Both the position numbers and the translations under genes were made by a program. Below are positions 1-64,000 of a DNA stretch of 64,000 nt, in pieces. How positions within the stretch are numbered: the first letter of the stretch is position 1; the number at the start of each line of letters is the position of its first letter. The DNA lies in assembly GCA_002205965.3 (NCBI GenBank), contig NADL03000002.1, positions 1,364,001 to 1,428,000 on the forward strand, written 5' to 3'. This stretch comes from Kappaphycus alvarezii (taxonomy: Eukaryota; Rhodophyta; Florideophyceae; Gigartinales; Solieriaceae). The notes under the pieces were generated by a model. That model worked only from the letters and a program-made list of their open reading frames with translations. It made no database searches and had not been told where the DNA came from.

Positions 1-234
1 CAACTACTGTAGTAACAATACTGCAAACGGCAACTCAAGGTTCTGCTTTAGCCTATATCTCTGCTCTCCAAGTCCGCAGCCCTACTTTCAAACTTTAGAG
101 TCTGTATGGGGAAGTGGATAAGTTGCCTCTTATTTCAACCGCCCGCCACTAGCACTGAGCGAATATAATGTTTACTGTAGTTTCTTCCCTAAAGCACTTC
201 AGACCGCTAGCATATCATTGCGCTCTGCAATAGA

Positions 235-960
235 CTAACGCTGGTCTTTCCGTTCCACTGCTTTATCAGTCTCGAGCTCCATAAGCTTCTCCTCAATTCG
301 CAAGCGCTTCACCTCGTGGTCTTGAGCGCGCTGCTTGCGAGAGTCCAAACGTACCTTCCCACTAACGCTCAAAACGTAATAGCTCTTCCTCCATTTTGAG
401 ACGGCGCTCCTATAATTCGCAACGGGCAGTAACATGCGTGTCAATGAATTCACGCTCCTCTTCATCAAAGCCAAAAACGATGGCTCTCTTTCGATTTTTC
501 CGTCGATATCCCGATTTCCACTGACGCTTCTCGCTTTCGGTTTCTCTCGACCCGACCGCCCTCCCTATTGCCCTAGGAAGAATTTCCTCACCAGCCGCCG
601 CTGGCCTCTTGTCCGGCTCAGTCCTCTCGTCCCTCTCCGTTCTTTCTTTCTTCCCATTCATATATTACCAGGATTAAGTCTTCAAGTAGCCCTTCTCTTT
701 CACCTCGAGTTGCAATTATTCCAGACGAGGTCTCGACTAAAATCTTCTTAAATCTGTCGCTAAGCGTTTTCAAAGACGGGGCGCAAGCGCCACCAAGCGC
801 ACCAGGCGGAATTGCACCGGTAAAAATTTGAAGTGCTCCTTCATAGCGCTTTTGTGCTTCTTCATGCGGAGAAATGTGGGCATCCACAGGGGTGACTGCT
901 TTGAGGAGTATTATATCCGAGAGCTAGAGGAGCTGATCCTGTGTCTGATGGCTGGGATTT
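235..960 (-). pseudogene. Decayed coiled-coil accessory protein of a transposon-like family
   Basis: Three overlapping minus-strand frames read as one protein with frameshifts. Nearest the N-terminus is a segment with HISPHEEAQKRYEGAL, then SLKTLSDRFKKIL, then a GEREGLLEDLI stretch followed by WEERKNGE. It ends in an Arg/Glu-rich part (RRLKMEEELL in spirit) that should form a coiled coil. This layout resembles SANT/Myb-like ancillary proteins that accompany DNA transposons in protists; that comparison rests on memory of the family. No start codon or complete frame survives, so I treat it as a relic. It lies outside the Harbinger inverted ends that begin near 2269, so it need not belong to that element. 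Function not assignable beyond DNA-binding accessory by analogy. Confidence 0.4.
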
Positions 961-2268
961 ATGTGGGCGGCTCCGGAACGGTAGATGGAGCTAAGTGCGG
1001 CGCCTTCGCAGTGGGGATTGGGGATGGGGGCGTTGAAAGAGTAGCCATGATGGTGGTTTGTGCGTGAGAAATCGTACAGGTGACAAAGATCGACTCGCCG
1101 GCGGGTGAATCGCGATGTCACTTTGGCGCAACGTTTTTTCGCTAAAACGGCGCACACCCGAAAAATGAGATGACTTTGAACCGAGATTACGGCAAACATT
1201 GACCATTTGTTCAACATTTACCGAAATTTGCAAGTCGTGTGAAGAATGAGGCGTTACAAAATCTCTCTACTGACCAAGAAATTAGGTTCACGGACTGATT
1301 TTACCAAGGCGACAGGTACCAGGAAAGCATTGGGAGTTGAGATCGGCTATGTTCCAAGATACTGTACATGCCGCAGTCTTCAATTGGAGGGGAACAAATA
1401 ATCAGGTGCAATTCAATAGAATGCTGGCTAAATTATCCAACGAGACTTTACTTCTGTTTCTATAGCTTCCTCTGTCACGCTTCTGGCAATTTCCGCTATC
1501 ACAGCGTATGCGTCAGGGGGTCAAGCCCCAAGAGTGGATATATGATCAATATTTTTACTCATCTGTCATTTCGAGTGCACACATAGGCACGGACCACCCC
1601 TGGCGAAAGTTGCATTGAACGCCTGATACCTTGTGCCATTTGTAGCTGATGTTGCAATCAGGGAGGTAGACGGGTCAAACGCTGTCGCCCTTCGATCTGG
1701 CGAGCAAAGGTAAGTATGGTGTAAATAAAAGGGACGCAATGTCACTCCGTGTTTTGACGTACACTCTAGAGTGGTGACCAATTTTGAGAGTAGATTCTGC
1801 GATTTAGCGGAAACTTTCTACTTTCGTAATTACTCGATGAGCGTTTACTACATAAACGGTAAAATATACTCCTTGATGTGCTCAGTGAGCCTTGTTACGC
1901 TTCTCGGGTATCTGGTGATGATAGAGAGTACACCGGGTGTATGTATTCTGTCGGTACTGTAAAAAATTGCCAGAACATAGAAGAATAGAGATTACGCAAT
2001 GTCCCCAAGAGCCTTTTACCTCTGAAATGGTGGTAGTGAAAATAAATTATCGTTTTCACATACCAGGAGAGGCAACAAGCTGTCTGAAACGCGGAGAGTT
2101 GGAAAGATTTCTTAGGGAGCGGAGGTGTGATTGCTTTTATCTACATCTTGAAAGGCTGCGGTTTTACCGTGTTGATGTCAAAAATGACACGCAGCTGTTG
2201 ACAGCCGTGTCCTTTTCAAAAAGACGGTCATCCAAAATTTCCGCCTTTTACGGCAGGTTCCAGGATTG
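961..2268. other. No gene recognised
   Basis: Short ORFs occur in every frame but none has family features, repeats or splice structure I can support. It is ordinary mixed-composition intergenic sequence between the accessory relic and the Harbinger left end. Confidence 0.5.
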
Positions 2269-2498
2269 GGCGCACCGGAAATAACCAAATCGCCAAATTG
2301 TTTTTATTTGATGTCGGTCCGAAAAATCCCACAAATGACAACCCGCCAGCCCGCTACATTCTTTTGTGCCTTAAACTGAAAATGTAGAAAACTGTATTAG
2401 TCCTTTCCCCAGTCCTTCCCTAAGTCAACACCCATCTTCCCTCCCTATCAAGCCCATCCTTCTCAATAAAAGTTTCTCCCTTCACCCAAGTTTTTTTA

Positions 2499-3541
2499 TG
2501 GATCCTCCTCCTCTCGCTCCGCTTCCCTGCCATTGATGCCAGCATGTAGAGATGATACGACCGCCTCCGTTTTCGTTCCTAATCTGCCTTTGCTCTCCGC
2601 ATCGGCTCCCGATCCTGTTCAACCGGACTCCTTGGCCACCCCGGATCTCCCGCAAACCGATGCCTCTCTTGTTCAGCTGCTTTTTGCTGCTTCTGCGACC
2701 GTCCCTGCATTCGAGTTGGGATCCGCCCCGTTCTCTCTAACCAAAGCGGCTTTGCTCCTATGGAAACTATCAACGACCACATGGGCTCCCGTCGCACTCC
2801 GCAGAAAGACATTATAACAAAAGCGAAGGGGAAGAACAGGAAGACTGTGAATAAGACGAAACAGACGAGAGCAGGTGCTCCAAATTATTCTGAATCTGAT
2901 ATTGATGCTTTACTAGACTTTACGGAGGAGTTGGAGCCATTAAGTGCTAATCATTGGGCTCTAGTTGCGGCAAAATTTCAGCAGTGGGCAGCGCAAAACA
3001 ACCGTCCAGTGCGGGACCAAGATTCGCTCAAAAACAAGTTTGACAAGCTCACAAACGCAAAAAAGAAAACAGGAGATCCTTCGTGTCCAGCTCCTGTGCG
3101 CGCGCGAAGCACATTTCACGAAACATTCAGAGCAAATGCGCGGCTGTTGTCCTTGGTTCTGATGATGAAGAAGAGAAAGACGTCTCAAGCGGGGAGTATC
3201 TGAACAGTCTTGCCGAGGGAGGAAGATGGAGACTAGCCATCCGAGCCGGTTTTGCAAGGCAGAACAAGAGAAAGCATGGATCAACTGGAAGGAGCACACC
3301 GTCGAAGAGATCAAACAGTACAGAAGCTGAGCTTTTCGCGAATGTTGGCAAAATGACGGAACATATGGGCGAAATTTCACGAGCGATGACAGCAGAACAG
3401 GGCCCCTCGTTGAGCGAGGAAGACGTAAAACGCGTTGTTAAGGCAGAAGTGAAGGAAAGCTTGCGCCCTACGAATGACCTACTAAAGAAGATGAGCGAAA
3501 TGATTGAGGGGCTATCTCAAAAGAAGTGGATGAACTGCTAG
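2499..3541 (+). pseudogene. Myb/SANT-like Harbinger accessory protein, frameshifted
   Basis: The central frame from 2760 contains METINDHMGSRR, a Lys-rich basic stretch, and a SANT-like core with YSESDIDALLDFTEEL, a following Trp, and DSLKNKFDKL. These are hallmarks of the Myb-like domain found in PIF/Harbinger accessory proteins, which are thought to bind the element ends and bring in the transposase. The frame then breaks near 3100 in a run of alternating GC. The protein continues from 3083 in another frame with an acidic DDEEEKD patch and a helical C-terminus ending at 3541. A Pro/Ala/Ser-rich stretch in a third frame (2533-2757) probably encodes the N-terminus. At least two frameshifts, so not translatable as one product. 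It converges on the transposase at about 3.5 kb. Confidence 0.72.
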
Positions 3542-4790
3542 AGATAATGGGCTAACTTTCTTTCTTCTCGCGTATGTAGTACGAATCTGATTCAGGCCTA
3601 CCTTTCGGGTCCTAAAGTTGAATAGATGACAACAAATTGTCAACAGACGTAGACGTTTCTCGGCATCAGCAGGTAAAGGTACCTTCAGTCTTGCGAATGG
3701 AGCCTTTATCGCTCTTACACCCCACTCAGCGCTTTGTCGTTCGCTCGGCATAACACGCTGGAGAAGCATATCGATTGCAGCAAGCGCCGCTGACTCAGGT
3801 ATATCAGAAGTCTCATTTGACTTCCGTCCACGAACATCTTCCCATTCGTTGCTTTTGTGTTATTAACGAAGGCGCTATCCCCAAGAATAGCCAGTCCGGG
3901 GGGTTCTTTCATCTGACAGCTTGGGAAAATACAATCCGGAGACTGTTGCAAGCTTAGTGTCATGCCAGCTTCCCGGGTAGTTGACAGCAGCATGTATTAG
4001 CTCACCAAAGAAGTTGAAGACGAACAAATTGGTGACTTCAACCTCTTGAGTAAAACCTTCAAAGTAAGCGTTTTGCATATCGCCATCTGTGTAATCGGCA
4101 CAAGGCATGCGGCCTCCATCCGTAACAGCAAAAATGCCTTTTAAGTATTGCCCGTTGACTCTGTTTGTTTCCAGTAGCGCCGCGGATTGTCTCATCTCTT
4201 CAACAGTAGGCCACTTTATCTGGAAACACGATGTATGGTTGTCACATACTACTCGTTTAAGCACTTCCAGTCCGTAATCCAACCAGACGCCAATTGTGCT
4301 ATCCGTCACCCCAAAAATAGGACACAGGCTGTATAACGTCCCTTCGTCTTAACATACCAACACCATTCCAAGTAAGTCAACAGAGCGGAGTAATGGCTTT
4401 CTTCTCTTTTTAGGCCCTTTTCTAAATGGGCTTCCAAAGTTGTACATGGTTCGTTGATGTTCAACAGCGGGAGCATATGTTGCAGAACAAGCTCCTTCGT
4501 GAAATTAGTAGAGACGAGAAAGTCGTCATCCACACCACACGATAATATCTGGTTCCACGGAGTCGACTGGTTCGTGTTAACTGGCCGGATTAGTGCCGCT
4601 CTCCTATATTTGGCTGGTTTACGGGATCGTTTGCAAACCTTTCTGACAGATCTGCTCTTGCGAACGACACGCAAGCAAGCAGAGCAGTAGTAGTTGACGC
4701 TATGCAAGCTGCGAGCACAGCTCTACGGTATCGCCAGTGCCTTGATACCATGTACGCTGGTGGCCTAGGCAGAAATCTCTGAATTCCGCG
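3512..4790 (-). pseudogene. PIF/Harbinger DDE transposase, split over several frames
   Basis: Read on the minus strand, an N-terminal part (4306-4707) leads into a segment (3875-4309) with AVTDGGRMPC, then DMQNAYFEG and PGSWHD. A third piece (3715-3993) carries the LGDSAF block and a fourth (3512-3769) has SAEWGVRAIKAPF and the C-terminal helix. Order and spacing match the DDE_Tnp_4 superfamily endonuclease of Harbinger elements: D in the first block, D in the DSAF block, E in the SAEWG block. The enzyme would cut and paste the element in the nucleus. All the catalytic blocks remain visible but lie in three or four frames, so the copy is inactivated or the sequence has indels. Confidence 0.8.
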
Positions 4791-4853
4791 CACCTCTTGC
4801 CTTAATTTCCTTATCTGATAAGTCCCATGTCAAGTGGTTGGCGTTTGGCGAAC

Positions 4854-4879
4854 TGGTTCGACCCCAAGGGGTCGAACCA
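4854..4879. repeat. Perfect inverted repeat, 12-bp arms
   Basis: TGGTTCGACCCC is followed by AA and then its exact reverse complement. It sits about 95 bp inside the right terminus of the Harbinger element and could be a sub-terminal binding site or simply a hairpin. It resembles a T-loop only superficially; no tRNA cloverleaf fits around it. Confidence 0.85.
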
Positions 4880-5049
4880 CATGGGAAAATCTGTCGGGAT
4901 TTCGCCAAATTTGCAGATCTGTGATTGGCTGAAAGTTGATCAATTTGGCGATTTGGTTATTTCCGGGTGCGCCAATTGCCGAGATCAGGGGCGCCATAAA
5001 TCTTTGCATCGCACTTGTACCGTAGCACTTTACTGATTCCAAGTTTGTA

Positions 5050-5240
5050 CATACTGTACAAGTACTGTACAGTGTACGTACAGTACAGTACAGTATCATC
5101 TGTACTGTATCATCCGCGACAATTCTGTAGAATTATTGGTACAGTACAGTACAGGGGGGAATTTTTGGTTATTTTAATGCATGGAAGATGTGGTCGGTTA
5201 TATCCACGCGGCTAATGCGTTATGTGTACAGTACAGTACA
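5050..5240. repeat. TACTG/CAGTA pentamer cluster
   Basis: Several short runs of the pentanucleotide TACTG and its complement CAGTA occur in both orientations, generating GTAC-centred palindromes such as TACTGTACAGTA. Nothing else is recognisable between the Harbinger end and the LINE fragment at 5407, except a block near 5175-5215 that reappears near 55450-55500 in inverse orientation. Confidence 0.85.
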
Positions 5241-5406
5241 TTGCCGACACAGGGTGCGGAATAGGAGCGCGGTTTAACGAGCGGAGCTCGTGTACAGCGG
5301 CAAAATGAGAATGAAATTTGCAGCGTGATTGTTGCCGGATTGGAGGATTATTTTGTGCTTTATAAATAGACTAGGAAAGTGCGACGTGCAGGGCCACTAA
5401 AATTGA

Positions 5407-5880
5407 CTAGCTTTCGAGTGGGTGGCAAACATCTGCATGTTGCGGGGTACGACCAATCACTGAAGCTGTACACGTGGACCAAATCGTGACATAGCTCAGC
5501 TTTTGATGAAGCCGAAATGACACCTTCGCCGTAGAGCTTCCGATACGGGCGGCGATGACAGTCGCATACTCGTAGACCACCTTAGATTTGGTCTCCAACA
5601 GGCACCCCAGGGGATCAAAGGCTAGCGGCACAAACTGCCAGCCGAGTTGCGGGCGGCCAGGTGAAGCATGGCCAGGAATGCCGGCGATTTAGGTCGCAAA
5701 GTCCATCAGTTCCGCCGCATTGGCGGCAGCCCGCGCTTCCCGGGCTTGCTTGGAAAGGAAGCTCTGTTGGAAAGGTGAGGACACTGTGATGTCATAAGCA
5801 ACATTGCAGGATTGATACATATGGAGGGGTAAAGATCCGATCTGTTTTTTACTGTCGGGAGTGGCATGATACCCTAACAC
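5407..5880 (-). mobile_element. Fragment of RLE-type LINE C-terminus
   Basis: Two adjacent minus-strand frames carry AYDITVSSPF, matching the core of the restriction-like endonuclease of early-branching non-LTR retrotransposons (consensus DVTVVSP), and then VPLAFDPLGC followed by a helix with LHQKLSYVTIW. The same order is seen at 29595-30104, 55094-55520 and 62576-63001, so this is a repeated family. Only the last part of the polyprotein remains; reverse transcriptase is absent. Frameshifted and not functional. Confidence 0.65.
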
Positions 5881-5989
5881 AGTGGTGGGAAATCGTTACG
5901 AGTTGTACAGTGTGGCACAGAAGAGTGCGGAGGGTATTTATTTATACAGCCGGGGATGAAGCAAAAAAGGTTTTTCTATTGCAATACAC

Positions 5990-6245
5990 CTGTATCGAAT
6001 ACTGTGCAGTACAACACAGTATTCAATATACTGTACTGTATTCTCTATCTACAGTGCAGTACTGCAAGGTAGTTTTCGGGACAAAAAAATGAGTTTTGAG
6101 ACCGTGAGTCACCCGCCCTCATACTGTGCAGTAAAGTACAGTGCCCGTGTAGATAGCGTACAAGTTTATTACAAGTTACAGTACGAGAAACTGTACTGTA
6201 CAGTACTGTAGTGTAAGTTGGTGTACAGTACTGGCAGATACAATA
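5990..6245. repeat. TACTG/CAGTA pentamer cluster
   Basis: Interspersed ACTGTACTGTA and CAGTACAGTA tracts occur in both orientations across about 250 bp. No coding signal. The rest of 5881-6430 shows nothing else. Confidence 0.8.
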
Positions 6246-6429
6246 CAACAGCCCCCAGATATGGCGTAATACCGTAAGTACATACAACCTATGCAAGATA
6301 AGTAATGAGTAAAGATCCTTCTCTCTGCAAGGTACAGTAGACAGCTCTTTTAGTACTCGATCTTCATCCCATCTGCCCTGGTAACGCCCTCAAAACGAGT
6401 GAGCTTACAATCTGACGAACTGGTAGTCC

Positions 6430-9400
6430 AATGACTCTTCATTTCATGATGCTTACGCCCGCCGACGGGGTTTTATATTGTTTGTCTGCTGGAACAGTAT
6501 GTCTTGGTTGTTTCGTCCGCGCAAGTCTGATATGCGTTTTATTGTTGTTGTTGTCTTGGATGTTCCGTCAGTCCGGGGTGAAAACGGTGAATCAGACTTG
6601 CTTTGATTATCGTGTAGGGTGTCTTCGTTCATGATGTGAGTACTGCTCTCCATTCTATGGTTGAGGGGTGGAAGTAGGATGCGGATGTCGGAGCTATGTT
6701 GTTCTGTCTTGACGCGGCCTCGCTATTTGGTGAGGATGCTGGTTGGTTGTTGAGGCTTACTGGAAAGTAGTGGATGGAAATATCACCTTGGAAAACGTGG
6801 TGAGCTAGGTGGTGGCGGAATATATCTATGAAATTGCGCCCCTTACTGAAAGATGTGTTGTTGGCCAGGTATAAAATTGATGTCGTGGCAATAAGAAGTT
6901 TTGAGGGGGAAGTGGTTCAAATGCCGTATTTCGTAAGTAGTAGTCTGATCCATTGCGCTTATTGGGCTCCATCAGAGGCGGGTAAGTATTCGCACTCGCA
7001 GTTTGATTTTCTCGCTATGGGTTTGTTCGCGGCTGGACCATGGAATTGGTGTGCCCCATGCAGTATGGATTATGCCGGTTCGGGATCATCGGTCCCTGTG
7101 TTACAACTGGTAGCTTCAGGAGAAGGGATGTGACGCGGTTTGAATTGGTGAATTTCGGTTTTATGAAGTAGATGTTGACTAACATTGGGCTAGAGGACAG
7201 AAACTGACCAATCAGGAATGCTTTTTATGCGCCATTTGAGGTATGTAGTGATTTGCCTAACTCTGATCTCTTATCCTTTTTCTGCAACACGTGGTAAAGT
7301 TCATCGATGAGCGCCCTGTGTGGCGAGACCGGTAAGAAGTCGTCCATGCTGACCGCGACGAGGATGGGAGTGTCTTCTACTTGTGTGGTAAAGAGGCACG
7401 GGTCTGCGTTGCTTTGCTGTCATCTGTGTTTTTTGAGGTGTTAGAGTAATCCCTTAAAATATTTGCTTGCGTCCGGGTGTGGGTGTGCCATAGCGGTTGC
7501 GTAGTTCCAGTCCGAGGCAGCCGGGGTGACTGAGTGCGCAATCGAATTTCGGCTGTTCTCGAAAATACACCGGGTTGGAGTGCGAATAGGGTTCGTGCAA
7601 ATGAGCTGCTCTAATGTCGAAAAGGCCTATTCGCCGAGTGTGGTGCACTGAAAAGGCGAGAAAGAGTCGCACTGTCGATTATTCGGCCATGTAAGCTGCT
7701 GTGATGGACTGGTCATACTGGAGGTGGTGTTCCATGCGGTCGCCACGTACTGAGCATAGCGCCTTACGGTAAAGGTCGAGGTTTGGTGAGTGCTTGTAGT
7801 GGTAGGTCATTTGTAGCAGTATCACTTTCGCCAAGGTTTGGATTTTGTTGTTGTGGATCCATTTAATTGTACGTGCTTGGTCTAGTGTTTGCAATTATTT
7901 GTAGTGGGCAAGGGCCCATGGGGGGCATCTGCGAATGTGCGGGCTTGTTTCGGGGCATGAGGGGGGCCAAGAATCCGGGTAATGGTAGTTTGCCCGGCTG
8001 TGGAAATGGTGCGCGAGAGATCCTGTCGGGGTTTGAATGGTTTGAAATCGGAGGCCCTGGTTTGGAGGTACTTGTCGGCGGCCGGATCCCAGACTCATAT
8101 GATGCTGTTGTCTAGCATGGTCATATATCTCACAAGCCTTGACCTGGGTTGGAGTTCGGTTTTGGGTTGGTGGATGGGTAGGTGGCCGGGCTTGACCAAA
8201 TACGAAATTTTGGCCCCGTGGGGCATGGTTGTCGTACTATACGGCGGGGGGGTTTCTAGTTGCAGTGTGAATCATGCGCTTTTATTTGAAGGCGGCGTCC
8301 TGTGGGACATCCTCCCAGAACACGTCAGGGAGTTCTGCTGATGAAAGAGACGCTCTGCTCGCATTCATAATTGTGAGGTTGATCATTTCTGCCCATGAGT
8401 TTTCCTGTGTTTGGTGTAATGTGCATAGTTTCAGAGTCTTTCAATGGATTCGTTAAAACTGTTGTAGGGCAATTTTGTGTAATTATTTGGCGTTGTCTGT
8501 CCGTATTGTGCCGGGCGGTCTTCCATGTACCGTTGCGATGCGGGCTGAGAGAGGCCTGATAAACCATGGGACTTAGTCTCTGGATTTGAGCAAATAGATG
8601 GCAACTAACCGGCCCTCAGCGTCTACAAAGGTTAGGAAATGAAGACTGGCCTTGATTGGACGCCAGTTCGATTGGACCGCGCGTGTCACTACTCGTACAG
8701 GATCCAATGGCGTAGTGATTTGTGTTAGGGTGATGAGGGGCTCTGGTGAGTTAGGTGTGGCGGCAGGGGAGGCACTTGATAATGTGCAACAATTGCCTGA
8801 GGAAATAGGGCATGTGATGGATCGTGTCGGCTTTCTCTGATGGAACCTGGCGGTGCGTGGTTGATTATAAGATGCCCTTTGTGGTTGTCAGTGGCCAGGC
8901 GTGAATTTGGTTGAGAAGGTAGCTGCGGTTGCCTAGGTAATCGTTTTTGAAGTACGTTGCTTGCGGTTAGCAGTGTATGGCGCGTCTTTGTAGTGCCTTT
9001 CGTGTTTTGGGGTGAATTAGGTTGTGGTGGTTGGGTGAGGTTGCGTGTTGGGTTTTTTAAGGGGTGGATGGAATGGTTGAGCCATCCGAGGTTTTCATTT
9101 ACGCTATATGAATGCCTGTAGTGTGTTGAGTCTAGACATGGCTCGAGGGTGTGTTTAAGGTCCAGTATGTAACTTTGATTACCTCCGCTTCAGAATACTT
9201 TTTCCAGGATTTTTACTTTTCTTTGCCTGTAATCGTTTTCTATGGAATGCTGGCGCGGGAAAAGAACTGGGCCATATTTGGTGGCGATTGAATGCACTGA
9301 ATGGAGGTTTTTTCTTCAATTATGGGTTGGCCAAGGCAGGTACAATGAAGTCGCTACTCGGCGTCGGTACTTTTGCAAGGCCGGAGTGGATGAAATGCGA

Positions 9401-9664
9401 GGATTCTGAGATGGCAGTGATGATGGTAATAGGGACGGTGAGATTCTTCATTTCTGTTGCAGGTTTTTAGGGAAGAGTCGAGGGGGTTCCTGAGTCTAAA
9501 ACAAGCTTACTATCATGATCGTCTGCAGTGGAGTCTTCGTTCGTAAAAAAAGGTGATCTATGAGGTGGCTGAGATCTACAGCTATTAGGGAGTAGTCGAT
9601 GTCGACTTCCTTGGCTTTTGCTATAGGTCTCATTTTTATTGGACCTGCAGAAAAGTTTCTGCAA
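6430..9664 (-). mobile_element. Decayed Copia (Ty1-type) polyprotein
   Basis: Minus-strand pieces occur in the correct pol order although no single ORF exceeds about 80 codons. At 9467-9664 is LVLDSGTPSTL, resembling the aspartic protease active site. At 8325-8567 there is an integrase stretch with SPHRNGTWKTA followed by NTGKLMGRN. At 7454-7894 reverse transcriptase blocks appear: ALCSVRGDRMEHHL, IGLFDIRAAHLHEPY, NPVYFREQPKFD and GCLGLELRNRYGTP. Downstream (about 6960-7300) frames resemble the RT/RNase H linker (WRIKSIPDWSVSV, RHIPSPE). The dense frameshifts and stops point to an old copy. I could not find its LTRs. The GT-rich plus strand here is simply the complement of this relic. Confidence 0.65.
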
Positions 9665-10809
9665 ACCCGAAACTACAAAATAGCGAGCGAACTCTGGATC
9701 GCAGAGTCAAATCGGAATCCCTCTGCAATTTACAGTCGGACGATTCCACCTGACAGTAAACAGCGTATCAAGAGAACTTAAAAGTTGCAAAAGCGAAGCT
9801 GGATAGTATAAGTGTTGCTTCTGTGTAAACAATGACAAAACTGTACAACTTATTTCTTATGTTCTATTGAAAAGCATGTAGCACCCCCTATGCTAATAGT
9901 CCATATCTATTGTATTTATTTATTAATTTTTTCGGCGGAACGACCGTAATTGTTATGAAAAGCTCGGATTAATATAATCAATAAATTTATATAATACTTC
10001 AGTCACTAAAACATACCCGCCACCCCTCTGCATTTATCAAGTGTTCCTAAGCAAAGATTTAGCCATTTTAGGTCGAGAAAAAGGTAAATATTCTTACTTA
10101 AAAGTCTAAGTCGGAACCACAATGTCGCCAAACGGTAGCAGCAGTCTCAATTTATTTTTATTTTCCCTCTAAAAGTACCAAATTTGACTTTCAGGGACCC
10201 CAAGAAGAGGAAAATACCATCAAACACTCTAAAACTTTAACACCAACTCCTTTTCCCGTCTCTCATCTTGCCATTGTAACAATTAATCATATAGAATGTG
10301 AAATTTAATGTAGATACTCAGCACTGCTGACACGCTACTACATCTTCTTTGTCGAATATTGTACCCTTGGTGTCTCCTCTTCTTTTACAATCGATTTTTA
10401 TCAAGTTCCTAGAATTCCGCGGATCACTGTCGGGTCTTACAACCCGGAGGAAAAGTATACCGTTCGGCTGCACCATATATCACCCCCTCTCTACTATCTC
10501 AACTTCTCCTCGCCATCCGCGAGCTGTACTACTGCATCGCAGGGTGTTTAAAGAGAAAGAGGGATAGCAAACACCCTATGGGTCTTGATGTTTGTGCGTT
10601 TGGTTTTCTCATTGCCCGACGGGATTAAGTACCAAGATGAGAACAAATGCGCACCGCACATTGCACTACATATAGTAACGCAAAATTCATTACCATTGAG
10701 ATAAGTTTGTATTGGACTGGCAGATGTCGGAAGATTTGGTTCATTTCTTAGGGTGCCTGCTCCTTTCGTGAGGTTGGATGATACACAGACAAGACAATGC
10801 TCGTCTTTG
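9665..10809. other. AT-rich non-coding stretch
   Basis: From about 9830 to 10330 the sequence is markedly AT-rich, with poly-A/T runs and many stops in all frames. It lies between the Copia relic and a Tc1-type fragment. No gene, tRNA or clear repeat identified. Confidence 0.5.
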
Positions 10810-11010
10810 TCACCACTTTATGCCTACTGGAGCGTGAATTGTGAGTCCATATGCTGCAAAATTGCGCAAGAATGCAGATGTTACTTTACATGACTGATTG
10901 AGCTGTTTCGTTATTTCTTGAACTGAGAGCCTAGCTTGACGCAAAATATATAGTTGTGTACGCTGCGCACCTGTCAACTGCGTCCCTCTCGGTAATTTTG
11001 CTTGTGCCAA
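10810..11010 (-). pseudogene. N-terminal HTH fragment of a Tc1/mariner-type transposase
   Basis: The 66-codon frame opens with a basic stretch, then RGTQLTGAQRTQLYILRQA and LSVQEITKQLNQS, followed by FLRNFAAYG. This is the typical first helix-turn-helix of Tc3/mariner-like transposases, which binds the inverted repeats. Nothing of the DDE catalytic domain follows, so it is a truncated remnant. It lies about 550 bp upstream of the ABC transporter gene. Confidence 0.6.
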
Positions 11011-11150
11011 GACGGGATGAGGGAAGGATCGCAGAGTGAATGATAATGTCTTCTGGCATCAATGACGCCCCTACGCTTCTCCTTGGCCTTATTTATGGGT
11101 CATGGAATAGTAATTCAAGAGGTGGTGTCTTATGACACCCGTAACGGGTA

Positions 11151-11183
11151 TACTGTACTGTACTGTACTGTACTGTACTGTAC
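11151..11183. repeat. (TACTG)6 array upstream of the ABC transporter
   Basis: Six perfect consecutive copies of TACTG plus a partial unit, one of the longest uninterrupted pentamer runs in the window. It lies about 380 bp before the transporter start codon, so it is in the presumed promoter region. Confidence 0.95.
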
Positions 11184-11565
11184 TATGCTATACTATAAAT
11201 TTATCAAGCAAAGCTTACAGTCCCGAACGCACCAAATACTTTCATTGTATCATCCAATGGGCTCACGCCATCTCACAGCACCGATACCATCTCGTTGCCA
11301 ACCGTCACGCGGGTTTGTACTGTATGTTCTGCTCAACGCAGCGTTCCCACCGGGCCATTAGCACGCATTTAACGATTGGGCCAAACAACTCACCCCACCC
11401 CTTCGCACCTATGCCGCCGTCATACACTGCCACATCACATGCAGCGTTCCAGCCCTTTCTCCTCCTTCATCCTCACGTTCCCCGCACCTCATCCCCCATC
11501 CATCCCTCAATCCTTTCCATCGCCTTTTCACCCCCACCCATCATCGTGCCACTCAAATCTTCCTC

Positions 11566-14500
11566 ATGCCTCCTCATTCAGGCTTTCATCGCCAAAGTCG
11601 CCCTTCCGCTGCCGAAACCACTCCGCTTCTGTCCAACCCTGCAGCATCCCCGCAAAACCCGTCCCCTGCTCGCGATGCCGCCATTCAGTGGCGTGATACT
11701 CTCCACCATGTCTTCCCGTATGCAGTTCCTTCGACATGGCCGCTGCGTCTTCTCGCCGTACTTTCCATCTTCTGTGTCATTCTTGCAAAGATCTTTGCAG
11801 TTATCACTCCCTATGCTTACAAGCTGGCTGTCGATAAGTTGAGTGCTAATTTGGTAGCCGGCGGAATTCCGGGTGCCGCAGGCATTCCCTATGGAGCTGT
11901 CGCCTTGTGGGTGACCTCGCAGGTTGGAAATAAGGTCTTCAAGGCCATCCAGGATTACAGTTATGCTGTTGTCGCTGCTTCCTGTACAAAGAGGTTTAGT
12001 GTTGACCTGTTTAGCCATTTGCAGAGTTTGAGTCTGGCCTGGCACTTGCGGAGAAGCACAGGAGAGGTTACCAGGGTTATGGATCGCGGCGTTAGTTCCA
12101 TTGATACAATTGTCAACACTGTTGTCTTTACCTTGTTCCCCACGTACGTCTATCCTGTCCATCAGTTTCCAAAGAGCATGGCTGTGCCAGGCGGACTCTT
12201 CAAACGAGCGGCTGACCATCATTTTGTTGTACGACCGTTTGTGCACATGTGCTACTGTTACCTGCTTGTTGCGGCCCATAATCGCTTGCCCCATTGATTT
12301 CGGGGGATCGTTTGTCTTTGCAGGCTACTAGAGACGTCACTTGTTGTCAGCATCTTTTTGAGGTTGGGAACCCCGGCTATTGCCGTCACGACGCTATTGA
12401 CAGTGGCATTGTACGGCATCTTTACTGTCATTATCACACAGTGGAGGTATGTTGGTTAGATTTGTGAAACTTCTTGCAATTTTGCCTTGCAATTGCGTTG
12501 ACAAAAGACTTGGTGACGTTTGGCGTGAAGCTAGTACGGTTGCTGACCTACTGATTCACATTGTGTACATTGTTTCTCCTTGACCTCGCTCTTGTGTAGA
12601 ATCAAGTTTCGACGTGACCTCATTGAGGCTGACAATGCCGTTTCGGGTACGTTACCATCCATCCTGTGTCGCACCGAGACTCTCTCAAGTGCAGGGTCCT
12701 TTCAGAGATAGCTGAATGGAGTCTGACTGAAATTTGGGTCTTGCTCGTATGTGGCGAAATTCCTGCGCGTCTTGGCTGTTATAGAAAAGGTAATTTCTGC
12801 ATCATTCCTTTGTCCTCTGCAATCTCAACTTCTCGAAAATGCGTGTATCTCGCCAGCTGTCGTCCATCCTGGCTTTCTTTCTGACGCTTTTCTTTTTTTT
12901 TGATCGGACTTAATGTACCATTGTTTCAGGCCGTTGACACATTGCTAAACTATGAGACTGTTAAAATGTTGGCATGGAGAACGAAGAGTCTGACGCCTAC
13001 GAATCTCTTCAGGCAACGTTTCAAAGAGAGTATTTGTGGTTCCGCCTCACACTGAACTCTTTGAACTTCGGACAGGATTTATTCAAACCTGCGGACTGGG
13101 CGTCAATATGTTGCTCGCTGCCATAGCTGCCGCGAGGGGACAAATAACACCAGGGGACTTTGTGGCCATCAACGCTTATGTCGTGCAACTATTCCAGCCG
13201 CTTTTCGTAAGTTGTTGTCCCGACTTATGCTCCTAACCCGTCGTCATATTTTCCTTTCGGGACACTCTGCGTTTGCTGACATACTGATCTTTCTGCGGTT
13301 GCGTTTTCAACATTAATGCTCAGTTCCTGGGATCCTCGTATAGGGTCATAACAAGGGCTGCGACAGATGTTGAAAAATGTGTCGCTCTTCTTAAGACCGA
13401 GGTAACTATCCACGACAAGCCAGATGCCACCGATCTCATCATGCCCTCAGAGGACGTGAATGCGGGACGGGTGGGGAGGGTGGAATTCAGAAATGTATCA
13501 TTCAAATACGGCACTTCCACTAGAGGGGACTCTGGCGGCTTGAAGGACATCTCTTTTGTAGTAGAGCCAGGAAAGGTAGTTGCTCTCGTGGGGGCATCCG
13601 GAGCTGGAAAGAGGTACGTTTCGGAACTATTCGATTGACGCGTGTTTTCCATTAGCTTCGGGCATTCATCTAACGGTTCTGGGCATTGGCATGTGAAATT
13701 TTATTACGTACAGCACCATTATCCGCCTTCTGCTGCGGTTTTACGACGTGCACGATGGGAGCGTTGTTATTGACGGGCGTGATGTCAGAGAGTACAGCCA
13801 AACGTCATTGCGCAGAGAGATTGGCATGTCGCCCAGGACACGGTACGTGAATTCTGAAATGGCTCGCCATGGGCTCAATGATTTGTTCATAGCTCTCATG
13901 TCTGGTGGACTTTTTCGTTCAAATGCTAACAATACGCTGCCCAACTTGCCAAAAACAAAATAGGTGCTTTTCAACAAAAGTCTGCGGTTCAATATCTCCT
14001 ATGGAAAGCAAGACGCGACGGATGCCGAGATATACCACGCAGCCCGCTCGGCGGCCTTGGGGCCGTTTATCGAGAGCCTTCCGGAGAAGCTTGATACTAT
14101 CGTCGGTGAAAGGGGAGTTCGGCTCTCTGGGGGAGAGCGGCAGCGAGTCGGGAGCGCAAGGTGTATTATCAAGGCGCCGGGAATCGTGTTATTAGACGAG
14201 GCGTCGTCTTCATTGGTAAGCACACGAAACTTTTCTTTTTTCCTTGCTGCGTCTCCCAAAAGGCTTTTTTTGAAAGATGGCCTTGAAAACAATCTCTGAC
14301 GATGTATTATCATTCATTGATGACGCGTGTGTAGGACACTTTCACTGAAAGAGAGATCCAGGCCAACCTCCGCGAGGTATGCAAGAACCGCACGACTATA
14401 GTCATTGCACATCGGTTGTCAACGGTTATGATGGCAGATGAAATCATCGCTTGGCAAGGATGAAGAGGACAATACTTTAGGTACAATAATTGAGCGCGGC

Positions 14501-14619
14501 ACTCATCGCAGTCTTCTCGAGCAGGGGGAGTTTACTCAGACATGTGGAAGGCACAAACTACCGTGGAGAAAGAGATGCTGACGGAAATCATTGAAGGTGA
14601 TGAACTGCAAAAGCCTTAA
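11566..14619 (+). CDS. Half ABC transporter, ABCB6/HMT1-like, multi-exon with frame breaks
   Basis: Encodes a half-size ABC exporter. The family resides in vacuolar, mitochondrial or endosomal membranes and moves thiol-metal complexes or porphyrins; the exact substrate cannot be told here. Exon 1 (11566-12143) begins at the ATG, is Pro/Ser-rich, then has membrane helices and [19 protein letters not shown], typical of HMT1/ABCB6. Further exons: 12324-12446, 12600-12646, about 12930-13206, 13324-13613 (ends in Walker A GASGAGK), 13714-13842, 13964-14215 (signature LSGGERQRV, Walker [12 protein letters not shown]) and 14335-14619 (H-loop AHRLSTV). Splice phases fit except near 12647-12930. Single-base frame breaks occur near 13075, inside exon 6 (which is one base short for its phase), and twice in exon 8. 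All nucleotide-binding motifs survive, so an intact gene with assembly indels is as likely as a young pseudogene. Confidence 0.85.
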
Positions 14620-14993
14620 ATGCCACCTGAAGTCTCTGGGAGCGATGGTCCTCTTGACTTGGCAACATCCAAAACTAGGTTCTGATACTAGAGCGCAGGC
14701 GTGAAGAATAGCAACAAATTTTGGAGCGCATTACTTCTGCGTCACTGTGAGTTTTGTTGTATTCTCAAAGTTGTTACGGTCAGTAATCAGAAGTCCTAGA
14801 CCAAATACTTAACTAGTCGAGCTTCCACATTCTCAGCTAAACTCTTGATACAAGCAGCCTGCCGTCATTATTTTGGCATGTATCCGCGCGCATCGCCAGG
14901 GGTTAAGGTGGGAATATAAAAAAGGTCAGCGAATGTGCTTGGGCACTAGTACTAATTGCTTGAGATTGGTCCGGGATTTCAATGTAAAGAAAC
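14620..14993. other. Convergent 3' intergenic region
   Basis: Lies between the ABC transporter stop codon and the end of the RMI1-like gene on the other strand. No recognisable element; presumably both 3' UTRs. Confidence 0.5.
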
Positions 14994-16587
14994 TTACAAG
15001 TCCTCCTGGAGGCTCTTGTGAAACATTTGTGACAATGGCGTTTTCGCCATCCCATTCAACCTGAATAAACCCATGAATGGCGCGACTGTATTTGACAAGT
15101 GTGTCGGCATATGCCAGCGGTCGTCTAAGAACGGGTTTGAAATCCCACTCCCAGTACTCACCCCGTCAGAACTGCTCGCGTTGTTAAGCTCCGGATTGTT
15201 AGTTTCCGCTGTTAAGTTGCCAAACAAATTGTCCCTGACCGCAAGCTTTGTCAAACTCGTTCCATCATCAAATGAGACTGCTAGTTTGATGCAGCCTTTA
15301 TACGGAGTCGCTCTGGGTCTTTTCTTAGAGCTAGGAACATATGCACGGAAGACAAACCGTTGCTGTTGACTCCTCAGGTGCTCCTCCCCCTCTCCAAGAG
15401 CCCTTTCCACCTGCTCCAGCCGTGCAAAGGGCCTTGCAGGGATATCTACGTCGTACGTGTCTTCCATAATGTCAACATCCCCGCCTGCCTCAAAATCCAC
15501 GTCCGAATCTAAATAGACCGGATCCGAGTCACACTCTGGCATGTCGGGTACTTCATCCATCGCCGGAGTTTCAAGTTTTTGCGCACTGCGTCGAATCGGG
15601 ACAGCCTCTGCGATCTCCACAGCTCCTCCGAAAACCGAAGGACCAAGACTAGAACCTCGAGGCATTTGAGGTGCTACTTCATTCACAACTCCACCAAAGC
15701 CTCGACGAATCGCTCCCGTCCGTGCCGCAGAATCATCCCCCACGCCCACATCGTCCCATCTCCGAGTGGAGTCGGTGGCATTTCCATGCCGGCTCGTTCC
15801 CTCAAGGTCAGGAGACGCACCTCCAGGAATTGCGGCTACGGCAACATTCTCCACTTGAGCACCCTCCACGCCTTGCCTCTCATTCGCGGCGCGTGCTTCA
15901 CTTTGCTCGCGACCGCAACCGCCTGGGCCCAAAACTCGTCATCATCATCAGCGTCATCATCATGCGCAATTCGAACGGCGTCTGCAATGCCCCCATATCC
16001 GGCAAGAAGGGTGCATTTCCTCTTGCAATAGTGTCAAACGAACTGACATTTGGGTTATGGAGGCCAGCCGCTGCAAGCGCCTCTGCAATTTTGTGATCCC
16101 TCCGATTGCCCCATACAAGATTGTTTGCAGATGTTGAGGCCGGAGATCCCAGAAAGGTAAAGTCCCTTGCTGTGAGGAAGAGGCGTCCGCGTCGGACAAG
16201 GGCGGTGGGATGTAAAACGAGCTTTGTACCGGGGGCGGTAAGGAGGGAGATTCTTGTGAGGGGTTCGAGTTCGACGGCGACAAAGTCGAGGGCGCCGTCG
16301 GAGAGGGTGATTTGGAGGACTCGCGGGGGATCGGGAGAGCGGGGGTTGGAATTGGCAATGTTGATGAGGTCCTCGATTTGAACGAGGACTTTGGTGTCGA
16401 GTTGGATGGAATGGGCGGTGGAGATTGACCAGGGGAGGGTGCCGGTGGAAATTTGAGAGAGGTCGGAGCGACATATGGGCCCGACTATTTCGCACAGGGA
16501 GAGTTGGGATTGGCGGCGGAGCCAGGCGGGGCGAATGTTACGGAGTCCGAATTCGGATTCCAGGGCGGAGGAGAGGGAGGAGGACAT
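14994..16587 (-). CDS. RMI1: RMI1/TDRD3-like OB-fold protein (RecQ-mediated genome instability family)
   Basis: Two minus-strand frames form one protein of about 520 residues. The N-terminal half (16587 to about 15900) has the DUF1767/OB arrangement of RMI1: a Trp-containing helical lead, LVQIEDLINIAN, VLQITLSDGALDFVAVELEPL, then LTAPGTKLVL and GRLFLTARDFTFLG. This matches the RMI1 core that binds topoisomerase III and RecQ helicase to dissolve double Holliday junctions. The second frame (15932 to 14994) is acidic and low-complexity, then ends in a possible second OB-fold (CIKLAVSFDDGTSL, FMGLFRLNGMAKTPL), supporting RMI1 over TDRD3, whose Tudor domain is not seen. The frames join within a GAT repeat near 15900-15960, through a small intron or a frameshift. 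Nucleus; DNA repair. Confidence 0.68.
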
Positions 16588-16970
16588 GGTAGCGCGAGAA
16601 TGGAGGGAAAGGAGGTGAGGAGGTTGTCAAGGGGACGAAAAGGTGGGAGGTAGTTTTACAACGAGAGCGCATCGATGCATCCAATTGCCGACACTGACAA
16701 AAAGGATCAAAATTGGAATGATTTGCATTTGAAAATAAAGCGTAAACTGCTGTTTGCCGAGATAGCCACAACATATTCGCATTTCATTTACGGTTCGGGA
16801 TGCTCTCCAACTCTCCACGTCAATTGTTTGCAAGTTCCACCTCTGCTCCCGCAGGCGTCAGCATCCATTCCATCCGTGATACGGTACACCTCCCCTGAGC
16901 AACAGGATAATTGGAAATAAGGCAAATGCTGCACAACCAGTAAACGTGGATACAAGGTGATGGGCGTTTG

Positions 16971-17363
16971 TCATGCAGCACGACGATTTAATGTCTCCAT
17001 TGTGAGAATGGAATTGCCCCGAATGACGGTCATTCCCATCGGTCGTCGCTCCCCGTTGGACTTGACCTCAACACAGTCATCGATGACAATGTTCATGAAT
17101 TGATCATATCCGCGTAACGTACCCTCCACGGCACGATTCCCATTAAGACCCACTGAGTTTTAGTAGACACGCAAAGACATGTGAGTTGTACCAGTGTGGA
17201 GATGAATGGCAGGGGATTTAGCGGTGAGTGTTGTGTCTATTTGGTCGGAGGAGTTGGACGGGGAGAAAAGTTTGCGAGGTGGAAAGCAAGTGAGAAGATA
17301 TGAATACGTACGATTCAGACGCTTGTCCATGAGTTGCTTCATCTCGGGTAGATACTTTGCCAT
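16971..17363 (-). CDS. SNRPG: Small nuclear ribonucleoprotein G (SmG), two exons
   Basis: Core Sm-ring subunit of the U1, U2, U4 and U5 snRNPs. Exon 1 (17363-17312) starts MAKYLPEMKQLMDKRLN; exon 2 (17152-16971) continues LGLNGNRAVEGTLRGYDQF and contains the Sm2 motif MTVIRGNSI. The 159-base intron begins GTACGT and ends CTCAG, with TACTAAAAC near the 3' end as a good branch point. Splicing restores the frame exactly and gives 77 residues, about the size of human SmG. Sm1 residues for RNA contact (LNGNR, GYDQFMN) and the Sm2 RGNS are intact. It is the one cellular gene here that reads cleanly end to end. It diverges from BUD13 across about 390 bp; the RMI1-like start is about 380 bp downstream. 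Confidence 0.95.
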
Positions 17364-17754
17364 AGTAAGTTTGCGTAAAGTAGGGGATGGGAGGGCGTCA
17401 GGCTGGACTTTGAAGATTCTCGTACTTGGCACGTGAAGCTTTTGCGGGGCTGACGCGGTGATGCGATAGCAAACAAGTCTACGGCGCTTAAGGTGAAACT
17501 CGGTTAAGGAGAGAAGAGAAGCTGCGTTCACTGTAGAATAGTAGTTCAGCCTGTTTGTCGGGTGGCATAGTACTGTACAAGAGAGGATCAACAGCTTTAC
17601 AGTACAGTACAGTACAGTACGTTAGTGCTGCTGATCTATGCCATTTGGTCGACCAAATTTCACCCTTATCAAGACTCATCGACCTGCCATCCAACTCCTG
17701 CATCCAACCACACACCCCTCCAACCACCTCCCCCCATCGCCGACATCCACCTCA
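17364..17754. promoter_or_regulatory. Shared upstream region of SmG and BUD13 with pentamer array
   Basis: Head-to-head intergenic region between two pre-mRNA-splicing genes. It contains GTACTGTAC near 17570 and an uninterrupted (TACAG)4 run at 17598-17620. No TATA box stands out. A bidirectional promoter is inferred from gene arrangement only. Confidence 0.5.
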
Positions 17755-18483
17755 ATGTCCCCTCCAAACTCCCCACCCAGCGACGCCTCCCCCCCTCGTC
17801 GACCCTCCTCCTCCCCCCCACATTCAACCTCTCTGCGCCAACCATCGCCCTCCAATCGTCCACACCTCTCCGCTCAACATCTCACCACCTCTCGCGATGC
17901 CTCTCCCCCCCGTCGTCGCAAACCCGCCCTCAAAAGTCGTTTCCAACCGGCCCCTATACCCCACCCCGCGATCCCGACAGTGACGCCTCACCGCCCCGTC
18001 GTCCGCGTCCATCCGCTTCGAATGCACCCCCATCCTCCCCGCCCGCTTCTTTGCAACGTGCCACTACTCCTACACCGCAGTCTGCAGTGCAGACTGCTTC
18101 TTTTGCATGGCAGTCGCGTCCGCTTCGTCAACCGACCCCTCTGTCGAATGGGAGGCAGATGTTGCCGCCGAGATGGCCGCGTTCAAGGGGTGGCGCACGT
18201 GCTGTTGGTACTGGATCTGTGCAGGCTGCTGTTAGGTTTGATAGTGATGGTGAAAGACCGAGGAAGATGGTTAGGAGGAGTCGCTTTGATGAGGCCGTGG
18301 ATGTTAGGGACGTGCCAGGGGGAATGTGGAATGGAATCGCTTTGGAATCGAGCCTGGGCCCAGGTGGGATGGTGTGCAGCGGGGGAATGGATTCGAACAA
18401 CGACTAGAGCGTATGAGGGTCCAGAAGAGAGAGGAGGAACGCTTGGCGTATCGCGAATCCGTTGCCGATTTGTAAATCGTTGA
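17755..18483 (+). CDS. BUD13: BUD13-like splicing factor (RES complex), frame-broken and possibly short
   Basis: BUD13 is a subunit of the RES complex (pre-mRNA retention and splicing). The start at 17755 gives MSPPNSPPSDASPPRRPSS, then RDASPPRRR in the same frame. Another frame continues with DPDSDASPPRR at about 17965. These repeated DASPPRR units are characteristic of BUD13. The C-terminus lies in a third frame, 18320-18483, with NRFGIEPGPRWDGVQRGNGFE, a Glu/Arg-rich helix and a final Asp-Leu; it matches the strongly conserved BUD13 tail. The usual central part with the TVYRD motif was not found, and about 300 bases in the middle read as low-complexity. Either introns and indels hide it or this is a reduced or broken copy. 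Identity is firm from the tail; intactness is not. Confidence 0.8.
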   Translation: MSPPNSPPSDASPPRRPSSSPPHSTSLRQPSPSNRPHLSAQHLTTSRDASPPRRRKPALKSRFQPAPIPHPAIPTVTPHRPVVRVHPLRMHPHPPRPLLCNVPLLLHRSLQCRLLLLHGSRVRFVNRPLCRMGGRCCRRDGRVQGVAHVLLVLDLCRLLLGLIVMVKDRGRWLGGVALMRPWMLGTCQGECGMESLWNRAWAQVGWCAAGEWIRTTTRAYEGPEERGGTLGVSRIRCRFVNR

Positions 18484-18724
18484 TTGGCGCTGTATGTGTT
18501 GCGTTGTGCGGGTTCCGTGTGGCAAATCGGATTTGGATCAAAGTTGGGCAAGTCAGATTTGGGCGTGAAGCACTGTGGTGGAAGCGCTTGGATTGCCTGT
18601 GACAACTGGTGCAAGGTGTTGTTTGCCCCTCTCCTCACTCTTGTTTATAGCGTTTGTCCAGCTTGTTCCTCGGTAGTCAATCTGTTGCCGTTGTACCACA
18701 GAGATATCTACAATCTACCGTCAT

Positions 18725-20128
18725 CTAAAAGTCAAACACAACGTTCCCGAACAAGCCCACTAGGCAGATCAGTGCACCGAAGAAGACGAAAATACTTCCA
18801 ATTGCTATGCGAAGCGGGCTTCTCTGATCAAACGGCAAGTCCAATTGAGCTTTGACCATGAGCCTCCCCGGATAAAAGTACATGATCAAAGCAATGCAAC
18901 CCCCCGCCAGTGTGTTTGCGAGTCCTAAATCTGGTAACGATATCGACATAATCATGACAAACAGGTTTAGCGCTCCTGCAATCGCCAATCTCCTTAAATC
19001 TACTACCGATTCAGTCAGTCCCCGAATGCCATCTTCTCTAACTTTTGCCTCAACGGAATGATGAACAATGCATATGTAATGAGAAGCAGGGCGCCAATGG
19101 ACCACTTTGCCACGAGCGCCGTAACCGATCCCGGTGCCAGGCCCGCCAGTACATTTGGTGTTATTCCCTCACCGGAATACAGCAAGTAACCAGCCACAGC
19201 CACAGGCAGATAGCATCCCAACATAATTCCTACAGCGCTCAAATTCACTACTGCCATACGCCTCTTGGTGGGGTTCTTCAGTTCGACTAGATTCTCTGTC
19301 CACGTAATGGTATGCATACACAAAAGATCATCGGCATCGAATACACCAGCCTGCTACGTCCACCCCAGTCCATACAGATGCTTTAGGTGCCTGCCACTCG
19401 GTTCCACTCATAAATAGCTGCGCTATCAACGCAGCTGCTTGGAGATAGCAACCTGCTGTGGCAATCGCAGAGGCAGGTCCGAATACAGCCAAACTCGAAA
19501 TCAAGGTGACTGGATATAGCACTAGCATCAGCAATACAATCCTGGGAGTGCGCGACACCAACGCTGTGATCGGCAACATATCCTATTTCCACCATATCGC
19601 CCATGCCGATATATCCGTAGGATGTAGCCACATCAAATTGAAATCCAAAAACGTCAGCCCTCATGCTTTTGCCCTCCATTCGCTACAAACATACTCTGAG
19701 ATTGTGTCCAAGAGAAAAGTAAAGCGCGACACCGCACCAACGTACCGGCAACAAGTCAACTAAACCGACGATGTAAGATATGGCGGCCACCATTAAAGCG
19801 ACGGACAACAGAATCTCAGCCAAGACACCCTCGCCAGCGCCCAAGTGGAAGCGGACAATTGCGGCATAACTACTCCGCTTGCATCTTAAACCAGCGTTGA
19901 CCACAGCCTGAGCGGCAAAAAGGCCATGACGGCAAAGATGCAAAGAAACTGGAGTGCGATAATAGGACCTGAGATCATCATGGTGTATGGTAAACTAAGC
20001 ATAGAGGCACCTAGAGCACAAGCGGCAAGATTCATGGCCGAGGAGAAAATAGTTCCAGTTTGAGGGGTGTTTGGAGGCTGCGCCTCGCCCGACCACGACG
20101 TAGGGGGAAGAAGGGGAGTAGCAGACAT
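18725..20128 (-). CDS. Amino acid transporter, AAAP/SLC38-like
   Basis: Minus-strand membrane protein. The start at 20128 gives a short cytoplasmic tail and then TGTIFSSAMNLAACALGASML, the typical first helix of the AAAP family (proton- or sodium-coupled amino acid carriers with about 11 helices). Frames continue with AAQAVVNAG, VGLVDLLP, SRTPRIVLLMLVLYPVTLIS, VELKNPTKRRM (the conserved ELKNPT loop), GYLLYSGEGITPNVL, and the last helices ending VVFDF at 18728. An intron with donor GTACGT starts at about 19745. The first frame break falls at a run of five T near 19920, where one added or lost base restores the frame; others lie near 19580 and 19020. Plasma membrane or vacuole cannot be decided. 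It converges with BUD13, about 240 bp between stop codons. Confidence 0.82.
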
Positions 20129-20767
20129 GATGGAGGGAGCAATGATGAGGTGACGGGATGCGACGGTGAAAGATCACCGCCGCGCAGATCGGGTAGGGGA
20201 GAGGTGAGGATTTTAAGTTGGAAATTTGGACGGCATGAAGTTTGGGGGTGACAGAGCAGGACAAGAAAGCAAAGTGGCACTGGCGGCTGGATGTTCGGCA
20301 AGATGACAATCGGGTCGGAAACGGAGGGGATCGAAAGTGGAAGTGAAAGAAATCGGGAGCCAAATCGCAGTTGTTTTGAACAAGTACGGAACTCGAGTTG
20401 GAGTCCAACCTCGCGTTTGAGGAAAAAAATGCTCAGTTGCGATTGGGGGAGGTTGAATAAACTAGTGCAATACCAGCTTGTATCTACGTGTAGTGCCTCT
20501 CTTGCACATTTGCACGCAGACCCAGCTAAAAAAGCTTGTCAATTTCCGGGCGCCGTCACGAAGTTGACAAAGCTGTTTGCGTACCAAAACCGTCCGAGGC
20601 AACGATCGGTTCCACTGTGTATTGGCCATCGCGAGCGAATTCTCGCCAGAGCACTCTAGGTCTTCAATGCAAAATCCAACTCTCCCATCGAATTCTCACC
20701 AACCAACATCAACCGGGGGGGGGGGGTAGAGGCCGCCGCGATAACTCGTAAGGTAATTCACCGAGAT
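20129..20767. other. Upstream region of AAAP gene, no gene seen
   Basis: Contains a G homopolymer of about 11 near 20718 and no supported ORF. It probably includes the transporter promoter. Confidence 0.45.
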
Positions 20768-21019
20768 TTAACTGATTCCTGCAATCCTAGTGTATATCTC
20801 TTTTTCCCCCCGCCTCTTATCCGCATCACGATTGTCCCACAAAACTACTGGAACTACTATTAGAGTAACCCCAAGAAACTCACCCAGCTTAAAATTCCCG
20901 CGCATTAATCTCACGAGCAAATCCACAATTCCACCATACGGCACCATCATTTTCATGGAACCTCGGTCCACATCAATCCCTGTACCTATCCCAATCGGTG
21001 GAACATCCAACCGCCCCAC
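20768..21019 (-). CDS. Hypothetical small protein with one hydrophobic segment
   Basis: An 83-codon minus frame with a non-repetitive, protein-like composition: an N-terminal acidic/Gly part, KMMVPYGGIVDLLVRLM, then a hydrophobic stretch GEFLGVTLIVVPVVLW and a charged tail with DKRRGEKE. It could be a tail-anchored or single-pass membrane protein, or the last exon of a longer gene whose upstream exons lie in the minus strand of 21060-21480, where another readable frame occurs. I recognise no family. Low certainty that it is expressed. Confidence 0.25.
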   Translation of the reverse strand: MGRLDVPPIGIGTGIDVDRGSMKMMVPYGGIVDLLVRLMRGNFKLGEFLGVTLIVVPVVLWDNRDADKRRGEKEIYTRIAGIS

Positions 21020-21940
21020 TTATCGCTCCCATTCACAACCCATCACCACACGCGCCCACTCAATACTCTACCACTACCCCAATCCACAGTGCTTTTGATT
21101 TTTTCCGTTGAACCACATGCTCTCCAATCACCTGTACCGAGGTCTGCAATGCTTCAATTGCTTTGCGGAAGCCCCGCTCCCTCAGCATCCCTGGACACTC
21201 CTTACTATCACTATCAAGCCATCAACACCACTATCTCAAACTGCAAAGGGACCCCCATCCTCTTTTACGCTCATCACTAGTGTTTGCAGCCTGTCCCGTC
21301 CACCCTCGGCAACTACGGGAGCAGCCACCAATCCGCATCGATTATCATCATTCAACTTGTTTACTGCTGTCTTGTCAGCCCTTTCATCTTACCCTACTGC
21401 TGCTTCTTACCACCTTGGGAACTATCGCACAACGCCTCGTAGTATCGGTCCTGAATCACCCCGATCATAAGTCTCAGCAAGACACACCTCCGTTTACTGA
21501 TCTCGTGACCACCTCGAAATGATCGCATTCGTTCACCAGCTCTACAATTAGACAAGCTGCACAGTCCATTCTCACTTTGCACTCTTGACAGATTGCTCAA
21601 TCGCGTTCAGGGAAGGAATGACTGCCAGGCAAGTTTCCTTCTATTCCGCGCAGGCATAGACCCGCTCATCTCGCGCCCTAACAACTCGACGTGCCCATCT
21701 CAAGCCATTAACACTCAAGCATGCAAAGCGCCCGAAAATCTCCATAGTAAACCTTTTAGAAAGTAAGTAATGAATACGCCAGCACATCTAGACTTACGTA
21801 GCTGAACACTCTTTGCAGGTGCAATGCTGAATGTACAAATGTTTAATTTTCACCTCCCCTGCATCCTCCACTCTCAACAAGTTGACAATTCGCTTTCTTA
21901 CCCTCTTTCACGAGCCTCTCCCCCCAAAACCATGATGTCT

Positions 21941-23620
21941 TCACGAAGTCACTGGTGTCCCCCTTGATCTCAACAACAGAGATCCCTGACTCCCACCCAT
22001 ACTGCTGTATCCATCCACCGCAAAATTGTCCATCGGTCGTGGTGGCAGTTCCGCCGCTCCGCACAGCAACGGCCCGTTGTCCTTTAGCTTATCCGCAACC
22101 GGTCCCTCCACAAATCTCCTAAATTCGTCAACCTTACTAGCTCCAATGTCCCGCTTGAATTCCTTCACCTCCTGAGAGTCGTGCTTCAGAAAGTCATGCA
22201 TCGCGCAGGCTATGCGCAACAACTCTCCCGTATAGTTCACAGGATTTCTTCGGTAACCATTCGTGGGCAACCGCGTGGCGTCTTTCGGAAACTCCTCCGA
22301 CTCATTCCACAGTGTCATCACGTGGTCCATTAATCGAACGTCGATCAAGAAAGCTCGTCGTAGACATGAGAACTTGCCTGTGAAAGAGAGTTCCACGATC
22401 ACAGCCACAAAGTGATGTAGCAAGCTGTTCTGTTTCAATCGGCCGAACAGCGTCATTAAGACCCGAGGGATCTCAGCTTTCGAGATCGCCTTTGCTGTGC
22501 TGTCGCTGCAGTGCTGCAGGAGAACCACGATCAACTCCAGAATCTTCAGCCTTACAATCCCCAGTGGATTGTCAACTTTCTCCCACATCGTATTCACTGT
22601 TACCCCGCTACGAGCATGTTCAAGCACATGGGCCAGTTTCGGAATTCGTGCACGAAGTCCTGCCTCGTATGACGCCGTGTTGACTGTCAGCAATTGCATC
22701 CGGATTGTGCTCATGCTGGAATCTTGACCGTTCAGAGCAGTTACAAGCAAATAACGCACGGCGTCAGGCAGTCGACAGCGCATACCCTCGAGAATCATGA
22801 GAATCGAGCGCGGCCAGCCCCGAGTCCAAAGTCTTAAAATAGGGGCGGGATGACTGAAAACGTCAAGAGAAGCGAGTCCTTATTGAATTTCCTCATGAAA
22901 CTCGTATCCCCGTCACCGTCATTGATTTCATATCTTGGAATTACAAGAGCCCTCAGTGCAATCCCTACAATGACTCGAGAACAATTTTCAATGGTGGATG
23001 ACGTAGTCCCCGTCAGAGGACCATTCTCTGCGGCTGCAGCAAGCTTGTCACACAGAGTCTTGACCAGTTTAGAATCCGCCATCATACCTACCACAGGCTT
23101 ATTAGCCGGTCCAAACTTGAGCTCTGCCTGGCAACGTACGGTGCTAAGCATCGATAGGCATACCTCCGGACATCCAGTGATAGAAATGTGACTGATTAAC
23201 GCATCGATAAAGTCCTTTCGGCGTCCCATTGCTCGCACAGTATCCTCGGGGGAATCCCGAAGCACACTCAGCAGAACCTTGCAAACTGATCGCACCACAA
23301 AAGGATCCGTCGGGGTGCCATGACCTAGCACACGGACGAGCCGGTCAAGATGCTTTGGGTTGAAAAAGAGCGACCTGCGCAACTGATCGGTCCATTACTC
23401 AACAACATAGATGAGACATACGAGTAGCGATAACGCTCACGCTCCTGCGTTGCATCTTCTCCACCCCCTCCGCGGGCGGATCAGATACGGTCAGATGATC
23501 AATAAGCGCCTCCATGTTGTCTTGCCTTGAGAGGTACTTAATAAGCATGTCCTTTGTATTAGAGGGCAATCTTTCCTCAAGGCGAAACATGGCGTCCATG
23601 AGGGTTGCGAAGAAGCCCTC
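21941..23620 (-). CDS. SAPS-domain protein, PP6/Sit4 phosphatase regulatory subunit
   Basis: Three minus frames align in order with the SAPS family, which targets PP6/Sit4-type phosphatases. The first (23620-23399) has EGFFATLMDAMFRLEERL, LSRQDNMEALIDHLT and SDPPAEGVEKM, equivalent to the N-terminal helical repeats. The second (23382-22834) begins SLFFNPKHLDRLVRVLGHGT and includes RKDFIDALISHISITGCPEV, typical of SAPS. The third (22798-21941) has NPLGIVRLKILELIVVLLQ, LHHFVAVIVELSF, a Pro-rich loop, then GELLRIACAMHDFLKHD and DEFRRFVEGPVADKL, the conserved end of the domain. Frames change near 23390 and 22850. At 22850 a TTTTCAG acceptor is available, so a short intron is possible; the first change could be a 47-base GTATGT...CAG intron but its phase does not fit. 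Cytosolic or nuclear. Confidence 0.8.
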
Positions 23621-23771
23621 GCCGCGGTAGCTTCCTCAACAACCAAGCGGAAGTTTAATGCACTGTGGCGACTGGAGCCTGGCTTGGCTGGGCATATCCG
23701 TCCATTTGGGGATTCCTGGCAGTCATGGAGCGTCCATCTTCTTGACACTATCTGAATCGCCCTCGGCAACA

Positions 23772-24638
23772 TCACTGACAAAAGTGGGGCCCTTCTGCGG
23801 TCCATTCTTGCCTGTGACACTGCCCCTTTCGACTTGCAAAGCTTCCAAATGTCTTACTTGTCAAAGAGGGAGGAGAAGAAAAGACCCTTTTCGGTAAGGA
23901 GCGACGCGACGTAGGTGGAGTTTGCTGTGAAGGAGCGGGCGAGTTTGCCGAATTGTCATGAGTGGTGGATGACGGGACGGCAGTAAAAGTGGCGGCTTGA
24001 GGCTTCTTGTTGGAATCTTGATTTCTCAAACTCATAAAGCGACGGCTTCCGCCACCCTCCTCACCCAACTCTGTTCCGGCACGCTCGGAGTTTCTCGAAA
24101 CGCCGGCTCTCCAAGTCCTTGAGCGAGAGGTAGACCTATGAGTTGCATTGGTAGATTGCTTCCTTCCAGAGGTCGGGGCGGGGGCAGAAGGGTTATTGGG
24201 AATCACAGCTGCGAAATCGCGCGAGGAAGATTTGTTGTCCAAGTGGTTGGAATAATCTGGATTGTTGGTTGGTACGTACAAGTTTGCGGCGGTTTGGGCA
24301 CGACGGGGTGAGTGGAAGGGATGGAGGGTGGATGACGATGGGACTTTTCGGCGCGAGAAGAGGACCGAACGTTTTGAGCGTTGAGTCGAAAGGCACGGCG
24401 GAGACGCTTCAAGAGACCGGTCTTGGACTTTTGTTCCGGGATGGGGATGACGGTTGGAGAGGGAGCGGTAGCATTTGCGAGGGAGGGGGGAGACGTCTGT
24501 TCGGGTGAGAGAGGAGGCTAGCTCATCCGCAGAGAGTGAGCGCACGACGTTTGCGGATGACGTCATGGCAATGAGGTTGGGGACGTCGCCACGGTGCGAG
24601 GAGAGTTGTGAGTGGAGATGTTGTGAGGGTTTGTGCAA
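23772..24638 (-). CDS. Ser/Pro/Arg-rich disordered ORF upstream of the SAPS gene
   Basis: A 288-codon open frame, long for a chance ORF here, rich in Ser, Pro, Thr and Arg, with many RS/SR and PSS groups and no domain. A more likely start is the internal MTSSANVVRSLSADEL at about 24566. It ends only about 150 bp before the first recognisable SAPS residues on the same strand, so it may be a 5' exon or N-terminal extension of that gene rather than a separate gene. Composition matches phosphoregulated disordered regions. No function assigned. Confidence 0.4.
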   Translation of the reverse strand: MHKPSQHLHSQLSSHRGDVPNLIAMTSSANVVRSLSADELASSLTRTDVSPLPRKCYRSLSNRHPHPGTKVQDRSLEASPPCLSTQRSKRSVLFSRRKVPSSSTLHPFHSPRRAQTAANLYVPTNNPDYSNHLDNKSSSRDFAAVIPNNPSAPAPTSGRKQSTNATHRSTSRSRTWRAGVSRNSERAGTELGEEGGGSRRFMSLRNQDSNKKPQAATFTAVPSSTTHDNSANSPAPSQQTPPTSRRSLPKRVFSSPPSLTSKTFGSFASRKGQCHRQEWTAEGPHFCQ

Positions 24639-24639
24639 A

Positions 24640-25070
24640 GTGGATGAATAGTTGAAGTAGATGAGGGTATGGATATGTTAGAAGGAAAGAGGTAGGGTGG
24701 GTGGGGTGGGGGGGTGGAGTGGAAAGGGGGGAAAGTGTGTGTGTGTGGGGGGCGGGTCGGGTGAAGAGATGGAATAGGAATAGGTTGAGTTTGGAGATGG
24801 ATTGGGTCGGTTGGGTTTGTGTGGGTTTTTGTGTCAAGTTGTGTTCAGGTCGGGGGAAAAGCGAAAAGGGGGGGCGGCGGGGTGGGGTGTAGTAGAGTGT
24901 AGTAAAGAAACGGTCGAGTGGGGCATGGGGAGCGGGGGAAGGGAGAGGGGGGCCGAGGCAGTGAGTGGTTGTATGGTCGAGTAGAATAGGGGTACATCAG
25001 AGGTCAGAGGGCCTTTGTCTACCTCTACTGCTGTACTGTACTGTACACTTTACTGTACTGTACTGTACAA
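24640..25070. other. G-rich plus-strand stretch followed by pentamer runs
   Basis: From 24690 to 24960 the plus strand is strongly G-rich with many GGGG tracts and TGTGTG. It is followed at 25030-25070 by repeated TACTG. It lies upstream of the SAPS region. No coding support on either strand; a G-quadruplex-prone promoter-proximal region is possible. Confidence 0.5.
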
Positions 25071-26834
25071 TGACTTTATTTTTTTTTTCGTTTCAGCAAA
25101 AAGCAAAATAAAAAATTAACGACAGTATAACAAAACAAAATGTGCGATGATTGGATGGATGGACTGCCATTAGCAAGTCGGCCAAAAAATATGTCTGACC
25201 TGGTTTGAAACGTGCCTCCGCTTATTTGGCTGACTCTAGTGTCCTACTGTACTTTCTGTCCTTCAAGCTCTTGTACTGTAATTCCCATTTTCTGTGGAGG
25301 CCGCCAATCCTCTTTTCCACATTTCAAAAAATTTGTCATGTATCCTATCCATACGTCATTCGGCCTTTATCCAATATCTGTACTTTTTTTTTTCGTTTAC
25401 ACTTCCACGGATTTGCTTGAAATGCCAAATAAATTCATACCATTTTAAATTAGAAGACGTACTGTATCATTGACCCTGAATTTTGAAATTCATCTATCAT
25501 GACTAACTAGCAATATTTACGGCCGTTGTTGCCAGGGTCCGAGAGACAAGTGCTCAACGAATGCTGGCCCTTGAAATAAAGGCACGCCCGGCCGAAAGCT
25601 GTCATCAAAAGTTTCCTGACTTGGTCGATTTGCAATGCCTTTATGATATTCCCGTCATTGTAAAATAAACTTAAAACTGTAGCCGATTGAATTTCACGCG
25701 CGCGCATGATACATGAAAAGCCCTGTCTCGAAAGTTTCTGCAAAAGAACAATACTGTAGCGAAGATCCGATTTCCTTCATTTCATACAAGACACCCTTCG
25801 TACAGTGCCAAGCAACAATGCCCCCCTCTGCACAATCCGTAAAGCCAAGTTGTGTTGCAGAAAAAGGGACATTGCAGCGCTGTACCATACTCTAAAAGCT
25901 GCCAATACTGACAAGCCGAGATAAACTCCGTGGCCCTCAGCCTTACAAACCAGACTTTGCGCAGCCGGCCCACTCGCCAACTCGGGGCAACCAGAGAAAC
26001 ATGCATAGAGGCATTACTGTACATGTGTTACAGTTTGCTATAGAAGCGCATAGTGTCATTTCTCCTCCCCATGTCCTAAACAACGCGCCGCACTTACAAT
26101 GTAAACACTCGCTTGACATACTGTCCATCACCGTCTCCAGGGGCGATTGCAGGGAATATGACCGCAGCACAGGAGTTACCCTGCATTGCTTGAAAAGTCT
26201 ACAACAGCCGGCCATCAATAACTCGCAACTTGCACTCCATTTCTGAGCGTCTCCCGTCGTAATGTTCAAAATAATGTAACTCATCTGCTCAATTACACTG
26301 CTGCGGCTCTCCTCGCCTTACAATTACTGCACGTAACAGCATGTACCATGAGCTTTCGTCTGATGGTCCTACTCTAGCTAGGAGCCAATGTCAAAAAAAT
26401 CGGCACCACGCATGACAAGTGTGGCGGCGAAAATGTTATAATCGCATCGCTTTGAATTTTTCCTTGGGAGGAGAATGCTTGTTTCAGCAGACCACTGTAC
26501 CATCCAACAACCCTAAAATGTAACATGCCACATGCCATTTTTGCAAGCTACTGTCCTGTATTGTACGGTACTGTCTCAATAACCTCCCAATCTTCTTAAG
26601 GCCGTTGTTCTCGTTTTCGCGAGTGCGTCTCTGGACGGCCCAAGTGTTTAGTTGCAACAAGTCACCAAAACGTCAACCATTCTCGTGCCTCGACCAAGCG
26701 TTATTTCCATCTGATTAAAAAGAAATCCGAACTGCAGGAAAATGTGAAAGTCGAGGAAATCACGTGCGAACACTAGACTTTGGACGATCCTGTATTTACA
26801 CACATGCATTGAAATCATTTCCCGTGACGTCTGA

Positions 26835-26942
26835 TGTACTGTACTGTATTACGGTTCAGGTTATTGAACACATTAAAAGATTCCCCCCCCCACTGTACTG
26901 CACTGTACTGTACAAACTGTACAAACTGTACAGTACAGTATG
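26835..26942. repeat. Inverted TACTG/CAGTA pentamer cluster
   Basis: TGTACTGTACTG runs on one side and CTGTACAGTACAGTA on the other, with a run of nine C and repeated ACAAACTGT in between. The arms can pair into a hairpin. Confidence 0.8.
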
Positions 26943-28234
26943 TGCCGAATTTGGTACTGCCAGTTGAAGCACAATACTCAGACCCGCCAGCTCAAACCAA
27001 GGGCCCTTGTCGGAGTGGCCAATGGCGCGTATTTGGACAAGTTCCCGCCCTTTGCAGCAAAACGCAAAACGCAAAACGCAAATTATCTGCGCACTGCCGC
27101 CGGTGATTTGCCCATATTACACCAAAATATCACAAATTTCCCCCCGCCGTCCAAGCCCTTCACTCCTGCTCTCACGGCTGTTGCCCACAATGTGTGCACA
27201 GGACGTATGACGAGATTTATCGAAACCTAAAGTGGCCACAAAGCACAACTGCAATCTGAAATGTCATGATTTGTCTCAACCAACCGAAAGGAATGACCCT
27301 TTCCTCTGTGATGAGGCACTACCGCGCTTACGTAGGGAACCGTACTTAAAACAGCATGTTGTTGTAAAGACGACTACAGTAGCTCGTTTTCTTCTGTTTC
27401 TGCCGACTCGTCCCTGAAGACCCCAGCCGGGTTCTCACTGTTCCATCTTGGTTGCGTGCAATGCCATCGTCAAACGTGTCTCCAAATGCTCCGCCAAGCC
27501 TTTCATAGCAATTGGCTGTTCTCACATGGAGATTCAACCCGGCCAAGCTCCATTTCAAGAATGGGTGTGTTGTTTCATACACACCTCCCGTGAAAGGGAA
27601 TGTCATCTGCTAAAAGCACAGGGCGGATCATTTGTCGGTACTATAGCGCTAGTAGAATGATTGCCGCAGCCAAGTTGCAAATGCCCAATGTGGAAGACTC
27701 CCATGGCGAGTTGCGCACATTACTGTAATTTGCCAAAGGCTTTGTAAACAAGGGCCCTTGAATTGTACTTTACAGTTTATACAGTAGTAAAGCTCAGTAC
27801 AGTACTGCCAATTGGAGCTGGGTGACTCAACAAAGTAGCCCCCCAAAAAAAATGAATACAGCCCATACTGTACAGCACAAAAAGTCGTGTTTGATACAAT
27901 ACTCTCCTGTAAATTCATTGCTGCTGGCAGCAATGCCATCGCCCCACGTAGTCATCCCCTCCGGCTGTGCTGCAGCCATAGCACGCCCCTGACTCTCAAT
28001 CTTTACGGCTATGTATACAGGCCACGCCTAGCGTTGACAATTGGGTTGACACACTTTGCTGCCCTGCAACACACTGCGTCCTGGAGTCCAGGACCTGGAC
28101 GGTACTGCACTGGCATTTGTCGGTCCGCCTGTATTTGACGGATATCGAACCCCGCTGTTATCCGCGATATCGGAAATCGTACACTTTATGATGCCCTGCG
28201 GCTGCAGCATCGTTTCGGTTACAAAAGTTTAGTG

Positions 28235-28385
28235 CTCCGCTGTGTTGTACAGTACAGTATACAGTATTCAACTTGCTCTTTTCGGCGCAGGCTAAAGCAA
28301 GTCTTGACGAAGAATTCCCAGAGTATTTCATGTACTGCACAGCACAGCACAGCACAGTACAGCACAGTATGTATTTGGCAAGAGC
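28235..28385. repeat. Pentamer and ACAGC/ACAGT repeat cluster
   Basis: GTACAGTACAGTATACAGTA near 28247 and a degenerate (CACAG)n tract at 28335-28370 with occasional CAGTA units. No coding signal. Confidence 0.75.
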
Positions 28386-29594
28386 GAATACCAGTGTATA
28401 GGATGTACAAAACTGTAATTTACTGAATACTGTTTTGCAGCACATGAACTGTAATAGCCAGATCAGCCAAGCCAGACCTGCGACATGACTAAATTAAAAC
28501 TGTCCTGAAATAATTGCATCGTTGGTCCATTGTACGTACTGCACGTACTACACGATACACTTCGAAAGAGAAATCACTCGTAATTCTACATGCAGTGCAC
28601 TCAATCGACAGCATCAATAGCATTGCACAGTACCGTACAGCACTGTACAATACAGCATCCTGCCCCACAACCGGTCGCCATTCCGTCCACCCATGCACAA
28701 TACACGTCACACAGTAACAATCCACTCCCGTCCTCCACCTCCACGCTACCCAACCGACTCATCCGCGCCGCAACACTCACCCTACCTCGCCAATACACCA
28801 AACTTTATCTAAACATTACTCGCATGTATCCTTGAAACTGTGTGATGCAAAATCTCACTTTTCAGCCAGGCCGATCGACGGTAATTGAAGCTTCACAATG
28901 GGCTGGCCATCTTGCCACGGTTGGGAATTGTGACGGCTGCCTGCTCCCGGCCCTGTGACTTATTCGTTTGCTGGCAGTGTTACATTGTAGCGAGCAGTCG
29001 TTTCCACTCGGGCAAGGACGGTGTAGGTTGAGGGGCCGCACTCTTGGATAAATGTTTTTGTCGGACGTGCGCGTGGATGCAGTGCCTACATGACCATGTT
29101 GCTGAGGTTGCAGCTGGTTTCGAGGGTGGCGACGTTTCGTTGTTGTGGATGAGTAAACACAACTTGAGATACGAATGCCGTTGCAATTTCGGCGGGAGGG
29201 GGGATCTCGCGAGGCTGCTGAGTCGTGTGGTGTGGCTTTGTGTGCGTGTGTTTTTTGTTACCAGCAATGCTGTCTGGGAAAAGTAGTGGAATGGAATTAT
29301 TTGGGACTGTGTTGGGTGAGGAAGGGTGGCGGGCAAATGAAGAATTGATTGGAGGGAGAGGAGGCCATGTTGCTAATCTAATGGTAGCGGATGTGCGGAT
29401 TGTAGATTGAACAATCGCAAAACAGTAAATGTTTCAGTTTGTACGAAATGCTTACATGCGGGGCATAAATTAAGCACAGATGTTGGGTTATTAGCGAGGG
29501 AAGACGTTTGAAAGGCAATGAGGGGCCTTGAGGCGTCGTCCCAACATGGCAGATGTTGCAGTGAATGGTGCCATTTTTAATGTAACTTTTCGCG

Positions 29595-30104
29595 CTATAC
29601 CGTGTCGATGTTCTCGAGGTGAGTGGAAGCTTTTCCGCACAGCGAGCGGATGTGATCAGCCGCGGATTGGCGCCTGACTCTGGAAGAAAAGAGTTGCCGG
29701 CCCATATCCGTAACCTTTGCCCAAAGGTGGGTTTTCAAGATGTGAGCGCAAATGGGGTAACGAACTATGAAAGAACAGTACTTTATCACATAAATTTGCA
29801 TGTGCAACACAGTGAAGTCGCTGCAAATTTCATTTTGAATAGAGTGACTAAATTCTGCACATTGCGGGGCACAACAAATTACAGACGCCGCACATGTGGA
29901 CCAAAGAGTGTAGCTGAGTTTCTGGTACAGACGAGTCTTCACTCCCCCCGTAGAACAGCTGCTGCGAGACGCGACAGCTGCCGCGTACTTTCTATAACTC
30001 GATGTTGTCTCAGAAGGTGATCCTAGCGAGTCAAAAGCCAGTGGCATAAAATCCCATCCTAACCTTGATCGTCCGGGCAGGACCTCGCCAGTAATGGCAG
30101 CCAC
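29595..30104 (-). mobile_element. RLE-type LINE C-terminal fragment
   Basis: The minus frame carries GWDFMPLAFDSLGSPSE, then AAAVASRSSCSTGGVK and LYQKLSYTLWSTCAAS, the same C-terminal pattern as at 5407, 55094 and 62576. The part before it (endonuclease core) and reverse transcriptase are missing. About 250 bp beyond the upstream edge, at 30351-30420, is a block also found at 43669-43736. Confidence 0.62.
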
Positions 30105-33100
30105 TTTCGTGGCTATCCTTTTGTGAAATATTAATGAGGTAAGGAACTACTGTAACTGTACAGTAGTGTGCTGTACAGTACTACACTATGGATTGCAATT
30201 AAGCGTTCTGCACCTGTAATGCCTAAAGGTGCTACAGTATGACCGAAACGATACTGTACTGTACTGTACTTTAAGTGTTCACGCTTTGCAATGTAGTCTG
30301 CAAGGCCCGCATCAAATTGCCAGCCCTCGTATTGTAATCAATGAACTGTACTGAGTAACTTTATGGCATCGGTAAAACGGGTGTCCGCGGCAGGATCCGA
30401 CTATATTGCTAGCTAAGAGCACAGTACACTAGGAGACTGGCATTTGCAGTCTGAACGTTGGACTCAAGCCGAATCTACCGTGGATGAATGCAGTAATACT
30501 TCGGTTAATTACTACTGTGCACCCTGGGCCCTCACATTGCCGGAAAGCAGGGCATTTGCTTTTTTTCGGAAAATATTGGAATGATGGATTGATGTAAGCA
30601 CACTCGAAATGACAGGTGAGTAAGAATGTTATCACCATAATCAAGGATATGACATTTACTCGAGGAAGAGGCACTATTACTTTACTTATACACTACTATT
30701 TTCACCAAAATATACATACTGTACATAAATACTGTCGTGTTACCCACTTCTAGAGGCTCCTGTTGAAAGGTTGTACAATCAACCTTTGTTGTCAACGGCA
30801 AAAGTAAGGGAGAGAGTAGTTGAATAAAATTTTACTGAGGAGAAGGGCTGACGCTGTGGCGTGGGCGGTGCTACTGATTCTCAGGAATCAGACGTAGCGA
30901 TACTTTTCTTCTATCCTGATCTCCTCGAGGACAGCGGCGTGCGGCAGCTTGTAGGTACTTTACCTGGAAAGGTGTAGTAACTTTATGGCATCAATAAAAC
31001 AGGTGTCCGCTGCATACAATGCACTATGGACTTTAGGATTACAGTGTAATTGACATATATTGATGCCATAAAGTTACACCTACATTAGAATATGACAGAC
31101 TGCTGCCTTTCCACAAGTTCCCTCTACTGACACCTTGCAGCACACGCTGCGGTTCATGGAAGAATTGCCGCCAAAGACCTCTTATTAATATGAAAAGGAT
31201 CCGTTGGCAACAAATTATCATACAGCAGCTTTTAATGGTGTCCATGTGTAGGTAAAGAAACTACAGCACACTCATGGTGGTGGTAAATCTTTATTGGTTG
31301 TACAATGTCGCACAGAAGCGTGCAGAGGGTACTAAGCATGCTTTTTGGTAATGGTAATGTGCGTTGGTAAACAAAGACAAAGGATACTAAGACTGGACAC
31401 ATGGGGCTTGCGTTCTTCTCGACGAGATCCACGCACGCTGGTGCATGAATGTCCCACATACATCGGGATCCATTTTGTTCGAGAAAGAGGGAGCACTTTG
31501 TGGGGAGATTTAATATTTGAAAGATATGGTCGGTTGTCTTATCAAGTGGAATCTAAAGAAATTTCTGCTCTTCGTTCGGTCCGGATACAGAACTTGTATG
31601 TACGGTATTACACAGTATAGGGGGAGCTCTGGGGTTGGTTTACGGGGAGTAGAGTGCCGTGTAGTCGACTCTGGGCAGAGCATATTTGGTTCCCGAAGCA
31701 ATGTGCCCTTTTTAGTAAACCCTATTCCCAGATTCGCCCTTGCCTTTCGTTAATACGGCTATGCCATCCTGTACAGTACAGTGAGTGCTGCACAGCAATG
31801 ACGGGTGCCACAGTGTGGCTTCAATTTAAACTGGGGCCAATGTAGCCAAATTGCTACGGACGGTTGACATCCAGCCGACCAAAGGACCAACGATGGTGTG
31901 ATGAACATTTTATTTACTCCCGACGAAGAGCCATCTAGGGCTATGTTGTCGGGGACCAACGATGAGGCTTTCGATTTCTGTCTCTAGCAACCACCACAGC
32001 AAATAAAATGTTCATCATACCACAGTACTGGGAAGCAAAATCAGAAACTTGATTCAGAAACTGCTACTTTGCAATAACGGTGCGTGATAAGGGCACCTAC
32101 TCTGTGCTTCGCCAAAGTGATTAAAAAAACGAGTTTTGACTGTCCAGGAGCCCGTTCCACTCCCTTATAGACACCTACAAATCCTCTATTTCTAAAAAAT
32201 CACTTCTTCGAAGATTGTGTGCAAAAATAAATCCTTGAACCCTCAGGGTTACGATTTTTCAAACATTTCATTACACCTTATGTGCCTTATCTAATTTGAA
32301 TTGCACGAGCTATTTTACCCACTACAGGATATATTTATCCACTTTCCAAGAAGGCCCTTGGACCTATGGCAATGGAGGGCACTAATAAAGACCTTCGACA
32401 ATTCAATTCTGACAACCAACTGCATGATCTTGTATGCGTCTAAATGACCTGATCATTCAAATAAGGGTTAAAATGACCCTGAAGTTTTCCGAATACTTAC
32501 ACATCCAGTGACCAAACTCTTCTTACGCCCACCGTTTTACAATTTTGCCTGCAAACACCTCTAGAGGATATAATATATTACAACCTAAACTTGACTCGGA
32601 GTACAGTATAGCTTCTCCCTGTTAAAATACAGTGTACATATAGTTTATTTATGTACTATTTACAGTCCTTCAGGATAACTATTTTGCCCTTACTACTATT
32701 TCTATCCTACGTAGTCTATATTTTCTCTATCCTATTGTACTGTTAGCGATGCCTGTTAGGACTTCTATAGTGTAAGGGTCACTAGGACCGTCCGCAGGAA
32801 TATCCGCTAGGGAATGTAGCTAGTAGTAAGTAGATGTGCTAGAGATAGTCGACGGCATCTACTGCCTATAAAAGGCCTCACCGCCTTGGGCACTGAAGTA
32901 AAAAAGAGTAACCACAATTTTATTCTCAACCTACTCAACTGTTCTACACTAGCAAAAACGTGTACCGTTTTTTTCAGACTCGCCGCTAACGCCGCCCGTC
33001 TGCTTTTTCTATTCTAACCCTTGAATTTTCGCGACACTCCCTAGTTGTGCCAAGGTTTTTAATCCAGCAATGCAGCGTGGGGTAATGATTGAGTCGAGTT

Positions 33101-34850
33101 TTACACAAATCTGAAGCCACATCCTCGGATCGGTACCAACCTCCACAATCCCAACCTGTCTTTCAGATCATTACGTTGAAGTACAGAGCAGTGTCACCTC
33201 CCTTCCTGCATGGTTCTCTGTCTAGACTGTTTTTCTGCGATCAGCTGCGTTGTGTAAACTGTAGGCGCGAATGTAATTGGAGTTTCATGTGATTGTTACT
33301 ACTACGTAGACGAGTCTAGTGTCGACTATAAAGCCGCAAGTCAATGGTGCCTACTCTGCGTGCCTTTGCGGTGGCCGCATTCACACATCCGAGGCATTCT
33401 AGACCAATTGATGCATATGAAAGCGCCTTGAACACTTCTTGAAAAGTTACTACCCTCCTTCAGGAACAGTCTTACCCATCTAGATTGTTGCAACTTTCCT
33501 TCCCACCGATTTTATGTCGCTTTTTGTCCCTGACCTCAATGTCAACATCTTCTTCCTACGGATTCAAAACTACGTCTGCGTCAAGCCGTGGGCAGCTCAT
33601 ACAATCCTCATTTAAAACAGGAATCACTTCCTATCAAACCTCCGCTCTAATTCCAGTTATGTCATTCCTGTCCCTGGATTGCACATGGAAAGCGTTCATG
33701 CAACGGGTTTGTACGCAAGGGCCGGATAGGGCACTCCATTCCTCACTAAATCTCCTGGCGGCGGTGGGAAAGTCAATACTGTAAATTGAATTCCGAACTG
33801 CCTCAATACAACTACCACCGAACATTTCGGACAACTAAAGCCGCTCTACTGTACAGTAGAGTATTGTAAAGTACCTTTCACAACAGCGACACCTGTAAGA
33901 CATTCTATTGTACAGTACAGTACAGTCCCTAACAGTACTGTACAGTATGTGTCCTCCACCTGGCCGCTTAGCACAGTGCAGGAAATCGGTGATTACACAG
34001 CCCACAGGGAGCAAAAATAGCACTTAAATAAGGCCTCTGGGTGTTTCCGTCACATATTTAAGGTAAATGGAGGGGTTGAGTCCGATAATGGACTCAGATT
34101 TAAGACAGCTCAACCAGAAACAGTGATTTTTTAAAAAATGAACAGAATCCGAATTAAGTACATCCCTACGTACACGTATCTCATCGTTCGTCCTCCGATA
34201 AACGGCTGTTATAAGAGCATCTCCAACAGTAGGGTTCAAATCAAGAATGGTCCAATGCTTAACCGTATAGTCAGACCTGCAGTGTGCAGTACATGATATA
34301 CAGTACTGTACAGTATACTCAATGAAGTACAGTTTTTTCTAATGCTTGCAGTTATTCTACTTCAATTATTTTTAGAATGGACCGCCCAGTTCTATTCGTC
34401 GTCCCCAACGGTGCTTAGAGATTATCACCTGCACCTCCCATCATTCATACTACCCAGACCGCCCTAGACCCTCCCCCTCCCCCCCAGCCACTGCCCACCC
34501 TGGAAATTTCCATGTGTTTTAATTGCTGTCACTCCAGCTCGCTTTCGTCGCCGATCCGCCCCTTTGCAGCTCTGGTGCAACCACCCCTGGCCGCCCGCTC
34601 GTTCCGGACTCTCCGGAACGAACGCAAACTGTCGCTTCTCCCTGTCCGACGACTCTCCCGGCCTACCTACTACGGCAATAACTTTACGACAAGCACCCTT
34701 TCTGGTTGTCAGTAGCTCATTTTTTAAGCAAGGTTGAAATGCGTTCCACGACAAGTCCCTCAGAGGGTGCAGATTAAGGCGCAGCTTCCGGATTTCAAAA
34801 AAGAGGACTCAAACCGGAGATATTCTTCACAGACTCCTGCTCTCCAGCAA
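30105..34850. other. Gene-poor intergenic region with repeats
   Basis: No supported gene. It contains pentamer tracts (30150-30185, 30250-30270, 31770, 33840-33950, 34300-34320), an AT-rich stretch at 32030-32720 and the inverted repeat at 30971-31080. Short frames at 33485-33784 and 34464-34754 have no family features. Confidence 0.55.
30971..31080. repeat. Inverted repeat with 23-bp arms, MITE-like
   Basis: The left arm 30971-30996 and the reverse complement of 31058-31080 agree over 23 bases (ending ACTTTATGGCATCAATA) apart from a 3-base insertion in the left arm. The loop is about 61 bases. The arm sequence recurs singly at about 30356 and, diverged, at about 43675, so it belongs to a dispersed family. 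Confidence 0.8.
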
Positions 34851-36016
34851 AATCTTTGAGTACAGTTGATTGTAACAGACATTCTACCGCAAAAAGAATC
34901 CGGAACATAAATCCCAGTAGTCGATCTTCTTGTCGCGCGCGCGCAAGACCTCGACGCAGCGTTTCTGCATGGAATCCACCAAATCTTTGAGGGTGTCGGC
35001 GCTTATACTCCCCCATGCATCTCGGATGCAATCAGTCAATGATTTCACGTCCTGGAACTGATGTTGGTGGGCATAAACTCTCCGAACTAGTATATACCAT
35101 AGATTCTCCATCGGGTTCAGATCCGGAGAATACGCAGGCCATTCTAATACTGAAATACTATTGTCCCTGAGCCATTTTTTCGCAACAAGAGAACGATAGA
35201 TCGGGGATTTGTCTTTGCGTGAATGTCCAGCGTATCGGAAGATCCTAATGTAAACGGTAGAAGATTATCCTCGAGCTTCCGACAGTATTTCTCACCGTTT
35301 TGTTTTCCAGAAAAAAAAACCAGGGGAGACGTTTTGTTTCCCGCAAAACAACCCCGTACCATGACGCTCCGCCAACATTTTGCCTCCTTGGAAACCCCCC
35401 TTCTCTTTCCGTAGGTCATACCACTTGAACGCAAGACCATCGGAACCGTCAAGATTAAACGTATTTCGTCTGACCAGATGATAAGGTTCCATTTAGACTA
35501 AGGCCAAACCATCTTTTCCATTGCCCAAGCGCACCGAGATTTTTCGTGTCTATCTCGCATTGTCGGAGAGCGTTCAACTCGTTTGTAGCCTAAGTTCGCC
35601 GCCGTTTGAAGAACCTGGCGAATTCGCCAAAACCTGACGTTTAGTTGCAGAGCCTCGGCAATGTCGGAAGACCCCAATTCGCCTTTGCAAGCTTCACGAA
35701 AAATTTTCTTTTTCAGAATCAGAAAGCTTGGAATGCCTTCCGCCCCCATTTTTACTGTTATATCTCGATTGGTCACGAAGAAACGACGCAATTAACGTCC
35801 TAGACCGCCCTACTTCAAGAGCGATAGTCGCAATTGACCAACAGATAGCCTTATTTGCAACAATTTGCACTTTTTCGAGGTGGACAATCGCGGCTTTTTC
35901 GGCATATCTGCGGGGTCGGAATTCCTAATGAAGCTATCTGTGGGCTCTGGCTCCTTCAACAACTCATATAGCGTTACTGGGTAGCGTTTGATGCTAAAAG
36001 AATGAACATTCTGCAC
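34795..36016 (-). pseudogene. Tc1/mariner-type transposase, frameshifted
   Basis: Minus strand, in order from 36016: a start region MPKKPRLSTSKKCKLL (HTH), ITVKMGAEGIPS and LGSSDIAEALQL, then ERSPTMRDRHEKSRCAWA, WSDEIRLIL or, in the shifted frame, FNLDGSDGLAFKW, VMVRGCFAGNKTSPLVFF, and finally PMENLWYILVRRVYA with a helical tail. This is the Tc1 DDE/D layout: paired HTH motifs, first Asp in the WSDE block, last acidic residue in the PMENLW block. At least three frameshifts break it. Cut-and-paste transposase in origin, not active as read. Terminal inverted repeats were not located. Confidence 0.75.
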
Positions 36017-38714
36017 TCGAGAAGTGTTAAAGTGGAATTATTCCTAAAGTTTTTGCCAGGGGAGGGGCATTCATTGGTCAATATCTCTACAATCAGTGGC
36101 TCTTTCTGAAAATTGACTGCATAGTGGTAATTCACAGTCCCTAAGCGACGTTTAGCAGAACTCTTTTCATCTTTGCATAAAAACTGACCAATTGACGACG
36201 AGAAAAGGTAGATGAATCATTGCGTTTGGGTGAATCTAACACTCTTGATTCTGGTAAGGCTTTCTGTACGGCGGTTGTTGCTCGATTTGCGAATAAATAC
36301 CTTTGCTCACCAACTCACTATGAAATCAAAGGTATAGAGACCTCATTCGGAAAAATAGGGTGTTCTGGCTTACTTGGGTAGCTCGACTGTTCTTGATGAG
36401 ACTGGGATGCATGCACAGGCTCTCCAAGGAACAATGAATGGCAACGAAGGGTCTCTAAGTCTGCGTATGGAAGCAATTTGCGACTTGGATTTATGGATAT
36501 GGCACCTATCGTTTGGGTATCTAGGGTAATGACCTTAATATTCCAAAAGTCAGTACACACTTCAGCAACTTTCTATACGTCACCTTTACTCTCGTGAGGG
36601 CTCAATACAATTGTGTAGGGAAGAATATAAATGATTTTACTATATTGTAGTGCAATGCGTTAAATCGTACGTTCTCTCCGTTATTACGGATGGGCCTATA
36701 GTCAATGAAACGAAACGAAACGACGCAAAGACCCACAGGGCTTTCGAGTTAAGCTCTTCTCTTTAAGCTCTTTGCAGTGCCGAAGCTCAGAGAATTGCCT
36801 GAAGGCGAGCGAGGTTGTGGGGCAGAATGAAGAGGGTTTATAAGAGGGCGCAAAAAGAGTGTGGAACGTATCTTTGCTGTTCTCTTCAAGAGGTTAAACG
36901 TTATTTATATTCCATCCAGATTTTGGTACAGTGAGACATATGCGTGGTTGTCGAGGCATGCTGTATCCTTCGCAATATTTTAGTGGAAAAACTTCCTAAT
37001 GAATATGTTGTAATTGGAATAGGAAAGTTAAGAGATCACTAAAGAGAGGGTTCTGATTCATTTATAGAAGACGTTCCATCAGAAATGCTTCAAAATGAAT
37101 CAAGAGAAGATGTAGCACATGCACTACAACGATACCACCCTACTCGAAATATTCAGAATCTCTTTAGCGATGGTCTCCTTAAGAACGCGTTGATAGACCA
37201 TACTGATTCGATGTAGCATAAAATAGTATTACTGATTGATGTTTATTAACTAAAGAGCTCAGTGACTGACACACGTTTCACTTTCTCCTCAAGATCATCG
37301 GTTGAATTATTATCAGCGTCAACTCCTTCAAACGAGTCACGATCCCTCTCCTTGGCACATCTTCTAAGGTCCTTAATATCATCCAGAGAAGTACTATTAA
37401 TTTCTCGTCATCTCTCTCAGCACGCACTTCTGCTCAATTTCCATGAATTTCTTAATATACTCTAGATCATTCCCATGCATTGCAAATAGGGATATCCGAT
37501 AACTACGTTCCTCAACAGCTAAAGAATTATTGGATATTTCATCGTCACTTCTGCTCTGCTTCACAAGCCCCTCTATAGCCTCCGCACCTCTATGTAAAGC
37601 ATATTTGACCTACATCATTTCAACAGCTTTTTTGAGCCTTCGCGGCACAGCTTTTTCTCTGATGAGGGGTGCCCCTTAATCGGAGAGTATTTCTCCCTCT
37701 TCACAATATTTTGCAGTACTTCACTACTAAAGTTGGGTCTAATGACATCAAAGTCAATTGAAATGCTCCCTTCCTTCTGGGGAGTAACGTTTTGACGGTA
37801 GAGGCTTTTTTTCGTTATTGAGATTGTTTTAACTCCTTGATTCATTAGGTGCCAAAGACGGATATCCCTTGGCCATACACTAAAGTTGAGGAATATAAAT
37901 GGGTTGCCAGGACTGACACCATCATCACCAAAATACCGGTATATCGACCGCTTTTAATCATTGATGTCTAGCCGGCAGTTAAAGATTGCGGTTGCAGCTT
38001 GTAGATAGTCGTGTTCTGTCGGATTGCCTGTCAAATCCAGTACCTTCAACTTCTGATAACCCTATGAACACAATGAACGCTTTATTAATGCGTTTAAAGC
38101 GTTGAGACACCGCAGATCTAACTCTTTCCTTTGCTTTGCTGTCCGCCGTGCTTTTGTTTGTGCAGAACTAGAAGCTGTTTGTAGACATTTGCTAGTCGAA
38201 ACTCGAAGACATCTGCCTTCATTCCTTTTCCGCTTTTTGCGTCTTCCGACGCCTTGAGAAGGCTTTGCAAGCCCACAGATTCTCGTCGTGTGTCCATTCC
38301 TTTCCCTCTCCCATTATGATCGGTTGGTGAGAAGTGATGGAACCCGATTAGGATTGCAGTTCTAGTGTTGTCAAAGTAGGGAATGAAATGAGCTGTCAAT
38401 TGGGGCATTCATTCCCTGAACCGCTCATGATGTGTTTGGGTAGCAATAATGGCCCTTCCCAGTAACAGTGTCCAATGCTGTTTGGGTTGTTTGCGGGAAT
38501 TTGCAACCCAGATTCAAGATTCAGAATCAGGATGACACTTTGGATCTTTCATTGGACCTTGCATTGGATCCGCAATTATAGGGTCCAAATCAGGCTGATT
38601 TGGAACGAAATTACCTCTAAAAAAGAACTGTCCAATTCAATTCCAAAAAATGGATTGGACTTTTTGCCATTTCTATATCAACACATGGTCCAAAAAATGG
38701 ATTGGACCGTACTT
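36017..38714. other. Unassigned region with degenerate minus-strand ORFs
   Basis: Minus frames at 36318-36560, 37615-37845 and 38118-38408 look protein-like (mixed composition, e.g. AGAISINPSRKLLPYADLE in spirit, and VFEFRLANVYKQLLVLHKQK), suggesting one decayed minus-strand ORF, perhaps of a transposon. I recognise no family. Around 38520-38700 are repeated ATTGGAC words. Confidence 0.35.
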
Positions 38715-40773
38715 CAGTGATCCCCCGCTATAAGATTCCCCCTCATAATGATGTTAACGCTATAAGAATGCAGATCCTATCCACCAAGGTGGTTCCATCG
38801 AATCAAGCCTGGAAACGCAACTTGGAAGAATGAAGCATATAAGAATGCCGAACACCGTTTCCCTTCGTTTTGGCCCGTAAACCAGGTATTCTATGAAACA
38901 TGAAATGGTTGCTAAAAGAATATCGCAAATACCCGCCAATTCTAGACCTACTTCACCCTAATTCGGCCGTGAAATAAGCCTACAGTGCTTGGTTCACCTC
39001 ATGTCCTCCCGCGTTTTTCTAAGTAACTTTACATCCTACGTATTATAAATCCCCAGCGACTTCTCACCTGCATTGCTTTGTCTCCAATTCCGAGATGCCT
39101 TCAACTCGTCAGACCCTAACGAGAGCCCAAAAAATGCGATCTGTGCAGAGCATGCCCGACGCACTAGAGCATCAGCTCCAGCAGATCAAAAAGCCATGGT
39201 GCAGTGGGCAAAGACAAAGTTTTGCCTTTTGCGTCCACCGCCTCAGCCCTTTATTTCCCGCGTCTTAAGGAACGGAATAACTTCTGCGAAAGATGACGGA
39301 TGTCGAATTCGACATGGAGCTTGTCCGGAGTTTGAATCGGCGCTTCACACTTGGATTGTAGCGCAGTTTGCTGCCCGTCGAGCCATTACGGGTGATATCG
39401 TCGTAGCTTCTGGGCGGCTAATTCTGAAGGAAATGAATGATGGGCTGCCCGCCGCAGAGAAAATATCGCTCAAGCTCAGCAAGGGATGGCTTTACAGATT
39501 TCAACAGCGTCATAGACTGAGATCAGTCAAGTCATATGGAGAAAGTGGTGATGCAGGTGACTCTACCATTTCCAGAGGTCTTTCCGAGCTGCGAGAGATT
39601 GTGAAACAATATCCGCCTCGCAATCGCTTTAATGCGGACGAGTTTGGACTCTTTTACAGAATGGCGCCGAAAGAACAATTACTAGCACACCTCTCCCAGG
39701 TATAAAAAGCAGAAAGTACGTTTATCTTACTTGGCGTGCGCAAGTAGTGATGTCTGAGATCGAATTCCGTTGCTTGTCATCGGCAACTCCAAGTGTCCAA
39801 GATCATTTACAAGACCACAGGGCAAGAACACGGTTTTGATTACCATTTCAACAAGAAGGCATGGACGACAGCTGATATTTTATGTATTGGCTTATGCGAT
39901 TCTAAACCTTTATCAAGAAGAGTGGAGCTCAGCGCAAAGTTTTTCTTTTGCTCGATAATGCAAGCTGTCATGGGAATGACAGTTGTCTTTCTGTCTTTGA
40001 AAATGTTAAAGTCCATTTCCTACCTCCTAACACAACGTCGAAACTTCAGCTAATGGATGCCGCATTATGGCTTCTATAAAAGCTCGCTAAAGGCAATTTC
40101 AATATGAACAAGCATTGGACACCATAGATGCTAATGTAGGAGACATCTACAAAGTCGACCAACTTAGCGCAATGAAAGTGTTGCGAAACATTTGGCGTGG
40201 GATCCCTAATTCGGTTTCCTGGAATTGCTGGTTGCACACAAAGCTAATGGATGGTGCTCGGGGTCGGGCTCTTGAGGAGGAGGAAAAAGACCTCGCGACT
40301 CAAGTAACTGACATGGTAAATCAACTTTTACCCGCAGCAATGAGGGGAATTTCTATCTCAAGTATCCTAAATCCTGCGGAGGATAATCACTGCATTGGTT
40401 CCGCAAATGTTAGCGATTTAGCCGCTGATGCTGTTGAAAAATGTTTTGGGACTCAAAGATGCTGAGGAAGCTCAGGATACTAATTATGACTTCATAGAAA
40501 CATTGTCTATAGAGGACAAACTTAGGTGCATCGTGGTGACAAAACGCCTTACCAAGAGCGAGAATGACATCCCCCCTAGTGCAACCAATGCACTAAGTCA
40601 TTTGCAGTGCAGCTTGAAGCGCCGGAAGGTCGCTAGCATGCCTCAAAGCCATTTTAAGGACTTTTTCTCCAACTAGTAAAAGTTTCCTGAATGTTCCCTC
40701 GCTTTATTCTTAATGCGCTTATAAGAATGCAAAACCCGTCCGCTGTGCTTATCCTTATACCGAGGGATCATTG
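38715..40773 (+). mobile_element. Tigger/pogo-like DNA transposon with inverted ends
   Basis: The left end starts CAGTGATCCCCCGCTATAAG; the reverse complement of the right end reads CAATGATCCCTCGGTATAAG, matching 17 of 20. CAGTG with CCCCGCTATAAG is typical of pogo/Tigger/Fot1-type ends. The right end is followed by TA, as expected for this superfamily; on the left, TT stands in the place of TA. The motif TATAAGAATGC recurs inside both ends (38752, 38839, 40720). The transposase ORF lies between. Confidence 0.78.
39073..40675 (+). pseudogene. Tigger/jerky-like (CENP-B HTH, DDE_1) transposase, frameshifted
   Basis: The first frame (39073-39705) has a degenerate HTH, CRIRHGACPEFESALHTWI (CENP-B-type HTH), LSKGWLYRFQQRHRLRS and NRFNADEFGLFYRMAP, where the Asp of NADE is the first catalytic residue. 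A shifted frame (39793-40053) carries NKKAWTTADI and a damaged LLLDNA region. Further frames give IYKVDQLSAMKVLRNIW and an acidic tail to 40675. Order and length fit pogo-like transposases. Frameshifts near 39705, 39960, 40060 and 40440 make it non-functional as read. Confidence 0.75.
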
Positions 40774-40843
40774 TATTTGATACAGTTGAAGATGTTCTAA
40801 CGAATCAATGCAGACTACGTATCACTTAACTAGACTAGCGAAG

Positions 40844-41297
40844 AAGAAGACTTTACCAATCAGGAAAGGGGGGACCTAGCGGCCCTCAAAGGGGGAAAAA
40901 TCTATCCGAGCCAGGAGCGGTTTAGTTGTCGTCGGTTGATCGCGACAGAAGTTCGTTGTTGTATGAGCGAGCCGATAGTCGTGAACAAGCGATCGCGCTC
41001 GAAGGCAGGGCTACTGCCTTTCCGTAGAGCGATGTACTCAGCAATTCTGGACAGACCTTGTTCGGCACCGGGACCGGCAGACCCGTATATATCGAAAGCC
41101 ATCGGGTGGAAGTCGATACGTAGTTCGGCGCAGAGGTGGCCATAGCGGAGAGATTTCGCGCGTTTAGATGCAGTAAGGGCAGCGAGGGGCGTGTGGATCC
41201 GCTGTTGGTCGTATGGAGCGGAGGGGGCTGATGACAGTGACGTCGTAGCCCTGCGGCACGGGAGAGAACAACTGGTCATCATCGATGTACATGTCGA
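40844..41297 (-). mobile_element. 3' part of interrupted RLE-type LINE (outer copy)
   Basis: Minus strand. It encodes the end of the endonuclease domain (GYDVTVISP), the DFHPMAFDIYGSAGPG block and the C-terminus ending NRSWLG, then a (CTT)n-type tail at about 40844-40855. It is continuous with 43402-43603, from which it is separated by the inner LINE copy. The 11-base word GACTAGCGAAG at 40833-40843 is repeated at 43604-43614 and is the target duplication of the outer copy. Confidence 0.85.
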
Positions 41298-43401
41298 TGT
41301 TCTCCGACGCTTCATCTGCCTCGTCGTTCGGCGCTTGTCGACACAACCCACCGTCGTCTCTTATTTCCTTCCTCACCAGCTCGCCGTCGGAGTCCGCCAC
41401 GGAACAGAAGCCATCATTCATGCGACACGGTTCTCTCCACCCGCCCTGACAGCGCCAGCTTCGCTCTCCTTCAAATTGACGCGTCAAACGCGTTCACAAA
41501 ATCGAGCGCCACAACATTCTGCTCGAGACGGCCAAGCATATCCCCGACCTCGCCCGGTTTGTGCACTACTTGTATGGAGGTGATTCCACGCTCATGTTCG
41601 GTTCACACATCCTGCACAGTCGCACAGGCACCCACCAGGGAGATCCGCTCGGAAGCATCCTGTTCGCCCTTGGCATCCATCCATTGGTCACCCAGCTCTC
41701 ATCACGCTTTCCCGCCATACGCCTAAACGCTTGGTTCGCCGACGACGGTACCGTCATCGTCCCTGTCAACCTCGCTTCTGAGGTTCTCCGCTTCATCTCA
41801 GACCGTGGAAAGCCACTCGGGTTCTCTATCAACATGGCGAAAACAACGCTATGGCGTCCTGGCCCGGATCCCCTCCCCGCGTCCCTTCGGTGTGCCATAC
41901 CCTGCACGATACGTTCCACAATTCCGTGACAGTCCTCGGATCCCCAATCGGCACCCCTCAAAGCTGCCAGTCTTTTCTTGCCTCCCGCGTACATGCCATT
42001 TCCGAGGTTTGGTCGCGCATCTCCGGATTGAATGACCCTCAACTGGGCTACCAACTACTGACACTGTGCCAGTTCCTGCCGCCTGATCTATGTTCTTCGC
42101 TGCACCCCGCCGCATCTCACTCTTTCCGGAGCTCAAACCTTTGACTCTGGAATGCGAAGGGTGTTCGAAGACATGCACCGTCGTCTCCCAGACAGTGCCT
42201 GGCTCACCGCCCAGCTTCCACTACGTATGGGAGGGCTCGGACTTCCCCTAACCGAAACCATCGCAGAGGCATGCTACGCTGGCTCTGTTCTCTCCTCCTA
42301 CCCACTTCTTCGCCTCCTCCTCGGTGATTGCTTCGACGTCTCGCCCTTGATCTCAACGCCTCTCGCCTCTATCCGGGCCAAATACAGCCTCCCGACAGTT
42401 TCTCCCCCCCCGCCGTCCTTGCTGGCCTCCGCGCCTCTTCTTCCCCCGGCCTGTCTGACTTCCAGACAACCGCTACTGCTGAGATCACAAAGGCGCTTCG
42501 CGCCAAACTTCTCTCTTCCGTCGACCTCTCTCCTCCGAAGGCTCCCGGCTACTCCGCCGCCTAGCTTCCGTCGCTTCTTCCCACGCCTCCCGTCCCTTTC
42601 ACAACCTCCCGCAGAGCCATCTCGGTACCCGGGCCGCTCCTGAAGTATGGCGAACCATGGTTTGCCTCCGTCTTGGTGTCCCCATCTTCTCTGGCACACA
42701 ACCCTGCACCTATTGCGCCGCCGCCCACTTCCGCACTGTCCCCACCCTGGATTCCTACGGACACCATGCCTCTGTCTGTCCCTGCGCCGACGGCTCCATT
42801 CGGCGCCACAATTGTGTTCGCGACCGCCTCATTTCCGAGGTATCACGCTTATCAATTGGGATTCGCCCTGTCCGGGAATGGACCTTCCCGCAAGACTTGC
42901 CCCGACCCTCCAACTCCCGCCGCCGCCTCGACATCTACATCGATGATGTCCAGTTCTCTCCCGTCCCGCAGGGCTACGACGTCACTGTCATCAGCCCCCA
43001 CTCCGCTCCATACGCCCAACAGCGGATTCACACGCCCCTCGCTGCCCTTACTGCATCTGAGCGCGCGAAATCTCTCCGCTATGGCCACCTCTGCGCCGAA
43101 CTACGTATCGACTTCCACCCGATGGCTTTCGATATATACGGGTCTGCCGGTCCCGGTGCCGAACGAGGTCTGTCCAGAATTGCTGAGTACATCGCTCTAC
43201 GAAAGGCAGTAGCCCTGCCTTCGAGCGCGATCGCTTGTTCACGATTATCAGTTCGCTCATACAACAACGAACTTCTGTCGCGATCAACCGACGACAACTC
43301 AACCGCTCCTGGCTCGGATAGATTTTTCCCCTTTTGAGGGCCGCTAGCCCCCCCTTTCCTGCTTGGTAAAGTCTTCTTCTTCTTCTTCTCTTCTTTCTTC
43401 T
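41298..43401 (+). mobile_element. RLE-type LINE inserted into another copy (inner copy)
   Basis: A 5'-truncated non-LTR retrotransposon flanked by the 16-base target duplication TCGATGTACATGTCGA at 41282-41297 and 43402-43417. Plus-strand frames give, in order, reverse transcriptase (THQGDPLGSILFALGIHP; WFADDG at 41735-41749), the thumb region, a zinc motif CTYC...GHHASVC...RRHN (from 42705), the restriction-like endonuclease core GYDVTVISP (about 42970-43000) and DFHPMAFDIYGSAGPG. The 3' end is a CTT-rich tail (about 43370-43401). Frames shift near 41930, 42145 and 42650. Such elements copy themselves by target-primed reverse transcription; this one would need a full-length helper. Confidence 0.88.
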
Positions 43402-43603
43402 TCGATGTACATGTCGACGCGGCGGCGGGAGTTGGAGGGTCGGGGCAAGTCTTGCGGGAAGGTCCATTCCCGGACAGGGCGAATCCAATTGATAAGCGTG
43501 ATACCTCGGAAATGAGGCGGTCGCGAACACAATTGTGGCGCCGAATGGAGCCGTCGGCGCAGGGACAGACAGAGGCGTGGTGTCCGTAGGAATCCAGGGT
43601 TGG
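43402..43603 (-). mobile_element. 5' part of interrupted RLE-type LINE (outer copy)
   Basis: Minus-strand segment encoding the zinc-motif to endonuclease junction (FRGITLINW, REWTFPQDLPRPSNSRRR) and stopping exactly at the target word used by the inner copy; the protein resumes at 41297 downward. The outer copy was itself 5'-truncated at 43603, where its target duplication GACTAGCGAAG follows. Confidence 0.85.
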
Positions 43604-43668
43604 GACTAGCGAAGGCTCGCAGTACTTACAGTACTGTAATACTGCCTGCGACTGGGCCAGATAGTGAG

Positions 43669-43780
43669 AGAGTACTTTGTGGCATAGGTAAAATGGGTGT
43701 CTGCTGCAGGATCCGACTATATTGCTAGCTAAGAGCTAGCCAGGTGGTCCACGTCGGCCACGTGCAGCGACAGTCTCTAT
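43669..43780 (-). repeat. LINE 3'-terminal block shared with 30351-30420
   Basis: About 65 bases with CAGGATCCGACTATATTGCT in common with 30351-30420. On the minus strand the flanking bases resemble the last codons of the RLE-LINE family seen at 55094-55411 (CTW/CLTW pattern). It is interpreted as a short 3'-end remnant. Confidence 0.55.
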
Positions 43781-43857
43781 CCCCACTTCACATTTCTCGT
43801 TTATAGGTCACCTTTACCCCCTCTCTATTAATTCCCGCCCACACAATCCAAACCAGC

Positions 43858-44529
43858 GTGCATCTTACGCCACAAATTTCCACTTGCGACCTACCCACGC
43901 GCTCACCGGAAAGTCAACACTCCAACAAAAAAAAAAACCGCCATGATCCTCTACGCAGAAACGACCTTGACACCGCTATACTCCTCAACAAAGAGGCTCC
44001 CCACGAAGGACCCATTGGCCACCGCTTTGACCGATTAAGGTGGCTCAATGGAACAATTGTGGCCTCACAACTTCTTTACCATCCATTCACTCACTTTCGC
44101 CAGCCAGCCAATCGAGAATGCTTATCTTCAAGGACATCCGTGTTGACGCAGCGCCACTACTGTGCCTTGTCTGACTCCACGCAACAGTTTCACAGAATCC
44201 CCCACGCCGCACTAATATCAACAATCACCCCCTGTGGCGGCGCTGAGACCGCTGTCCGACCTTGGCTCAACAAGAACATTTACCATGCGTGTAACACCTT
44301 GCACCCACCTACCAATTCAATCTTACACATCTTCACACTCACATTGGACTCATCTACCCGTGTCTCCGGAGCCTACGTACGCCCGAGATTCCCCGTCCAA
44401 TTGTTCCCAGCTTTAGTCAACGACATCATCCACCATTACCCATCGCATGAAATTCTAGCAGGAAATCTGGACGCGCGATCGCCTGGCTGGGACTCTATCG
44501 CCAGCCCACTGGAACAAGCTGCTGTATGA
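43858..44529 (+). pseudogene. LINE apurinic-type endonuclease domain ORF
   Basis: An open frame of 223 codons. The second half reads GGAETAVRPWL, then a beta strand with SILHIFTLTLDSS, GAYVRPRFPVQLFPAL, and EILAGNLDARSPGWDS. This matches the EEP endonuclease of APE-type non-LTR elements, where the usual block is GDLNARSP.WDS. The first half (NDLDTAILLNKEAP) resembles its strand around the QE motif. The catalytic D of GDLN is replaced by N (AGNLD), so activity is doubtful. No reverse transcriptase follows in frame; a different LINE begins about 30 bp later. Confidence 0.6.
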
Positions 44530-44549
44530 GCGGTCCACAAGTCACGGTT

Positions 44550-45440
44550 CAAGATATTCGAGTCCTCATGACACTCCTTCGACAAGGACTCGACCAGTCC
44601 AAAAACCGCACGGCATCAGCTCCACCTCGGACCAGAAAGAGGTCAACATCAAAAGGGCGACGAAACTGGCCAAAGAAGGTGCGTATGGAAAGGCTGCACA
44701 ACCTTTGCGCTCGTTAGGCTTCTACCAGATACCGGTGGTGTTACAGGTACCCTTATCGATAAACATCCCAAACAGGCCCCCGATGAAACGACCATGGACC
44801 AATTTCTACCAACTACAGTTTTCGACCGATCACTGAAGATGAGATCCTTCATGCTACGAGGGGATTTAAACCGGGAACCTTTTCCACAGGCTCAGGTATA
44901 AAGCCACCTCGTAGAATTTCTACGATGTCCATCCTCATCGGGGAATTCCGGCTTTTTGGCAGCCCTTACACCACTTGTTAATGTTCTGGCAACAGGAAAG
45001 CACCTGCCGTTCTCGCCCCTTTGATCGCTGGTGCTCCACTAACCCCGTTGGCGGAACAAGACATGTCACCCAGGCCAATCGCCGTTGGGGAGACGCTGTG
45101 CAGATTGGTCGGTAGCTGCTTAATAATGCGAGTATCCCAGAAGGCGGCAGATTACCTCCAAACCTTTCAAACAGGGATCACCACCAAGTCAGTTACCGAC
45201 GCAGTTGTACACGGCATCCGAAGAGTCATTCAGGAGTACGGCAGTAATCCAGCGTATGAGTTGTTGACGATCGATCTCAAGAACGCTTTTACAGACCTGC
45301 CTTTCTGACAGCAGTGAGACAGCTACTCCAGAGTTGCAGTCTTGGATCCCATACTGCTACGCAAATGAGCCCGCATTCCTGTGGATTGACCGTCACGTCA
45401 TGAGAAGCGTCTGCGGGACGCAACGGGGGGACACCCTCGC
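44550..45440 (+). mobile_element. LINE reverse transcriptase fragment, plus-strand copy
   Basis: Frames carry LDQSKNRTASA, LIDKHPKQAPDETT, RPIAVGETLCRLVGSCL, AVVHGIRRVIQEYG, LLTIDLKNAF and the start of the next block SVCGTQRGDTLAG. These are the N-terminal and finger/palm parts of a reverse transcriptase with the IDLKNAF Asp. It breaks off at about 45440, where an inverted copy of the same family meets it. Frameshifted several times. Confidence 0.7.
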
Positions 45441-47340
45441 GGGCCCATATATGCGCGAAGCGCCTGCCTCCAGGAATCCCAAGAGGAATTCGTTCTTTTG
45501 CTGCCTCATGTATTGCGTCCGTCAACGTCTTGCGATGGCTTTTTTTGTGAGCAAATTACACTGAAAGGGATAATCCTAGACGGCAGGCAAGAGGTCGACC
45601 ATCTCCGATGCGCGTCTGTAGCTGCCTCGTATGTTCCGAGCTCCTTAATAGGAGCTCCTAGCTACGTAAAAGGAGCTGGGAGCAAGGTCCTGCAAAGCTT
45701 GCTAGATGATGAGCTAGAAGCCAAGAATGCCGCAGCCGCGATGTTCTTCGCGGAGGTGAGTCCGATCCCGAGAGATGGTTTTTTCGTGTCCTTGGTTTGA
45801 CCGGCAGCTGGAGTTCTCGGAATACTTCCGGGTCCAGTACTCCCCCTGCCAATTTTCGAACACAGTCCTCCATCATCCTGTCTAACTCTTCCGCTCCTTC
45901 TCCGGTGCAAGACGGGGGCACTACGCGCAACAAATAGCCTACTTTGCAAACGCCAAAACAGTCACGCAGTAGTTGGAACGCCACTTGCCTATTCTCAAGG
46001 TCAGCAATGGTCTCGAGGAATGTCTGAGAGATAAGACATGGTTCGTAAAGGCCGTGTGGTGTATACCTTAGTACCGACGGGGGCGTTCAGGACGGAAGTA
46101 CCCTCGCTGTACTCTTGCTTAATCCCGTCTGGGTAGAGACTCTGTACCAACCCTGGAGGGGCTTTAGGCCACCAGACGGTGCACTTCGGCAGCGATAAGT
46201 GCAGTCCTCGGCTTTCAGCATCCACGGAGCGAAGTACTTCGATGGCTTTGACGAGTTGGTCGTGGGGCCCGATAATGCACCCGTCATCGTGGTACCACAG
46301 TTGAAGTAACAACTTTGCCAAATCTCTGTTCTCCCTTTCCTCTGAACTGAAGAGTTCTTGTATTTTGGGGATAATAGGGTGCAGCACCAGGTCGAAGAGG
46401 AGGCCTCCGAGGTTGTCTCCCTGTTGGGTCCCGCAGACGCCTCTTATGGTGTGACTACCTATCCACAGGAATGCGGGCTCGTTTGCGTAGCAATATGAGA
46501 CCCAAGGCTGTACCTCTGGGAATAGCTGTCTCACCGCGGTCAGAAAAGCGGGTCTGGTGCACATATTAAAAGCGTTCTTGAGATCGACCGTTAATACCCC
46601 ATATGCTGGATCACCGCCGTACTCCTGAACGACTCTTCGGATTCCGTGCACGACTGCTTCGGTACCCGACTTTGTGGCGATACCCACTTGGAGAGGTTGG
46701 GGGTAGTCTGCCGCCTTCTGGGACACTCGCTTCATTAAGCAGCTACGGACCAATCTGCGCAGCGTCTCCCAACGGCGATTGGCCCAGGCGACATGTCTTT
46801 CTTCGCCAACGGGGTTAGTGGAGCACCAGCGATCCAAGGGGCGAGAACGGCTGGTGCTTTTCCAGTTGCTAGAACATTAACAAGTCTCGTAAGAGCTGCC
46901 AAAAAGCCGGAATTCCCCGACGACATCTTAGCAAGTCTACCAGGTGGCAAGGCTTTCGAGCTGAGCCCCCGGGAGAGGATCCTGGTTGAAATGCCCTTAT
47001 AGCACCAGGGACTTCGTCTTCAGTGATCGATCGGAAACTGTAGTTGGTAGAAAATGTTCCACTGACTAGAGTTGTTTCATCGGGGGCCTGTTGGGGATGT
47101 TTATCGATAAGGGCATCGAATACATCACTGTTAGCTGGTAGAACGCCTAGGGAGCGCAAAGCTTTTGCGGCCTTTCCGTACGCACCTTCTTTGGCTAGTT
47201 TTGTCGCCCTCTTTATATTGACTGTTGCTGGTCCGAATGAAACGAGCTGGTGCCGTGCGGTTTTTGGGCTGGTCGAGTGCTTGCGCCCATAGTGTTCTGA
47301 AGTGCCCCGCGTTCCATAAATCAATTCTTTCCCTCATTTC
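45440..47340 (-). mobile_element. LINE reverse transcriptase, minus-strand copy
   Basis: Minus strand, from 47340: LWNAGHFRTLWAQALDQPKNRTAP, LIDKHPQQAPDETTL, then a 278-codon frame (46837-46001) with RVSQKAADYPQPLQVG, VLTVDLKNAFN, GVCGTQQGDNLGGLLFDL and the catalytic YHDDG at 46294-46280. Downstream frames give VAFQLLRDCFGVCKVGYLLRV and the C-terminal helices to about 45640, then ERIPLGIPGGRRFAHIW toward 45440. It is the longer of two inverted copies. The reverse transcriptase core residues are intact; the ends are not defined and no target duplication was found. Confidence 0.78.
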
Positions 47341-47597
47341 GTCCGTTATAGAGTATCATCGGTATTCACTGGAGCAGGAATCTGACGAGTGAATGTTCGT
47401 AAGCACAACTGCTGGGAACAGAAATATTTTTTGTGAGCGCCTGAGTTGCTTGTGAGTTATCAGCAAGACAAGCGTTCACTGCATCGTCCATCGACTTTGC
47501 ATACGTCTCTCCTAGACAACCGCGGAACTTTGTTGGTATATGCGACATGACTGGGTGTGGGTTGCGAAGATCTCTTGTATAGAGGGAAAGAATTAAA
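47341..47597. other. Short unassigned stretch between LINE and Copia
   Basis: A 60-codon minus frame (47366-47548) reads through but has no family motif. It may contain the end of the Copia element; no LTR could be identified. Confidence 0.3.
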
Positions 47598-50500
47598 CTA
47601 AAAAAGGAAATTATTTCCTCTAAAAGATCCCGTAGCTACCCAAGTACCACAACCAAATCTTACGCTCCAAGGCGTCTTTCGACATTGGCTTATGAGTAAA
47701 TCCGCCTTGTTTTGGCTAGAGCGATTGTGTCTCAGCTTGATGATGCCATTAAGGATCAGTTCCTTAACCTTGTGTACCATGAGCTCAATATGCTTGTTCT
47801 TGGGTGTCACATGGTTTGCCAAAGCCATTGAAATTGCCACTGTACTTTCTGAGTTGATAACAGATGGGCAGAAGTGGCGACCTTCAGTCCAAGGAGCTTG
47901 GTGAAATATCCCCCAAAACAGTTTCCTTATCCAGGATACCTCTTTTTCACAAGCTGCGAGTGCAGCGTATTCGGATTTTCCAGTATATTTTGCTGTTACG
48001 GTCTGCCGCTTCGATTTCCAGTAGATTGGTGAACCGTTGATGTCTACCATGAACCCAGTTGTTGATAGCCTGTTGTTCACACATTCGCCATAGTTTGCAT
48101 CAACGGAAGCACCGATAGAATCTGCTGTGATACTGTACGTGGTACTATAGTGAAGTCCCAAGTGAATAGTCCCGTTTAGATAGCGAAGTAGTCGTTTAAC
48201 TAGCTTCATATGACGCTCATTCGGGGTGTGGACTTGACTGGCCAATGCAGACACCTGGAATGACAAGTCGGGTCGAGTAGAAACGGCTAAGTAAAGTAAT
48301 CCGCCGACTATACTTCGATAAGTGTGATGTTCATTCCCATTTATTGTCTGCTTCCCACATTCTGCTGGAACAAGCAGTTTAAAGTCCATCAGGAGTGGAG
48401 TCAAGACAGAATTTTATTTGTCCATTCCATATGACCGCAGAAGGGTCTTTACATAGCACGTTTGGTCGATCCGAATTCCCAGTGGAGAGATATTGAGTGT
48501 CTATCCGATGAAATATTTCAGTTCACCAAAGAATTTGATGTTGAATGTGGACGACAACCAATCTTTTAAGTTCTGAAGTAGGGCATGGGAATTTGAAGCA
48601 AAAGCCATATCATCGAACACAACTGCTAGTATTATGTACTCTGATTTGGTACGAAGAAAATTTAGTCTGTTGAGGAAGTTGGAAGGTTTAATTCCCCAAT
48701 TAACGAGCTTTTCATGGAGAAATGAACCGTAGATATGTCCTGCTTGTTTCGCGCCATAGATGGACTTCTCCAGCTTGCATATTTGCCCAGGCTTAGCTAG
48801 TTGACGGGAAGAGTTTTCCGGCTGTTCCATGTATATTGCTACATCAACTGTTCCTTAGAGGTATGCATTGGAAATATCGCCTCCTTCCAGGATAAGATAA
48901 TTTGATGCAGCTATAGAGAAAAGTAGAGGTATAATCTCATGAGACGCGACTGGAGCGTAAATAATTTCCGGGTCGAAGTCCACGTATGCCCGTTGACGAT
49001 CCCCCCAGAGTACATCGTGCTTTTGCCATATACTGTTTCCCTGTGGAGTCCAGAGGCTTAGCTTTGAAGGTCCATTTGAAGGTAAAGGCACTATCTCAGG
49101 TTTTGGGGAACTAAGACCAAGTATTTCTCTAAATGAGTGCATTATACTCTCTGTCTATAGCCTCGGCCCACTGAGGGATGTTACAGGCTTCCGCAAATGT
49201 CAGGGTTCATACGCCGTCTTCAGGGTCCTTTCCGTCAGGGTAAACCATGTGTGCAGTCTGTTGATGCGCGGAAGTCATACATTGGATTAGGTTTTCCTGT
49301 CCTGAATCCATTAGTCTCGTTGGCGACCTCAATCTCGTGCTGTCGTGCAAGACCATCAACAAGGAAGAAATTCCTGGGAGCTGTTTGTTTGATATCGTGG
49401 TGAAGTCGGCCCTCCTGATGACTTTAAAGACTGGGTTCTGGAATATATACCCTAATCAGCCTCGTGTCTGATTCCATCCCGAAGAATGTCCGGGTTCGGA
49501 ACGAGGTTTTAGCTTTTTGGCTTGCTCCGAGTGAGGACGATAAATGAACGCGTACCCTGGTTGACCGAAAATCAGCAGTGATGGAAAACTATCTCTATAC
49601 TAGGATCCCAAAGTTGGATCGAATATTGCCGTTGACCCTAGAAGCCGGAAGCCTATTACGTAGCCAGTTTGCATGCTTTAAAGCCTCGCCCCATAGGTTA
49701 TGTGGGAGATCACTGTCGTATAAGACTCTAGCCCTTGTCCAATGCTCTTGGACGAGACGTTCAGCAGTGTTATTGCTCTCAGGTGCTCGTGGAGGAGAGG
49801 GCTTACTTCAATTCCTGATGAATTGAGGAAAGTTATCATCCCTTTGCTCATGTGTTCACCCGCTCGATCAAAAATTCTCCGCAATTTTAGTTCGAGGTCG
49901 AAAAGTGAGTTTCGGCCATAGCTTTGTAATTACGAACTATTGCAGGGAGCTCAGATCTGCTTTTGATCATCACAACGTCGGATTTTGCAGTGTACGATTC
50001 CAAGAAGTGAACGGCGTACTTGTTACCTCCGATAGAGCTAGTGAACGGACCAGATACATCCATTTGAACCTCGCTGAGTGGCTGCAGTGCTGCTCGTCGC
50101 TGGTTTGATGGGGTTTCTTGCTTTTCCGGTCAGACATGGAACACATTCGATGTTGTCGAGCTTGAACGATCGAAGGACGGTACATCGGAGAGCTGGCAGA
50201 TAGCTGCATGTACCGATCTGTCGCGATGTGTCCAGTTTTCCGGTGCCATTTCATGACCTCACTTTCGGGAATTCCTTTGTGGCTTTGTTAGCTTGCTTTG
50301 GGTAATGCTTAACTCTAAGGGTAGAGTCCGTCAACACCTTCGATAACCTAGAAATTCTTCAATGCCCAAGGAGCTGTATCTAAGGATAAAGCATCCATTG
50401 CGTTGGAACAGAGACTCTGAGAATATCACGTTGAATGTTTCGCAAGCTAACAGCCAGGATGTTTGTTCAAAATGAGGTGTATTATAGGCTTCCAAGTATG

Positions 50501-51821
50501 TCTCCGTTCAATGGTAACACAATAGGCCCTACCGAGGAGGTGTGAAGTTACAGCTGCTGCGTGCACAGTTTCTTTGGCAATTGGGCTGTAGGACTTAAAT
50601 GAGGAACGACTATGGAAGAAATGGAATGTTGCACCAGAGTCCATGAGCGGTATCGTTTTTCTGTCCTCCCATTTTTGCCACTTGACTTCGAAACTTGCCT
50701 CTTGCCATGTTTGCGCGGTAGCGAGGCTCCTATCGAAGCTTGACCGTTGTTGGAACTCGGTCAGGTTCTGTGGATAGCAACTTATCTGTATTCGTGAGGG
50801 CCGCGCGGTGTTTGCTGAAGGCATAGAGGACTATTCGGAGGTTTAGGGATCCCCATGTTCGTGGTTACTTTGTGGGTTCCATCACCGGTCAGCTTGTAAA
50901 TAGTGACGCTGTCCTCCACGTCCACGGCATGGTTTCTGAATGCGCCCATTTCGCTCATCCTCGAGGCGCTTTCGCCAGATTTGAATGAAATGGCCGGGTT
51001 TGCCGCAGTAGTGGCAGTTCCCTGGTGGTCTGATTTGCCCAGTACAGCCTCCACCGCGACCTGTTCCACTAAAATTTCCGCCTGTGGCGTGTGAGGAACT
51101 CGTTCCACGTCCTCTAAAGTATCCTCGTGTGACATAGACCACGTTGTCTTGGATAAATTCCTGCCTACGAGAAGCATTATGAGGTTTGATTGGGTTCATC
51201 CTTCGAGCGAGTTCCGCTCGAACAGCATTAACTAAGTCCTGTAATGATGCGTTAGCAATCGTAAAAACCATGGAGAGGGCTGCAAAAGACGGCGGAAGAG
51301 ACCTAATGAGTTTTGAGGTCTTTTCCCGCTCCGGTAATTCTTCGTCATATGTTGCAAGTTCTCCACAGGTACCATTGAAATGGTTAACGTGTCTGTGCCG
51401 ATCCATATTTTCGTCGAATACTAGCGTGTCCAACCTGTTTCGGATATTTTGAATGGCTTGCTCGTTACAAGTTGTGCGGATGCGCTTCAGCTCATTTTAA
51501 AGATCCGAAGCGGTTCTTGAGTCATCATCTGTGACAATTCTGACCTGAGCCATGGCGGAAGCTCCAAAGCCAGAAAGATGACACCTTTCGCTTTTGCAGT
51601 GCGCTTTATCAATTTTTTCTCGCTACTTGAGATTTTGATAATTTTTCTCCGAGAATTCCGATCATAGCGTGATCGTATGCTCTCAGAATGGCCCTTATTC
51701 GCCGCGCCCACATGATATCTTCAAAAGATTTTTCAAGAGGTTCAATTCGAAAAAGGTTTCGAGAATCTTTAGAGGGATCCATTGCACCAAATGTTTTAGA
51801 CGAAACAGGGAGCTTTTTCAT
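47598..51821 (-). mobile_element. Copia (Ty1-type) retrotransposon, minus strand, degenerate
   Basis: All Copia domains appear in order on the minus strand. Gag from MDPSKDSRNLF (51782), then a UBN2-like part (51433-50882) with SLPPSFAALSMVF and a zinc knuckle CHYCGKPGH. Protease with LMDSGATFHFF (50824-50447). GAG-pre-integrase WHRKTGHIATDRYMQLS (50254). Integrase core pieces (49884-49678). Reverse transcriptase with LEKSIYGAKQAG (48830-48501; the YVDD equivalent reads VVFDD). RNase H (48404-47598) with TYRSIVGGLLYLAVSTRPDL, DANYGEC and NHVTPKNKHIEL. About six frames are used. I found no matching LTR pair: upstream of gag is a pyrimidine-rich tract (51890-51980). Confidence 0.82.
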
Positions 51822-53100
51822 GTGCGTACGGCAGTTGCTAGGCTATGGCAGTCGCTAGGCTTTCACAGCTGTGTACAAGTCTACTTATCTACTATCCTTT
51901 TCTTTTTCTTTCTTATTTATTTTCTTAGTCTTTTTTGTTCTTTTTTTGTTTGTTTTTTTGTTTTCTGTTTCTTTTTTTTGACTCTAACTTGGGGTGTCGG
52001 AACCCAGGCCCCCGGTGAGACTCTCCGGTGAGTCGCGTTTTCTTGAGTTGACTGACTCTTCTCTGCGCGAACTCAGGTGAGCGTAGTGCACTGACACAAT
52101 GTGAAGGATCGCTAGAGTACGGACTCTCGGCCCCTGGTTAGACACTCCAGGTGTATGCGAATTTCAGCCACCACTATCTATCTCCACGCAAATAGGACAG
52201 GTGCAAATGATCCTTGCGAGAGCTTCCCCGAAAGATTGCTAAGTCGAAGACTTTTCTTCTTTTAAAATCGGTCTGGCCTCTTACGGAAGTTGTCAGTGCT
52301 TCTAAGCTATTATTACGTACAACACCGGTATATCGCCTGTTCGCTTTCCACCAGATCTTTCGATCAACACCGTTATCCGCCGAGTAAGCTCGATCGGTGG
52401 GGCAGCACGTCAACGAGGTCAAATTACTTCAAGTTGCCTCCGTTGCTTAGGACTGTGTTTAGTCTGTCGACTTTGTTCCCTTTGCTCGGCACTCTAGCCT
52501 CGAGCAGGACCCACGTATATTTAACGTACACGCTTTGGCACTAGTTTTTATAGAGGTTTCGGAAAGGGAAGTTTAAAGTCCAGGTGACTCTTATTTAGAG
52601 TCTGTGGACTGTAGTTTATAGTCGGGGACTCTTGTTTAAAGTCTGTCGACTGTAAAATAAATGTGGTAGCCTTGTGTGACTTGTGTGGTGAGTTTAGTGA
52701 GAGGTGGCGGAAGGAAGGGAAAGGTGGTGGTTGTTGAGTAGTAAAGGTCGGGTAGGAAGGCTGACTCAGTGCGATGCTACCATGTAGAAGTTTTGGGTAG
52801 GGGTAAGTTGTTGTTGGATCGAGTCCCAGAGGGGACTCGAGCGTCCTTTATATACTGCGTGAAACATAGTTAAATGCAGTAGGATACCGTAGCATCACTT
52901 GGGAGAGTAATGCACATTCACTCTCGATGATTCAGTACAGGATACTGTTACAGTATCCTGATAATTAAATGCAACCCAGGATAATAATGTAACTCAGGAG
53001 ATGATTTGTTCTTTCGCTTCGTACTGGAATAATTATATTGTGACACTCTCACATCAAGGAGGTGGTCCGATCGATCGACAGCCGAGCCTTGGAGCAGGGT
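51822..53100. other. Non-coding, T-rich tract and short tandem-like GACTC/GTCTG repeats
   Basis: 51890-51985 is almost pure T/C with TTTTTTTG units. From 52010 to 52160 GACTCTC words recur. At 52570-52660 the sequence TTTAnAGTC...GACT is repeated about four times. A perfect 11-bp-arm palindrome with a one-base loop lies at 52938-52960. No gene supported. Confidence 0.55.
52938..52960. repeat. Perfect 11-bp-arm hairpin
   Basis: CAGGATACTGT, one T, then its exact reverse complement. It contains the TACTGT word of the pentamer family. No flanking gene to which it could act as a terminator. Confidence 0.9.
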
Positions 53101-53299
53101 TCCAGGGTGAGGGCGATTCTCCTTCAACTACACGCCGTGTTAATGGTAAACTCCAACGCGTCCTGCTTTTTGACTGAGCAATCAGCGACTTTCTGGTTGG
53201 TACAACTGCTCTATTACTTCTATTGTAGACCCTGCCACATGGTTTGAGTGCAAGTTCATAGGACTCATAACCTTTGGCACCTTTCCCACTAAACCAACC

Positions 53300-53980
53300 C
53301 CATTAACCGAAGTTTGACGTGCCGCGACCGCCGCGCTCTTACTGCACCGATCTCGTCGATATCTTTGTCGACTATCCCGCCAACTCTCGCCCCCGGAGCA
53401 CGTTGGACGAACCGGGAATGGCGCACAAAGATGGCGTTGCTTTTCGAACGTCGCTGTAAAGCGGGGCTGCTCGGTTTTCGTCAAAGTCACCCGTCCGCGG
53501 TGGAGCTTGTCGCCGTCGCGTCCTGCAAAGTGCAATGGAAGGCGAAGGAGCCTGTATTTTCAAGTCGTGGAACCCTATTTTGCAAGGTCTCTCCGGTGGA
53601 ATTTTACTGGCTCTTCTCTCTTTTGTTTCACTTGTCCTCCCTATTCCTTCCAGTACCAGAGACTAAAAGCCTGCGGTAAACCCTCCGTGTCTACCGAAAC
53701 CCTCTCTCACGTCACCAATCGGTGATATGATGCCCCTGTCTTCCACGGAAGCTGCCCCTATCATTATATATTCAACCCTAAAGGGGTCTATGTGCAGGCG
53801 TCAACATGGTACGCGGTTGGGGCTATTAAGAGCTCGGGATTAGCCGCAGATTTGTCTGTAAAGGGTCTGCACATCACTTTGCTTGTTATTCCGGGCCACA
53901 ACCGACCATATCTTTCAAATATTAAATTACCCCACATTTACCCCTTTTGCTGGTGATGTTTTGGATGGATACGCCATGGT
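53300..53980 (+). other. Possible LINE remnant (zinc-motif region)
   Basis: Plus frames 53314-53725 include NREWRTKMAL, HPSAVELVAVAS and KACGKPSVSTETLSHVTNR. The last resembles the C..CG...ET.SH..N zinc block between reverse transcriptase and endonuclease in non-LTR elements, but the second Cys and the terminal Cys are not secure. The flanks show no other domain. Confidence 0.3.
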
Positions 53981-55090
53981 GGTGGACGGCAGTGTTAGTC
54001 ATGCCCTGCGTGACCAAGTCGATTTGATTTAAGTCAGACACAGCATAGCAGGTTTAAGCTATCAATACTGTATGTGGTGACATAGCCACCCACGCTATAT
54101 ACAATCAAGTAATGTAATGATGAAATTCCACTTTAGGCTCCCCGTACAGGTAGTGCTTCCTCTATTAGCTCCATCCCGTTGGGCGAAGTCTGCTTCCGAT
54201 CGTAGTATCCCTTGTTACCATACTTGGCTGGGTAGCGAAACGTTAGAAACTACACTGTTTCACTGGCCTTCGGTCTCCTACAGACCTCTGCCTACTATCT
54301 TTAGTCAATGTAGTTCTACCTCTGCTAGTCTACCTGGAGTAAAATAAATACCACAGCTCAGCCGAGTAGCGGCCTGAACCAGCCATCGGTTTCACAAATT
54401 TTCATCTAATCGGTCAACGCAAAGCGAAAGGGCTCTGTTATCGCGACAGGCAGTCCTTTTTCTTTAGTCCAACCCATATCCACCCCATTAGATTAGCATT
54501 TGTCATGAGGAAGATTCAGTAAACCACCCTATTCACCCAGCTCACCCCTTTATGATCGTCAAAGTAGCCAACCTACAGTACATGAGAGACCCTATCCTTC
54601 TTGGTTTGTCGGTGATTTTGGGGTGCTTTACTGATTACAGATGTAGAACGGCTATTTACCGGGATGGGAAGGGGTAGCTCTATATATTGGAAGATCTACA
54701 GAGGAGAGAGAAGCAGGCGAGGCAAGACAAGCCGTGAAACATGCTGCGTTGGACGAAACGGCGTGGCTTTGCATAAGCACGGATAACGCTCGCCCGAAGT
54801 TCTCCATGGCTCGCACGGCGACCTTCCTGGCCACGTCTGCCAACACCGCGAATGTGTCGCGGTGCAACCCTCTAAGATTAGTTAACGGCACTGAGATCAT
54901 TCCCAACTTTGCATGTGTGGTGATAAACTCGTGATACCTTCTGAACTTCTTGGTTAGTGACCCAAAAATGTTGGATATTTTCTATAGATCCATCGTGATT
55001 TAGAACAGAACGGTACTTTCAACAACAGTCTATAAGCTGGGTGCTCTGTAATGCTTGATCAACGGATTTGTACTGAGTAGAAGAAACCTT
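53981..55090. other. No gene recognised
   Basis: Small frames on both strands (for example 54652-54934 on opposite strands) have no family features. Nothing structural seen. Confidence 0.45.
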
Positions 55091-55093
55091 ACT

Positions 55094-55520
55094 TCACTGA
55101 GTATCTATTGTGTACACTGCAGGTCTGGCTATACGGCTAAGAACTACCCGGATGTTCCACGTAAGGCACGTGCAGGGGGCTCGCGATAGAAATGCCATTG
55201 CAACAGAAGACCTCAGTGTGCAACTTATGCGCTGATAAATACATCTGCGGATCACTCCTGTGGTTGTGTTAAACTTCTCTGCGAACGCGGAATGAAGTCT
55301 TCTAGGAAAAGAATAGAGGAGGGGGATGGGGCACCAAAGGAATCGAAAGCCAGGGGCTGAAACTTGAAGCTTGGTTCCTGGAGGGTGTTGTACGGATGTA
55401 AATATCATCATTCAAAGAAAAAAATTGAATGCCCCGCACAACGCACTCCCAGCGGCGTGGATACAACCGACCACATCTTCCATACATTAAAACAAGCACT
55501 TGTATTACAACAACACTCAA
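55094..55520 (-). mobile_element. RLE-type LINE C-terminal fragment
   Basis: Minus frames contain the FQPLAFDSFGAPS-type block (broken across frames near 55340), then VIRRCIYQRISCTLRSSVAMAFLSRAP, closely parallel to 62576-63001. The upstream boundary region 55440-55500 shares a block with 5175-5215. No reverse transcriptase. Confidence 0.62.
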
Positions 55521-56058
55521 CGTCCATCTCTTCTCGACTAACTATACTTAACCTTCACTTCATCTCGCTCGGCGCTCGCGCACGACGTGGGCACCGGACC
55601 TTCATCCGTCTCTTCCCTAAGGAGATTGCCCGTCACATCTGCAGAGCTCTCGCTGCAACATTCTTGTCGAGGGCCACTTCGAGTGTATTTCCCCTCCGCG
55701 CCCCCAGCGCACGTCGGACGAACTGGTAAAGGTGTATAAGGATTTCTCTATTACTCGAACAAGGTTTGCGGAGTCCACCGTACCCTGCCGCGCTCAAATC
55801 CACCGTCATTCTGACGGACTGCGAGAGTTTGTGGTCTTCACTGCCTTGCGGGCTTGTCGTCAGGCTCGCTCGTCCGGAGTTCTCGCCGTTGTCGTGGTCG
55901 TCTCTATATGTAATCCTATGTGCTTACAGCGGGAGTTTTAAAGCCTCCTGAATCCTTGGTTCAGGTGGGGGAGTTTTCTTCCGGTCCCTTTCTCGCTTGG
56001 GTGGGCAATTGGTTCAGCCATTGCCCAGAGTCGTCCGTCTAGCAGAACCCGAGATTCT
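55521..56058. other. Region before the Copia LTR, no gene supported
   Basis: Plus frames with RARRGHRTFIRLFPKEIARH and similar are Arg-rich but unassigned. The Copia left LTR begins at 56059. Confidence 0.4.
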
Positions 56059-56340
56059 TGTGGTTTTCTGGACTTATTCTATTGGTCCATAGTCAGGGCG
56101 TGGGTCGATTTTGGCGCCCGTTGTTTAGTTTGTGTCCGTTTACAGTAGTATTTGTGACCGGTGCTCTTCACAGCGGCCGCCTCTCCCTTTTCATCATCGC
56201 AGAGGGTTATAGTCTGCAGATCTACTCGCAACTAAGCTCGGTCGTCGAGATCTGCGCGTTTAGCTTTGTCGATCCGGACGCAGGATCGTGAACCTTTGCG
56301 AAGTAAACCTTTCTTCATTGTTTGACGCGCTCACACCACA
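56059..56340 (+). repeat. Left LTR of Copia element
   Basis: 282 bp, starting TGTGGTTTTCTGG and ending CACACCACA, so it has the usual TG...CA ends inside a short inverted TGTGGT/ACCACA. It matches 62203-62479 with 15 substitutions and one 5-bp gap, about 94-95% identity. The 5-bp difference is an extra CAGTA-type unit in this copy. Confidence 0.95.
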
Positions 56341-57462
56341 GTAATTACTTTGGTTGCGCTGCATCTTTCCCGCGAACTGCGCCATTCTCAAGCTCTTGCC
56401 TTTTGCGCGGTTCTCGATTTTCAGATTCTCAGGATTTCATCTTCGCTGGTTTGCTTTGTATTTCTTCCTGAATGGTCGCGACACCTCATCCTTCAATCTC
56501 TGACTTCTCAACCTTTTACCTCACCCCCCCGTTGGCCACTCATCTCCCGTTGGCCACTCATCTCTAGTTGGCTGCTCACCTTCGTCCGCACTGGTGCTGC
56601 CTGTGTCTCCCACTACCCGCCTACCAGTGGGACCATCTGTGCCTCACGTCATTAACTACTGCCACGGCTACCTTTATCTATTGTGGTGATCCACTTCTTT
56701 TGTTGGCGCTCGCTCCTACGGTTACCTTTTATTACTCTCCCGCCAGTGCCTGCCTCTACTGTGAACACCGCCTCTTGCTTCTTTTTTATCTTTTCTGCGG
56801 GATCCCGTTGCCTATATTATAGGTATACCGGACATGCTTGAGTTGGTAAGCTCTACCTCCGATCCCGTAACCTTTTTTACAGTCGTATAAGGACACGCTC
56901 TCGTAAGGTCACCTCGGTGGCTAGCGTCGACCTGACGGTACTGCCCGTGTCGATCTTGCTCCACACTTGCCGTTAGGTACTGTCTGTATTGCTACTTCTT
57001 CCTGGGGCTTCGGCCGGATAACTGGGTTGACTAAGCTGGGAAGCCCACTGTACTAGATAGGGATAAGGACAGGTTCTGGATAGCTGGCGCCTGCGGTTTC
57101 GTCTCGCGACTGTTCTGCTTGTGTGAAGGACACGTAAGATAGCGTGAAGGTAGCCTCGTCTACTGCTAGTGTGGGGATAGCCTTGCAGAAAAATCAGTCA
57201 CCGAAACCGATCGGGGAGTTCGGTTCGGCAGAGTGCTGAAAAGCTCCTACTCCGCGCGTAGTGGACGCGTCGCCTAGGGACGACTCCCTTGGGTTATCAG
57301 CAGAGGAATATTGGAATCTGGTCTTTGGTTGTTTGTTTTATTGGCGTTGGTTTGTTTGGTTTGTTGGTTTGGCTTGGTTTATTGTTTGGTCTACCGTTTT
57401 ACCGCTTTAATCTGAGACAGTTCTTCGTCGCTCTCGACTTAGCGTTTGACTGCGCAGAGTAT
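56341..57462 (+). other. Copia 5' leader
   Basis: About 1.1 kb between the left LTR and the first gag ATG (57463), longer than usual. It is pyrimidine-rich at 56380-56820, contains many stops, and has a GTTTGTTTTATTGG-rich stretch at 57320-57400. A primer-binding site should start at 56341 (GTAATTAC...), but I cannot match it to a tRNA by eye. Confidence 0.5.
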
Positions 57463-60400
57463 CATGGCGGATCCCTCTTCATCCACGACCCCTGCCTCTT
57501 CTTCATCAAATGAGCGAAAGCTATTCATGAAGAGTGTTACACCCGAGCAGCTATCTGCTTAACTAATGCTCAGAAAGGGTTGATCACGTCTATTCGTTCG
57601 TTGAAGGAGACGGATCTCGTCGGAGTGCAGTTGATGCAAACTAATGCAGAGATGTTCCCACCATCCGTTCTTTTCTCTAAGGACATCTGCCATCTCCCTG
57701 CAATTCATGGCGAACTTCGCAACTTCTTGGATTCCCCGTGGAGCTAATATGACACAACACTCATCCCATCGAGTATCATGACCCTGGCTACGAATCTATA
57801 TGAAGATGCTGAAGACCGAGCTGCTGCCACCGAGATAGCTAAGTCGATCGTTGCAGCCAGGAGGCGTGGTCGCCCTGACCTCGTCAATGCTCCAACAGTC
57901 CTTCTCCTTTATCGGCTAGCGCTACAGTGCCACCGGCAGGAGTTGTCGCCGAAAAAGTAGCCATAATGTTGCCATGAGGCTGAGGGATAACGAGAGGAAA
58001 TTTTCAGGGGACCTCGGTGAGAGCTGGTTAGAGTTCGTTGATGAATACTCTCAGATTGCACGCTATTACAGCTTGACTCCGCAGCAGAAAACTCCAATAC
58101 CTCCACAAACCTTGCGAGGAGATGCAAAAAGATACTACCTTGACAAAGTGGATGGTTACGCTACGGGTTATCAGCAGGCTGTTGACATGATCGGGAACGA
58201 GTACAACTCTCCAGTACGCCAGACTAGAGTGAAGAACTACCTCAATTCCCTCCGAATGAGTCCTTTGTGGCAAAGGGTGATGAGTTGAGCGCGGCACTAT
58301 CTAAAGTTTAAAGGTGATAACTAAGTTCTCGCGCAAGCACCGCGCTCCCATCAAGGCGACGCTCACAAAATTGAGTTCCTTCGCAACGCGGTGGTCGGGT
58401 ATGGCTGGTCTCATGAGCCCTTGAGTAGGATCGCGACGCATTCCCTAACGTTCCAAATGCTCTTTAGCGAGCTTGAGGCAGCCCTACAGCTTCACAAGGA
58501 GGCACAAGCTGGCGGTTCTACGGACAAAGCTTCAGGAGCATCCACAGACCCCCTAAAGACTCCTTCGTGTTCTATCAGGACAGGACGGTATGGGAAACCC
58601 TTCAAAGGCGATATGGCACTAAGGTAATGTCGAGTGGTATAAAGAGGCTAAGAAGGCCCGATTTGACCCTCTTAGCGTTCAGGGATGCTTCAATTGCGAC
58701 GATCCCAATCACCGCCTGAAGGACTGCCCTAAACCTTTGAACGTCGCCCGCGCTGCGTCCCGAAAGATGCAATACTACGCGAAGAAGGAATCAATGAAGG
58801 GATCTGCTGTACACCATGTGCTTGCGGAGCTGTTACGCAGCTGGACATCGGCCAAGAGGAGAATGAGGTTATGATGGAGTATACTGAAGAGTAACAGATG
58901 CAGATATGTTTGAGCAGATCTTGTCGACGCAGAGTACTGAAGACGACCATAACAGAGATGAGCATGAGGACTCAACGGAGAGGAAGCTAAGGTTTACGCC
59001 ATGACTGCGGACATCGTTTATGACTCTGAAGGAGACTTTGAAGGCGCCTGCGTGGATACTGCGGCGGCAAAGACAGTCATAGGGTTGCCACAAGCACGTT
59101 CTACTGCGAAGCGCAAGGTGTACCCTTAAGGATAGATCGATCCTCCGCCATGTGCAATTTCCGCTTCGGTGCCCAACGACAGAGGAGCCTAGGTTCCCTT
59201 GAGGTCCGAGTACCAATAATGAGAGACTTACATTCCTGTACGCCCGGAAGTCGTTGAAATCAATGTCCCTTTTTCTGCTTGGTTTGGACGTTATGAGAAA
59301 TACGCAATGTTGGTGGACACAGGCAACCTTGAGATATACTCGAAAGCTGATGGATGGAAGATACCGCTCCAACGGAAAAGGGACACCTATACTACGTCTG
59401 GAACTACTCCGTCATGTTCACGACGTCGGAGCTGCGAAAATTCATAAGCATTTCTTCCACCCAGCGCTGACCGTATTCAAAAGCTCCTGAAGCGTGCTGA
59501 CCCGGATAAGGTTCCCCATAGTCCTCCACGATCTGGAAAGAATCAACGCCACATGCGACATTTGTCAACGGCATGGATCTGCTCCCCATAGGTTCAAAGT
59601 CTCTCTGCCCTCCGGGATATTGTTTTTAACAGGGAACTCTGTCTTGATACCATGAACCTTGAGGGGTAACGTCCTGCATGTGGTTGACCGGGATACCAAG
59701 TTCAACGCCGCAGCATTCCTTTCTGACGAGAGTAGCGAAGGGATCTGGGAGACGCTCTGCAACGTCTGGATTCGGGTTTATGTCGGATATCCTGATGTCT
59801 TCTCCTGTGATAGGGGGCCTCAATTTCGGTCATCAAAATGGAAGTCGCTTGTGAAGCTTGTGGGAGAGAATTGAAACTCTCCAGGGTTGAGAGCCATAAT
59901 TCCCTTAACATTGGGGAAAGATACCATCACTTCCTCCGCCAGATATACACGAAGATAAGAGAGGAAAGGCCCGGTTGACAAAACCCAGGTGCTTTCGTGT
60001 GCCGTTAAGGCAATCAACGATACAGCAGGACAAGCGGATTGGTACCCCCTTTCTCTTTGGTGTTCTCCCCCGTATCCCGCTGCTTCCTTCGGACCTTCCT
60101 TCACATGGTCCAGCGAATGAATGTAGGACTCTGCTCGGAAGGAGGCTTCACGCTTGTGTCTAAGTCTCGCCTGAGGAAAGCTCTTCGAAGTGCACCGCCG
60201 TCTGGACTGTCAACCTTCTCCATCTCTCAATAGATGACGAAGTTCTCGTGTACCGGGAGAATAAGCTCAAACGTGGGTCAGGAAAGTGTTTGGGCCATAG
60301 AGTTCTCGATATCAACGGGAGCATATGTGTCGAAATTAGTGGTGTACAAACCTTCTTCTCTGTCGACAAGGTCAAGCTCTACAATAGACCACTCCTGAGG

Positions 60401-62190
60401 AAACAGCTCCAGACGACGCTTCCAAGTGATCCAGACCACGATAGGAGGGATAAGAATGATGAACCCGAGGCTGGTGTGGATCCCTTGGAGATGATCCAGC
60501 GAGACGAGCTTCCAATTGAAGAGGTTGACGGCAATGATGAAAGCAACTTTAACGGCGGCATACATCCCTTGAGGAAAAATCAACGGTGCAGAGGTACCTG
60601 GACATTTCCGCTTCCACGGACGATCCTCGAAGAACTAGGACCCCATAGACGCCTTTTTAGATGTTAATATCACCGAAGTCTTGAAAGATGGGGATCCACG
60701 GAGAGAGAGAGGAGTTCGTGTCTGCAAAGCGAAAGGAGATCAGCGGGATAGCCAAACGGGGTATGGGTCGTCAAGAAGAGGTCAGAATTACCGAAAGACG
60801 CCAACGTATAAGCGGAAGATTTGTCCTTTCTTATAAGAACGCAGGGTCTGCCAATCCTCTGGCAAAGGCTAGATATGTCGCTCAGGGGTTTAAGGATCGG
60901 GACAAAGAGCTTCTCGTCCACAACATATACACGCTGAGGCAAAGCTCTACCCGGTTAGTGGTATCTGTTGCGGCTATTAAAGGGTTCCGTATATTCTCCC
61001 AAACATAACGCAGGCCTATCTCCAGAGTGACGAGGAGATGACGCGCAACCTCTACCTTGTCCCCATCCGAAGATCGAGCCCTCTTAGGAGTTGACGATGA
61101 TTCTGTGCTACAGCTGGTCCGCCCCCTACGGGTTGCCGATGTGGGTGACTACTGGTCGACAACTATATGCAGGCATGCGCTGACTGACTTGAAGCTGACC
61201 CCACTTGTCGGAGACCCGTCGTTTTATTTCAAACCAAACGAAGAGACCTTGACGGTGTCGCGGCCATTTACGTTGACGATGAAGCACTCGCGGGAACGAT
61301 GCCATGCAGGAGGCCACTGAGCTTACGGCAAAAAGTTCGAAAGCAAGCCAAGGGTTTGGGATAACTTCAGTTCTTCGGACAAATCTCTCAACATTGGCCA
61401 GAAGTTCCTTCTCGATTGATCAAAAGGCGTATATTGACGGTATTTCACTGCTCTCGGAGGACTGTTCTTTCTCCGAATTCAGATCTCATCGTGCAATTTT
61501 TGCCTGGATGGGACTGACCAGGCCGAACTTTGCTTAGCTATCAACAGGAGTGCTCAGGTCACGCAAGAGATCTTCGGTTCCGATAAAGTGAAGGAGCTCA
61601 ACGCATGGATCAAGTATGTGAAGAAACGCCAGGGCGTTTCCTTCGATATAAATCAATGGACCCGAATAGCATGAGTCTTGATTTATTTGCAGATGCTTCC
61701 TTCGGAAACAACTACGACTTAAGTTCTCAGCTTGGCTTCGTGGTATTGCTTCGTGATAAGAACGGGGTTGCACATATTCTAGACTATTCAAGCAAGAAGA
61801 GCAAAAGGGTGGTCCGATCAATCTGAGGCGGGGGGGCGTATGCGCTGGCCGATGCCTATGATCGGGCGTTTATGCTGAAAGCAGATCTAAGTTGATGTTC
61901 AAGAGGTCCATTCCTCTCAGATGTTTACAGACTCATTGCAGTTGTTCCATGTAATTACCAAGGGGTCGTCCACAACCGAACGTCGACTAATGATTGACAT
62001 CGCTGCCACTCGAGAAGCTTATAATTGCGGAGATATAAGCAATGTAGGTTTCGTTTTATCTGAGCACAATGTAGCCGATAGCCTTACTAAGGGTCGGTGC
62101 AATGGTTTGCTCGCACGAGTGATGGATACTGGAATTTGTGAAGTGCCTGTTCAACAGTGGATAGTGCGGACGATCACAAACTCTGAATAG
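57463..62190 (+). pseudogene. Copia gag-pol, frameshifted
   Basis: In order: gag start MADPSSSTTPASSSS at 57463; UBN2-like gag (57974-58288, LGESWLEFVDEYSQIARYY); a canonical zinc knuckle CFNCDDPNHRLKDC at 58686; a protease-like CVDTAAAKTVIG at 59050-59085; an integrase zinc part and core with VVDRDTKFNAAAFL, WIRVYVGYPDVFSCDRG (59659-59874); reverse transcriptase (NPLAKARYVAQGFKDRD at about 60850, then AIYVDDEALAG with YVDD at 61269-61280); RNase H (LFADASFGNNYDLSSQLG at 61680; VLSEHNVADSLTKG near 62070). The encoded proteins would make a virus-like particle and integrate the cDNA. Numerous frame changes and stops, so non-autonomous as read. Confidence 0.88.
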
Positions 62191-62202
62191 AAGTCCTGGG
62201 AG

Positions 62203-62479
62203 TGTGGTTTTCTGGACCTATTTCATTGGTCCATAGTCAGGGCGTGGGTCGCTGTTGGCGCCCATTGTTTAGTTTGTGTCCGTTTAGTATTTGTGACCGG
62301 TGCTCTGCACAGCGGCCGCCTCTCCCTTCTCATCATCGCAGAGGGTTCTAGTCTGCAGATCTACTCGCAACTAAGCTCGGTCGTCGAGCTCTGCGCGTTT
62401 ATCTTTGTCGATCCGGACGCAGGATCGTGAACCTTTGCGAAGTAAACCTCCCTTCGTTGTTTGACGCGTTCACACCACA
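62203..62479 (+). repeat. Right LTR of Copia element
   Basis: 277 bp, TG...CA, partner of 56059-56340. It is preceded by AAGTCCTGGGAG, a weak polypurine-like tract. Flanking 5-mers are ATTCT (left) and GTCCT (right), so a target duplication is not clearly preserved. Confidence 0.95.
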
Positions 62480-62512
62480 GTCCTGTACTGTATAGTGCGG
62501 ACTTGTCAACAA

Positions 62513-63255
62513 GAAGAAGAAGAAGTTTAATGCGTTCAGTATCTACTGGGGACTGCGCACGTCCTAACTATACGGTTAAGATCTAACCGGGTGTACTTCG
62601 TCGTCCATGCGCATCGGGGCTCGCGACAGGATAGCTTCAGCGATGGATGACCAAAGGGTGCAACTCAGTCGCTGGTAGATACGGCGGCGGATAACGCCAA
62701 CTGTCGAGTGACACTTGGACGCGATCCGTGGAACTAACTCCTCGATAAATGCAATAGTTCCTGGGGAAGGGGCACCTAGGGAATCAAACGCCAGTGGTCG
62801 AAATGTGAAGTTCGGCGTGTAAGGCGCAGAAGATGGGCCAGTTGAGGGAGCGGGGAGGCGTCGGGCGATGTTGCGTTCCAGGGTTGTGACCTTATCGCGG
62901 GCCGCCAGTTCAGCAGCGCCTCCGGCGACCTGGGTCGCCTTGGTGCGAACTGCGGCCTTAAACGGTGAGACGACAGTGATGTCACAGGCAATGGGGCGCA
63001 ACGTTGTGCCTTCCGGGGTTGGGGGCGGTTGTACCAGGATATCGGCGGGCCGGAGCTCAGTGCCCGGACGAGGAACGGAACCTCGTGCCGAGTATCCAGA
63101 CCCGCGGCGCGGGTAACGTGTGTCGCTATCGCATTACAGAGCGAGTTATGGCGGTGACGACGGCCGAAACCAGGGCAGCAGAGGTCGGCGGCGTGATCCC
63201 GAGGGTGTCCAAGGGGTGGTCACAGTGGTGGCAGTTGAGAACAATAAAGCGTCAC
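62513..63255 (-). mobile_element. RLE-type LINE 3' end with zinc motif, endonuclease and (CTT)n tail
   Basis: Minus strand. From about 63250: CHHC...DHAADLCC and RRHRHN (zinc motif, frame-broken), then ELRPADILVQ and CDITVVSPFK (the RPADIL...DITVVSP core of restriction-like endonucleases), a coiled helix, FRPLAFDSLGAPS and RRIYQRLSCTLWSSIAEAILSRAP, ending at 62576. Then a short 3' UTR and (CTT)4-5 at about 62525-62513. This is the best-preserved copy of the family's C-terminus here. It lies immediately after the Copia right LTR. Confidence 0.8.
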
Positions 63256-64000
63256 TCTTCCTTCTTAAAATAACCCAAAAAACCCTAATTAAAAATCCTA
63301 TCTGACGATTGCTTGCCATTTTACTATTCTCGCGATCAGCATACCTTCTGGTCGACAAAATCTGCCATTGGGCACAGCACAATTATTGCGATGGATCAGC
63401 ACATTGGCTGCCCACCAGCTGCCCCATCTCGTAAGACGTTTCCCTTGGCATCCCTGCTTTTCCGAAGCTCATCTACTTCTATGCTTCCACGCATCTGTCT
63501 TGCACTGAGGAGGCAACCAGGAAGGTTGATCCTTGCTTCGACGTTCTCCGAGCTTCTTGTTCCTGCTCGGAGCCGAGATTTTCAATTGCTCCTCACGCCT
63601 CTCCGACATTGAGCCTCCTGGACAACTGTGGTAGACTTTTCGCAGTAGCCAACAAGTGTGCTACACCGACAAAGCAGCGTGAGTACACCAAATTCAAACC
63701 CCATCGGACGCATTGATGTGCAAAATCTGAACTGGCAGTCTGGGTTCGGTGTACAGTCCTTAGTTTGCATGCGACGCATCCAATACCACGCAGCATGGTC
63801 CGCTTCCGATCTTTTCATCCTTCCGAACACCTCTCATTCACCGAGATATGCTATGCTACCATTGAGACAGTTGCGGAAAATGCTCTTTAGTCCATCTGAA
63901 AACTGACGCCCAACCATTGCAGACCTCTGCTGATTGCCACCTGCAGTACATGAGTAGCATACCCGTGAAAAGCGCGATAACCTTTCAACTAGCGACCTTG
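63256..64000. other. Window end, no gene recognised
   Basis: Plus and minus short frames overlap at 63313-63906 without family features. The LINE may extend further upstream on the minus strand but no reverse transcriptase block is visible. Confidence 0.4.

Follow-up and report, generated by a model that had tools for sequence, protein, structure and literature searches.

Two nested insertions of one LINE family

The segment from 40833 to 43614 of the window (by which we mean the whole 64,000-nt stretch of Kappaphycus alvarezii DNA analysed here) almost certainly records two successive target-primed reverse transcription insertions of one LINE family, the second nested in antisense within the first. 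Outer copy first and inner copy second is the only simple order of events, as the original prediction had it, because the inner copy's target duplication consists of outer sequence and because removal of the insert leaves a complete outer copy. Target-primed reverse transcription accompanied by target duplications, deletions or blunt ends is described as standard in PMC2881922.

The inner copy occupies 41298–43401 on the plus strand and is a 5'-truncated LINE of 2,104 bp out of about 4.48 kb, judged from its relatives: the 19 other near-full-length matches (loci L002–L020) all continue past its 5' end with common upstream sequence. Within it, on the same strand, lie the reverse transcriptase FADD motif (41735–41746, from translation), the C-terminal zinc-knuckle and restriction-like endonuclease motifs (42705–42980) and a (CTT)n-like 3' tail (43373–43401). 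It is flanked by two exact copies of the 16-bp word TCGATGTACATGTCGA (41282–41297 and 43402–43417), the first of which is outer-copy coding sequence; the word occurs twice in the window, where shuffled sequences lead one to expect 0 occurrences, and the junction of inner tail and duplication is found once in the 336-Mb, 884-contig assembly, contig 2 of which contains the window. The outer copy lies on the minus strand in two pieces, a 3' part with a short CTT tail (40844–41281) that matches the inner copy in inverted orientation at 95% identity, and a 5' part, itself 5'-truncated (43418–43603), with an inverted match of 97%. In the pairwise alignment, the 95% match spans inner-copy positions 1631–2085 and takes in 41282–41297. 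A second exact duplication, GACTAGCGAAG, bounds the outer copy on its 3' side (40833–40843, minus strand) and its 5' side (43604–43614, minus strand). When rejoined, the outer copy measures 640 bp and aligns end to end with the inner copy at 96% identity (617 of 643 columns identical, 18 mismatches, 8 gap positions); the alignment is gap-free at the insertion point, where the outer sequence resumes across the 16-bp word without loss. Both pairs of perfect duplications, the plus-strand truncated copy of about 2.1 kb between the 16-bp repeats, the exact join of the minus-strand copy and the CTT tail at the end of each copy had all been read correctly beforehand. The description of the pair as 'tail-to-tail', however, was mistaken, because the two tails point in opposite outward directions and thus face away from each other, in an antisense nest.

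Inverted LINE pieces are commonly yielded by twin priming, so that a 5' inversion within one insertion might have produced the inverted layout, and the tail-less antisense fragment beside a plus copy at L002 might be a related case. In our pair, however, the inverted pieces repeat sequence that the plus copy also holds, the outer pieces join exactly across the 16-bp word, and there are two tails and two independent duplications, one set per copy, which leaves twin priming scarcely credible. Just as remote is an assembly or sequencing artefact such as a fold-back or chimeric read: the many gap positions between the copies are of a kind that long-read consensus errors could yield, but the arms differ by the 18 mismatches as well as the 8 gap positions, the perfect duplication is not the same for the two copies, and their truncation points differ. 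Separate insertions differing to this extent are not explained by fold-back or by twin priming, and we retain two successive insertions as the origin of the pair. As for L002 (391–3598), a tail-less antisense family fragment (reference 3867–4451) adjoins a plus copy whose start is at reference 1896, a layout explained by neither simple nesting nor twin priming in its standard form.

As in other nests of transposons, the interruption of an older element by a younger one reveals which insertion came first. Nested transposon insertions are the subject of REANNOTATE (PMC2672092); in the present pair both elements belong to the same family and lie in opposite orientation. The inner copy's nearest sampled relative (L003) is 98.6% identical over 2.1 kb, with 13 mismatches and 17 gap positions, while the outer copy's nearest is L018 at 96.1%, followed by the inner copy itself at 96.0%, among 53 aligned rows of at least 600 columns that count the inner copy twice (L001 and L037) and include other repeats of one copy. 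Judged by these identities, the outer copy looks older and the inner copy younger, and they also speak against a fold-back artefact. The assembly lacks one 22-nt stretch of the outer copy in its uninterrupted form; the view of the outer variant as private was nevertheless dropped, as the 16-nt core of this stretch is intact and uninterrupted in L061 and L093, which marks the 16-bp word as inherited coding sequence of the family.

The insertion had been placed at the endonuclease-domain junction. The point falls instead within an endonuclease core motif, RRRVDMYIDDD in the outer frame, whose aspartate is D118, invariant across seven domains of this genome, so that the inner copy would lie at the codons specifying the presumed catalytic aspartate of the outer copy; being a single event, this is taken as chance. 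On the reading favoured here, a 5'-truncated older copy first integrated in minus orientation, giving an 11-bp duplication; a second 5'-truncated member of the family, 2.1 kb long, later integrated into it in plus orientation and duplicated 16 bp. The restriction-like endonuclease of the element may nick its target where a few bases fit the (CTT)n RNA tail, and a staggered second nick would give rise to the target duplication. The locus is a well preserved yet ordinary nested insertion.

Other elements were seen in the same window. A second inverted pair (44583–45445 and 46402–47283, 81% identical) belongs to another LINE-type reverse transcriptase, with a minus-strand frame at 46001–46837 matching Pfam RVT_1 (2.8e-07), and no flanking duplication was recognised for this pair in the repeat scan. 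Besides, a minus-strand frame at 47598–48404 resembles by eye the end of a Copia-type polyprotein and has no Pfam match at 0.001.

A dispersed LINE family with a putative R2-like endonuclease

The 23-nt 3' end of the family has 392 exact matches in the 336-Mb assembly (201 forward and 191 reverse). L006 and L015 have an identical 5' end in differing flanks, L008 begins 10 nt further in, and the first of these three measures 4,463 bp up to its tail; about 4.48 kb was therefore taken as the full length. A family 5' end 290 bp upstream of the inner copy was also considered and proved wrong, L003 being truncated there and other copies being longer. Since L006, L015 and L008 contain frame breaks, a single open frame is deduced from their layout. 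The 661-aa open frame of L015 matched Pfam RVT_1 (8.1e-10), identifying a LINE-type reverse transcriptase; its reverse transcriptase part gave weak PDB matches to LINE-1 ORF2 (0.014) and R2 (0.15), and another part of the frame gave chance-like matches to a plant receptor at similar E-values. The sampled copies moreover display the 5' truncation, 3' tail and variable target duplications of LINEs.

Motif match, alignment and profile were combined for the C-terminal region of the inner copy (42705–42980), which contains the series C-x2-C ... H-x4-C, RRHN, E, R-x-D and D. A CCHC, RHN, E, R/KPD, D/E series is given as the endonuclease consensus in PMC12857005, and the inner copy's C-terminus does not match it in the form printed there. 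After sight of the sequence the consensus was loosened (CCHC gap of 15 for the printed 7–8, RLD for R/KPD, last spacing of 15 for the printed 12–14), and in this form it matches the C-terminus and none of 20,000 shuffles. The top PDB match of a C-terminal profile built from seven domains of this genome was an R2 retrotransposon protein at a marginal E of 0.013, covering the zinc knuckle plus the initial stretch of the endonuclease (profile positions 24–124 of 184), co-linear with the motifs. Asp118, Asp134 and Lys164 (D118, D134, K164) are invariant in the alignment of the seven domains, and Pfam named no domain in the endonuclease region (best E 0.19). As the R2 match is marginal, the endonuclease assignment depends on motif order and invariant residues together. 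On these sequence features, the family is a LINE of about 4.5 kb with a predicted C-terminal restriction-like endonuclease related to that of R2. It is a new family of a known kind, matched to no named family; a literature search returned no publication evidently describing it, and a search of a plasmid collection gave no match.

LINE clades encoding a restriction-like endonuclease are listed as CRE, R2, R4, NeSL and HERO in PMC4640811, according to which such elements are mostly site-specific and HERO holds many non-specific families. The family described here follows the same plan, with a central reverse transcriptase and a C-terminal zinc knuckle and PD-(D/E)xK-like endonuclease. Whereas CRE, R2, R4 and NeSL typically use one fixed target, the sampled insertions are dispersed, as in the many non-specific HERO families, and most of the flanks compared are unlike one another, with no fixed target common to them. 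Four copies (L008, L038, L050 and L080) do lie in one shared repeat, at different offsets. In addition, divergent families with the same endonuclease type (25–38% identical) adjoin copies at L008, L014, L016, L030, L033, L034 and L042, and a related endonuclease remnant (RPADIL ... DITVVSP ... FDSLGAPS, about 26–27% identical to the inner copy's domain) lies in the window at 62720–63079 on the minus strand. The genome seems rich in LINEs with this type of C-terminal endonuclease.

Target duplications of other family copies

For the survey of target duplications, 90 loci were considered, namely L001–L095 minus five upstream pieces (L031–L035). Dropped from these were 22 at stretch ends, two representing the same locus as the nested pair (L036 and L037) and three without alignment (L055, L057 and L063); the remaining 63 together with the outer copy gave 64 scored insertions, 9 of which were flagged as redundant, leaving 55. 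The flank key used for redundancy missed L053, a near-duplicate of L051 and L052 that has no core; of the near-duplicates L061 and L062 (core of 8), it flagged L062 and retained L061. The sample is non-random, L001–L030 being the best matches to the inner copy and the rest following in contig order among the first 100 listed 3' ends. L005 and L017 share nearly the same truncation point and lie within inverted repeats (47 nt, 96%) reminiscent of DNA transposon ends; with 5' flanks identical over 200 bp and 3' flanks 98% identical over 126, they look like one event that was later duplicated.

Similar duplications in other copies, which the original prediction had called for as a check, are indeed present: a duplication core of at least 6 nt beyond the tail was found in 13 of the 55 nonredundant insertions, including the inner copy's, compared with 0.44% of 2,476 mismatched flank pairs. 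A cruder scan with duplicates included detected matches of at least 7 nt in 18 of 44 rows versus 3.4% of mismatched pairs. By the automatic tail parser, the other 42 insertions lack a core of this length, in part because the parser is strict: it misses a 10-nt duplication in L028 and a 9-nt match in L047. Some of the 42 may be target deletions, aged copies or parser failures. Given this proportion, the clean 16-bp duplication of the inner copy, the longest of the 13, stands at the long end and is not typical.

The near-palindromic character of the 16-bp word had suggested that the endonuclease prefers palindromic, GTACATG-like targets and chooses its sites accordingly. The word does hold an 8-bp palindrome, ATGTACAT (P 0.039), and its self-complementarity is likewise unusual (P 0.027), both uncorrected values against random k-mers of equal length drawn from the sampled loci; in the outer copy itself, 20 of 625 16-mers reach at least the same self-complementarity. 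However, none of the 12 other duplications falls below P 0.05 by either measure (the lowest values, 0.078 and 0.102, both come from L070), so that the inner copy's own is the one of 13 that is unusual, where chance alone predicts 0.65 for a single measure; moreover, the word is inherited family coding sequence, found also in L061 and L093. A palindromic cleavage preference is thus highly improbable, and the near-palindrome of the inner target is most likely due to chance.

We also considered homing, in which the family would target its own copies or LINEs generally, so that self-insertion is favoured. Three observations would fit: L021 carries a 13-bp duplication, TTCAACCTGTGCA, in a target read by eye as LKNAFNLC, apparently motif A in the reverse transcriptase of a different LINE; the sequence after L022 was likewise read by eye as another LINE; and an antisense family fragment adjoins L002, which may represent a second antisense contact, but the antisense piece there has no tail and the outer part no continuation. 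Against homing, the 186 distinct 3' ends listed out of 392 include only 5 same-contig neighbours less than 10 kb apart, with the nested pair among them, and inner and outer copy are the sole nested pair recognised among those 5, the internal structure of some of which was checked. With a mean copy length of 0.57–1.45 kb (60 copies sampled, 16 of them cut, hence the range), 392 copies make up 0.07–0.17% of the genome and predict 0.26–0.66 self-insertions, while an assumed 800 copies predict 1.1–2.8, or 0.26–2.77 for 392–800 copies overall. As roughly 0.3 to 2.8 chance self-insertions are expected genome-wide, a single one is unremarkable, and homing appears very unlikely.

Microhomology between target and CTT tail

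What unites the clear duplications is a short match to the (CTT)n tail: in 12 of the 13 (the exception being L042), the bases preceding the core in the upstream copy match the tail. This microhomology averages 2.31 nt in the 13 versus 0.34 at 5,564 control positions, none of 20,000 resamples reaching 2.31, and extends over at least 2 bases in 8 of the 13 versus 5.7% of controls. Since core length was scored independently of microhomology, the excess is not a product of the selection of cases. For the outer copy, the duplication reads CTTCGCTAGTC in the copy's own orientation, and its CTTC (4 nt) fits the tail; 2 nt of the inner duplication do so. Such microhomology may reflect either cleavage by the endonuclease next to CTT-like words or a requirement of priming for a small number of paired bases. 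We tentatively entertain the possibility, doubtful as it is, that a LINE with a restriction-like endonuclease has lost its fixed target and inserts where the cut target can pair a few bases with the (CTT)n RNA tail, tail complementarity rather than endonuclease recognition being the main filter.

PMC3747384 reports that UnaL2 has a simple-repeat tail (TGTAA) with slippage and that the I element, too, ends in a repeat (TAA). The 3' end here likewise consists of tandem short units, with CTT as the unit, which may slip in reverse transcription; UnaL2 and the I element belong to the L2 and I clades, whereas in the present family the tail also matches the target start in 12 of the 13 clear duplications. 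PMC2861651 is concerned with internal deletions and did not bear on tail pairing.

The nested pair provides a clear case of ordering insertions through nesting. Beyond this locus, the family has hundreds of dispersed, R2-like LINE copies, and its clear duplications tend to start with bases from the repeat unit of the element's own tail; it may therefore serve to study to what extent pairing between RNA tail and target decides insertion sites.
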